Of a stretch of DNA of 41,223 nt, positions 1 through 41,223 are shown one piece after another. The notes beneath the pieces were generated by a model. That model ran no database searches. It saw only the letters and a list, made by a program, of their open reading frames with translations, and was not told the DNA's origin. Origin of the DNA: Candidatus Peribacteria bacterium RIFCSPLOWO2_12_FULL_55_15 (GTDB lineage Bacteria; Patescibacteriota; Gracilibacteria; Peribacterales; Peribacteraceae); the NCBI GenBank assembly GCA_001789045.1, contig MFYG01000004.1, positions 1 through 41,223 on the forward strand. Direction: 5' to 3'. Position 1 is the stretch's first letter, and each line of letters opens with the position of its first letter. Both the position numbers and the translations under genes were made by a program.

Positions 1-78
1 GAGTGCGAATGGAGGTTTAACTGTCGCACATCCAGAGAAATGCTCTCCTCCTTGCGGAAAATCCTCAGACTCTACTAG
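1..78 (+). CDS. C-terminal end of an unidentified protein (partial)
   Basis: Frame 1 is open from the window edge to TAG at 76-78 and encodes 25 residues rich in Arg, Leu and Ser, ending RKILRLY. It could be the tail of a gene that starts outside the window. The serine-recombinase-like start 46 nt downstream makes a recombinase tail conceivable, but no motif in this piece proves it. An open frame this short can also arise by chance. Confidence 0.25.
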   Translation, partial: ECEWRFNCRTSREMLSSLRKILRLY

Positions 79-111
79 CATTTCCTAGGCCAGCCCCCTT
101 TTCTTTTCTGT

Positions 112-117
112 TATGAT
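112..117 (+). promoter_or_regulatory. extended -10 for the recombinase remnant
   Basis: TATGAT preceded by TG one base upstream (TGTTATGAT) ends 6 nt before the ATG at 124, with no Shine-Dalgarno sequence. This is the leaderless pattern seen across the window. Confidence 0.45.
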
Positions 118-123
118 TCTCTC

Positions 124-288
124 ATGGGTAATCGCTACGTCCTCTACGCTCGGAAATCCTCGGAGAGTGAAGAGAGACAAGCTCTTTCCATCGAAACACC
201 TGCAATTGCCCGTCGTAGTCGGGATAATTGCCGTGTCGTGGATCGGCTTTTTGTTCTCAAGCCCCCGGATTACGAACCCGGAATGTAG
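124..288 (+). pseudogene. truncated serine recombinase, N-terminal remnant
   Basis: A 54-codon frame beginning MGNRYVLYARKSSESEERQ and ending at TAG 286-288. The motif YVLYARKSSESEERQALSIE is the N-terminal signature of large serine recombinases (resolvase/invertase family). There the first Ser after Y-A-R-K (S12 here) would be the nucleophile that attacks DNA. After residue 25 the resemblance is lost and the frame closes, whereas intact family members run to about 450-550 residues. The catalytic, recombinase and zinc-ribbon domains are therefore missing. The start and its -10 are intact, so the piece may still be transcribed. It overlaps the 3' end of the convergent secreted-protein gene by 19 bp. 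I read it as a decayed mobile-element or phage integrase gene; the identification rests only on the first 24 residues. Confidence 0.6.
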
Positions 289-773
289 CACACAGGAAAG
301 GCAGCAATCCCCACTACCCATTCTTGGTCTGCTCCACAATCTATGCCGCCTGGCCCCTGCTCGGTACAACACTGGGGAAGATTCATCTCCTCTATTAAGG
401 AGACATCCGTACACGATCCGGAGCGAACCTCTTCTTCAGAAACCTCTACACAATGCGGCGTAGACAAGCCACAGCTTGCAAGAACTTCCTCTTCACTGAA
501 TGGGAATCCGGCAAGCTCATTCATGCCAAGGCATTGCTGGGCTTTTGCCTCTATCTTCTCCCGCTGACTGGCATAGTTTTTGGAGTCCGGATTCATTTCA
601 AGCCAGCCAGCCAGCATATCGCTGCACGAGAGCATGCAACTCTCCACGCTTTCTGCGTCAGCGCTTTGTCTATGTTGCATATTCCTTTCAAAGCCAAAAC
701 CCTGAGCGGCCACCCCTTGTCCCAACACCACTCCCAGAGCCACGATTCCAATGGGAAGGAATGGTTTTTTCAT
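270..773 (-). CDS. secreted cysteine-rich protein, unknown function
   Basis: 167 residues from the ATG at 773. Longer in-frame starts exist up to 899, but 773 places a signal peptide at the N-terminus: two Lys after Met, a hydrophobic core PIGIVALGVVLGQG and a probable cleavage near VAAQG. The mature part contains about a dozen cysteines, in spacings such as CMLSC, CGLSTPHC and QCCTEQ, suggesting a disulfide-stabilised extracellular domain. I recognise no family. Cys-rich secreted proteins recur at the far right end of the window, so this may be part of a larger class in this genome. No clear close -10 was found for this start, so the start is less certain than others here. Confidence 0.7.
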   Translation of the reverse strand: MKKPFLPIGIVALGVVLGQGVAAQGFGFERNMQHRQSADAESVESCMLSCSDMLAGWLEMNPDSKNYASQREKIEAKAQQCLGMNELAGFPFSEEEVLASCGLSTPHCVEVSEEEVRSGSCTDVSLIEEMNLPQCCTEQGPGGIDCGADQEWVVGIAAFPVCYIPGS

Positions 774-1072
774 ACGCCTTTGTTTCCTTGGATTGAAACC
801 GACCCTTGTGAATATCATGGTTTCAAAGTGCGCCTTCCTAAGTTCTCTGTCAAGCGCATCGCAAAAGAACGACCCTCCTTCGCTCTTCCTCCGCCGCAAA
901 GGCTATGGAGGACAGGTCGAGCTTCGGATGGGCAGGCTGGAAAGTCCCACACCAGACGCTACGCGACGGTGCGGGACAAGCCGAAACGTGCGACTACTTT
1001 TGGTATTCAATAAACACTCGACAACATATATGTCATCTGTACACTGCTGCACTTTTGGCCTTGCATTCAACA
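774..1072. other. non-coding stretch with a hairpin and degenerate repeat
   Basis: I see no convincing gene on either strand. Arms 944-953 and 968-977 form a 10-bp stem with one mismatch (GTCCCaCACC / GGTGcGGGAC). The stretch at about 895-940 (CAAAGGCT, GGACAGG, GAGCTTCGGATGGGCAGGC) resembles the degenerate repeat at 28394-28486, so it is probably eroded repeat DNA. Confidence 0.4.
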
Positions 1073-1216
1073 TTACGCCACGTTCGGCTCACAACAGTGC
1101 GGCTCCCCACGTCGCTCATCGTGACACATGTATTCCTGATTGTCTTCGTCACATTGGGCATCCTGCTCTAGCGGCTCCTTACCCTGCCCTCTCCCACAGG
1201 GAGAGGGTGCATTTTT
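1073..1216 (-). other. Cys-rich open frame following the lipoprotein stop
   Basis: Downstream of the lipoprotein stop (TGA 1217-1219) the same frame stays open for 47 codons to TAA at 1073-1075. It first runs through a CCCTCTCC palindrome (1187-1207) and then encodes a tail with CDEDNQEYMCH and HCCEPNVA. It has no start codon of its own near the 5' end. It may be a remnant of a longer Cys-rich gene broken by the palindrome, a tail lost from the lipoprotein, or chance. Confidence 0.25.
1187..1207. repeat. family A palindrome (9-bp stem)
   Basis: CCCTCTCCC-ACA-GGGAGAGGG, a perfect 9-bp inverted repeat just after the lipoprotein gene. It is one of at least fifteen related copies in the window and may also act as a transcription terminator stem. 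Confidence 0.8.
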
Positions 1217-1720
1217 TCACCTCTGCCGCTTTGTTAATACTGCTCGCGCGACCACGATCCCCGATTCCGGGTTGCCGTCATCGGGTTCCCGGGTAATTGC
1301 AATAGTCGCACGATCTCGGTAATCCTCCTCCGCCATGAAGCGGAGTTGGTGTCGCGCATCACCGGATGGATTCGTTAGATGCCCCAGACTCACATCGTTT
1401 TCGCCTTCTTTCACGAGCCATGCTTCGTAGAAGAAACCATCCTCCGGTGGAGCAATATTCACCTGCATTCCGAGGATAAATGTTCCATCCTCGAAGTAAT
1501 GCGCTGTTCCTACTCCATTTGCTGGACTCCCCTCTGTTCCTTCAACTGGGCCTACGGCAAGCCATGTTTCGCGACCGTGATCAGGATCATTCACTTCTCC
1601 ACCGACAGGCATGGCTGTCACAAAGACTTCTTTTCTAATGGTTTTCTCTGCTGAATCTTTCTTCGTACAGGCTCCTAGAATAGGGAGGAAAATCATAGTA
1701 CTAATCATGAGTATTCTCAT
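1217..1720 (-). CDS. lipoprotein with RskA-like (anti-sigma-K) C-terminal domain
   Basis: 167 residues. The N-terminus MRILMISTMIFLPILGAC is a lipoprotein signal with lipobox LGAC, so the mature protein should be lipidated on Cys18 and held on the outer face of the membrane. The remainder lacks membrane segments. The stretch FYEAWLVKEGENDVSLG followed by a beta-rich part ending GIVVARAVL resembles the C-terminal domain of anti-sigma-K factors (RskA), where a YxxWLV motif precedes a short loop and LG. No N-terminal zinc or sigma-binding part is present, so an anti-sigma role is not supported; only the extracytoplasmic fold is. TATGCT at 1735-1730, preceded by TGG, lies 9 nt upstream of the ATG. 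It is divergent from the neighbouring tRNA gene. Confidence 0.7.
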   Translation of the reverse strand: MRILMISTMIFLPILGACTKKDSAEKTIRKEVFVTAMPVGGEVNDPDHGRETWLAVGPVEGTEGSPANGVGTAHYFEDGTFILGMQVNIAPPEDGFFYEAWLVKEGENDVSLGHLTNPSGDARHQLRFMAEEDYRDRATIAITREPDDGNPESGIVVARAVLTKRQR

Positions 1721-1762
1721 AGAGTCGGCAGCATACCACAGATCTTGTATGCTCCATCATAG

Positions 1763-1848
1763 GCCGAAGTGGCGAAATGGCAGACGCGCTAGCTTCAGGA
1801 GCTAGTGGGAGCAATCCCGTGGAGGTTCGAGTCCTCTCTTCGGCACCA
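1763..1848 (+). tRNA. tRNA-Leu (anticodon CAG)
   Basis: 86 nt with the 3' CCA encoded. The acceptor stem GCCGAAG/CTTCGGC pairs fully, the anticodon stem CTAGC/GCTAG frames the loop TTCAGGA, giving anticodon CAG (Leu, CUG). A long class II variable arm and a T-loop GTTCGAGTC are present. All are as expected for tRNA-Leu. Confidence 0.95.
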
Positions 1849-1992
1849 TCCGGCTTCGTCCTGCTGCGCTACGCAGCCGAGACTACGCCGCGATTGTTAC
1901 CTCGATAAACCGGATGCCGCGGCGGAGCTCGCAAGCGAAGCCTGGCAAAATAGCAGCAACTCATGGAGATTGAGATATGCTGAGCCACCCCC
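1849..1992. other. intergenic, inverted arms only
   Basis: Between the tRNA and the groES promoter. CATCCGG (1847-1853) recurs as CCGGATG near 1910 and could pair across a roughly 55-nt loop. No gene is supported. Confidence 0.3.
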
Positions 1993-2032
1993 TTGACAGC
2001 CCTATTTATCACTCTAGAATGCCGTTTGATAA
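1993..2032 (+). promoter_or_regulatory. groESL promoter with degenerate CIRCE operator
   Basis: TTGACA (1993-1998), a 16-nt spacer and TAGAAT (2015-2020) form a near-consensus promoter. Overlapping it, TTATCACTC (2006-2014), nine bases, then GTTTGATAA (2024-2032) matches the layout of the HrcA operator CIRCE (TTAGCACTC-N9-GAGTGCTAA) with one mismatch in the left arm and three in the right. HrcA bound here would cover the -10 and the start site, giving heat-shock repression. No hrcA gene is in the window. Confidence 0.7.
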
Positions 2033-2052
2033 TTGTTTCCAAATTTTCTTTT

Positions 2053-2382
2053 ATGTCTCAGCTTCCGCAACTCACTGTTACGCTCGATCCCATCGGGGAT
2101 CGTGTTGTTGTCCTCCCACTGGAGGCAGAGCAGGTTACAGCCTCAGGCATTGTCATTCCCGATACTGCCCGCGGAGAGAAGCCTCAGGAAGGCCTTGTTC
2201 TGTCTATTGGGAAAGGTGGTGTTGGAAAAGATTGTGCAGACCCCGGTCAATTCCTTAAAGTCGGCGACAAGGTGCTCTTCGGGAAGTACGCCGGCGATGA
2301 TGTGAAACTCAAAGATAAGAACGGTAAAGATGTCGAGGTCAAAGTTCTGCACCTCGACTCCGTTCTCGCCATTGTGAAGTAA
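2053..2382 (+). CDS. groES: co-chaperonin GroES
   Basis: 109 residues, slightly longer than the usual 95-100. It forms the heptameric lid of the GroEL chamber in the cytoplasm. Typical features are the opening LDPIGDRVVVLPLEAEQ, the mobile-loop region TASGIVIPDTARGEKPQEG, which contacts GroEL, and the closing LDSVLAIVK. The start at 2053 is chosen because homology begins right after it; an upstream in-frame ATG-like extension would lie in the promoter. Transcription from the promoter above would give a leader of about 25 nt without a Shine-Dalgarno sequence. groEL follows after 27 bp, forming the standard groESL operon. Confidence 0.96.
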   Translation: MSQLPQLTVTLDPIGDRVVVLPLEAEQVTASGIVIPDTARGEKPQEGLVLSIGKGGVGKDCADPGQFLKVGDKVLFGKYAGDDVKLKDKNGKDVEVKVLHLDSVLAIVK

Positions 2383-2409
2383 TTTCCCTATCCCCTACCC
2401 CTTACGATT

Positions 2410-4050
2410 ATGCCAGCAAAGCAACTTCTCTTCGGTTCCGATGCCCGGTCCAAGGTCTTCCGTGGAGTAACCAAGCTCACGGAAGCTGTCCGAGCGACGC
2501 TCGGCCCCAAAGGCCGCAATGTCATTATTGAGAAAAAATACGGTGGTCCCGTTGTGACAAAAGACGGTGTGTCTGTTGCAAAAGAAATCGAGCTGGAAGA
2601 CACATTCGAGAACATGGGTGCACAGCTCGTGAAACAGGCTGCAGAGAGAACGAATGACGCCGCCGGTGATGGAACAACGACAGCCACTGTCCTTGCTCAT
2701 GCCATGATGGAGGAAGGAATCCGACACCTTAGTGCAGGTTCAAATGCCATTGGTATCAAAAATGGCATGATGAAGGCTGTGAAGGCCGTTACTGATCATC
2801 TGGAGAAGCAGAAAATGATCGTCAGCAAAAAAGAGGAGTACGCGGCTGTTGCCTCGATTTCCGCCCAAGATGATGGCATTGGCAAAACGATTGCCGAAGT
2901 CATTGAAAAGGTAGGGAAGGAGGGTGTCGTGACTGTCGATAAAGGGGAGACCCTTGGCATTGAGCAAGAATATGTCGAAGGGATGCAGTTCGATCAGGGA
3001 TACATTTCTCCGTACTTCGTGACAGATACCGGCCGTATGGAAGCGGTATTTGAGAAGCCATACCTTCTGATTACCGATAAGAAAATCGGTTCTATCCAGG
3101 AAATCCTTCCTCTCCTTGAGGGTCTCGTTCAAAAGGGGCGCAAGGACATTGTTATCATTGCAGAGAACGTGGAAGGAGAGGCTCTTGCGACCCTTGTTGT
3201 GAACAAGATCCGCGGAACATTCTCCGCTGTGGCCGTTAAAGCACCAGCCTTCGGAGATCGACGGAAGGACATCCTCAAGGATATTGCGGCTCTTACTGGA
3301 GGCCGTGTCATTTCGGAGGAGGTTGGCCTGAAGCTCGAGAATGCAACGGTTGATGATCTCGGCACAGCGCGAAAAGTCGTCGTGACCAAGGACACGTGTA
3401 CCATTGTGGACGGAGGCGGTCAGAAGGAGGAAATCGAGGCGCGCGTGAACCAGATTAAAGCAAATCTTGAGACAACGAAATCAGAGTTTGACCGCGAAAA
3501 GCTCCAGGAACGCCTGGCGAAGCTCAGTGGTGGTGTTGCCATTATTAAAGTGGGTGCCGCAACGGAAGTGGAGCAAAAGGAGAAGCAGCATCGCGTGGAA
3601 GACGCCCTCTCCGCAACGCGCGCCGCAGGAGAAGAAGGCATTGTGCCCGGTGGTGGAACTGCCTACATCCGAGCGCTTGAGGCATTGGAAACGCTTCATG
3701 GGGATACCGAGGATGAGCGGATTGGGATTGAAGTTGTGAAGATTGCCCTTTCTGCCCCCACAGAACACATTGCGAATAATGCTGGAGTCGTTGGGAAGGT
3801 CGTTGTAGAAAAAGTACAGAATACTTGCAAGGGGAATGAAGGTTACAACGCGCTCACTGGTGTCTACGAAGACCTGGTTAAAGCCATGGTCATCGATCCG
3901 AAAAAGGTCACGCGCTCGGCCCTCGAAAATGCCGCCTCGGTCGCCGCGATGTTCCTCACGCTCGAAGTTGCCGTGACGGAAATCCCGAAGAAGGAATCCG
4001 CTATGCCCCACATGCCGGGAGGCGGGGGAATGGGCGGAGAGGATTTCTAG
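2410..4050 (+). CDS. groEL: chaperonin GroEL
   Basis: 546 residues, the usual length. It assembles into the double-ring ATP-driven folding chamber. Signatures seen are [26 protein letters not shown] near residue 35, the nucleotide-binding [15 protein letters not shown] near 85, the apical-domain stretch [12 protein letters not shown] near 200 and [15 protein letters not shown] near 405. The C-terminus [15 protein letters not shown] is a shortened version of the Gly/Met-rich tail found in most GroELs. It is the second gene of the groESL operon, with no ribosome-binding site visible in the pyrimidine-rich 27-bp gap (CCTACCCCTTACGATT). A family A palindrome and a strong terminator follow directly. 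Confidence 0.97.
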
Positions 4051-4080
4051 CAATCCTCCTCTCCCATAGGGAGAGGATTG
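4051..4080. repeat. family A palindrome after groEL
   Basis: CAATCCTcctCTCCC-ATA-GGGAGAGGATTG: an inverted repeat with one 3-nt bulge, starting one base after the groEL stop codon. Confidence 0.75.
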
Positions 4081-4102
4081 AGGAGAGGGGGAAAACTACC
4101 GT

Positions 4103-4135
4103 AAATCCTGTCGTTCGAGAGAACGCAGGATTTTT
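4103..4135 (+). terminator. Rho-independent terminator of groESL
   Basis: The stem AAATCCTG-t-CGTTC / GAACG-CAGGATTT (13 bp with a single bulged T) closes on a GAGA tetraloop and is followed by a T5 run. The A-rich 5' side means it could also serve the convergent clp gene. Confidence 0.85.
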
Positions 4136-4206
4136 CAAATGAGTCCCTGAAGTTCGCTCACAATGCCTGGTTTTTGCCAATCATCCTCCCTGGGGAGGGA
4201 AAACGC

Positions 4207-6633
4207 TTACAGCTCCAAATCCGCCTTCCGTACTGTAATCGTCTCCCCGCGATGGACGGTATTCTTCAGGAGGTAATTGGCAAGGTAAGTTTCCAATTTC
4301 TCCATGATGACTCGCCGCATTTCCCGAGCGCCGAATTCGATGCTGTAGCCTTTCTCCGCAAGTGCCGCTACTCCCTCTTCTTCCAGAACGATGTTGATCC
4401 CCTTCTTCTCACTGAAGTCTCGGATAAACCCATCGAGCATGAGGATGGCAAGCTGCAAGGCCTGCTCTCGCGTCAGAGGGAAGTAGAGAATGATATCATC
4501 GAAACGGTTCATGAACTCCGGCGAGAAGAGCTTCTGCTTGAGAATTTCATCGATGAGTTGCTGTCGAAATTGAGGATGTTGCTCCGGCGCATTCTCCTGT
4601 GCCTTGAAGAAATCGCGGATGAAAAGCGCTCCGGCATTCGATGTGGCAATGATAATCGTATTACGAAAATCCGTCTTCACGCCCAAGCCATCCATTAGCT
4701 GTCCTTCATCAAGAATCTGCAGAAAGAGATTGAGTACTTTGGGATGCGCTTTCTCGATCTCATCGAGGAGAACGAGTGAGAACGGCTGATCCTGGATTTT
4801 CTTCGTGAGGAATCCTTCCGCATGCTGTTTACCCGGGTCGGGGGAACCGATGATCTCATAGACTGATTCTTCTGTCACAAATTCATTCATATCAATACGC
4901 ACGATGCGATCGACGGAGCCAAAATATATTTCTGCCAGTACCTTCGCGGTTTCTGTCTTTCCCACGCCTGTCGGTCCAAGGAACAGGAATGTTCCAATGG
5001 GGCGCTTTCGCACACCGACGTCAAGCCGTCCTCGCTTCAGCGCATTGGCCAGAGCGTGAATGGCCTCCTCCTGACCGACAATTTTTCCTTTTAAGGCATC
5101 CTCAAGCTCGAGGAGCTTCTCTCGCTCCCCCTCCGTCACCTTCTGCACGTTCATATGCGCCTTGAGTGAGATCACTTCACGAACGTGCTGCTCCGTTATG
5201 CACTTCTCGCCTTGGCGGACCGCCGCAAGGATCGCATCTTCCAATACCTCCACTGCCTTCCCGGGGAACGCCCCCTTACCGATGTAACGCTGCGAAAGTT
5301 CCACGATGGTCTTGAAGGCTTTGTAGGTGACAGCGACCCCCTTGCGCTCGATGGAGAAATACTGCTCCATGAGGACACTCATGGTCTCCTCTTCTGTTGC
5401 CTCTTCTACGGCGATCTTCTCGAAGAGACTGTCAACAGTGGGTTCCGCTTTGATGATGGTGTGATAGTCCTGTGCATCGACAATGCCGAGGACATTGACG
5501 TTCTTCGCCTGAAGAAACTGCACTACCACTGCTTTGAGATTCGCATTCGCCGCTCGAAATAACGCCCCAACATCGGGAAGAACGAGAATGAAGTGCCCCG
5601 CCCTCTGTGCGTGGGCAAGGGCATTGAGAAGGAAAGCGTCGGGGTTTGTCGTTCCCGATAGGAGGAGTTCTGTGCGGAGCCAGAGCACCCTTGTGAAGGG
5701 AATGTTATTCCTCCGCTCATCCTGGCGGAGCTTCCGCGCAAAGTTCTCGACGAGCGTGCGCTTCCCCGCCCCCACCTTCCCTAATACAAGGATATTGTGC
5801 TGCGTGGATCGGTAGATCACCCGCTGTATGGTTTCGATCTCCGGAGTATTGAGAACGACAATGGGCGTTCTCCTCGACCGCAGATGTTCCGAAATATCCG
5901 TTGTGATCCTATCGAGATCGTGCGTGTATCCCATAACCCACGATCGTCCGATGGTCCCCACTGCACGGACGAGACTCTGCGGACTGAGAGAGTGGGGTTT
6001 GTGGATCGTACGATTGTGGAATACTTCCCAGTGCACCGTGTTTTCGAGATCTTTCATGGCAATATCGGCCCGATCGAGGAGAGCCTGAAGGAGTGGCTCC
6101 TTGCGGAAGAGGAGCAGGAAGACGATATTGGCATCCACACGTTCCTCACCGAATGCGCTAGCCTCGATAACGGCCTCCTGCATCCAGAGAATGAGATCAA
6201 ACGGCTCCTGTGAGCTTTGGTGTTGCTGGAGAATTTCCGCGGCATTCAGCCCTATTTCTTGGAGAATGAACCGTGCGCGTTCGGAGCGCAGAGATGCCAC
6301 GAGGAATTGGTGAGCACTAGGATTCCGTCGATGCCGCAATGCGCGCACCATGCATACGGAGAGCATGCCGGCGAGATTGGTGCGATTGAATGGCGTGGCA
6401 CTGTCATTCTCGAATTTCGTCTTCAGGAAGTTGTGGATAATGCAGAGGAACGATACGAGGAGCACGACAGAGACTCCCAATGGATCCATGTCCCCACGCT
6501 CCATAAAATGACGCACAGGCTTCCAGAGAAGCGCCAAAAAGACCACCCAGCCCACGGGCCCCTCTATGAGGCGCCGGAGCGAGAGTCCGATGTACTGTTT
6601 TGTTGCCGTGAGATGAAAGGAGGCGACGGCCAT
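4207..6633 (-). CDS. membrane-anchored Clp/Hsp100-like AAA+ ATPase
   Basis: 808 residues from the ATG at 6633; upstream in-frame codons belong to the preceding gene. Two hydrophobic segments (about 27-40 and 51-70) anchor it in the membrane. Residues 90-210 are helical and loosely like a Clp N-domain. The first AAA+ module has a Walker A GKVGAGKR (285-292) but its Walker B reads ILVLPDVG (349-356), lacking the catalytic Glu. The second is intact: GPTGVGKT (553-560), LVLLDE (620-625), sensor TSNAGA (665-670) and GAREMRR near the end. The usual GYVG pore loop is replaced by GSPDPGKQHAEG, and I see no LGF/IGF loop for ClpP. It resembles ClpB/ClpC in the C-terminal half, but is unlikely to be a classical ClpP partner. 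TAATG overlap with the upstream membrane-protein gene implies coupled translation. Confidence 0.85.
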   Translation of the reverse strand: MAVASFHLTATKQYIGLSLRRLIEGPVGWVVFLALLWKPVRHFMERGDMDPLGVSVVLLVSFLCIIHNFLKTKFENDSATPFNRTNLAGMLSVCMVRALRHRRNPSAHQFLVASLRSERARFILQEIGLNAAEILQQHQSSQEPFDLILWMQEAVIEASAFGEERVDANIVFLLLFRKEPLLQALLDRADIAMKDLENTVHWEVFHNRTIHKPHSLSPQSLVRAVGTIGRSWVMGYTHDLDRITTDISEHLRSRRTPIVVLNTPEIETIQRVIYRSTQHNILVLGKVGAGKRTLVENFARKLRQDERRNNIPFTRVLWLRTELLLSGTTNPDAFLLNALAHAQRAGHFILVLPDVGALFRAANANLKAVVVQFLQAKNVNVLGIVDAQDYHTIIKAEPTVDSLFEKIAVEEATEEETMSVLMEQYFSIERKGVAVTYKAFKTIVELSQRYIGKGAFPGKAVEVLEDAILAAVRQGEKCITEQHVREVISLKAHMNVQKVTEGEREKLLELEDALKGKIVGQEEAIHALANALKRGRLDVGVRKRPIGTFLFLGPTGVGKTETAKVLAEIYFGSVDRIVRIDMNEFVTEESVYEIIGSPDPGKQHAEGFLTKKIQDQPFSLVLLDEIEKAHPKVLNLFLQILDEGQLMDGLGVKTDFRNTIIIATSNAGALFIRDFFKAQENAPEQHPQFRQQLIDEILKQKLFSPEFMNRFDDIILYFPLTREQALQLAILMLDGFIRDFSEKKGINIVLEEEGVAALAEKGYSIEFGAREMRRVIMEKLETYLANYLLKNTVHRGETITVRKADLEL

Positions 6634-7052
6634 TAGGGGAGAAAGGTCTGGAAGAGGAAACGCATGCCGAAGTACACGCCGATCGGATACGCAATCCAGG
6701 CAACGATGGCGATGATGAAGAGTGTCAGACACAGCAATTGGACGCTGATCCCGAGAAGAATTGCTAAAATGCGGAAGATACCACCGATCACTCTGGAAAA
6801 TGTATTCAGGCAGAATGTCCCAAAGATTTGGTCAATATGGATTCCCTTCTTGGTGGAATACTCTTCGGAAATGCCTTTCCAAATGGAAAAGAGGGTTCGT
6901 AAGAGAAAACGGAAAGAAAAAATCTCCCCAAGCGCCAGCGCATAGGCCGCGTACATTCGAACAATGCCCGCTGGCATCTCCCAGACATACCACAGGATGA
7001 ACATCCCAAGGACGCGGAGGAGAAGGAGAGGATGAAAAATGAGGGAGAACAT
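6633..7052 (-). CDS. small membrane protein paired with the Clp-like ATPase
   Basis: 139 residues with hydrophobic segments at about 4-24, 30-50 and two close together near 90-130 (IFRILAILLGISVQLLCLTLF, then AWIAYPIGVYFG). The middle part, FSIWKGISEEYSTKKGIHIDQ, is soluble. I recognise no named family. Its stop codon overlaps the start of the Clp-like gene (TAATG), so the two are one operon and probably one membrane complex. An extended -10 (TGGTATAAT) lies 20 nt upstream. Confidence 0.75.
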   Translation of the reverse strand: MFSLIFHPLLLLRVLGMFILWYVWEMPAGIVRMYAAYALALGEIFSFRFLLRTLFSIWKGISEEYSTKKGIHIDQIFGTFCLNTFSRVIGGIFRILAILLGISVQLLCLTLFIIAIVAWIAYPIGVYFGMRFLFQTFLP

Positions 7053-7072
7053 TGATGTGTCTGTAACAGGGA

Positions 7073-7078
7073 ATTATA
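7073..7078 (-). promoter_or_regulatory. extended -10 for the membrane-protein/Clp-like operon
   Basis: On the minus strand TGGTATAAT is an extended -10 element. The predicted start near 7066 leaves a leader of about 14 nt. No -35 is visible. Confidence 0.6.
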
Positions 7079-7089
7079 CCATACTTTCC

Positions 7090-7145
7090 TCTCATCGCGG
7101 GAGGGGGCCAGCCTTTGCCAAGGCTACGGCCGGCAGGTAGGGTGA
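7090..7145. repeat. family A repeat, degenerate
   Basis: Contains GGGAGGGGGCC, then the internal block TTTGCCAAGGCTACGGCCGG with CAGGTAGGGTGAG. The block recurs in purD at about 11690-11720. It fills the divergent gap before tmk. Confidence 0.6.
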
Positions 7146-7155
7146 GTGGCGTTGC

Positions 7156-7779
7156 ATGGGAAAACACGGTATCTTCATCGTCCTTGAAGGACCCGATGGC
7201 AGCGGAACAACGTTTCACAGTTCCGTGCTCACTGCCAGCTTGCAAAAGAATGGATATGATGTTTTACATACCGCGGAGCCAACGGACTGCCCCATCGGCA
7301 GAGAAATCCGACGGCATATCACCGGGCATCTTCCCCTTCCCCCCACCTCTCTCCAACTGCTCTTCACCGCCGACCGTTCTCTGCATTGTGCGGAAACGCT
7401 TGAGCCGGCTCTCCAGACAGGGAAGATGGTCATTTGTGATCGGTATATTCCCTCGACTCTTGCGTACGGAGAAGCGGCGGGAGTCGACTCTCTCTGGCTC
7501 CGCGAATTGAACAAAAATTTTATACAACCAGACGCGACGTTGTACCTTTTACCTCCATTGTCCGTTTGTCTCCAGCGCCTTTCCCAGAGACAAACACGGG
7601 ATGCCCTTGAATCTTCTTCTTTTCAGGAGCGTGTTCACCGCGTCTATCAAAAACTCCTCACAGAAGATCCCTATGGACAGGTTATCGATACATCAGGCTC
7701 AAAAGACGACGTTATGCCGCTGGTTTTTGCGGCTGTACAGAAGGTTCTTCAGGAGAGGACCGTTCCGATGTCAGCATAG
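7156..7779 (+). CDS. tmk: dTMP kinase (thymidylate kinase)
   Basis: 207 residues, normal length. It phosphorylates dTMP to dTDP with ATP, an essential step toward dTTP. The P-loop reads GPDGSGTT (12-19): the usual Lys of GxxGxGK[ST] is Thr. ICDRYIPSTLAYG near residue 93 is the DR(Y/H) motif that binds dTMP, and RLSQRQTRD is the LID region. Related enzymes with Ser or Thr in place of the P-loop Lys occur in archaea and CPR bacteria, as far as I know, so the substitution need not mean loss of activity. TAGGGT at 7138-7143, inside the repeat, is the nearest -10-like hexamer. The 3' end overlaps the convergent coiled-coil gene by 68 bp. Confidence 0.9.
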   Translation: MGKHGIFIVLEGPDGSGTTFHSSVLTASLQKNGYDVLHTAEPTDCPIGREIRRHITGHLPLPPTSLQLLFTADRSLHCAETLEPALQTGKMVICDRYIPSTLAYGEAAGVDSLWLRELNKNFIQPDATLYLLPPLSVCLQRLSQRQTRDALESSSFQERVHRVYQKLLTEDPYGQVIDTSGSKDDVMPLVFAAVQKVLQERTVPMSA

Positions 7780-8062
7780 CGATTCTCTGATCGATCTCCT
7801 GAAGAAGTGTCCGAAGACGCGCCTGTGGCCCTGTATCAGCGAGAGCGGCGTCGACTTCCTCCGTTGGGATTCCTGCTAACAGTCCTTTTCCGAGAGGATC
7901 CTGACCAAACTTCCCATTTTCTCGCGGAATAGGGCGTGTCATGCTCCGCATGAGCTCGGTCCATCTCTCAAGATTCTCCAGATGTGCCTCTATTTCCCCC
8001 CGCGTTCTTCGTAGGAATGCCACATCTGTCCTCGAGCGAATTGGAGAATCCATGGATGTCAT
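7712..8062 (-). CDS. small coiled-coil protein, unknown function
   Basis: 116 residues, hydrophilic and probably cytoplasmic. Two helical stretches are likely coiled coil: FLRRTRGEIEAHLENLERW near the N-terminus and LRTLLQEIDQRIAMLTSE near the C-terminus. The middle contains GKFGQDPLGKGLLAGIPTEEV. I do not recognise a family. The start at 8062 is supported by TAGAAT (8074-8069) six bases upstream, back to back with the folD promoter. The coding 3' overlap with tmk is unusual but both frames look real. Confidence 0.6.
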   Translation of the reverse strand: MTSMDSPIRSRTDVAFLRRTRGEIEAHLENLERWTELMRSMTRPIPRENGKFGQDPLGKGLLAGIPTEEVDAALADTGPQARLRTLLQEIDQRIAMLTSERSSPEEPSVQPQKPAA

Positions 8063-8068
8063 CTCTGT

Positions 8069-8085
8069 ATTCTACAGGATAGGAT
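8069..8085. promoter_or_regulatory. back-to-back -10 elements for folD and the coiled-coil gene
   Basis: TAGGAT (8080-8085) lies 6 nt before the folD ATG on the plus strand. TAGAAT (8074-8069) lies 6 nt before the ATG at 8062 on the minus strand. The two start codons are only 29 bp apart, so both transcripts should be leaderless. Confidence 0.55.
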
Positions 8086-8091
8086 GTCCCC

Positions 8092-8961
8092 ATGCCAGCC
8101 CGTCTCCTCTCCGGCAAAGAACCCGCCGATGCTCTCCTCGCATCGCTCCGGCCAAAAATACAGGAACTCAGTCCCCAGTTGGTCATTCTGCAGGTGGGCG
8201 AAGAGGCGGTGAGTACCGTCTACATCCAAAGAAAGCTCTCGGCCTGCCAAAAAGTCGGTATGCGATGCGAGCACAAACAACTCCCCTTTTCCATATCATT
8301 CCAGGAGCTTCTGGAAGCAATCGAGAGATTGAATGCAAATATGGACGTGCATGGCATCATCGTCCAGCTCCCCCTCCCCCCTCACCTCCAGCACACACTT
8401 CCCCTCATCCACCGCGCCCTCCACCCGCAGAAGGACATCGACGGCTTCACCGCGTACAACCTCGGTAAAATGTTCCTCGGCACGGAGTTTGAGCACCTCC
8501 CTCCTGCAACCCCCGCCGGTATCATCACCCTCTTCGAATACTACAAGATTCCCATCGCCGGAAAACACGCGGTCATCGTCGGCAGGAGCAACATCGTCGG
8601 GAAGCCGCTTGGGATGATGCTGCTCAATAGGGACGCGACGGTGACGATGTGCCACAGTAAAACGTCGCTTGTTTCTCGTTACTCGTGCCTCGCAGATATT
8701 CTCATTGTGGCTGTAGGAAAACCAAAATTTATCACGAAAGATATGGTGAAGCCTGGGGCGGTGGTGATTGATGTTGGCATGAATAGAAGAGAGGGGGGGT
8801 TGGTTGGCGACGTCGATTTTGATGCGGTGAAAGAGGTTGCCTCCGCAATTACCCCCGTCCCGGGCGGCGTCGGCCCGATGACCGTCGCGAGCCTCATCCG
8901 GAATTGTGTGCGGGCAAAGGAACGGCAACTACCCACTACTCACTCGCCATGTGCGGGGTGA
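8092..8961 (+). CDS. folD: FolD: methylenetetrahydrofolate dehydrogenase / cyclohydrolase
   Basis: 289 residues. The bifunctional cytoplasmic enzyme interconverts 5,10-methylene-, methenyl- and 10-formyl-THF, supplying one-carbon units for purines and formyl-Met. Visible signatures are YIQRKLSAC with the catalytic Lys near 47, VQLPLPPH, KDIDGFT, the NAD(P)-binding GRSNIVGKPLG and the C-terminal TPVPGGVGPMTVA. The last 13 bp overlap purF, so folD, purF and purD form one unit: FolD makes the formyl donor used by purine synthesis. The folate may be salvaged, given the BT1-type transporter nearby. Confidence 0.95.
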   Translation: MPARLLSGKEPADALLASLRPKIQELSPQLVILQVGEEAVSTVYIQRKLSACQKVGMRCEHKQLPFSISFQELLEAIERLNANMDVHGIIVQLPLPPHLQHTLPLIHRALHPQKDIDGFTAYNLGKMFLGTEFEHLPPATPAGIITLFEYYKIPIAGKHAVIVGRSNIVGKPLGMMLLNRDATVTMCHSKTSLVSRYSCLADILIVAVGKPKFITKDMVKPGAVVIDVGMNRREGGLVGDVDFDAVKEVASAITPVPGGVGPMTVASLIRNCVRAKERQLPTTHSPCAG

Positions 8962-10469
8962 TTGCCGTTGCCGGCACGAACGACGTCATCCAGGACCTCT
9001 ACGACGGTCTCCTCCTCCTCCAGCACCGCGGGCAGGATGCCGCCGGAATCATGACGTACGACGAGCAGTTTCATCTCAAGAAAGGGAATGGTCTCGTGCG
9101 GGAAGTGTTCCATCTCAAGTCCCTTTTGCGACTCCGGGGAACAATGGGCATCGGCCACGTCCGTTACCCAACGGCTGGCTGTGACAGCGAATTCGAGGCA
9201 CAACCGTTCTTCGTCAACATCCCCTTCGGCATCGCCCTCGCGCACAACGGCAACCTCACGAATGCGGAGATGCTCCGGAAGGAACTCCTCCAGAAAGAGT
9301 ACCGCCACCTCACCACGCAATCCGATTCCGAGGTGCTCCTCAATGTCTTCTCCGTCGCCCTCCTGCAGGAATGCCCACGCGTCCTCACGCCGGACAACGT
9401 GTTTGGGGCTGTTCAACGCGTGATGCACAGATGCACCGGCGCGTACTCCGTCGTCGCCCTCATCGGAGGCCATCCCTGCGGGGGCATCGTGGCATTCCGC
9501 GATCCCTACGGCATCCGGCCCCTCCAAATCGGCACACGGAAAACCGCTGGCGGCATCGAGTATATGGTCGCTTCGGAAAATACGGCGATGCAAGCACTCG
9601 GCTTCGCCTTCCTCCGCGACGTACAGCCGGGGGAAGGGATATTCATCGACCACAACGGAACACTGCATGCGCGCCAATGCGTGGAAGGTACGCTCTCTCC
9701 CTGCATCTTCGAGTGGATCTACCTCTCCATGCCGGATTCGACGCTCGATGGCGTGAACGTGTATAAAGCGCGCGTGCGCATGGGGGAGTACCTCGCGGAG
9801 CACATTAAAAGCGCCCTTCGACGAGCTCAGGGTGACATGCATATCGATTCGGTGATCCCCATTCCCGATACGGGGCGCCCTATGGCGGCGGGCGTCGCCG
9901 ATGCTCTTCACATCCGCTACCGCGAGGGGTTCATCAAAAACCGCTACATCGGCCGCACCTTCATCATGCCGGGGCAGCACATGCGGCAACGGAGCCTCCG
10001 CTTCAAGCTCCACCCGATCGACTTGGAATTCCGCGGCAATTCTGTCCTCCTCGTCGACGATTCCATCGTGCGTGGCAACACGAGCAGAAAAATCGTCGCC
10101 ATGGCCCGCGAAGCGGGGGCGAAGAACGTGTACTACGCCTCCGTCGCGCCGCCCATCATCAGTCCCGACGTCTACGGCATCGACATGCCGACGTTCGACG
10201 AGCTCATCGCCACAGGGAAAACACCGGAAGAGATTCGGGAACACATCGGCGCCGACGCGCTCTTCTACGGAACGCTGGACGACGTTCGGCGGGCGGTACG
10301 GTACGGGAATCCCGCCATTACACGCTTCAGCGACGGGTACTTCTCTGGCGTCTATCCGACTCCCGAAGTGACACCGGAGCTCCTCCGGGAACTTGGGGGG
10401 AAACGCTCGACCGACCGATCTCTCCCGGAGTACGGGGAAGAGGAAGAGCGGCAGGAGATGTTGGTGTAG
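8949..10469 (+). CDS. purF: amidophosphoribosyltransferase
   Basis: 506 residues. It catalyses the first committed purine step: PRPP plus glutamine gives 5-phosphoribosylamine. The start at 8949 exposes Cys2 (MCGVIAVAG), the N-terminal nucleophile of the glutaminase domain, with no propeptide. QHRGQDAAG, HNGNLTN and TQSDSEV belong to that domain. The transferase part has VIPIPDTGRPMA and the PRPP loop VLLVDDSIVRGNTS. A family C repeat (9814-9837) lies in frame and encodes ALRRAQGD just before the conserved VIPIPD strand. It overlaps folD by 13 bp, and purD begins 11 bp downstream. No Shine-Dalgarno sequence is visible. Confidence 0.96.
   Translation: MCGVIAVAGTNDVIQDLYDGLLLLQHRGQDAAGIMTYDEQFHLKKGNGLVREVFHLKSLLRLRGTMGIGHVRYPTAGCDSEFEAQPFFVNIPFGIALAHNGNLTNAEMLRKELLQKEYRHLTTQSDSEVLLNVFSVALLQECPRVLTPDNVFGAVQRVMHRCTGAYSVVALIGGHPCGGIVAFRDPYGIRPLQIGTRKTAGGIEYMVASENTAMQALGFAFLRDVQPGEGIFIDHNGTLHARQCVEGTLSPCIFEWIYLSMPDSTLDGVNVYKARVRMGEYLAEHIKSALRRAQGDMHIDSVIPIPDTGRPMAAGVADALHIRYREGFIKNRYIGRTFIMPGQHMRQRSLRFKLHPIDLEFRGNSVLLVDDSIVRGNTSRKIVAMAREAGAKNVYYASVAPPIISPDVYGIDMPTFDELIATGKTPEEIREHIGADALFYGTLDDVRRAVRYGNPAITRFSDGYFSGVYPTPEVTPELLRELGGKRSTDRSLPEYGEEEERQEMLV
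9814..9837 (+). repeat. family C repeat inside purF
   Basis: CCCTTCGACGAGCTCAGGGTGACA: a semi-palindromic dispersed repeat with CCCT...AGGG ends, in frame within purF. Another copy is at 19996-20019. Confidence 0.75.
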
Positions 10470-10480
10470 CCCCTCACCCT

Positions 10481-12016
10481 ATGAAAATTCTCCTCGTCAC
10501 ATCTTCGGCCCGCGGGCATGCAATTGCGGAATCGCTGGCACGCAGTCCGCAGAAGCCGGATATTTTCTCCCTATGCACGACGCGGAACCCCGGCATCCGC
10601 CGCATCGCCGCCGCGCAGGAAGTGGTGGACATCATGGATTTTTCCACTGTCCTTGCCCATGCGAAGCGGTGGCGACCGGATTTCGCGATCATCGGGCCGG
10701 ACGATCCCATCGGCGCCGGCCTCGCCGATGCGCTGGAGGAGATAGGGGTACCGACTGTTGCCCCGACGAAGTCGTTTGCGAGCATTGAGTCGAGTAAAGG
10801 GTTCGCGCGGGAGCTTCTGCGGAAATATGGGATCGATGCGTCGCCACGGTTCCGTGTGTTTTCCTCTCCCCTCTCCCCCGTCCCCTCTCCCACTGCGGTA
10901 GGAGAGGGGGGTATACGGATGGAAATCCACCGCTTTATTGAGGACGATCTCCATGGAAATTACGTCGTGAAATACGATGCACTGAAGGGCGGCAAGGGTG
11001 TGAAGGTTTCTGGAGAGCACCTCGCATCCATCGATGAAGGCGTCGCCTACGCACTCCAATGCATCGAAGAGTGCGGACAGGTCGTCATAGAGGAAAAACT
11101 CATCGGGTGCGAACTCAGCCTCATGTCCTTCGTCTCCGGCACGCGCGTTTGCCACATGCCACTCGTCCAAGACCACAAGCGCGCCTATGAGGGCGACATC
11201 GGGCCGAATACCGGAGGGATGGGCTCCTACTCCATGCCGGATCATTCCCTGCCCTTTCTCACGCCGGCGGACAGCGCGCGGGCGAAGGAGATTAATCAGC
11301 TGGTGGCGGAGGCGTTGTACAGAGAGTGTGCCCTGCACAATGCCCCTCTCCCCCTTCCCCTCCCCCTCCCCCGCTGCGGCAGGGGAGGGGGGTACAGAGG
11401 CATCCTCTATGGCGGGTATATGGTCACCAAAAACGGCGTGAAGGTCATTGAGTTCAACGCGCGATTTGGTGATCCCGAGGCGCTGAATGTCCTTTCCATC
11501 CTCGATTCCGATTTCGTCGCTATTTGCCAGGCGATTCTCTCGGGGGAACTCACGGAAGACATCGTTCGCTTCGCTCCGAAAGCCACCGTGTGCAAGTACG
11601 TGGTGCCGGAGGGGTATCCGGTGGATAAGAAACAAAATGGTTGTGTGATTACCTTGCCATTGGTAGCCCCTCACCCTAGCCCTCTCCCCCACCTTCGCCA
11701 AGGCTCCGGCGGGCAGGCGCGGGGAGAGGGAATAACACGCGTCTACTACGGGGATGTCACGGAGAATACTGATGGCACTCTGCGCCTCGGCTCCTCACGC
11801 ACGCTCGGCATTGTCGGCATTGGAGACACGCTTGCGAAGGCAGAAAGCGCTACGCAATCCCTCTGTGAGAAGGTACAAGGGCCGGTGCGGTTTCGGGCAG
11901 ACATCGGCACACAGAAACTCCTCGCAGAGCGCACGGCTCTTCTCCACCATCTCCGCTCCGATCCATCGGAAATCCCTACTCTTAAGGAATTCCAAACTTC
12001 TGCAGCCGCTCATTGA
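10481..12016 (+). CDS. purD: phosphoribosylamine-glycine ligase with three repeat insertions
   Basis: 511 residues against about 420-430 normally. It joins glycine to phosphoribosylamine using ATP (GAR synthetase), the second purine step, directly after purF. ATP-grasp features are IIGPDDPIGAGLADALEE, KYDALKGGKGVKVSG, GPNTGGMGSYS and VIEFNARFGDPEA. The excess length is explained by three in-frame family A repeats: residues about 128-144 (SPLSPVPSPTAVGEGG), 288-304 ([16 protein letters not shown]) and 396-417 (PHPSPLPHLRQGSGGQARGEG). Conserved sequence resumes cleanly after each, so the enzyme may tolerate them as surface loops. The gene overlaps the convergent DHH-like gene by 35 bp. Confidence 0.93.
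   Translation: MKILLVTSSARGHAIAESLARSPQKPDIFSLCTTRNPGIRRIAAAQEVVDIMDFSTVLAHAKRWRPDFAIIGPDDPIGAGLADALEEIGVPTVAPTKSFASIESSKGFARELLRKYGIDASPRFRVFSSPLSPVPSPTAVGEGGIRMEIHRFIEDDLHGNYVVKYDALKGGKGVKVSGEHLASIDEGVAYALQCIEECGQVVIEEKLIGCELSLMSFVSGTRVCHMPLVQDHKRAYEGDIGPNTGGMGSYSMPDHSLPFLTPADSARAKEINQLVAEALYRECALHNAPLPLPLPLPRCGRGGGYRGILYGGYMVTKNGVKVIEFNARFGDPEALNVLSILDSDFVAICQAILSGELTEDIVRFAPKATVCKYVVPEGYPVDKKQNGCVITLPLVAPHPSPLPHLRQGSGGQARGEGITRVYYGDVTENTDGTLRLGSSRTLGIVGIGDTLAKAESATQSLCEKVQGPVRFRADIGTQKLLAERTALLHHLRSDPSEIPTLKEFQTSAAAH
10863..10912 (+). repeat. family A repeat 1 inside purD
   Basis: CTCTCCC-rich left side and TAGGAGAGGGGGG right side around a CTGCGG loop; it preserves the reading frame. 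Confidence 0.8.
11343..11393 (+). repeat. family A repeat 2 inside purD
   Basis: A pyrimidine-rich left arm ending CCCTCCCCCG, the loop CTGCGG and a right arm CAGGGGAGGGGGG; in frame. Confidence 0.8.
11667..11730 (+). repeat. family A repeat 3 inside purD (long form)
   Basis: Starts CCCCTCACCCTAGCCCTCTC and ends GGGGAGAGGG. The middle block CTTCGCCAAGGCTCCGGCGG plus GCAGGCG is shared with the copy at 7090-7145. It is in frame with purD. Confidence 0.8.
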
Positions 12017-13001
12017 TGATGTGCGTCAGGCGCACTGGAGTGATGCGCGTGCGGCGCTTCCGTGGAGGCCCTCCGATCGTATCGCCGCCATTCCAGCGGT
12101 CAGGATCCCCCGGGGGGATGCCATCCTCCTGGTTGCAATCACTGTAGAAATCTTCAAGAGGAAATGGTTCATACGGTGACATTTTTCCGAGCGAATAGAC
12201 GAAGGTTCCATCGCCGATATCTCGCACGGAGACAAACGAGCGAATACCTTCGTTGAAAAGACGCGTGCGTGCCCAGTAACCGATTTCCTTGATCATGGCC
12301 CATCCTGGTCCTCCTCCTCCAGGAATAGGCTCATAACGTGTGTCGAGTTCGAGTTCTGGAGCAGTTGTATCATGTTTGAGATACCAATCAATGCGATGGC
12401 AGCATTCTTCGATGAGACCATGCATTTCCTCCGACGAGAGCGCATGAAGATTATTGCGCAAACGTCGTTGCACATAAGGATCGAACATGTAGGCCATTTT
12501 TCGTAGGAGCGGACTCTGCACGTCAAACGGATATGCTCCTGCTGTCGCGTCGAGAAGGTCTTCTGCGTGGACAAGTTCGCTGATGCGCGGCTCGTAGCAC
12601 ACTCCTTCAACACGACGGTGATTGTTTAGAAGCCACACTGAGAGAATTGTATCGGGGTCTGCGTCATTCACGTATACATGGACACTCTTTCCCCGGAAGT
12701 TCCCCATTAGCCCATGTGTAATGTGGATGAGGACTTGACCACAGGTGCTATGGAGATCGAGGCGGCGCTTCTGATGATGATCGAAATTCACTTTGATGAT
12801 ACCCGAAGGACTGCGCGCAAAATTCGATGTGTCCGCCACGTATCCATCAAGCGCAATGGCGTTCCACTGGTATTCCTCTTCACCGCAAAACCTTTCCCAC
12901 CCAACAACCTCGCCGGGATGACATACGATGCAGACCTCGGGGTTCACGGCCTCGGCTGCTTCTCTGTGCCCCTCAAACTCCCACTCTCGTGTAGTCTCCA
13001 T
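11982..13001 (-). CDS. DHH-superfamily-like phosphoesterase
   Basis: 339 residues, apparently cytoplasmic. The motif KVNFDHHQKRRLDLHSTCG near 70 resembles the DHH motif, and NDADPDTILSVWLL near 110 an Asp-rich metal site of the DHH family. The C-terminal NGGDTIGGPPRKRRTRI resembles the Gly-rich DHHA1-type end. The family cleaves phosphodiesters in oligonucleotides, cyclic dinucleotides or pyrophosphate with Mn2+, but order and spacing here are atypical and the substrate cannot be predicted. TACTAT (13013-13008) lies 6 nt before the ATG, so the mRNA is probably leaderless. It is divergent from the BT1-type transporter and overlaps purD at its 3' end. Confidence 0.65.
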   Translation of the reverse strand: METTREWEFEGHREAAEAVNPEVCIVCHPGEVVGWERFCGEEEYQWNAIALDGYVADTSNFARSPSGIIKVNFDHHQKRRLDLHSTCGQVLIHITHGLMGNFRGKSVHVYVNDADPDTILSVWLLNNHRRVEGVCYEPRISELVHAEDLLDATAGAYPFDVQSPLLRKMAYMFDPYVQRRLRNNLHALSSEEMHGLIEECCHRIDWYLKHDTTAPELELDTRYEPIPGGGGPGWAMIKEIGYWARTRLFNEGIRSFVSVRDIGDGTFVYSLGKMSPYEPFPLEDFYSDCNQEDGIPPGDPDRWNGGDTIGGPPRKRRTRITPVRLTHIINERLQKFGIP

Positions 13002-13007
13002 AAGGAG

Positions 13008-13049
13008 ATAGTATGATACTCTTATTGTTTTTTAGGAGTAGGCTATATA
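13008..13049. promoter_or_regulatory. divergent promoter region, DHH-like gene and BT1 transporter
   Basis: Minus strand: TACTAT (13013-13008), 6 nt from the ATG at 13001. Plus strand: TATATA (13044-13049), 6 nt from the ATG at 13056. Neither gene has a Shine-Dalgarno sequence. The plus-strand element deviates from TANNNT. Confidence 0.4.
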
Positions 13050-13055
13050 CGCCAT

Positions 13056-14387
13056 ATGCGACGCGATTTGACCAGTATTCTCATACCGTTCGTATATTTT
13101 ATCGCGGGTGCAACGACACTCGCGGGCGTGGCCAGCACTTTTGCATTCAAGGACGATCTCCACCTCACCATTCCGCAGGTGCAGATCCTCGGCTCTCTCG
13201 GCATCATCCCCTGGAGCATTAAACCACTCTACGGTCTCCTCTCGGATCGTCTGCCGCTGTGGCATCTCCGTCGGAAGCCCTACCTCTTCCTCGCCGGCAT
13301 TCTCGGAGCCGTCGGCTATTTCTCCCTTGCCACATGGGTGGAAGGGTTCGCCGGAGCCGCTGCCGCTCTCCTCATTTCCGCCGCCGGCTTCGCCCTCGCC
13401 GACGTCATTGTGGACGGCATCGTCGCGGAGAGGAGCAGAACGCAGAAAGAGGCTGGACGCCTCCAAAGCATCTGCCGCGCGTCGCTCCTCATCGGTGCTC
13501 TCATCGTCTCCTACGCCTCCGGCATCCTCGTCACGTGGATCGGCGCGCGCAACGTCTTCTTCGTGACGGGTTTCCTTCCCCTCCTCACCTGCATGTTCGC
13601 GCTGATCATCACCGAATTACCCGAAGAAGTACGGATGTTCAGTTTCCGCAAGACGTGGCGGAGTTTCCGCTCCTCTCTCACACCGGCGCTCCTTTGGTCC
13701 GCATTTTTCCTCTTCCTCTGGCGCGCGACGCCGAGCAGCGGCAGCGCCTTCAATTACTTCCTCATCGATGAGTTGCACTTCAACCCGGAATTCTTCGGCC
13801 GCCTCTCCCTCATCAGCCATGCCACAGGCATTGCCGGCGTGTTCGTGTTCCGCAAGTTCCTCCTCTCTCTGCCGCTCCGCACGATCTTCTTCTGGATCAT
13901 TATGGCAAGCGTGGTCCTCAGTCTCCCCACCTTCGGTCTCATCTACGGTTGGTACGAGTGGCTCGGCGTGAGTCCCAAGCTCTTCGCGATGGCCGATACC
14001 CTCATTTCCGCGCCCCTTGCGGAAATCGGCTTCCTCCCGCTCCTCGTCCTCGTCGCGCGTATTTGCCCCAAAGGCATCGAAGCGACGATGTTCGCCGTCC
14101 TCGCCAGCCTGATGAATATCGGCCTCGCCGTGTCGGACCTCGGAGGAGCGGCCCTCAGCACGTTCTTCGACGTCCGTGGGGCTACTGACGAACTCCCTGG
14201 GAATTATGCGCATCTTGATACAGTCATGTGGATTGCAGTTCTCAGTAGCTTCCTCCCGCTCCCGCTCCTACGTTTTCTTCCGGAAACACGGACGAGTGAG
14301 GAGGTGAGCTTACCACGTGATGTGAGTCCCTCAGAAGAAGTGCCTGTGGCAGCACCGCTGGAACCGGAGAAGCGGGAGATCGTGTGA
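13056..14387 (+). CDS. BT1-family folate/pteridine transporter (MFS)
   Basis: 443 residues with about 12 hydrophobic segments. The stretch IIPWSIKPLYGLLSDRLPLW followed by RRKPYLFLAG, and later FALADVIVDGIVAERSR, are hallmarks of the BT1/FBT family, which imports folate or biopterin with protons in Leishmania, plants and cyanobacteria. The C-terminal 50 residues are hydrophilic and acidic, presumably cytoplasmic. Its place close to folD suggests folate salvage, a sensible strategy for a bacterium lacking de novo synthesis, but no folate biosynthesis genes can be checked in this window. The substrate is inferred from family only. Confidence 0.85.
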   Translation: MRRDLTSILIPFVYFIAGATTLAGVASTFAFKDDLHLTIPQVQILGSLGIIPWSIKPLYGLLSDRLPLWHLRRKPYLFLAGILGAVGYFSLATWVEGFAGAAAALLISAAGFALADVIVDGIVAERSRTQKEAGRLQSICRASLLIGALIVSYASGILVTWIGARNVFFVTGFLPLLTCMFALIITELPEEVRMFSFRKTWRSFRSSLTPALLWSAFFLFLWRATPSSGSAFNYFLIDELHFNPEFFGRLSLISHATGIAGVFVFRKFLLSLPLRTIFFWIIMASVVLSLPTFGLIYGWYEWLGVSPKLFAMADTLISAPLAEIGFLPLLVLVARICPKGIEATMFAVLASLMNIGLAVSDLGGAALSTFFDVRGATDELPGNYAHLDTVMWIAVLSSFLPLPLLRFLPETRTSEEVSLPRDVSPSEEVPVAAPLEPEKREIV

Positions 14388-14423
14388 AGCCTCTCTAGAA
14401 CCCATCTTTTGCAGTGGTTCCTT

Positions 14424-15464
14424 CTATTCCAGATCCATCTTTCTCGTTGCAAGGGCATCGAGGAGCGGACTGATATTCCCTTCCAAAATAGAGGGAAGAT
14501 TGTGGAAGCTCTCGTTGATACGATGATCCGTGACACGATCCTGCGGGAAGTTGTAGGTGCGGACCTTATCGCCCCGGTCGCCGGATTTTACTTGTTGTGA
14601 GCGGAGCGCCCCATGCGTTTTGGCCTGTTCTTCTTGCTTTTGCGCAAGAAGTTTTGTCCGAAGGAGATCGAGCGCCCTGGCCCTATTTTGGATTTGGCTT
14701 CGCTCGGACTGGCATGTTACAACCACTCCCGTTGGAACATGTGTAATACGAATCGCGCTCTCTGTCTTATTCACATGTTGCCCTCCCGCTCCTCCGGAGC
14801 GGAATGTATCGATGCGCAGATCCTCCGTCCTTATCAGGACGTCGACCTCCTCCGCTTCGGGGAGAACGGCCACTGTAGCTGCAGATGTATGAATGCGACC
14901 TTTCGTTTCAGTCACGGGAATACGCTGCACGCGGTGTACGCCTCCTTCGAGCTTCAATTTGCCATACGCGCCTTCCCCCACGATCCGCACAATCGCCTCC
15001 TTAATTCCACCCACATCCGCATCGGTTTTACTGAGGAGTTCTGTCGTCCATCCCTGCCCTTCGCTGTAGCGCAGGTACATCCGAAGAAGCTCTGTCGCAA
15101 AGAGCGAGGCCTCCTCTCCTCCCGCTCCGGCCCTGACCTCGAGGATCGTAGGACGATTAGCCAATGGGTCTTTGGGATGGAGGAGCCTCTGCATTTCCGT
15201 CTCCAGTTCCTTCATGCGGAGCTCTGCCACATACGCTTCCTGCGCTGCCATTTCCTTAAGTTCCTGATCGGTCACTCCTCTCGACTCCAGGAGAATCTTC
15301 TCCTGTTTCTCGTACTCTCGCAGGCATCGAACGACCGGCTCCAGTTCCTTGAGACGTTTGCCAAACTCCTTCAGTTTTTTCACATCCGCATGCACGCTGG
15401 GATCCTGGAGGTTTTTCTGTAATTCTTCATACTCTGCCGCCAGTGCGTGTGCTTTTTCGATCAT
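14424..15464 (-). CDS. prfA: peptide chain release factor 1
   Basis: 346 residues. It recognises UAA and UAG and hydrolyses peptidyl-tRNA on the ribosome. The catalytic GGQ lies in SGGAGGQHVNKTES, and the codon-reading PxT motif is PVT in VQRIPVTETKGRIHTSAA, which marks RF1 rather than RF2. The N-terminus is the expected helical MIEKAHALAAEYEELQKNL. The start at 15464 is supported by TAGAAT (15477-15472) 7 nt upstream; the longer open frame to 15782 runs antiparallel through repeat DNA and the neighbouring gene and is not real. The standard RF1 fits with TGA being read by a separate RF2 elsewhere. Confidence 0.95.
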   Translation of the reverse strand: MIEKAHALAAEYEELQKNLQDPSVHADVKKLKEFGKRLKELEPVVRCLREYEKQEKILLESRGVTDQELKEMAAQEAYVAELRMKELETEMQRLLHPKDPLANRPTILEVRAGAGGEEASLFATELLRMYLRYSEGQGWTTELLSKTDADVGGIKEAIVRIVGEGAYGKLKLEGGVHRVQRIPVTETKGRIHTSAATVAVLPEAEEVDVLIRTEDLRIDTFRSGGAGGQHVNKTESAIRITHVPTGVVVTCQSERSQIQNRARALDLLRTKLLAQKQEEQAKTHGALRSQQVKSGDRGDKVRTYNFPQDRVTDHRINESFHNLPSILEGNISPLLDALATRKMDLE

Positions 15465-15471
15465 GGCGACT

Positions 15472-15477
15472 ATTCTA
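15472..15477 (-). promoter_or_regulatory. -10 element of prfA
   Basis: TAGAAT on the minus strand, 7 nt before the ATG; predicted leaderless start. Confidence 0.5.
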
Positions 15478-16437
15478 CATCCCCTCCCCCTCGGGGAGAG
15501 GGTTAGGAAGAGGGGGAGGTTTAGGCTCCTTTGGGTAAAGTTCGGGGTCGATGGTACGAGTAAAGCACGTTCGTCCTTCGGAATGTTCCCAGTTTTGGGA
15601 ATAGGGATCGTGCGGATAGGGAGCAATTGGGCGAGTGCGGGACATTTCCTGCGTGCGACTTGGAACAGCAAAGACTGCACATAGTTCAAATGCAAGTTTT
15701 CCCGTCGTGTGGTACTCGTACGATGCTCCCGTTTCTGGATCCGATGGCGGCAGGAAACCGGAAATCGTATCGCGCAGCGCATCGAGATTCTCGGACAATG
15801 CCCCTTTCATTTGCCAGTGGCGGAGAATTTCTCCCTGAATCATTTGAAGATCGTTCACGCGTCGCTCATCGAAGCGGACACTGCGCTGACGCCACGGAGA
15901 GCCTGCAATGAAGAATCCTGCAATGATGCAGGCGCCAACAATCGCTCCCGACGTCCATGCTACGAAACCGGCCTGGCGGAGATGACCACGTTTCCACTCC
16001 CGAATATCCCAGAGATAGTATCCAAATACTGCGCCTGCCATGCCAAGAACACTGATGGCTTTGAGGATGAACCGCACCGAGAGCTCGCCGCTCAGAAAAT
16101 GGTAGAGAACCGTCACGAGATCGCCGATGATGGCAAGCGCTGCGAGGAAAAGCGTGAGCGAGAGAAGCCACTTTCGTACACTGAGTTCCGCCTTCCCGGA
16201 ATCGCGCGCAACATCACGATTGAGGAGCAGCGCGATGAAGAGATAGACAGGAAACAGAATGATGAGCGCTGCCGTCGAACGTCGGATGATATCCAGTGCT
16301 CCCTGCCCATACTCGAGAGAGTCTGGGAAGAGGACATTGATGTACTGGAAGAGGAGCGCCGTGAAGCTCCCCACACTCACGTAAAGGGTGATCATGAGGA
16401 GGAGATAGAGGAAAACGTCTCGGGGGGAGGATTTCAT
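15475..16437 (-). CDS. DUF5671 membrane protein
   Basis: 320 residues from the ATG at 16437 (a GTG three codons earlier lies in the repeat). It begins SPRDVFLYLLLMITLYVSVGS, followed by FQYINVLFPD: the start of DUF5671, a four-helix membrane domain common in CPR genomes. Five hydrophobic segments are visible (about 10-30, 53-73, 88-110, 121-143, 157-178). The C-terminal 140 residues are extracytoplasmic, with a stretch FDERRVNDLQMIQGEILRHWQMKGALSENLDALRDTI typical of pilin-like or prepilin-adjacent modules. The last residues PPPLPNPLPEGEGM come from a family A repeat that supplies the end of the gene. Function is unknown. Confidence 0.8.
   Translation of the reverse strand: MKSSPRDVFLYLLLMITLYVSVGSFTALLFQYINVLFPDSLEYGQGALDIIRRSTAALIILFPVYLFIALLLNRDVARDSGKAELSVRKWLLSLTLFLAALAIIGDLVTVLYHFLSGELSVRFILKAISVLGMAGAVFGYYLWDIREWKRGHLRQAGFVAWTSGAIVGACIIAGFFIAGSPWRQRSVRFDERRVNDLQMIQGEILRHWQMKGALSENLDALRDTISGFLPPSDPETGASYEYHTTGKLAFELCAVFAVPSRTQEMSRTRPIAPYPHDPYSQNWEHSEGRTCFTRTIDPELYPKEPKPPPLPNPLPEGEGM
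15481..15518. repeat. family A repeat at the prfA/DUF5671 junction
   Basis: CCCCTCCCCCTCGGGGAGAG followed by GGTTAGGAAGAGGGGG; it encodes the tail of the DUF5671 protein and lies 17 bp upstream of prfA. Confidence 0.8.
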
Positions 16438-16438
16438 G

Positions 16439-16472
16439 CCCCTCACCCTACCCTCTCACGGTGGGAGAGGGA
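16439..16472. repeat. family A repeat in the DUF5671/mnmA divergent gap
   Basis: CCTCACCCTACCCTCTCACG then GTGGGAGAGGGA. On the minus strand its conserved block reads TAGGGTGAGGGG, placing TAGGGT (16450-16445) 7 nt before the DUF5671 ATG, where a -10 is expected. Confidence 0.8.
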
Positions 16473-16482
16473 ATATCTCCAT

Positions 16483-16488
16483 TACAAT
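16483..16488 (+). promoter_or_regulatory. -10 element of mnmA
   Basis: TACAAT ends 6 nt before the ATG at 16495; no Shine-Dalgarno sequence. Predicted leaderless. Confidence 0.5.
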
Positions 16489-16494
16489 GCGTCC

Positions 16495-17595
16495 ATGCGG
16501 ATTCTCCTCGCCATGTCCGGCGGGATCGATTCGAGTGTCGTTGCCCATCTCCTCAAAGAACATGGGCATGAGCTCGTCGGCGTGCGCTTCACGCTCTGGA
16601 GTGACCCCCTTGCACCAGCGATGGCCCAAATCCTCCCATCGAAATGTTGCAATGCGCAGACGGCGGCGCGGGCAAAGTCTGTTGCGTCCACACTCGGCAT
16701 TCCATACCACATCAGAGATCTGGAAGAGGAATTCAAAAGAGAGGTGGTGGATCCATTTCTCAACGATTATCAAAAAGGGCTGACTCCAAACCCATGTGTC
16801 CGCTGCAATCGAACCATCAAATTTGGAAAGCTCCTCGAGATCGCAGATGAACTCGGGTGCGAGAAAATTGCGACGGGACACTATGCAAGGGTGAAAAGGG
16901 GGCGTGACACCCAATATCACCTCCTCGAAGCAATCGATAAAGCAAAAGATCAGAGCTACTACCTCTACGGACTCACACAGGAACAACTCTCCCGTGTGCT
17001 CTTCCCTCTCGGCACAATGCACAAACATGAGGTATATGCGCTAGCAGAGCACTACTCGATTCCCTTTGAGCGTTCGAGCTATCGTGAAAGTCAGGATCTC
17101 TGTTTTTTCCCAGAGAAGACTCCTTCTGCATTCCTCAAACGGCATCTTCAGGACAAGCTTCAGGAAGGCAGCATTACACGACGCGATGGTACGATCGTTG
17201 GAACGCATAAAGGTTTACCCATGTATACGGTTGGTCAACGGAGAGGTCTGGGTATTGGGGGTCTCAAAATCCCTCTTGAGATTGTACAAAAAAATTGTTC
17301 AAACAATACGCTCGTCGTCGCCGAGCAGGGAACAGAAAAGATTTCTGCCATACATATCACGGATATTCGTTGGGTCTCATGGCAACCACCACAAGACCGT
17401 GCCATCTCTTTCACCTGTCGTACCCGCTCTCTTTCTCCAAAAAGATCAGGAGAATTCCACTATCAAGGAATGGAAGGAATATTCCAGTTCTCTGCCCCAC
17501 AACCTCCTCATGCTCCAGGCCAGCACATCGTGCTCTATCAAGGGGAAGAGATTGTCGGAGGAGGGGTAATAGACAACACGAGCCAGGCAACATGA
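16495..17595 (+). CDS. mnmA: tRNA-specific 2-thiouridylase MnmA
   Basis: 366 residues, normal length. It adds sulfur at C2 of wobble uridine 34 in tRNA-Lys, -Glu and -Gln, using ATP and a persulfide donor. The PP-loop AMSGGIDSS (6-14) binds ATP. NPCVRCN near 100 holds the first catalytic Cys and SQDLCFF near 200 the second. GHYARVK and KDQSYYLYGLTQEQL are also conserved. Open frame continues far upstream of 16495 but only as an antisense shadow of the DUF5671 gene. The -10 six bases before the ATG supports this start. Confidence 0.95.
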   Translation: MRILLAMSGGIDSSVVAHLLKEHGHELVGVRFTLWSDPLAPAMAQILPSKCCNAQTAARAKSVASTLGIPYHIRDLEEEFKREVVDPFLNDYQKGLTPNPCVRCNRTIKFGKLLEIADELGCEKIATGHYARVKRGRDTQYHLLEAIDKAKDQSYYLYGLTQEQLSRVLFPLGTMHKHEVYALAEHYSIPFERSSYRESQDLCFFPEKTPSAFLKRHLQDKLQEGSITRRDGTIVGTHKGLPMYTVGQRRGLGIGGLKIPLEIVQKNCSNNTLVVAEQGTEKISAIHITDIRWVSWQPPQDRAISFTCRTRSLSPKRSGEFHYQGMEGIFQFSAPQPPHAPGQHIVLYQGEEIVGGGVIDNTSQAT

Positions 17596-17627
17596 GCGCA
17601 GCGATGGTTCCCACATGTGTGCTTTTA

Positions 17628-17636
17628 TGGTAAAAT
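17628..17636 (+). promoter_or_regulatory. extended -10 of the sortase gene
   Basis: TGGTAAAAT, with TAAAAT at 17631-17636, 12 nt before the ATG; the leader would be about 5 nt. Confidence 0.55.
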
Positions 17637-17648
17637 AGCTAGATAGCT

Positions 17649-18737
17649 ATGTCTCACCAGAACCCCCGCATACGGTACGACTCCGTCGGCAATGTCATCC
17701 TCTTGAGCGGAGAAGAACACCACACGAATCAGGCAGTCCCCTCAGTGTCTGCCATCTCTCTGCCGTGGACGGCGCTTCTCGCTTTTTTTGGATCGATCTT
17801 TTCCGAAAGCGCGCTGCAGTATCGCTGGACATTATATGACATCCGTGGAATAACACAGAGAATGTATTCTTTCGCTGTTAAAGGAACGTCTATTCTCCTT
17901 GCTTTCCTCTGCCAACCAGTATGGGTACCGGGACGAAAGGGTATTCCCCAACACTATAGTCGCGGAAAGCTCTTCCTTGCCGATTCTCTTCGTTTCGGAA
18001 TGACGTTTGCAAGTATTTTTGCCATCCTCTTCCTAACACTCAACTATCAGAGCTTTGGGAAAATTGCCGTAGCGATGGCAGATCCCCTCGCTCTTCTCGG
18101 TGATCGCCTGCCTGTTCTACAGGCGGCAGAGACTCTCTCCCAAAAGACCACCCGGAATGTGGACACCGATCTCGCGCAGTTTCTCCCCCCCATTGGCCCG
18201 CCGGAAAACCGCCTCCTCATCCCGTCCCTTGGGCTCAATGTCCCCATTGTCATCCCCCAGAATGATGCGCTGCTCGCAGAAGACTGGACACGTCTTGAAA
18301 AGGATATTCAGACTTCCCTGGAGAACGGAACAGTTCATTATCCAGGAACAGCGCGTCCCGGGCAAGCAGGAAATTTTTTTGTCACCGGACATAGTTCGTA
18401 CTATCCCTGGTCACAAGGAAAGTACAAATCTGTCTTTGCGCGCCTTCCCACTCTGAAAATCGGCGAGGAGTTCTGGATCTACTACGGCGGAGATCGTCAC
18501 CGCTATGTCATTCAGGAGAAGAGGGAAGTAAAGCCGACAGACGTTGGTATCCTCGACCAACCTCTCGATCGACGCATCGCCACACTCATGACTTGCGTCC
18601 CTGTCGGGACGACACTCCGCCGCCTCGTCCTCACGGCGCAGGAACTCGATCCTCTGACCGGCATACCAATGACGGTCGGTCAGCATGCCGCTCCAGCGAA
18701 TGCCCCGAAGACACCATCGGGGATGTTACCTATTTAA
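17649..18737 (+). CDS. sortase (class D/E-like)
   Basis: 362 residues. Sortases are membrane transpeptidases that cut a C-terminal sorting motif and attach surface proteins to the cell wall or polymerise pilins. A long N-terminal part contains a hydrophobic segment (about 32-48) and a second (FGMTFASIFAILFLTLNY, about 117-134), after which the catalytic domain is extracytoplasmic. The catalytic His is H248 in FVTGHSSYYPW, the Cys is C316 in TLMTCVPVGTT and the Arg follows in LRRLVL. The class cannot be fixed by eye. No LPXTG-type substrate is seen in the window; candidates are the surface proteins at 20-21.9 and 28.5-32 kb, though most have transmembrane anchors instead. Confidence 0.9.
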   Translation: MSHQNPRIRYDSVGNVILLSGEEHHTNQAVPSVSAISLPWTALLAFFGSIFSESALQYRWTLYDIRGITQRMYSFAVKGTSILLAFLCQPVWVPGRKGIPQHYSRGKLFLADSLRFGMTFASIFAILFLTLNYQSFGKIAVAMADPLALLGDRLPVLQAAETLSQKTTRNVDTDLAQFLPPIGPPENRLLIPSLGLNVPIVIPQNDALLAEDWTRLEKDIQTSLENGTVHYPGTARPGQAGNFFVTGHSSYYPWSQGKYKSVFARLPTLKIGEEFWIYYGGDRHRYVIQEKREVKPTDVGILDQPLDRRIATLMTCVPVGTTLRRLVLTAQELDPLTGIPMTVGQHAAPANAPKTPSGMLPI

Positions 18738-18740
18738 ATT

Positions 18741-18838
18741 CCTGAGCCATTCTGCTCGAGCGCAGACCGACACGGTTCGGATTTGTCGGGCAAGCAAGAG
18801 CTGGATGGCTCAGGAATTTGTGGTAAGACTGCGCGGTA
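18741..18838 (+). repeat. family B dispersed repeat, copy 1
   Basis: CCTGAGCCATTCTGCTCGAG, then GGTTCGGATTTGTCGGGC, then AGAGCTGGATGGCTC and finally GGTAAGACTGC. It shares order and spacing with 33613-33741, suggesting one roughly 100-bp element. It sits just before tRNA-Leu. Confidence 0.75.
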
Positions 18839-18866
18839 GCACCAGGTATACTTTATGTGCTCCTTG

Positions 18867-18955
18867 GCCGCTGTGGTGGAATGGTAGACACGGGGGACTT
18901 AAAATCCCCTGCCCTGTAACCGGGCGTGTAGGTTCAAATCCTGCCAGCGGCACCA
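18867..18955 (+). tRNA. tRNA-Leu (anticodon UAA)
   Basis: 89 nt with encoded CCA. The acceptor stem GCCGCTG/CAGCGGC pairs fully, the anticodon stem GGGGA/TCCCC frames CTTAAAA, giving anticodon TAA. A long class II variable arm and GGTTCAAATCC in the T-arm are present. TATACT at 18847-18852 is a plausible -10. Confidence 0.95.
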
Positions 18956-18966
18956 AACGAATTTCA

Positions 18967-18975
18967 TGCTATAAT
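18967..18975 (+). promoter_or_regulatory. extended -10 of the EamA transporter gene
   Basis: TGCTATAAT, with the consensus hexamer at 18970-18975; start near 18982 and a leader of about 14 nt before the ATG. Confidence 0.6.
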
Positions 18976-18995
18976 AGCAAGAAACACCAAACTCT

Positions 18996-19922
18996 ATGCT
19001 CTCTCACATTGCCCGACCTTTGCAAGGATATTTCTTCCTCTCTCTCACGATCCTTGGCGGCTCAACATTCTCCGTCTTCGCTCGGCAACTCTCCGCCATC
19101 TTCTCTCCACTTTCCATGCTCTTTGTCGGAGAGATTTCCATCGTCATCTTTGTCCTCCTCTCCTATGGATTCCTCCCAATGCTTTGGCAGTTTCTTTCCC
19201 TCAAGAGGCGCTCGACCCTCTCCCTCCTTCTCTTTAGCACTCTTGTCATCGCAGGCCTCGGACTCTTGTATATGGGACTCAGGACCACGGAAGCGGTGAA
19301 TGCCGAGCTCATCGGAAAAACAGAAACATTCTTCACTATTCTCTTCGCCGTCACTCTCCTCAACGAGCGCTTCCGGGGGAGATACCTCGCATCGGCTATC
19401 CTCATGCTCAGTGGGGTCACTGTCGTCCTTCTCCGGGACATCAATGGCGGTTTCCACTTGAACCCTGGCGATGCATTCATCGTACTCGGCGGCCTCTGCT
19501 TCAGTATTGCGAGCATCATCTTCAAAAAACGCCTCCTTAATATCCCACCGGAGTTCATCCTCTTCTTTCGCTCGTCTGCCGCTATCCTCCTCTTCTTCAT
19601 TGTCTCTCCATTCCTCCAGCATTCCTTCATTACGGAGCTCCGGCACATGCCCATCTCGCTTCTTCCTGTTCTCATCAGCTTCGCTTTCCTTTCGCGTTTC
19701 TTAAGTGTCCTTGGCTTCTACCAAGCGGTGGAGAGGCTGCCGCTCACGATCATCTACCTCACACTCCCTCTGAGTACCATTTTGGCACTTCTCTTCGCTC
19801 ATGCGTATCTCAGTGAACCCCTACATATCGCCCACGGCATCGGAGCAGTTCTCATCATTGGCAGCGTGCTCCTCCTCAACTCCCATCCTCGCATGAGACA
19901 ACACCAGCGGCAGCATGTTTAG
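18996..19922 (+). CDS. EamA/DMT-superfamily permease
   Basis: 308 residues with ten hydrophobic segments arranged as two five-helix EamA halves. Typical features are GLGLLYMGLRTTEAVNAELI at the end of helix 3 and the conserved E in the helix 4-5 region FAVTLLNERF, repeated in the second half as LFAHAYLSEPL. The family exports or imports metabolites such as amino acids or nucleotide sugars; substrate specificity cannot be read from sequence. The gene runs toward the large secreted-protein gene, with a family C inverted repeat and a GC-rich palindrome between them. Confidence 0.88.
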   Translation: MLSHIARPLQGYFFLSLTILGGSTFSVFARQLSAIFSPLSMLFVGEISIVIFVLLSYGFLPMLWQFLSLKRRSTLSLLLFSTLVIAGLGLLYMGLRTTEAVNAELIGKTETFFTILFAVTLLNERFRGRYLASAILMLSGVTVVLLRDINGGFHLNPGDAFIVLGGLCFSIASIIFKKRLLNIPPEFILFFRSSAAILLFFIVSPFLQHSFITELRHMPISLLPVLISFAFLSRFLSVLGFYQAVERLPLTIIYLTLPLSTILALLFAHAYLSEPLHIAHGIGAVLIIGSVLLLNSHPRMRQHQRQHV

Positions 19923-19945
19923 GGAATCTCTGAACAATGCTGATG

Positions 19946-20019
19946 TGTCATGGTGAGCGTAGACGAACCATCACATCGGCAAGTCATTGTGTCGCCCTTC
20001 GACTACGCTCAGGGTGACA
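19946..20019. repeat. family C repeats as an inverted pair
   Basis: Arm 19946-19967 (TGTCATGGTGAGCGTAGACGAA, 19 of 22 bases complementary) faces arm 19998-20019, whose core is CCCTTCGACTACGCTCAGGG. This is a BIME-like inverted pair, able to form a large hairpin after the EamA gene. Confidence 0.75.
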
Positions 20020-20023
20020 CAAG

Positions 20024-20051
20024 AAAAGGGGCCCCGCGCGGGGCCCCTTTT
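20024..20051. terminator. bidirectional terminator, perfect 28-nt palindrome
   Basis: AAAA-GGGGCCCCGC|GCGGGGCCCC-TTTT: a perfect GC-rich stem flanked by A4 and T4, so it can terminate both the EamA gene (plus) and the large secreted-protein gene (minus). Confidence 0.85.
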
Positions 20052-20062
20052 ACCTTCCGGGA

Positions 20063-21850
20063 TTACTTCCTCTTTTTGGCTGCCTTCTTCCGCGCGTCCG
20101 CACGGGCTTTGGCCTTCGCCTTGGCTTCCGCCTTCAGTTGCGCCTTGGTCTTCAGCACCTTCTTCACCCTCTTCTTTTTCTTCGCTCGTTCCAGGCGCTG
20201 CTCTTTCACCGTTTTCTTCTTAACGGTTTCTTTCATGACTCTCCGCACCGGTGGCGGTGTTTTCTTTGGCCCCTGCACGGGAGAAGATGGAGACGAGCGA
20301 CGACCACCTCCCCCCCCACTTCCACTGCCTCCACCACTGGCCGTGGATGACCCTCCCGCAACCTGGTACGTTGCGCCCTGGGAATTCTTCAGACCGTCCT
20401 GCGCATCAGTGTAGACCGCAGCGATGTTCGCGTCCTTCGTGTAGTCGAGGTAGCCGTTCTCGCTCGATGCTGCCTGGTTCTTCGTCGTTACACTGCCACG
20501 GAAAATCCCCGACTCCTTCGCGGTTTCCGTGAGAGTCACGGTCTCCGTATCGACGACGGTACCGTCTCTCGCAAGCGTCACGGCGATGGTCAGGGTGTCC
20601 GCGACCGTCCCGTCAATGTTCTCATCGAGATCATTCATGGTGAAGTAGACAGAATCTCCCTCACGGAAGAGGTCAATACGGCTGTAACTGCTGTTGCCGA
20701 CGACAAAATTGGATCCTGTGTGGTAGATCTTCCCCGTCTGCTCATAGATCTTTCCGTAGTTCACGATTGAAGAGCCGGTGGCGTAGAGAGTGTTTGCGCC
20801 AAAGGCAAGGGTGGACCCGGTGTTGACGGTCAGAGTGCCAAGGACCGTGACATTGTCGGCGAGGATGCCGCTACTGGTCTTCGTGACCGTGAAGTCGGTG
20901 ACTTTTGTGTTGTTCGCAGCAATATGTTGCTTCCGGTTGCTTCCGTTGAGGACGAGCGTTCCACCGGAGAGGGCGAAGTAGCCCGATGTCCCCCTTTCGA
21001 TACTCCCCGAGATCGTCAGGGTTTGAGCACCCGCAGAGAAGCCCGCCTGTGCATGGCTCGCAATGACCATGGACCCGCTGAGCGAGAGATTGACGCCATA
21101 CTTCGTCAGGTCGAGGTTTCCCCGATCGACGGTGATGCTTCGGAGGAACAGTGTCGCTCCCGAGAAGGAGAGATCATCCACCGTCGTACCGGCCGTATTA
21201 TTGAGCGAGACGCCGGAGAGCGTCGCCTTCGCGTACTTGTACGTCGCGGAGACCGTTCTGTTATCGGTAATGCGCAGCGTCTGGTCCGCATGATTATTGT
21301 TAAACAGGATCGTTCCCGAATAACTCAGTGCCCCTCCCTGATGGAGGAGACTGCCGGAGAGGCGCATCCTGTTATCCTTCCGGGAGTTACTGAGGATTCC
21401 CCCCGACATCGTAATGCTCCCCGAGGAGGAGAAGACCGTGCCGGTGCCAATCTGAAGACGTCCGCTCCCCATGCGCAATCCACCGCTCTTACTGCCGATG
21501 AGGATGCTCGACGTTCCGGTGAGGATTTTCCCGGTGAAGCTCGGGGCAATGATGAACGACGCAACGTTCACGGGGGTCCTTATCAAGACAGTGCCGCCAG
21601 TCTGTGTCGTCCAATTATTCTTTGTGAAGATAACGATATCAGCGCCTGTACCCGATGGCACGGGACCATTGGCATCCGTGGTATTTTCATCCACCGCCCA
21701 GTTACAGGCGTTGTTCCAGTCGTTACTGCACTTTCCACGCCAGTACAGGTTCCTCGCCAGTTCCGCGAACGCGAGATCCGGAGCGAGCATCGCGAGGATC
21801 GTCACGGCGCTCAGGAGAAACTTGGCATCAATACAAGAACGTGAACGCAT
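20063..21850 (-). CDS. large secreted repeat protein with a Lys/Ala-rich basic tail
   Basis: 595 residues from the ATG at 21850; the signal peptide has core KFLLSAVTILAMLAPDLAFA. The next ~430 residues are rich in Gly, Ser, Thr and Asn with repeated short strands (GSGRLQIGTGTVFSSSGSI, FSGATLFLRSITVDRGNLDL), as in parallel beta-helix or autotransporter-like surface proteins. A second domain near 430-510 contains VTLTETAKESGIFRGSVTT. It is followed by a Gly/Ser linker (GGGSGSGGGGG) and about 65 residues dominated by Lys, Arg and Ala, ending KAKAKARADARKKAAKKRK, which resembles histone H1 tails. There is no LPXTG or C-terminal membrane helix. The tail could bind anionic wall polymers or DNA. CATACT (21870-21865) is a possible -10. 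Confidence 0.8.
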   Translation of the reverse strand: MRSRSCIDAKFLLSAVTILAMLAPDLAFAELARNLYWRGKCSNDWNNACNWAVDENTTDANGPVPSGTGADIVIFTKNNWTTQTGGTVLIRTPVNVASFIIAPSFTGKILTGTSSILIGSKSGGLRMGSGRLQIGTGTVFSSSGSITMSGGILSNSRKDNRMRLSGSLLHQGGALSYSGTILFNNNHADQTLRITDNRTVSATYKYAKATLSGVSLNNTAGTTVDDLSFSGATLFLRSITVDRGNLDLTKYGVNLSLSGSMVIASHAQAGFSAGAQTLTISGSIERGTSGYFALSGGTLVLNGSNRKQHIAANNTKVTDFTVTKTSSGILADNVTVLGTLTVNTGSTLAFGANTLYATGSSIVNYGKIYEQTGKIYHTGSNFVVGNSSYSRIDLFREGDSVYFTMNDLDENIDGTVADTLTIAVTLARDGTVVDTETVTLTETAKESGIFRGSVTTKNQAASSENGYLDYTKDANIAAVYTDAQDGLKNSQGATYQVAGGSSTASGGGSGSGGGGGRRSSPSSPVQGPKKTPPPVRRVMKETVKKKTVKEQRLERAKKKKRVKKVLKTKAQLKAEAKAKAKARADARKKAAKKRK

Positions 21851-21986
21851 ACAGAGAGGGGGAAAGTATGACCTGCGACAGCCGATTGCTGCGCGCATCG
21901 GAAGTGATTCTGCATTTTATCGGCGTTTCCGACAACCACATTGACTTTCCTCCTCCGCAAAATTGTTCTTCGGTGATCATTACTGC

Positions 21987-22015
21987 TTGACACCGCACCG
22001 ACCGACGCGTTCAAT
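21987..22015 (+). promoter_or_regulatory. promoter of the aminotransferase gene
   Basis: TTGACA (21987-21992), a 17-nt spacer and TTCAAT (22010-22015), ending 9 nt before the ATG. The predicted start falls within a few bases of the ATG. Confidence 0.6.
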
Positions 22016-22024
22016 GCGCCGCCT

Positions 22025-23337
<1,313 letters not shown>

Positions 23338-23350
<13 letters not shown>

Positions 23351-23372
23351 ACCCCGACCGCGGGGAGAGGGA
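23338..23372. repeat. family A repeat at the 3' end of the aminotransferase gene
   Basis: CCCCTCACCTTGAACCCCGACC and CGGGGAGAGGGA; it provides the TGA stop at 23348-23350 and lies 47 bp before carB. Confidence 0.75.
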
Positions 23373-23403
23373 ACTCTGCATTGCCTTCCTCCAGAGAGAC
23401 CGC

Positions 23404-23409
23404 TAGTCT
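23404..23409 (+). promoter_or_regulatory. possible -10 of carB
   Basis: TAGTCT, 9 nt before the ATG at 23419; fits the leaderless spacing but is a weak hexamer. Confidence 0.35.
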
Positions 23410-23418
23410 CTGCCGGAC

Positions 23419-26400
23419 ATGCGCGACTACTGCACCGCCACCCCCAGTGGCCCCACGGGCCAAGGGGACAATTTTTCCGATATCCGTACGATCCTCCTCC
23501 TCGGCTCCGGCGCCCTCAAGATCGGCGAGGCGGGGGAATTCGATTACTCGGGAAGCCAGGCGATCAAAGCGTTCAAGGAAGAGGGAAAGCGCGTGATTCT
23601 CGTGAACCCGAATATCGCGACGAACCAGACGAGCTGGGGTCTTGCCGATACAGTCTACTTCGTCCCCATCACTCCCGCATTCGTCGAGCGGGTGATTCAC
23701 CAAGAAAAACCGGACGCGATTGCTCTCAGTTTCGGCGGACAGACCGCGCTCAATTGCGGCCTTGCGCTTGCGGAGTCCGGCGTCCTCGCACGGGAGGGGA
23801 TCACGGTGCTTGGGACGAGCATCGATGCTATTCGCCGGACAGAGGATCGTGCCCTCTTTAAGGAAGCGCTGGCATCCATCGGCGTGCCAACGCCGCGATC
23901 CTTCTGTTGTCAGAGTATGAATGACGCGCTTCGCGCAGCAGAGACACTCGGATACCCAGTCATTGCGCGTAGATCTTTTGCGCTCGGCGGGAAAGGAAGT
24001 GGGCGGGCAATTTCCCATACTGCTCTGCATGATCTCCTCGCGCTCACCTTCACAGAATCCCCCACCGTCCTCATTGAGGAAGACCTCACCGGTTGGAAGG
24101 AAATTGAGTATGAAGTTGTCCGGGATGCCGCAGACAATTGCATCACCGTCTGCAATATGGAAAACGTCGATCCTCTTGGTATCCATACAGGAGAATCCAT
24201 CGTTGTCGCCCCCAGCCAGACGCTCGATAACCAAGAGTACCATCTGCTGCGGAACGTCGCTCTCCGTGTCGTCCGCCACTTTGGCATCGTCGGAGAGTGC
24301 AATATCCAATACGCTCTCGACACGCGCTCGCGCGCCTACCAAGTGATCGAAGTGAATGCGCGGCTCTCGCGGAGCTCCGCACTCGCGTCGAAAGCAACTG
24401 GGTATCCGCTTGCATTCGTCGCCGCGAAACTCGCTCTCGGACGCACCCTCGAAGAGCTCCCGAATACGATCACGCGCACAACGTGCGCGGATTTTGAACC
24501 CGCACTCGATTACGTCGCCGTAAAGATGCCGCGCTGGGATCTCCAGAAATTCCCTCATGTGTCACATCTCATCACGAGTGAGATGAAATCGGTCGGAGAA
24601 GTTATGGCCATTGGACGCACCTTTGAGGAGGCACTCCAAAAAGCCGTGCGCATGCTCAACGTCGGCGCGGATGGGCTCTTCCCTCATCCTTTCCATTTCT
24701 CCGACCTCGCGAACGCGCTCACCTGTCCCACCCCACAACGGCTTTTCGCCATCGCTGAAGCATTTACACAGGGATGGGGTGCGGAACAGATGGCTACCAT
24801 GACCAAGATCGACCGCTGGTTTTTGGAGCGTATTCAGTACTGTGTCCGCGTCGGGGAGGAGATCGCTGCTATTTTTCCCTCCCCCTCTGCTGTAGTGGAG
24901 GGGGGAAAGCCCCTCACCCTTACCCTCTCCCGCTTGGAGAGGGAACAATTCCTCCGAGCGAAACGTGCAGGATTTTCCGATGCGAGCATTGCCGCCCTCT
25001 GCTCTCACACACCCGATGACGTCCGTGCATGGCGTGAGGAAGCTGGCATTCGCCCTTCCATGAAGCAGATTGATACCCTTGCGGGAGAGTTCCCGGCACA
25101 GACGAATTATCTGTACCTGACGTACCATGGGACGGAGGATGATGTCGATTTTGACACAGGAAACCCAGGAGAGCCCCTCACCCCGGCCCTCTCCCGCTGG
25201 GAGAGGGGGGATCGAGCAGCGAGCCAACGAGCCAACCAGCAACGGGTCATTGTCCTCGGAAGCGGCCCCTACTCCATCGGCTCCTCCGTTGAATTCGACT
25301 GGTGCTGCGTGCAAGCTGCGCACGAATTGGAACACCAAGGGTATTACGTGGCCATGATCAACAGCAACCCCGAAACCGTCAGTACCGACTACGATGAATG
25401 CTCCACGCTCTTCTTCGAAGAGCTCACCGAAGAACGGGTGCGTGATATCGCCGCCCTCTTCTCTCCCATGGGGATCGTCGTATCCATGGGGGGACAAATC
25501 CCGAATTCCCTTGCCCCGAAACTCGCACACGCAGGATTAGCAATTCTCGGAACTGACCCAATCAACATTGATCGGGCAGAAGACCGTCATAAGTTCAGCG
25601 CTCTCCTCGACGCCCTTGGCATTGATCAACCTGCATGGCAAGAATGCTCAGATCTTCTCTCTGCAAGCGCCTTTGCAGAGCGTGTCGGGTACCCCGTCAT
25701 CGTTCGTCCAAGCTACGTCCTCTCGGGATCAGCCATGACAGTCGTGTACTCCAGCAACGATCTCCTCTCTTACATTGAACACGCAGCCCGCGTGAGCAGA
25801 GACGCCCCCGTCGTTATCTCCAAGTTTGAGAATTTGGCAAAAGAGATCGAGTTCGATGGCATCGCCGAGGACGGCCAACTCCTCGCATACGCCATTGGCG
25901 AACACATCGAACACGCCGGCGTTCACTCCGGCGACGCCACCATCGTTCTCCCCCCCCAACGGGTCACCGTCGAGACGCTCCGACAGATGAAAGGGATCAG
26001 TACAACAATAGCGAATGCCCTGCACATTTCCGGCCCCTTCAATATCCAATTCCTCGCAAAAGAGAACCACCTCAAAGTCATTGAATGCAATCTGCGCGCC
26101 AGCCGGACATTCCCCTTCGTGAGCAAAGTCACCGGAGTGAATTTTGCCAAACTCGCGACGCAAGCGCTCATCGGCGTCGCTCCGCGCAATCGCAGGTACC
26201 AGACGATCGATCTTGATATCGTCGCTGTCAAAGCTCCGCAGTTCAGTTTCGGGAGATTGCATGGAGCAGATTCGCGGCTCGGCGTTGAAATGGCAAGTAC
26301 GGGAGAGGTGGGATGTTTCGGACACAATGCGGAGCAGGCCCTCTTGACGGCTCTCCTATCCACATCCTTTCGTCTTCCACAAAAAAACATCCTCTTCACC

Positions 26401-26826
26401 ATTGGTACACTGGAGGATAAATTAGAACTCTTTCCGAGTATCAGCCTCCTCGCTGCCGCCGGTTACGCACTCTTCGCAACACAGAACACCCATGCCTTCC
26501 TCAATGATAGGGATATTCCTTCCGCACTAGTCTACAAAATTTCCGAACCCAGCCAACCGAATATCACGGACTACATCAAGAACCGCCGTTTCGACCTCAT
26601 CATCAATATCCCCCTCCACCCACTGAGCCAGGATCGCACGGACGGCTATGCGCTCCGCCGTCTCGCCGCGGACAGCGGCATCCCACTCCTGACGAACGTC
26701 CAGCTCGTCAAACGTCTCATTGAGGCCATTATTCGCGAAAAACCCTGCTCCCTCCCGCTCCTCCCATGGCCGGCTCTTCTTGGCCTTGAGGTCACACGAG
26801 ACGAGCGCTACACTCTATGCTCATGA
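23419..26826 (+). CDS. carB: carbamoyl-phosphate synthase large subunit with repeat insertions
   Basis: 1135 residues against about 1060-1080 normally. It makes carbamoyl phosphate from bicarbonate, ATP and ammonia for pyrimidines or arginine. Two ATP-grasp halves are present: the first opens LLLGSGALKIGEAGEFDYSG, the second VIVLGSGPYSIGSSVEFDW with SNPETVSTDYDECS. The N-terminal motif resembles Bacteroidetes and eukaryotic CPSases more than E. coli CarB. The central linker carries in-frame family A repeats at residues about 487-496 and 498-509 (PLTLTLSRLERE) and 585-598 (EPLTPALSRWERG). They fall in the oligomerisation region and just before the second synthetase half, not in catalytic cores. 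No carA is in the window. The C-terminal allosteric domain is present. greA overlaps the stop by 4 bp (ATGA). Confidence 0.94.
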   Translation: MRDYCTATPSGPTGQGDNFSDIRTILLLGSGALKIGEAGEFDYSGSQAIKAFKEEGKRVILVNPNIATNQTSWGLADTVYFVPITPAFVERVIHQEKPDAIALSFGGQTALNCGLALAESGVLAREGITVLGTSIDAIRRTEDRALFKEALASIGVPTPRSFCCQSMNDALRAAETLGYPVIARRSFALGGKGSGRAISHTALHDLLALTFTESPTVLIEEDLTGWKEIEYEVVRDAADNCITVCNMENVDPLGIHTGESIVVAPSQTLDNQEYHLLRNVALRVVRHFGIVGECNIQYALDTRSRAYQVIEVNARLSRSSALASKATGYPLAFVAAKLALGRTLEELPNTITRTTCADFEPALDYVAVKMPRWDLQKFPHVSHLITSEMKSVGEVMAIGRTFEEALQKAVRMLNVGADGLFPHPFHFSDLANALTCPTPQRLFAIAEAFTQGWGAEQMATMTKIDRWFLERIQYCVRVGEEIAAIFPSPSAVVEGGKPLTLTLSRLEREQFLRAKRAGFSDASIAALCSHTPDDVRAWREEAGIRPSMKQIDTLAGEFPAQTNYLYLTYHGTEDDVDFDTGNPGEPLTPALSRWERGDRAASQRANQQRVIVLGSGPYSIGSSVEFDWCCVQAAHELEHQGYYVAMINSNPETVSTDYDECSTLFFEELTEERVRDIAALFSPMGIVVSMGGQIPNSLAPKLAHAGLAILGTDPINIDRAEDRHKFSALLDALGIDQPAWQECSDLLSASAFAERVGYPVIVRPSYVLSGSAMTVVYSSNDLLSYIEHAARVSRDAPVVISKFENLAKEIEFDGIAEDGQLLAYAIGEHIEHAGVHSGDATIVLPPQRVTVETLRQMKGISTTIANALHISGPFNIQFLAKENHLKVIECNLRASRTFPFVSKVTGVNFAKLATQALIGVAPRNRRYQTIDLDIVAVKAPQFSFGRLHGADSRLGVEMASTGEVGCFGHNAEQALLTALLSTSFRLPQKNILFTIGTLEDKLELFPSISLLAAAGYALFATQNTHAFLNDRDIPSALVYKISEPSQPNITDYIKNRRFDLIINIPLHPLSQDRTDGYALRRLAADSGIPLLTNVQLVKRLIEAIIREKPCSLPLLPWPALLGLEVTRDERYTLCS
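24877..24905 (+). repeat. family A repeat inside carB (a)
   Basis: CCCTCCCCCTCTGCTGTAGT then GGAGGGGGG; in frame, immediately followed by the next copy. Confidence 0.75.
24910..24944 (+). repeat. family A repeat inside carB (b)
   Basis: CCCCTCACCCTTACCCTCTC, CCGCTT loop, GGAGAGGGA; nearly the full-length form, in frame. Confidence 0.85.
25173..25210 (+). repeat. family A repeat inside carB (c)
   Basis: CCCCTCACCCCGGCCCTCTC, CCGCT loop, GGGAGAGGGGGG; in frame at the junction of the two synthetase halves. Confidence 0.85.
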
Positions 26827-27347
26827 ATAATTCTTCTTCCGGCGGCAGCGCCGCAATGTATTCCAACAACGGCGAACAAACTTTTGTCACAAAAGAGGGT
26901 TTACGCAAGCTTAAAGAGGAACTCCAGGAACTCAGAACAATCAGTAGAAAGGAGGTGGCTCTCCGCCTCAAAGAAGCAATATCCTACGGTGATCTCTCCG
27001 AGAATTCCGAGTACGAAGAAGCGAAAAACTATCAGGCATTCGTCGAAGGACGCATTATTGAGCTCGAACAGAAGATCAAGAGCGCAAAACTCATTGCCGA
27101 AGGCTCACACATAAAGCATGGTAATGAGGTAAACATCGGTTCCAGTGTCACCATCCGTAATATCACTTCCGATGATGAACCGGAAACTTACACGATCGTC
27201 GGGGTCACCGAGGCCGATCCGTTCTCCCAAAAAATCAGCAACGAATCTCCCATCGGGAAAGCCATTCTCCTGAAATGCCGCGGGGATACCGTTGCGATTC
27301 CAACTCCCGCCGGAACCGCGCACTACGAAATCCTCCGGGTTTCGTAA
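26823..27347 (+). CDS. greA: transcript cleavage factor GreA
   Basis: 174 residues. GreA enters the secondary channel of RNA polymerase and stimulates cleavage of backtracked RNA. The N-terminal coiled coil contains LRKLKEELQELRTISRKE and the catalytic-tip motif GDLSENSEYEEAK with its acidic residues. The C-terminal FKBP-like domain has GSSVTIRN and ISNESPIGKAILLKCRGDTV. The ATG at 26823 overlaps the carB stop as ATGA, implying translational coupling. An ATG at 26817 or one at 26856 (MYSNNGEQTFVT) are alternatives; family homology begins near the latter, so a 33-nt Ser/Gly extension may be genuine or untranslated. Confidence 0.94.
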   Translation: MNNSSSGGSAAMYSNNGEQTFVTKEGLRKLKEELQELRTISRKEVALRLKEAISYGDLSENSEYEEAKNYQAFVEGRIIELEQKIKSAKLIAEGSHIKHGNEVNIGSSVTIRNITSDDEPETYTIVGVTEADPFSQKISNESPIGKAILLKCRGDTVAIPTPAGTAHYEILRVS

Positions 27348-27349
27348 TT

Positions 27350-27382
27350 CCCTCTCCAATTGGGAGAGGGTCATGGTGAGGG
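27350..27382. repeat. family A repeat between greA and holA
   Basis: CCCTCTCCAATTGGGAGAGGG followed by TCATGGTGAGGG. It is a perfect stem for terminating greA and encodes the last residues and stop of holA on the other strand. Confidence 0.8.
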
Positions 27383-28369
27383 ACCCGCCGCCTCCGCAAT
27401 ACGGAGAACAAGTTGATCAATGAGCGCAAGGCGTTCTCCTGGTTCCGTTTCGCTTGCGCGATACTCTCCTGTTTTGATGTTACGATCAGCGTCGAGTGCG
27501 TGCCGCAGCACTTCTCGCAGACGGAGAATATTCGTCGATCGCGCTACAGTGAGACACGCTTGCATCATCTGCGGACGTAGAACGACGTGCCGGATAATTT
27601 CTCGCTCACAAATCCCTTCTGCACGCAACATGGATACCTGAAGGAAGGAGCGAAGCATCCAAAGGAGAGTATTCCATAGACGGAAAGGATCTTCCCCCCG
27701 CTCGAGAAGTTCATGAATATACACGAGAGCATTGTGAGGATCTCTCCCCCCAATCAGTTCTCCAAGATGCCAAATCATTCCTTCGTCAGAGTTCGCCACC
27801 GCGAGCGTCCAAACATGGTGGCGACTAATGGTGCCGGTTCCTACAAATAGATTGAGCTTTTTCAATTCATGGTAAAGAACTTCCTGATCTTCTCCAATGC
27901 ATTCGACAAGTGCACGGAGGGCATCCTCTTCTATTTTTAGACCTGCATCTGCGGAGATTGTCCGCATCCATTCCATAAGCTTCACCCCACGGAGCAGTGG
28001 AAATTGACGGATGGTCGCCAGCTTCATAAGCACCTTGACCCCACCGAGACGTCGATCGGGCGCTCCAGCGATAAAAACAAGAATGACATCGTGGTGACTG
28101 TGCGCGAGAACGGTTTCCATCTCCTCCTTGGAGAAACGCGGAATCCCTCGAATGAATACCAGGCGTCGTTCGGCAAGGAATGGGGAAACCCCGACTTCAT
28201 CGAGAAGCGCGCGAACGGTAAGCTCCGCCCCTTCGAGAACGAGGAAATTGTGGTCGTCATATTTCTCTCGAAATCGTTCTCTCCACCGCCGCTGTTCCTC
28301 GCAGAGCGCAAATGAGTTCTCCCCTGTAAAACAGACGATGTTCTTTGCCGTGGCCGCTGGCACACTCAT
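27371..28369 (-). CDS. holA: DNA polymerase III delta subunit
   Basis: 332 residues, normal length. Delta opens the sliding clamp within the clamp-loader complex. Despite low sequence conservation the order is right: CFTGENSFALCEEQRRWRERF near the start (the family's G(E/D)xxFL motif), LLDEVGVSPFLAERRLVFIRG near 75 (clamp-binding region), LKIEEDALRALVECIGEDQEVLYHELKKL near 180 and the helical C-terminal collar domain. It starts at 28369 because TATGAT (28382-28377) lies 7 nt upstream; the open frame beyond runs through a degenerate repeat. The C-terminal GPSP is donated by the family A repeat. It is convergent with greA. Confidence 0.85.
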   Translation of the reverse strand: MSVPAATAKNIVCFTGENSFALCEEQRRWRERFREKYDDHNFLVLEGAELTVRALLDEVGVSPFLAERRLVFIRGIPRFSKEEMETVLAHSHHDVILVFIAGAPDRRLGGVKVLMKLATIRQFPLLRGVKLMEWMRTISADAGLKIEEDALRALVECIGEDQEVLYHELKKLNLFVGTGTISRHHVWTLAVANSDEGMIWHLGELIGGRDPHNALVYIHELLERGEDPFRLWNTLLWMLRSFLQVSMLRAEGICEREIIRHVVLRPQMMQACLTVARSTNILRLREVLRHALDADRNIKTGEYRASETEPGERLALIDQLVLRIAEAAGPSP

Positions 28370-28376
28370 AACTTGG

Positions 28377-28382
28377 ATCATA
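28377..28382 (-). promoter_or_regulatory. -10 element of holA
   Basis: TATGAT on the minus strand, 7 nt before the ATG; predicted leaderless. Confidence 0.5.
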
Positions 28383-28393
28383 CACCCCACCAT

Positions 28394-28486
28394 GCCCTCC
28401 ACCCTCCTCCTCCTTCGCCAAGGCTCCCCACTGCTCTCTACGAGCTTCGATGGGCAGGACGGCTGGCAGGCGTTGGGAAGAGGGTG
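28394..28486. repeat. degenerate composite repeat (family A long form)
   Basis: Holds CCCTCCACCCTCC, CTTCGCCAAGGCTCCCC, GAGCTTCGATGGGCAGGAC and TTGGGAAGAGGG: the parts of the purD long form, with an extra GAGCTTCG block also seen near 920. Confidence 0.6.
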
Positions 28487-28543
28487 TTTGAAATTGAGCA
28501 ATATTCAGAACATAAATATAGTACACTTGCAATTCTCTTCCCG

Positions 28544-28572
28544 TTGCAGGATCGTGCGATCATAGCTATAAT
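28544..28572 (+). promoter_or_regulatory. promoter of the dockerin gene
   Basis: TTGCAG (28544-28549), a 17-nt spacer and consensus TATAAT (28567-28572), 8 nt before the ATG. The start would lie within about two bases of the ATG. Confidence 0.75.
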
Positions 28573-28580
28573 AATTGGAA

Positions 28581-28904
28581 ATGCATACAAAATCACAACG
28601 GATCTTCCGCGGCATTCGGGTTGCAACTCTCGGCAGTCTCTGCGTTGTTGCATCATTTGCGCTCGGCATTCATACCGCAGGAGATATCGCACCCATTGCC
28701 TCTCTCCAGGCTGACGGCCCCGCACGAGAAGGAGATATGAATGACGATTCCACAGTCAATATCCAGGATGTCATTGAAATCCTCGAGATCGTCCGCGGTA
28801 ATACACAAACAACCGCGCACCACCTGAGAGTGGATCCCAATACTGACGGGCAATTGACCATCGATGATGCAATTCATCTCCTCCAAACCCTGGCTGCCCT
28901 CTAG
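28581..28904 (+). CDS. small secreted dockerin-type protein
   Basis: 107 residues from the ATG at 28581 (a TTG two codons earlier is in frame). Residues 8-30 form a signal peptide or anchor (VATLGSLCVVASFALGI). The rest holds two 22-24 residue calcium-binding F-hand repeats: GDMNDDSTVNIQDVIEILEI and DPNTDGQLTIDDAIHLLQT. This is the duplicated layout of type I dockerins (DxNxDxxxxxxD). Dockerins bind cohesins in Ca2+-dependent complexes. The next gene has a cohesin-like domain and overlaps this one by 41 bp, so the pair is probably cognate. Confidence 0.8.
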   Translation: MHTKSQRIFRGIRVATLGSLCVVASFALGIHTAGDIAPIASLQADGPAREGDMNDDSTVNIQDVIEILEIVRGNTQTTAHHLRVDPNTDGQLTIDDAIHLLQTLAAL

Positions 28905-30036
28905 ATGGGTCCTCACAGGACCCGTTCTCCTTCTCCTCTTCCTTCTCCCGTCACCCATGACGGCACAGGAGACTGGGCCGATGCTTTTGCTCCGGCCACA
29001 TTGCGAACAGGAGGAATCTCGATGCACTCTCTTCCAAACACGCGATCCAATCACACAGGAAACTCCGATGATCAATACCGGAGAGACACTCGACATGGAT
29101 CTCATCATCTGGAACCCCATGCGCCATGAGATCAACCGAGTCCGTGCCTGGATTGCCTATGATCCTACTATTCTCGAAGGAATAACGCTCTCACTCGCTG
29201 ATGCTTTCCCACTCCCCTCTCCCGGAGAAGCCGATTTCTCTCATAAAGAAGGGTACGTGAAAATAAGTGCGAGCGCCGATACCGAAGGACAAACGGAAGA
29301 CATAATTGTCGTTGCACGGATACAAATGCGTGTCATCTCTACGCCGAGTTCGAGCACAACATTGAGTTTCTACGATGCGGGACCCATGCCGGAAAACCAC
29401 ACCAATATCTTTCGTGGCTCCGGCCCCCTCGAGCAAAGCGTCCTCAACTCCTCATCTCTGGGACAACTGCAGGTCCGTCTCCTCCAAGCGCAGGATTTAG
29501 AACCCGAGGCAACTACATCTCCCTTTCCCATCCAAGCCCCACAAATCGATCAACCATCAGAAGTCTTCACCATTCTCCGGATACATAACCTTCGCGCGAC
29601 GACCGAAGGGAGCTCCATCTTTCTCGCATGGGATCCCCTCCCCTCTTCCAAACTCATCGGATACAACCTGTACTACGGAACGGTTCCTGGGGAGTACATG
29701 CAACGCCGGAGCATGGATAGTGCAACGACGTCGATGACTCTCCGTTCCCTCCCCCTGGACAGACAGTATTTCTTTGCCATACGGGGCGTCTCGGACACAC
29801 AGACGGAAACGGCATTCGATCAAGAAGTGACGATCACCGTCGGAAATCCCGGATCATCAAGCGCCCCCTTGCGTGGGAGCATCGTGGAACTGGAAAGCAC
29901 GAGCAAACACCCCCAGCGCTCGCTCGCCGGTCGCACCGGTACATCGTCCATCTTTCTCATTGTCGTCCTTGGTTCTGCATGTGTGGGGACTGCCCTCGCC
30001 TGCCGTCGACAATGCATTGCCTCCAAACATCTGTGA
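28864..30036 (+). CDS. cohesin-like and FN3 surface protein with C-terminal membrane anchor
   Basis: 390 residues. A signal peptide (VLTGPVLLLLFLLPSPMTAQ) precedes a domain starting near 70, INTGETLDMDLIIWNP with WIAYDPTILEGITL. This matches the cohesin opening, a VxVGDxFxVxVxV strand followed by a yDPxxL motif. Residues about 220-320 form a fibronectin type III domain (SIFLAWDPLPSSKLIGYNLYY, RQYFFAIRGV). A Ser/Thr-rich linker leads to a transmembrane helix (SIFLIVVLGSACVGTALAC) and a short basic tail, so it is anchored by its C-terminus with the cohesin outside. The start lies inside the dockerin gene. The next gene starts at its stop codon (GTGA). Confidence 0.75.
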   Translation: MMQFISSKPWLPSRWVLTGPVLLLLFLLPSPMTAQETGPMLLLRPHCEQEESRCTLFQTRDPITQETPMINTGETLDMDLIIWNPMRHEINRVRAWIAYDPTILEGITLSLADAFPLPSPGEADFSHKEGYVKISASADTEGQTEDIIVVARIQMRVISTPSSSTTLSFYDAGPMPENHTNIFRGSGPLEQSVLNSSSLGQLQVRLLQAQDLEPEATTSPFPIQAPQIDQPSEVFTILRIHNLRATTEGSSIFLAWDPLPSSKLIGYNLYYGTVPGEYMQRRSMDSATTSMTLRSLPLDRQYFFAIRGVSDTQTETAFDQEVTITVGNPGSSSAPLRGSIVELESTSKHPQRSLAGRTGTSSIFLIVVLGSACVGTALACRRQCIASKHL

Positions 30037-30764
30037 TTATCATCCATCCGCACTGGCAGAGCACGGATGCCTCACAACCGCCTCCCCTCAAAAAAGAGGC
30101 GGTTCGCATTCGCATCAGTCACGCTCCCTATTCCCGCCGCTCTGCAGCAATCCTCGGTGTCTCCCTTGCTATAATTCTCGGTATCATTCTCGTGCAGAAT
30201 GTTCATACCATCACAGGGCAACTCACGGAATCATCCATGGTCATTCGCATCACCACTGTGGGGTTCGAGCCAGCATCTGTCACCATCTCCCCTAGCGCTA
30301 CGATCACCTGGAAGAATGTGGACACCAAACCTCATATCCTCTCCTCCGATACTCTCCTAACCACTGACGGACTCCTGTACTCCACTGCGATCTTCCCGGA
30401 GGAAGAGTTCCGTACAATCATTCCCGATGAGAGTTCTCCGGGGAAATACCAGTACGTTTCCCTGACGGATCCTACAATGTCCGGCACTGTGCGTATCGAG
30501 GAAAAGCTTGCCTATCCTCCATCGCCTGCCCTCCCGCACAATCCATTTGTGGCGGAGACATCTGTCACATCTCCCAGGCATCCTCCAGTGTCAAAAATCG
30601 ATCCTGAATGGAAGCAAACCAGTGGAACGTTCGGGCAATCATCATCCGGCGCCAAGCCATTCCGGAACCCGGAAACGGGCATCCCCCTCGGCGTATCCTT
30701 CCTCGCGGCGCTCGCCGTCGTTCTCTTCCTCACGCGCCGCATCCTCCGCTCTCCGCACTGTTAA
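30033..30764 (+). CDS. membrane-anchored cupredoxin-like protein with altered copper site
   Basis: 243 residues from the GTG at 30033, which overlaps the upstream stop as GTGA; ATG codons at 29979 and 30012 are alternatives. A membrane segment (SAAILGVSLAIILGIILVQ) is followed by an outside domain of plastocyanin type: VGFEPASVTISPSATITWKN, DTKPHILSSD with the first His, then PGKYQYVSLTDPTMSG. Compared with the usual YxYxCxxHPxMxG, the Cys is Ser and the second His is Asp; only His and Met remain. A type I copper centre is therefore unlikely. A Pro/Ser-rich stretch and a second helix (GVSFLAALAVVLFLT) end the protein. It is last in the dockerin-cohesin operon. Confidence 0.75.
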   Translation: MIIIHPHWQSTDASQPPPLKKEAVRIRISHAPYSRRSAAILGVSLAIILGIILVQNVHTITGQLTESSMVIRITTVGFEPASVTISPSATITWKNVDTKPHILSSDTLLTTDGLLYSTAIFPEEEFRTIIPDESSPGKYQYVSLTDPTMSGTVRIEEKLAYPPSPALPHNPFVAETSVTSPRHPPVSKIDPEWKQTSGTFGQSSSGAKPFRNPETGIPLGVSFLAALAVVLFLTRRILRSPHC

Positions 30765-30788
30765 CTTTACTTCACACCTCTCTTCCGT

Positions 30789-30794
30789 TATCCT
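30789..30794 (+). promoter_or_regulatory. -10 element of the gene at 30803
   Basis: TATCCT, 8 nt before the ATG; leaderless spacing. Confidence 0.45.
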
Positions 30795-30802
30795 GACTGG
30801 TC

Positions 30803-31243
30803 ATGGAACGTCTCAAGTCCCCGCCACGGGAAGAATCTCCCGAAGAAGCGGGGGCGCGGATCATCCGCGACCTCCTGGCAATGCCCGACCCCCCGCAAAC
30901 TCTCGAAGAGGATCTTTTGGAAACCAATATGCGCTTCGTGCAGAACGAGGAAATCATCCCCCTCCAGCTCGCTCTGGAGCGTCAGAAGCTTGCTCTCCGC
31001 GCCAGCATCGCCACCCAGTTGGAAGAGCACTTCCGCGCCTGCCCGTCCCTCACGAAAGAACAGCGCGCAAGCCGCAACGAAGCGGCCCGCGCATTCGAAA
31101 AAAAGCAGATCGCCGCGCTACGGAAACACACGAGAAAGCTCATCGATGATCTCCACGCCGTCCGCAAGCGTCGCGATGAGGCCATCCACGAGTGGTGCAG
31201 GAATAACCTCCAATCCACACATTCGATGGTGCCTACGACATGA
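30803..31243 (+). CDS. helical protein of unknown function
   Basis: 146 residues, highly charged, with no signal peptide or membrane segment. Most of it is predicted helix, with long amphipathic stretches such as LQLALERQKLALRASIATQLEE and AARAFEKKQIAALRKHTRKL that could form a coiled coil. I recognise no family. It starts shortly after the cupredoxin-like gene but has its own -10. A family A repeat follows 13 bp after its stop. Confidence 0.6.
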   Translation: MERLKSPPREESPEEAGARIIRDLLAMPDPPQTLEEDLLETNMRFVQNEEIIPLQLALERQKLALRASIATQLEEHFRACPSLTKEQRASRNEAARAFEKKQIAALRKHTRKLIDDLHAVRKRRDEAIHEWCRNNLQSTHSMVPTT

Positions 31244-31256
31244 CCCATTTGGAATG

Positions 31257-31304
31257 CCCCTCAACCAACCATCTCCCACAGGGAGAGGGGGAATGCGGTT
31301 GGGT
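31257..31304. repeat. family A repeat before the anchored surface protein
   Basis: CCCCTCAACCAACCATCTCC, CACAGGGAGAGGGGG, then AATGCGGTTGGGTG: an inner 8-bp stem plus an outer arm pair (CAACCA/TGGTTG-like). Confidence 0.75.
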
Positions 31305-31308
31305 GTGC

Positions 31309-31314
31309 TACGAT
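31309..31314 (+). promoter_or_regulatory. -10 element of the gene at 31323
   Basis: TACGAT with an upstream TGC, 8 nt before the ATG; leaderless spacing, directly after the repeat. Confidence 0.5.
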
Positions 31315-31322
31315 AGTGCTGT

Positions 31323-32171
31323 ATGCGTTATACATTGCTGCTCCTCAGTAGCCTTCTCTTCTTCCACGCACCCAGTCGTACGCACGCGACAGAAAATGCT
31401 TCCTCGCAGAACATTTTGGAACCACCAGAAGAACACGAACAGTGGCAAGGCTCTGTTGAAGCTCTAGGCATCCAATTTCCACTGAGCTGTGCAGTATGGG
31501 GCAACGAGGAGAAGCGCATATTTCAGTGCAAACAAGAGGACAATACTGTAGATCTTACCATTCACAGTTCCCAAACAGATCCCCTCCTCTCTGTTCACAG
31601 CAGAATCTTAGAGAAAACCGCCGACGCACATGCCGTAAAAAATGGGGAGATTCTCGAAGTCTCCGGAACCTACGACGATCAGGCCTCTTCCCTCCCACTC
31701 ACGATCGGAGGAACAGCACAGGATTTCACCTTCAGTGGCGTCCACAACACTACCTCATTCCAGGGAAATGGATCGTACAAACCGGATTCTCTCCGCGTCT
31801 CCATCTCCTTTTCGCAGAATTTCCCTATTACCGGAATACTCGATCTCCATCGGAGCAACGGAGAAGAAATGAAACCTTTCCACAACACAGGAATAGGAAC
31901 GACTTCCACTGGCAATGTACCAGAACTCATTCCTCCGGTTCTCCCTCTCCTCAACTCTGGCACCATCGAAGTGGCAACGCGGCGCGCCATCGACCATGTC
32001 CAGGATTCCGGTCAGACACTCACGAGCTTCTCTCGTATCCTCTCCCTCGTCTTCCAAACCATTTTCGCCATCCTTGTCATCCTCATCCTCATCACCTTCG
32101 TCTTCCTCTTCCGGCACATAAAAATGCAACAGCGTAGCCCGCAGGGTAAAGACCAACCACCGCCGCACTAG
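31323..32171 (+). CDS. secreted protein with C-terminal membrane anchor
   Basis: 282 residues. The signal peptide is MRYTLLLLSSLLFFHAPSRTHA. The extracellular part (about 23-240) is Ser/Thr-rich, with beta-strand patterns such as LPLTIGGTAQDFTFSGVHNT and two Cys (LSCAVWGNEEKRIFQCK) likely to form a disulfide. Near 245-268 a helix, FQTIFAILVILILITFVFLF, anchors it, followed by a short basic tail. No family is recognised. Same topology as the cohesin protein upstream: outside domain, C-terminal helix. It has its own leaderless-type promoter and ends 33 bp before the tRNA-Tyr gene on the other strand. Confidence 0.7.
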   Translation: MRYTLLLLSSLLFFHAPSRTHATENASSQNILEPPEEHEQWQGSVEALGIQFPLSCAVWGNEEKRIFQCKQEDNTVDLTIHSSQTDPLLSVHSRILEKTADAHAVKNGEILEVSGTYDDQASSLPLTIGGTAQDFTFSGVHNTTSFQGNGSYKPDSLRVSISFSQNFPITGILDLHRSNGEEMKPFHNTGIGTTSTGNVPELIPPVLPLLNSGTIEVATRRAIDHVQDSGQTLTSFSRILSLVFQTIFAILVILILITFVFLFRHIKMQQRSPQGKDQPPPH

Positions 32172-32204
32172 TTAACGGATGGCATCCTCCGCTCCGCGAA
32201 GGAT

Positions 32205-32289
32205 GGTGGGCCGGGAAGGATTCGAACCTTCGAAGGCGTAAGCCACCAGATTTACAGTCTGGCCCGTTTGACCGCTTCGGTACCGACCC
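32205..32289 (-). tRNA. tRNA-Tyr (anticodon GUA)
   Basis: 85 nt on the minus strand with encoded CCA. The acceptor stem GGGTCGG/CCGGCCC pairs with one G-T wobble. The anticodon loop CTGTAAA gives GTA. T-arm GAAGG-TTCGAAT-CCTTC and a class II variable arm are present, normal for bacterial tRNA-Tyr. Confidence 0.95.
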
Positions 32290-32291
32290 AC

Positions 32292-32297
32292 TACTCT
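32292..32297 (+). promoter_or_regulatory. -10 element of the heptad-repeat gene
   Basis: TACTCT, 9 nt before the ATG at 32307; back to back with the tRNA-Tyr 5' end. Confidence 0.4.
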
Positions 32298-32306
32298 AAG
32301 CATACC

Positions 32307-32618
32307 ATGAAGAAGCGTGCACCCGGCGTGACACTCCGCGACGTCATCATCCACATGCAACACATGGAACAGCGTCTCACTGCAGGCACTCTGGCAAATA
32401 CTAAAGGTATTGCTGCCAACACCAAAAGTATTGTTGCCAACACCAAAAGTATTGTTGCCAACACCAAAAGTATCCAAGAGAATGCTGTCGCCATTGTGAC
32501 ACTCGAAAATCGGTTAATGGAGCGTATCGACGCCCTCGACGAAGATCTTACGGCCACTATGAAAGACTTACTGCGGACGCGTCAGTTTGTGGGAATGCCC
32601 GTCCCTATGGAAGAGTGA
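32307..32618 (+). CDS. small coiled-coil protein with 7-residue tandem repeats
   Basis: 103 residues from the ATG at 32307 (an upstream in-frame start would overlap the tRNA). The core is five tandem heptads: ANTKGIA, ANTKSIV, ANTKSIV, ANTKSIQ, ENAVAIV, continuing into TLENRLMERIDALDEDL, a continuous coiled coil. No signal peptide. The layout resembles phage-tail and microneme-like trimeric coiled coils, but nothing fixes a function. The 3' end overlaps the convergent dus gene by 37 bp. Confidence 0.65.
   Translation: MKKRAPGVTLRDVIIHMQHMEQRLTAGTLANTKGIAANTKSIVANTKSIVANTKSIQENAVAIVTLENRLMERIDALDEDLTATMKDLLRTRQFVGMPVPMEE
32394..32477 (+). repeat. 21-bp tandem repeat, four units
   Basis: Unit GCCAACACCAAAAGTATTGT(T): units 2 and 3 are identical, unit 4 differs at the end and unit 1 is degenerate (GCAAATACTAAAGGTATTGC). 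Each encodes one heptad, so copy-number change keeps frame. Confidence 0.85.
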
Positions 32619-33547
32619 GTCACTTTCTCGAGAAGTTCCCCATACGATTGTGTGTCCATACATTCTTTGCGCATTTCTGCCGCTCCCGGGAACCCCGCAA
32701 CGTACACCTTGATGAACTTCTTGAGGATTGCGAATGACCGAGTCTCCCCCCACTTATCGCGGTAGAGTTCGACGTGGCGACGAAGCACGCGGAGACGCTC
32801 CTGGAACGATAGTTCCGTATCGCACTTCTCCGGATGAAAAATCCAGAGGTTGCGGAAGACGCCGCGGCCGATCATGACGCCGTCGCAGCCGTAGCGCTCC
32901 GCATAGTCGAGCGCCTGCGCGCGCGACGCCACATCGCCGTTGCCGATGATGACCGTATCGCGCTTCATCGCATCGCGAATATCCACCGCCCTGCGGATTT
33001 CCTCCCACCGAGCCGGCGCCTTCGACATCTCCTTCACGGTCCGCGCGTGGATCGTGATGGCATCAAGATCCTGTTCGAGGAGAAAGCCGATCCAGTCTTC
33101 GGTGACGACTTTTCGGATGCCGAGGCGGGTTTTGATGCTGAGGGGCAGGGAGGACCCCTCCTTCACCGCTGCAATGATCTCCGTTGCGCGGGCATGATCC
33201 TCAATGAGCGCACTGCAAAGACCATTCTTCAAAACGGTGCGATCGGGACACCCCATATTGATGTCGATCCCATCGAATCCCATCGCTACCAACTCTGCGG
33301 CAACTTTTCGGAAGTGCTCCGGCTCCTTTCCCCATATCTGGACGACGATGGGGCGCTGGTCCTCCGTGTACAGGAGACGGCGGCTCTGCGCCTCGCGTCC
33401 CGCGGAGCAGAGCGCGTCGACGTTGACGAATTCCGTGAAGAAGACATCGGGCCGCCCCTCTTCCGCGACGACCTGCCGAAAGCAGACATCGGTGACGTCA
33501 TCCATCGGCGCCAAGGCCAAAAATGGCTTTGGAAGGCTCTTCCACAT
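32582..33547 (-). CDS. dus: tRNA-dihydrouridine synthase
   Basis: 321 residues. It reduces uridine to dihydrouridine in tRNA D-loops with FMN and NADPH. Features are LALAPMDDVTDVCFR at the start (FMN site), DINMGCPDRTVLKNGLCSAL with the catalytic Cys, SIKTRLG, ITIHARTVK and the phosphate-binding IIGNGDV and GVMIGRG. Two Met codons open the frame (33550, 33547); the second has TACACT (33560-33555) at 7 nt and is preferred. The DusA/B/C subclass cannot be assigned by eye. Confidence 0.93.
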   Translation of the reverse strand: MWKSLPKPFLALAPMDDVTDVCFRQVVAEEGRPDVFFTEFVNVDALCSAGREAQSRRLLYTEDQRPIVVQIWGKEPEHFRKVAAELVAMGFDGIDINMGCPDRTVLKNGLCSALIEDHARATEIIAAVKEGSSLPLSIKTRLGIRKVVTEDWIGFLLEQDLDAITIHARTVKEMSKAPARWEEIRRAVDIRDAMKRDTVIIGNGDVASRAQALDYAERYGCDGVMIGRGVFRNLWIFHPEKCDTELSFQERLRVLRRHVELYRDKWGETRSFAILKKFIKVYVAGFPGAAEMRKECMDTQSYGELLEKVTHSSIGTGIPTN

Positions 33548-33554
33548 CATTATT

Positions 33555-33560
33555 AGTGTA
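33555..33560 (-). promoter_or_regulatory. -10 element of dus
   Basis: TACACT on the minus strand, 7 nt before the second Met codon. Confidence 0.45.
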
Positions 33561-33612
33561 CATCGTTCCCCCTCGGACTCAGAGGGGCCTCACCTGTAAC
33601 AACCTCTGTAAA

Positions 33613-33741
33613 GCTCTGAGTCATTCTGCTCGAACGCTTGCGCGACGCTGTTCGGATTCGTCGCGCCAGTGAGAGCTGGATGGCGAAGAGCGGAACACAT
33701 GGACTAGAGATGGGAAATTTATGGCAAGACTGCCGCGATGG
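33613..33741 (+). repeat. family B dispersed repeat, copy 2
   Basis: CTGAGTCATTCTGCTCGAAC, GCTGTTCGGATTCGTCGCGC, AGAGCTGGATGGCGAAG, then GGAAATTTATGGCAAGACTG. It is collinear with copy 1 at 18741-18838. The end overlaps the 3' end of the AAA_28 gene. Confidence 0.75.
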
Positions 33742-34309
33742 CTGGTGTATGCGCAATACGATGCGCTTCCGCCGAAGGAAGATTGTCCAAGACATACGCC
33801 GCGCGCTCTTCGACGATCATTGCGGGAATCCGCAACGGCTCGTATCCCAGCTCCCGATAGATTTCCTCAATCCGCCGGTCGAGGAACGCCGCCTTTGCGG
33901 CGTCTTCGGTGCGCACGTGATCCTCCTCGAACGGAAGAGGATCGCAGAGAAACACCTTCTTGAAGTGGAATGGGCGGCAGAGCGCGAGGATGTCCGGCAT
34001 GTTCGGCGTGGCGTTGAGTTCGATATATGCCTGCGCGTGGGGGAACCCTCCGTCGAGAATGACCGATTGCGCGGCGTCCAATCTCCGGAACTGCTCCACG
34101 TAGAACGCTATCAGCGCACGCTGAAAGCGTTCCTCGTTACCCCGGATATCCCCGAGCGTCCGCCCCCGCGCAAGTTCGAGCTCGACGTACGCCCGGCCGA
34201 CTTCGGGGACGATGCGATACCCCCTGCGATGCAACGCCTGAATGACGGTTGTCTTCCCCGATGAGGGCGCTCCATCTACGAGCACCCATTCTGTACGGCG
34301 GCATTCCAT
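33719..34309 (-). CDS. AAA_28/NadR-like P-loop NTPase
   Basis: 196 residues. The P-loop is DGAPSSGKTTVIQAL near residue 12, and RRGYRIVPEVGRAYVELEL fits the AAA_28 family, small kinase-like ATPases related to the ribosylnicotinamide kinase part of NadR. VILDGGFPHAQAYIEL holds an Asp in the Walker B position. CDPLPFEEDHVRTED near 120 is the family's lid-like region. A kinase role on a small metabolite is plausible; substrate unknown. TAGGAT (34325-34320) lies 10 nt upstream. The last codons fall in the family B repeat. Confidence 0.75.
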   Translation of the reverse strand: MECRRTEWVLVDGAPSSGKTTVIQALHRRGYRIVPEVGRAYVELELARGRTLGDIRGNEERFQRALIAFYVEQFRRLDAAQSVILDGGFPHAQAYIELNATPNMPDILALCRPFHFKKVFLCDPLPFEEDHVRTEDAAKAAFLDRRIEEIYRELGYEPLRIPAMIVEERAAYVLDNLPSAEAHRIAHTPAIAAVLP

Positions 34310-34319
34310 GCGTGCGGCT

Positions 34320-34325
34320 ATCCTA
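34320..34325 (-). promoter_or_regulatory. -10 element of the AAA_28 gene
   Basis: TAGGAT on the minus strand, 10 nt before the ATG at 34309. Confidence 0.45.
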
Positions 34326-34354
34326 GCAGGAAAAACGTACGATCATTGAACAAG

Positions 34355-34377
34355 CCCCCCCGCGTCCGCGGGGGGGG
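34355..34377 (-). terminator. GC-rich hairpin, probable terminator
   Basis: CCCCCCCGCG / CGCGGGGGGG around a 2-nt loop, followed on the minus strand by CTTGTT. It lies between two minus-strand genes; the U-tract is weak. Confidence 0.55.
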
Positions 34378-34389
34378 CACCGATCCCTA

Positions 34390-34698
34390 TCACGGCAGCT
34401 CCGTGATTTTTCTTTCTCCCTCTTCTATGAGGAGAACAAACCTTTTGGGAAGTTCTTGTTCCGTGCGGATGAACCAAAGACTGACCTTCTGATCATCCGT
34501 CACGGCACCAATCCACCCATTCTCCATCTTGAAGCAGCCATAGCAATGCATTCGTTCTCCGATGGGAAGAGAGGCGACTGTCGACCAATACGAAGCCCTC
34601 CCTCTCTCCCAGCCATCGGCGTAGCCAATTCCTACACCGACCCAAAGCGCAATGGCTGACGCGACCACAGCCGTTACTACAACGCACCAAACCACCAT
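34390..34698 (-). CDS. small membrane-anchored protein
   Basis: 102 residues from the ATG at 34698, which has a clear AGGAG (34709-34705) six bases upstream, one of the few real Shine-Dalgarno sequences in the window. A GTG at 34779 overlaps the previous stop as GTGA and would add 27 residues. The N-terminal helix VVWCVVVTAVVASAIALWVGVGI anchors it. The outside part has MHCYGCFKMENGWIGAV and WFIRTEQELPKRFVLLIEEG, a small beta-rich domain. No family recognised. Confidence 0.65.
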   Translation of the reverse strand: MVVWCVVVTAVVASAIALWVGVGIGYADGWERGRASYWSTVASLPIGERMHCYGCFKMENGWIGAVTDDQKVSLWFIRTEQELPKRFVLLIEEGERKITELP

Positions 34699-34704
34699 GT
34701 TGCT

Positions 34705-34709
34705 CTCCT
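34705..34709 (-). promoter_or_regulatory. Shine-Dalgarno sequence deciding the 34698 start
   Basis: AGGAG on the minus strand, 6 nt before the ATG. It stands out because neighbouring genes lack one. Confidence 0.6.
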
Positions 34710-34775
34710 GTAAAAGATCGGCTCCCACATTCCACCGTAGAATGGGGGAAAGCAAGTGTACGACGTTCCGCCATT

Positions 34776-35720
34776 TCACGCAAGCTCCCCGGCGACGAGA
34801 GAAATGCTATGGAAAGCCTCCTCCACGCGTTCGTGGACATCCGGCAGAGTAATCCCCTCTCTCTGCAGCTTCTCCGTCGAGAGGATGCAGTTGCTCCGCG
34901 CGGCGCGGACGACGGAGGAGAGATCGGCAAGTGTAAGGCGTTCGGGCAGTGTCGCCCTTCGTGGCTCGCAGGGTGTCATGGTGAGGTTCTGGTGACACTG
35001 CATTTTCCACTGCATCATCATGATCTCGTAGGGTGATATTATTCCCGGATTCACGATGTTGAAGATGCCCGTCCGGCGACGGTCGATGAGGATCTTCGCC
35101 GCTTCCAGGAAATCCGGGAGATAGGTGATGGAATTCTGGACATCGAGAACCTTCGCGTACTTCCGTAGTTTCATGAGGAGGTTCCGCTCGTTCAGAGAAC
35201 CATCGAATGGCATGCGGAGACGCAGAATCAGAATCCCACCTCGCCCGTCGACGGTGTCCGTGAACTCGCGGAGAATTTGATCGCACCAACCTTTGACGCG
35301 GGAATAGAAGCTGCCGAAGAAGTTGGGAGAGTCTTCTTCGGTGAAGCCAATCGTAGACCCCCTCTCCCCAGCCATCCCCCCATGGGGGAGGGAATCTGTC
35401 GGTCCCACACCTTCATAAATACACCCCGAACTCATATGCACCCAGTAGATGCCACGCTTCCGACACTCCTCGAGAAGAATAAGCGGCCCTGTGAGATTAC
35501 TGCAAAGCGTCTCCTCCTTATGCGTCTCACACCAATCGATATTCGGACGCCCGGTCTTCCCGGCAACATTCATCACAATATCCGGTTTTTCACGGTCGAG
35601 GACGTCTACAATGGCATGTGCATCTGCAATATCTGTTCCTGGGCACATTGCTTCCGGATACACCTCTCGAAATGCCACACCGAGATATCCACGCGCGCCG
35701 AAAATGAGGATCTTCTCCAT
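34776..35720 (-). CDS. RmlD-like NAD(P)-dependent sugar reductase
   Basis: 314 residues. It is an extended short-chain dehydrogenase of the dTDP-4-dehydrorhamnose reductase type. The Rossmann motif is FGARGYLG (GxxGxxG) near 8, NVAGKTGRPNIDWCE follows the usual NxAAxTxVDxCE layout, MSSGCIYEG holds the catalytic Ser and FYSRVKGWCD the YxxxK pair. A family A repeat lies in frame at residues about 109-121 (DSLPHGGMAGERG), right after the Ser motif, and a degenerate family C copy is near 247-256. It probably makes a surface-glycan sugar. Its promoter is the palindrome shared with ftsK. Confidence 0.85.
   Translation of the reverse strand: MEKILIFGARGYLGVAFREVYPEAMCPGTDIADAHAIVDVLDREKPDIVMNVAGKTGRPNIDWCETHKEETLCSNLTGPLILLEECRKRGIYWVHMSSGCIYEGVGPTDSLPHGGMAGERGSTIGFTEEDSPNFFGSFYSRVKGWCDQILREFTDTVDGRGGILILRLRMPFDGSLNERNLLMKLRKYAKVLDVQNSITYLPDFLEAAKILIDRRRTGIFNIVNPGIISPYEIMMMQWKMQCHQNLTMTPCEPRRATLPERLTLADLSSVVRAARSNCILSTEKLQREGITLPDVHERVEEAFHSISLVAGELA
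34953..34980. repeat. degenerate family C repeat
   Basis: TCGCCCTTCGTGGCTCGCAG then GGTGTCATG; in frame within the RmlD-like gene, one arm eroded. Confidence 0.5.
35357..35395 (-). repeat. family A repeat inside the RmlD-like gene
   Basis: ACCCCCTCTCCCCAGCCATC then CCCCCATGGGGGAGGGAATC; in frame, with a CCCCCATGGGGG core. Confidence 0.8.
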
Positions 35721-35725
35721 CGGGA

Positions 35726-35737
35726 GGAGTATACTCC
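35726..35737. promoter_or_regulatory. palindromic bidirectional promoter, RmlD-like gene / ftsK
   Basis: GGAGTATACTCC is a perfect 12-bp palindrome holding TATACT on each strand (35730-35735 plus, 35733-35728 minus). Each hexamer ends exactly 7 nt from its start codon (35743 and 35720), so the two -10 elements overlap by four bases. Both transcripts would be leaderless and cannot be initiated at the same time. Confidence 0.7.
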
Positions 35738-35742
35738 AACCA

Positions 35743-37983
35743 ATGCCACGCCCCAGACGTCGGCTCCGACACAAGAGATCATCTCGAGGACTCGATCTAC
35801 ATCCGCGCACTTTAAAGTCCCTGAGCGGCATTGCAAACCTCCTTATCGGCATTCTCCTCGCACTCGCCCTTCGACAAGAAGCCGGCCCTCTGGGGAAAGC
35901 CATCCAGCGAATCCTTACATTCTTTGCGGGACGATGGGCCATCCTCTTCCCAATACTCTTTACCATCTTGGGCATCCTCCACTGGTCGCTGCCCACCCCA
36001 CGGTGGCCGCGGAAACGCCTCCTCGGTCTTACATTGTCCGCATTCGCTTTCCTCGGCCTCATGCACATTGGAGCGCCTTTGGAAGATATTGGCACCCGGC
36101 GCGATGAGCTCGCAGGAGCCATGGGCTTCATGGTGAGTCTTCCATTCATTCTTTTCGCAAGTCGAACGGTAGGCATTGTTGTCCTCTCCACTGTCCTCCT
36201 CGCCGGCATTCTTTTGGCCTTCGAGCCTGATCCTCTCAGGATCTTTTTAGTACTCCAGGCGTTCCGAAATCGCCTGAAAGTTCAGCGTAAGTCTCGGGGA
36301 GTTTCTCCCCTGGACACAGAGGAGAACGACTCTGCCACCGACCTCGTCGAACAGGAACACAAACCTCCGGAACTCAATATTGTTCGTCCGGTCTTTGCAA
36401 AAAGCCTCGTCCAGGACCAAACGGAGAAAGCTCTCCAAGAACAACTCCGCGCCAGAACACTTGCACAGGCAACGCAGATTCTCCAGATGAAGGATACGCG
36501 GTATGAAGAATGGACATTCCCCACGTACGATCTCCTGGAAGCGGCTGAGAGCCAACTCATGATCAACGATGAGGAATTGAAGCAACAAGCCCGACTCATT
36601 GAAGAAAAGCTTCGGGAATTCGAGATTGACGTCACTGTGCGGGATGCACATCCCGGCCCCACGGTGACGCAGTTCACTTTACAACCTGCAGAAGGCGTCA
36701 AACTCAGCCGCATCGGAAGTCTTAAAGATGATCTTTCCCTCGCTCTCGCAGCGCAAAGCTTACGGATCGAGGCGCCAATTCCAGGAAAATCCCTCGTTGG
36801 CATTGAGATGCCGAATGCCGTGCGCACGACCGTGCATCTCAAGGAGATGTTGGAAAGCCCTTCATTCTCGCAGTCCTCGTCCCCTCTCACGCTCCCCCTT
36901 GGACGGGACGTCTCGGGAGACGCCGTGGTGGCAAATCTTGATGCTATGCCACATCTTCTTATCGCCGGCGCCACTGGTTCCGGGAAATCCGTCTGCATGA
37001 ATACTTTTCTCATGGCCCTCCTCTTTCAGAATGCCCCCCATGAACTCAAGCTCATCCTCATTGATCCGAAGCGCGTGGAGTTAATGCCCTACGATGGCAT
37101 TCCCCATCTCCTCACCCCCGTCATCACGGAGGCGGAAAAAGCATTACAGGCCTTCCGATGGGCCGTAGCTGAAATGGGCCGTCGACTGCGCTGCTTCTCC
37201 GCAATAAGCGTGCGCAATATCGATGAATTCAATGAAAAGCAAACGCGCGAGGAGGACATGCTCGCTCGCATTGTCATCGTCATCGACGAACTCGCTGATC
37301 TCATGATGCGACAGTTCCGGCGCGACACGGAAATGATGATCACTAGGATCGCACAGATGGCCCGCGCCGTCGGCATGCACCTCGTCATCGCCACCCAGCG
37401 TCCCAGCGTCGACGTCATCACAGGCCTCATTAAGGCCAATGTCCCCACCCGCATTGCCTTCCGCACGGTCAGCGCCGTCGATTCACGGACGATTATTGAT
37501 TCTATCGGCGCGGAAGATCTCCTTGGAAAAGGGGACATGCTTTACTTAACTGCAACAACACCAAAACCCATGCGTATCCAGGGGATCTACGTATCGACAA
37601 AAGAAGTTGGACGAGTTATCAATGCAGTGAAGATTGCCGGTGGTGGAAAGATTACGGAGCAAATAGGTATTGCGGAGGAAGAAGACGCCGACCGCTCTTC
37701 GCTCGCCGACGACGAGTCCCCTGCCCCTCCGGCAGGCAGGCGCGTGGCGAGCGCAAACATTGATCTGGATGCAGATGATGATGGTGGAGATGACTTATTC
37801 TTCGATGCAATCAACGTGGTGCGGGAAACTGGAAAGGCCTCCGCCAGTCTTCTGCAACGTCGCCTGAGTGTCGGTTACGCCCGCGCTGCAAAGCTCCTCG
37901 ACATCATGGAACGCAAAAACCTCATCGGACCGACCGATGGGGCGAAGGCACGAAAGGTGTACATGGAGAAAACAGCAATATGA
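35743..37983 (+). CDS. ftsK: DNA translocase FtsK
   Basis: 746 residues. FtsK pumps DNA at the division septum and helps resolve chromosome dimers. The N-terminal part has about four hydrophobic segments (near 32-50, 65-80, 90-115 and 125-160). The motor has Walker A GATGSGKS (409-416), IVIDELADLMM near 510, RPSVDVITGLIKANVPTRIAFRTVS and GKGDMLYLT. The C-terminal gamma winged helix (LQRRLSVGYARAAKLLDIME) would read KOPS sites. The region SPAPPAGRR near 659-669 carries a piece of the repeat. Open frame upstream of 35743 is antisense to the RmlD-like gene. It overlaps PMT by ATGA. Confidence 0.93.
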   Translation: MPRPRRRLRHKRSSRGLDLHPRTLKSLSGIANLLIGILLALALRQEAGPLGKAIQRILTFFAGRWAILFPILFTILGILHWSLPTPRWPRKRLLGLTLSAFAFLGLMHIGAPLEDIGTRRDELAGAMGFMVSLPFILFASRTVGIVVLSTVLLAGILLAFEPDPLRIFLVLQAFRNRLKVQRKSRGVSPLDTEENDSATDLVEQEHKPPELNIVRPVFAKSLVQDQTEKALQEQLRARTLAQATQILQMKDTRYEEWTFPTYDLLEAAESQLMINDEELKQQARLIEEKLREFEIDVTVRDAHPGPTVTQFTLQPAEGVKLSRIGSLKDDLSLALAAQSLRIEAPIPGKSLVGIEMPNAVRTTVHLKEMLESPSFSQSSSPLTLPLGRDVSGDAVVANLDAMPHLLIAGATGSGKSVCMNTFLMALLFQNAPHELKLILIDPKRVELMPYDGIPHLLTPVITEAEKALQAFRWAVAEMGRRLRCFSAISVRNIDEFNEKQTREEDMLARIVIVIDELADLMMRQFRRDTEMMITRIAQMARAVGMHLVIATQRPSVDVITGLIKANVPTRIAFRTVSAVDSRTIIDSIGAEDLLGKGDMLYLTATTPKPMRIQGIYVSTKEVGRVINAVKIAGGGKITEQIGIAEEEDADRSSLADDESPAPPAGRRVASANIDLDADDDGGDDLFFDAINVVRETGKASASLLQRRLSVGYARAAKLLDIMERKNLIGPTDGAKARKVYMEKTAI
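37717..37750 (+). repeat. partial repeat inside ftsK
   Basis: CCCCTGCCCCTCCGGCAGGC then AGGCGCG, the central part of the family A long form; in frame in the linker before the gamma domain. Confidence 0.5.
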
Positions 37984-39365
37984 ATTTCTCGAGGCCTCTT
38001 TTTCTGCTCCTTTTCCTTGCCGTCCTCACCAGATTTTGGAATCTCGGCTATCCGGTCGAGGCGGTCTTTGATGAAGTCCATTTTGGCAAATACGTCTCAG
38101 CTTACTTTACCCAAGAATACTATTTTGACGTGCATCCGCCTCTTGGCAAGCTCATGCTCGCCGGCGCGGCCAAGCTGTTCGGCTTCCAGCCCGGCTCTGA
38201 TTTTGACCATATTGGCGAAGTTATTGACGTGAGATCCATCGTCATTCTGCGGTTTCTGCCGGCGCTTTTTGGAGTACTTTTCGTGGCCATTGTCTACTGG
38301 ATTGGCCTGGCCCTGAATTTTTCCCGGCCAGCGGCGTTTTTAGGAGGTTTTCTCGCGCTCTTTGACAACGCTCTCCTTATTGAATCCAGATTCATCCTGC
38401 TTAATCTTTTCCTTCTCTCTTTCGGATTTGCCGCGCTCTGCTGTTATCTGCACTCGGAAAAAACCTCTGGCAACAAATACCTCATCTATTACGGACTCGC
38501 AGCCTGCTTTGCCGGACTCGCCGCCGGCATCAAATTTACCGGCGCGTCTTTCTTCGGGCTCATTTTACTCTTCGTCTTCATAACATTTCTCAAGGATCTG
38601 CGCTTTAAAAAGTTTCTCCTCAAATCCGCGCTCTTTATCGCGATTGCCGGATTGATTTATATCCTGCCATTTACATTTCATTTCGCGCTTCTGCCCAAGT
38701 CCGGCCCCGGCGACGCTTTTATGAGCTCGGCTTTTCATAAAACTTTGATCGGCAACAGGATCAACGCCGCCGACACGGCTGAACCTCTTTCTTTCTTTGG
38801 TAAATTCAGTGAACTGAACGTCGCCATGTACAACTACCATTCAGGAACTACGGCCTACCACCCGGACGGCAGCCGCTGGTACGAGTGGCCCTTTGACCGG
38901 AAAGCGGTTTATTACTGGACAAAATCGACCGAGGGCGCAACCGCCAAAATCTATCTTATGGGCAACCCTTTTATTTGGTGGCTGACCTCGGCCGCGATCG
39001 CGCTGTCATTTATTCTTATCACATTGAGAACAATCCGCGGGCGGCTCACGCCGGAAATCTATTTTCTCTTCGCTGGCTACTTTGCCAATCTCCTGCCCTT
39101 CATCCTGATCTCGCGCGTGACTTTTATTTATCACTATCTCTCTTCACTCGTCTTTGCGATACTCATCGCGGTTCTCGTTCTGGACCGTCTCATTATGAGA
39201 GCGCTTCAAAACCGCTTAACCAGCCGCTCTTTTGCCACCTTTTATGCGGCCTTACTTCTTTTGATCATGACCGCCTTTCTGCTTGTCGCGCCCTTAAGCT
39301 ACGGACTCCCCATCCCACCGTATTTTCAGACGTACTACGATGCCCTTATTCATTTTGTATCTTAA
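37980..39365 (+). CDS. PMT-family protein O-mannosyltransferase (GT39)
   Basis: 461 residues with about ten membrane segments. It resembles dolichyl-phosphate-mannose:protein mannosyltransferases, which transfer mannose from a polyprenyl phosphate to Ser/Thr of exported proteins. Signatures are FDEVHFGKYVSAYF (the catalytic Asp-Glu in the first outside loop), YFDVHPPLGKLMLA and GIKFTGASFFG. In YHSGTTAYHPDGSRWYEWPF the third luminal loop of the family can be seen. It overlaps ftsK by 4 bp (ATGA). The gene seems richer in TTT and CTT codons than its neighbours, which may hint at different origin. Substrates may include the Pro/Thr-rich protein at the end of the window. Confidence 0.88.
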   Translation: MNFSRPLFLLLFLAVLTRFWNLGYPVEAVFDEVHFGKYVSAYFTQEYYFDVHPPLGKLMLAGAAKLFGFQPGSDFDHIGEVIDVRSIVILRFLPALFGVLFVAIVYWIGLALNFSRPAAFLGGFLALFDNALLIESRFILLNLFLLSFGFAALCCYLHSEKTSGNKYLIYYGLAACFAGLAAGIKFTGASFFGLILLFVFITFLKDLRFKKFLLKSALFIAIAGLIYILPFTFHFALLPKSGPGDAFMSSAFHKTLIGNRINAADTAEPLSFFGKFSELNVAMYNYHSGTTAYHPDGSRWYEWPFDRKAVYYWTKSTEGATAKIYLMGNPFIWWLTSAAIALSFILITLRTIRGRLTPEIYFLFAGYFANLLPFILISRVTFIYHYLSSLVFAILIAVLVLDRLIMRALQNRLTSRSFATFYAALLLLIMTAFLLVAPLSYGLPIPPYFQTYYDALIHFVS

Positions 39366-39385
39366 AAGCGCTTCCCATCAAAATG

Positions 39386-39617
39386 TCATTTGCAAGCATT
39401 AACCGTTGCATTAAATGTACTCCTATCGCAGCGTCTATAAACAACGCTACCGTCAGGGCACTTTGCAATCTCAACTGGTGTACCTCTATCCCTGCCTTCC
39501 ACAAACGTTCCGCACATTATCGCAAATGGCCAGCACGCACGCTCCGGCTTACCAGCACAGTCGTAGAGTGCAGAAGGAGCATATTCCTCCTCTCTAATGT
39601 ATTCCTTCCTTCTAATG
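39386..39617 (-). pseudogene. Cys-rich frame severed from the upstream gene by a poly-G tract
   Basis: The minus strand, read one base off the frame of the gene at 39612-40658, is open from the C7 run (39618-39624) to TGA at 39386-39388. It encodes about 77 residues with six Cys: DCAGKPERACWPFAIMC and VEIAKCPDGSVVYRRCD, ending NACK. It has no ATG near its 5' end. One base fewer in the run would fuse it to the upstream protein, giving [21 protein letters not shown]. Probably a disrupted or phase-variable C-terminal domain. Confidence 0.5.
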
Positions 39618-40658
39618 CCCCCCCGCGAGGAATTTTATGAGTTGTTCCAGCCTCTCCGTCAGTTTGAGAATCTGTTCTTTGATACCGGCAATGTTCTGCT
39701 TCAACGACCCAACATCGGACTCGTCTTTTACCTCGCCGCAATCTTTTGGACAGGTTTTCAAACTCTCTCCGCCATCGCATTTGCCGTCGCCGCATACTGC
39801 TTGTTTTTGGGGGTAGCGGCCTTTCTCAAAACGCACAAACCTCATGCACTCTGCTTCGACGCTGCCGAACCAGATTCCAAACATGCCTCGCCCCCCCTGC
39901 ACACACGCCATTTTGGTAGTTTGGACACAGTTCCCAGGCCGCTCGGCCACATCGGTTCCTTGATAGCAAAAGCCGGGTTCGCCGCAATCTTTTGGACAGG
40001 TTTTAAAACTCTCTCCGCCATCGCATTTGCCGTCGCCGCATACTACTGCCTTGGCCTTCTCCACATTGTATAATGGTCCACCACAATCCTGCGGGCAAGA
40101 AGAAAGCGAGCAAGGGCAATGCCCGTCGGCGGCGCATTCGGGACATATCACCCACTCGCTTCCTTCGCATTCGCCGTTGCCGCAGACGTCAGGGTTGCAG
40201 ACGCTAGGGGAGCCGCTGCAATGCCACCCATATTCGACGAGGCAGTTAGTCATGCACCCGTCGCCTTTTGTCGTATTCCCGTCATCGCATTTTTCGATGT
40301 AGTATTCGATTTTGCCATTGCCGCAGATGGTGGGAAAACACTTATTGAACTTTGGATAACATAAGGAATAACACGCATCATATTTTTCTTGACATTTGAG
40401 TCCGCACGGTGTATCATGCATCATCCCCTTCCCACATTTGGTTAAGCAAACACTCACACTTGCCGTCTTCCCACATGTGTCCCAGCACTTGCTCATTTCC
40501 TTGCTACATAACAAGTATTTGGCTTTCGACTGTTCGTTGGGCATAGGTTGATATGGTTGAGTAAGTGCCAAGAGTGAAAGACTCACGGACGCCGTGAGAC
40601 TTGCAAGACTGACGATGACAATCACTGTCCGCACGGAGATAAGCATACTATGAATCAT
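39612..40658 (-). CDS. secreted Cys-rich protein with duplicated [10 protein letters not shown] modules
   Basis: 348 residues. The start at 40658 overlaps the previous stop as ATGA. The signal peptide is [21 protein letters not shown]. The mature part has about 40 Cys. [17 protein letters not shown] followed by GDGCMTNC matches the Myxococcus-type cysteine-rich repeat (CGNGxxExxExCDDGN). Two copies of [13 protein letters not shown] with KTCPKDCGE (near 215 and 297) match related EF-like Cys modules. The C-terminus is a short coiled coil ([21 protein letters not shown]). A G7 tract is close to the stop codon. It is probably a surface or exported binding protein; no catalytic motif. Confidence 0.75.
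39618..39624 (-). repeat. homopolymer G7 tract (minus strand) at the gene end
   Basis: Seven C on the plus strand, seven G on the coding strand, seven codons before the annotated stop; loss of one base joins two Cys-rich frames. Confidence 0.8.
39733..39797 (-). repeat. 65-bp direct repeat, copy 1
   Basis: It differs from 39979-40043 at a single base (C/A). It encodes the second [11 protein letters not shown] module. Confidence 0.85.
39979..40043 (-). repeat. 65-bp direct repeat, copy 2
   Basis: It pairs with 39733-39797, one mismatch; copies 246 bp apart, in frame with each other. Confidence 0.85.
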
Positions 40659-41223
40659 CTGAATCTGACAACAGTGAATGGTATTATTATCCTCTGATCG
40701 CAATCATACACGGATATGGTCACGCAGTCGTCCAACGTGAGGCTACAACAGAGGCCCATGTTCCGTTGGCGTTCGCAGGCAGATTCGCATTCCACGCCGT
40801 CAGCTTCCCCTATCGCATCGACGGTATATTCTCCATTCGCATCCAGAGGGTTCACGCTGTAGAACGGAGGCACGAACATCACGGTTCCGAGTAATGAAGT
40901 CTGTTCCGGATTGTTGGGATCACGGATACTACAGGAAGCGGCTTCCGTAGTGAGTCTCCGGTCACACCAGAGATTTGGCCAGCGCGGAGTGGGAGTAGGA
41001 GTAGGAGTGGGAGTAGGAGTAGCAGTGGGAGTAGGAGTAGGAGTGGGAGTGGGAGTGGGAGTGGAATCCTCATCCTCATCCTCATCAGTTGGAGTAGGAG
41101 TGGGAGTGGGAGTGGGAGTAGGAGTAGCAGTGGGAGTAGGAGTAGCAGTGGGAGTAGGAGTAGCAGTGGGAGTATGAGTAGGAGTAGCAGTGGGAGTAGG
41201 AGTAGCAGTGGGAGTAGGAGTAG
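40655..41223 (-). CDS. Pro/Thr-stalk protein with Cys-rich C-terminus (5' end outside)
   Basis: The frame is open from the window edge to TGA at 40655-40657. The first ~80 residues visible are almost pure Pro-Thr dipeptides with occasional Ala or His ([10 protein letters not shown]) and one acidic run DEDEDED. They resemble the extended stalks of wall-spanning, often O-glycosylated surface proteins. The C-terminal ~110 residues form a Cys-rich domain: [31 protein letters not shown] and VYDCDQ. There is no membrane anchor at the C-terminus. It overlaps the next gene by ATGA. The dense Thr makes it a good candidate substrate for the PMT encoded nearby. An ATG at 40882 is internal and not the start. 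Confidence 0.75.
40983..41223 (-). repeat. 6-bp microsatellite-like tandem repeat (Pro-Thr codons)
   Basis: Units GGAGTG, GGAGTA and GCAGTG (plus strand) run from 40983 to the window edge, interrupted once by a CATCCT run (41068-41086) that encodes alternating Asp/Glu. All units are multiples of three, so expansion keeps frame. Confidence 0.9.

Follow-up and report, generated by a model that had tools for sequence, protein, structure and literature searches.

What do cohesin and dockerin modules, the "socket" and "plug" best known from cellulose-degrading machines (cellulosomes), do in a small gene cluster of Candidatus Peribacteraceae (Patescibacteria)? The window analyzed here, a 41,223-nt stretch of DNA from a genome of this family, carries three plus-strand genes, designated DOC, COH and CUP, which overlap in turn behind one promoter (Table 1). 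A preliminary description of the window had read them as a leaderless operon encoding a small exported protein with two dockerin F-hands, a membrane-anchored protein with a cohesin-like domain and an FN3 domain, and a membrane-anchored cupredoxin-like protein. The evidence given below bears out the promoter and the first two proteins, and requires the third to be redefined. The −35 hexamer TTGCAG (28544-28549) is separated by a 17-nt spacer from the −10 hexamer TATAAT (28567-28572), which is followed by 8 nt and then the ATG at 28581. A TATAAT-like box ending exactly 8 nt 5' of the DOC ATG was present in 53 of 69 loci, and this conserved spacing is that expected for a leaderless transcript. 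Upstream of the −35 box we also noticed a GTCAA element that is conserved in relatives (window 28480-28581 and the relatives' sequences); it could be the −35 (TTGAC) of the divergent holA promoter, and the two promoters may overlap. A search of 40 relatives' loci detected neither of the downstream genes (30803-31243 and 31323-32171) in the vicinity of the operon, and these two were therefore left out of its parts.

Table 1. Features of the operon and of the upstream sortase gene (window coordinates).
Feature	Position	Strand	Description or basis
Sortase	17649..18737	+	PF04203, E=4e-20; 9.8 kb upstream of the operon
Promoter, leaderless, sigma-70-type	28544..28572	+	Sequence; conserved box in relatives
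DOC	28581..28904	+	107-aa exported stand-alone dockerin; syntenic in 69/72 loci
First F-hand calcium loop, DMNDDSTVNIQD	28734..28769	+	Sequence
Second F-hand calcium loop, DPNTDGQLTIDD	28833..28868	+	Sequence
COH	28864..30036	+	Exported cohesin-FN3 protein of 390 aa; membrane segment and sorting-like signal at the C-terminus
Cohesin domain	28966..29490	+	Family profile against PDB; PF00963 in orthologues; AF2 and Foldseek (L065)
FN3 domain	29584..29799	+	PF00041, E=7e-6, over the cut-off
COH tail	29923..30015	+	LAGRTG, hydrophobic segment, CRRQ; family consensus VPGETGxPS-TM-RRQ
CUP	30033..30764	+	Probable GTG start; HPHWQSTD tail at the N-terminus, then a membrane segment and a cupredoxin-like insert; sorting-like signal at the C-terminus
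Cupredoxin-like domain lacking Cys-His-Met copper ligands	30219..30491	+	Pfam, alignment, family profile
CUP tail	30666..30750	+	NPETG, hydrophobic segment, RR; family QPxTG

The DOC protein begins with a hydrophobic segment, which may be cleaved off or may serve as a membrane anchor, and after it come two complete F-hand loops. By itself the window protein scored below the Pfam cut-off for PF00404 (E=0.0033; 18 bits, with the cut-off at 22.9), and 49 of 53 family members matched the same model at E<=0.1, the best at 2.2e-9. A DOC profile compared with the PDB retrieved dockerins together with other EF-hand proteins, the best matches being serine-protease entries. Both calcium loops are intact in 65 of 69 members, while a few copies carry a degenerate or cut loop; DOC is a putative calcium-binding protein.

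In COH a signal peptide precedes a cohesin domain and an FN3 domain, and a membrane segment lies near the C-terminus. Pfam did not detect the cohesin in the window protein alone, but the domain is clear in orthologues, PF00963 being matched by 56 of 62 family members at E<=0.1 (best 2.3e-11). When the COH family profile was compared with the PDB, 16 of 17 sequences were cohesins or cellulosomal scaffoldins, and the exception was a cystatin (E=0.055). The jelly-roll fold was judged from an AF2 model of an orthologue (L065) standing in for the window domain; its cohesin region had a pLDDT of ~97, and its top Foldseek matches were cohesins (E 1e-8), in agreement with the fold anticipated in the preliminary description. 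In the COH of another relative (L092, 2424-4124, plus strand) a cysteine-rich Myxococcus-type repeat (TIGR02232) lies between the cohesin and FN3 domains, and other long COH proteins resemble it.

For CUP, the start is probably the GTG at 30033, rather than position 29979 as first given, because relatives begin M..HPHW and this GTG overlaps the COH stop as GTGA. The window protein matched PF13473 below the cut-off (E=8e-5), and the CUP family profile matched plastocyanin at 2.5e-10. With its plastocyanin-like profile and its membrane segments, the protein is membrane-anchored and cupredoxin-like as first described, but it is not a copper cupredoxin. None of the cupredoxin-like domains checked had the C..H..M copper ligands, the first His being kept in part of the family, and a type 1 (blue) copper protein with a redox role was rejected owing to this loss. 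Furthermore, the domain is missing in one genus (L058, L059 and L078-L080), where the N-terminal tail, the membrane segment and the QPxTG signal are kept. In sister families the same position is occupied by a protein having a similar N-terminal HW.T tail and a C-terminal TGP/SGP membrane tail, and no recognizable cupredoxin was found in these counterparts, whose profile similarity to CUP is weak and is best for G028, a locus considered below. Since the ligands are lost, and the domain is missing in one genus and unrecognizable in sister families, it is probably a dispensable, non-redox insert in a conserved protein with two membrane segments.

The C-termini of COH and CUP resemble sorting signals. 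CUP has the pentapeptide, hydrophobic segment and basic tail by which sortase substrates are recognized, and COH has a variant of them. A GxTG-type motif was found in the COH tail of 69 of 72 orthologues, the VPGETG type being non-canonical when compared with LPXTG, and a QPxTG-type pattern in 58 of 65 CUP members, some of the remainder being truncated sequences. The sortase that had been placed within 14 kb is indeed there (Table 1). Sortase is encoded in 73 of the 74 genomes of the order. In 41 genomes one of the best-scoring sortases listed is on the same contig as COH, so that the distance could be measured, and in 40 of these it is no more than 20 kb. We infer from the sequences that the tails would be processed by a sortase, and the one in the window is the likely enzyme. 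A protein O-mannosyltransferase (PMT) gene was also noticed near the operon (37980-39365, plus strand); its product could have the COH and CUP linkers, which are rich in Ser/Thr, as substrates.

How widely the operon occurs could not be seen from the window alone, and it proved to be far more conserved than that sequence could reveal. COH was present in 73 of the 74 genomes of the order, which in the database are the same 74 genomes as those of the family, including 57 of 57 good-quality ones and covering 40 genera; exactly one cohesin-domain match was obtained in 71 of the 72 genomes having any. DOC lies directly upstream, at the COH start, in 69 of 72 loci examined, the third gene follows COH in 65 of 72, and the operon is usually flanked by greA and the divergent holA. 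A contig search with a single window protein as the query gave no matches; with an FN3 alignment, the named relatives recovered were mostly Ca. Peribacteraceae, Peribacteria or Peregrinibacteria. This order-wide synteny, with a fixed gene order and nearly always a single copy, excludes a chance association. No earlier description of the operon was found in the open-access literature searched. We conclude that an order-wide conserved cohesin-dockerin surface operon is real, and that it is new relative to the literature searched. DOC is absent at two loci (L044 and L046, two genomes of one genus) though COH is kept, and no Pfam-detectable dockerin was found in these two genomes; half-dockerins can escape Pfam, as in G028, and hidden dockerin partners may therefore exist there.

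The pairing of DOC with COH was approached through 19 relatives in which the two share one frame, separated by stops. In tethered co-folds, DOC and COH from such same-frame relatives were joined by reading the TAA stop as Gly, and both domains were modelled with a pLDDT near 97. The pTM values, 0.61 (307 aa) and 0.67 (272 aa), were obtained without an interface score and by a rough estimate fall between the expectations for no interface and for an interface, so that the relative placement of the domains is not established by them. DOC is a presumptive ligand of COH.

Outside the family the dockerin is found in a different context. Several other families of the class encode a >1000-aa Ig-like-repeat protein, a ~200-aa cohesin (with a lipobox in those read) and then a relative of the cohesin-FN3 protein, and the C-terminus of the giant protein carries one or two F-hands (a dockerin or half-dockerin); some sister-family loci do not have all of these parts. 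This arrangement was unforeseen in the preliminary description. The same giant-protein arrangement, without DOC, is present at the G028 locus, the deepest Peribacteraceae branch in the COH tree (support 98/98 for the family and 99/94 for the rest of the family), and the giant protein is otherwise missing from Peribacteraceae, save for weak partial matches. The tree was rooted by midpoint, and the polarity rests on the giant-protein arrangement being common to the sister families. The free dockerin appears to be the derived state, the simplest reading being a single replacement of the giant protein and the small cohesin by a free dockerin. At L145, L147, L148, L144, L048 and other sister-family loci, these secreted giants (>1000 aa) with their dockerin or half-dockerin ends are possibly the main surface proteins of those lineages. 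Outside the class, a phylum-wide search yielded only weak single-cohesin membrane proteins, and a dockerin-type motif was nearby in one of the 13 such loci read. The proteins at L219-L231, from other Patescibacteria families, are ~240 aa long and mostly have no dockerin motif nearby.

Other dockerin proteins were also searched for in the window's own genome. A second dockerin-cohesin gene pair, likewise unforeseen, was found (C20, L005:2742-6055, minus strand), in which a DNRLRE protein with a C-terminal full dockerin is followed by a cohesin-bearing membrane protein; the pair sits behind genes resembling those for a histidine kinase and a response regulator. In addition, a subtilase-like fragment at a contig end (C19, L006:4191-5198, minus strand) has a single dockerin-type F-hand (DVNGDGMVNGAD) in its tail. 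Other dockerin proteins of ~300-2200 aa occur patchily, in some Peribacteraceae genomes, and COH is usually the sole Pfam-detectable cohesin. Given these other large dockerin proteins, COH may have several clients.

The reading that we favor, and consider reasonably probable together with its steps, is that the operon encodes a small docking module, dependent on calcium, in the envelope of Peribacteraceae cells. COH would be exported and would carry its single cohesin and single FN3 domain on the outer side of the membrane, being fixed to the envelope by its C-terminal membrane segment, which the sortase may cut and link. DOC, also exported, would fold around two calcium ions into a dockerin and plug into COH, and the third protein, with its two membrane segments and a sorting-like tail of its own, would be a structural partner of COH. 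In related families the dockerin forms the end of an Ig-like surface protein of >1000 aa, and the ancestral job of the module would accordingly have been to hold that protein on the cell. In most Peribacteraceae, from which the large protein is gone, the lone dockerin would act as a plug or adaptor, with COH possibly free to receive other dockerin-bearing surface proteins. The order-wide conservation, the fixed gene order, the cohesin and dockerin identities with mostly intact calcium loops, the leaderless promoter, the tails, the nearby sortase, the giant-protein loci of sister families and G028, and the second pair at C20 count for this explanation, whereas the co-fold pTM values, the retention of COH without DOC at L044 and L046, the degenerate DOC loops and the non-canonical COH tail count against it. 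A function in surface assembly is likely, and adhesion or host attachment is possible. More tentatively, the stand-alone dockerin, freed from the giant Ig-like protein, might be the constitutive partner of the sortase-anchored cohesin in a fixed, calcium-clamped system. If that were true, the cohesin-dockerin lock would belong to the core envelope of a Patescibacteria order, whose cell-to-cell lifestyle might depend on it.

Several features of the data could be accommodated in other ways. COH might be a surface receptor of general scope, taking up various proteins that bear a dockerin (subtilases, DNRLRE proteins and other large surface proteins), with DOC as a regulator or cap, not the main ligand, that fills the socket as long as no client is present. 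The long dockerin proteins of some genomes, COH as usually the only Pfam-detectable cohesin, the F-hand ending the own-genome subtilase fragment, and the persistence of COH where DOC is lost are all in keeping with such a role. We nevertheless regard it as rather unlikely, given that the other dockerins are patchy whereas DOC is near-universal and fixed upstream of COH, and that the DNRLRE-dockerin protein of the same genome has an adjacent cohesin partner of its own. The survival of COH after DOC in one genus is also consistent with the two folds having been kept as structural or adhesive modules that do not bind each other, COH being an FN3/cohesin adhesin and DOC a separate exported calcium-binder. 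The co-fold interface that is not confidently placed points in the same direction, as do the cohesin folds of adhesion molecules such as the TMEM132 family (PMC6030884); however, the adjacent dockerin-cohesin order recurs in three settings, namely the operon, the giant-dockerin operon of sister families and the C20 pair, and we consider this second reading improbable.

The presence of cohesin and dockerin domains, and the interpretation of CPR cohesin and dockerin genes in Shapirobacterales in such terms (PMC9123182), would allow a remnant cellulosome-like system for polymer degradation. This proposal is very hard to sustain and was rejected: each COH has one cohesin, no repeated-cohesin scaffoldin is present at the locus, DOC carries no enzyme, and the operon contains no glycoside hydrolase, where hydrolases were judged within the operon and the genome-wide search covered just cohesins and dockerins. 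The preliminary description had noted the lack of a glycoside hydrolase, and the reading of the pair as non-cellulosomal is supported.

The ways in which ultra-small Patescibacteria construct their surface and keep hold of partners are still debated territory, and an operon with conserved synteny and promoter, present nearly always as a single copy throughout an order, makes a strong candidate for a core role in the envelope. Its domains are small enough for direct testing as recombinant proteins, and the passage from giant-protein dockerin to lone dockerin provides an evolutionary series for two modules whose pairing has mostly been described in cellulosomes.

Compared with type I cellulosomal pairs such as Coh-OlpA-Doc918 (PDB 3ul4), the Peribacteraceae proteins have the same fold of both modules and the same two F-hand calcium loops, but there is no scaffoldin, no enzyme on the dockerin, and a single cohesin. 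Clostridium perfringens GH84C (PDB 2w1n), which Foldseek also matched to the cohesin model, likewise has a cohesin followed by FN3; its modules, however, belong to a glycoside hydrolase, whereas COH is anchored and has no enzyme domain. The archaeal and bacterial non-cellulosomal sets (Archaeoglobus fulgidus, ANME; PMC9012536) resemble the operon in being outside a cellulose context, with a likely part in surface assembly. Those of the ANME archaea are variable and include scaffoldin-like proteins (PMC9012536), in contrast to the single fixed operon with an enzyme-free, stand-alone dockerin found throughout the order here. Within the same class, the first complete Peribacteria genome, that of Ca. 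Peribacter riflensis, encodes a sortase and large cysteine-rich extracellular proteins (PMC4736985, the main text of which does not contain the word "cohesin"), and these surface proteins can be set beside the cysteine-rich repeat in the COH of L092. In another Patescibacteria lineage, Southlakia epibionticum, an envelope dockerin protein (SEML1_0315) and an FN3 protein (SEML1_0890) are essential, and the authors suggested glycans of the host cell as their targets (PMC10633639); the likeness to DOC and COH is one of domain type, homology aside.
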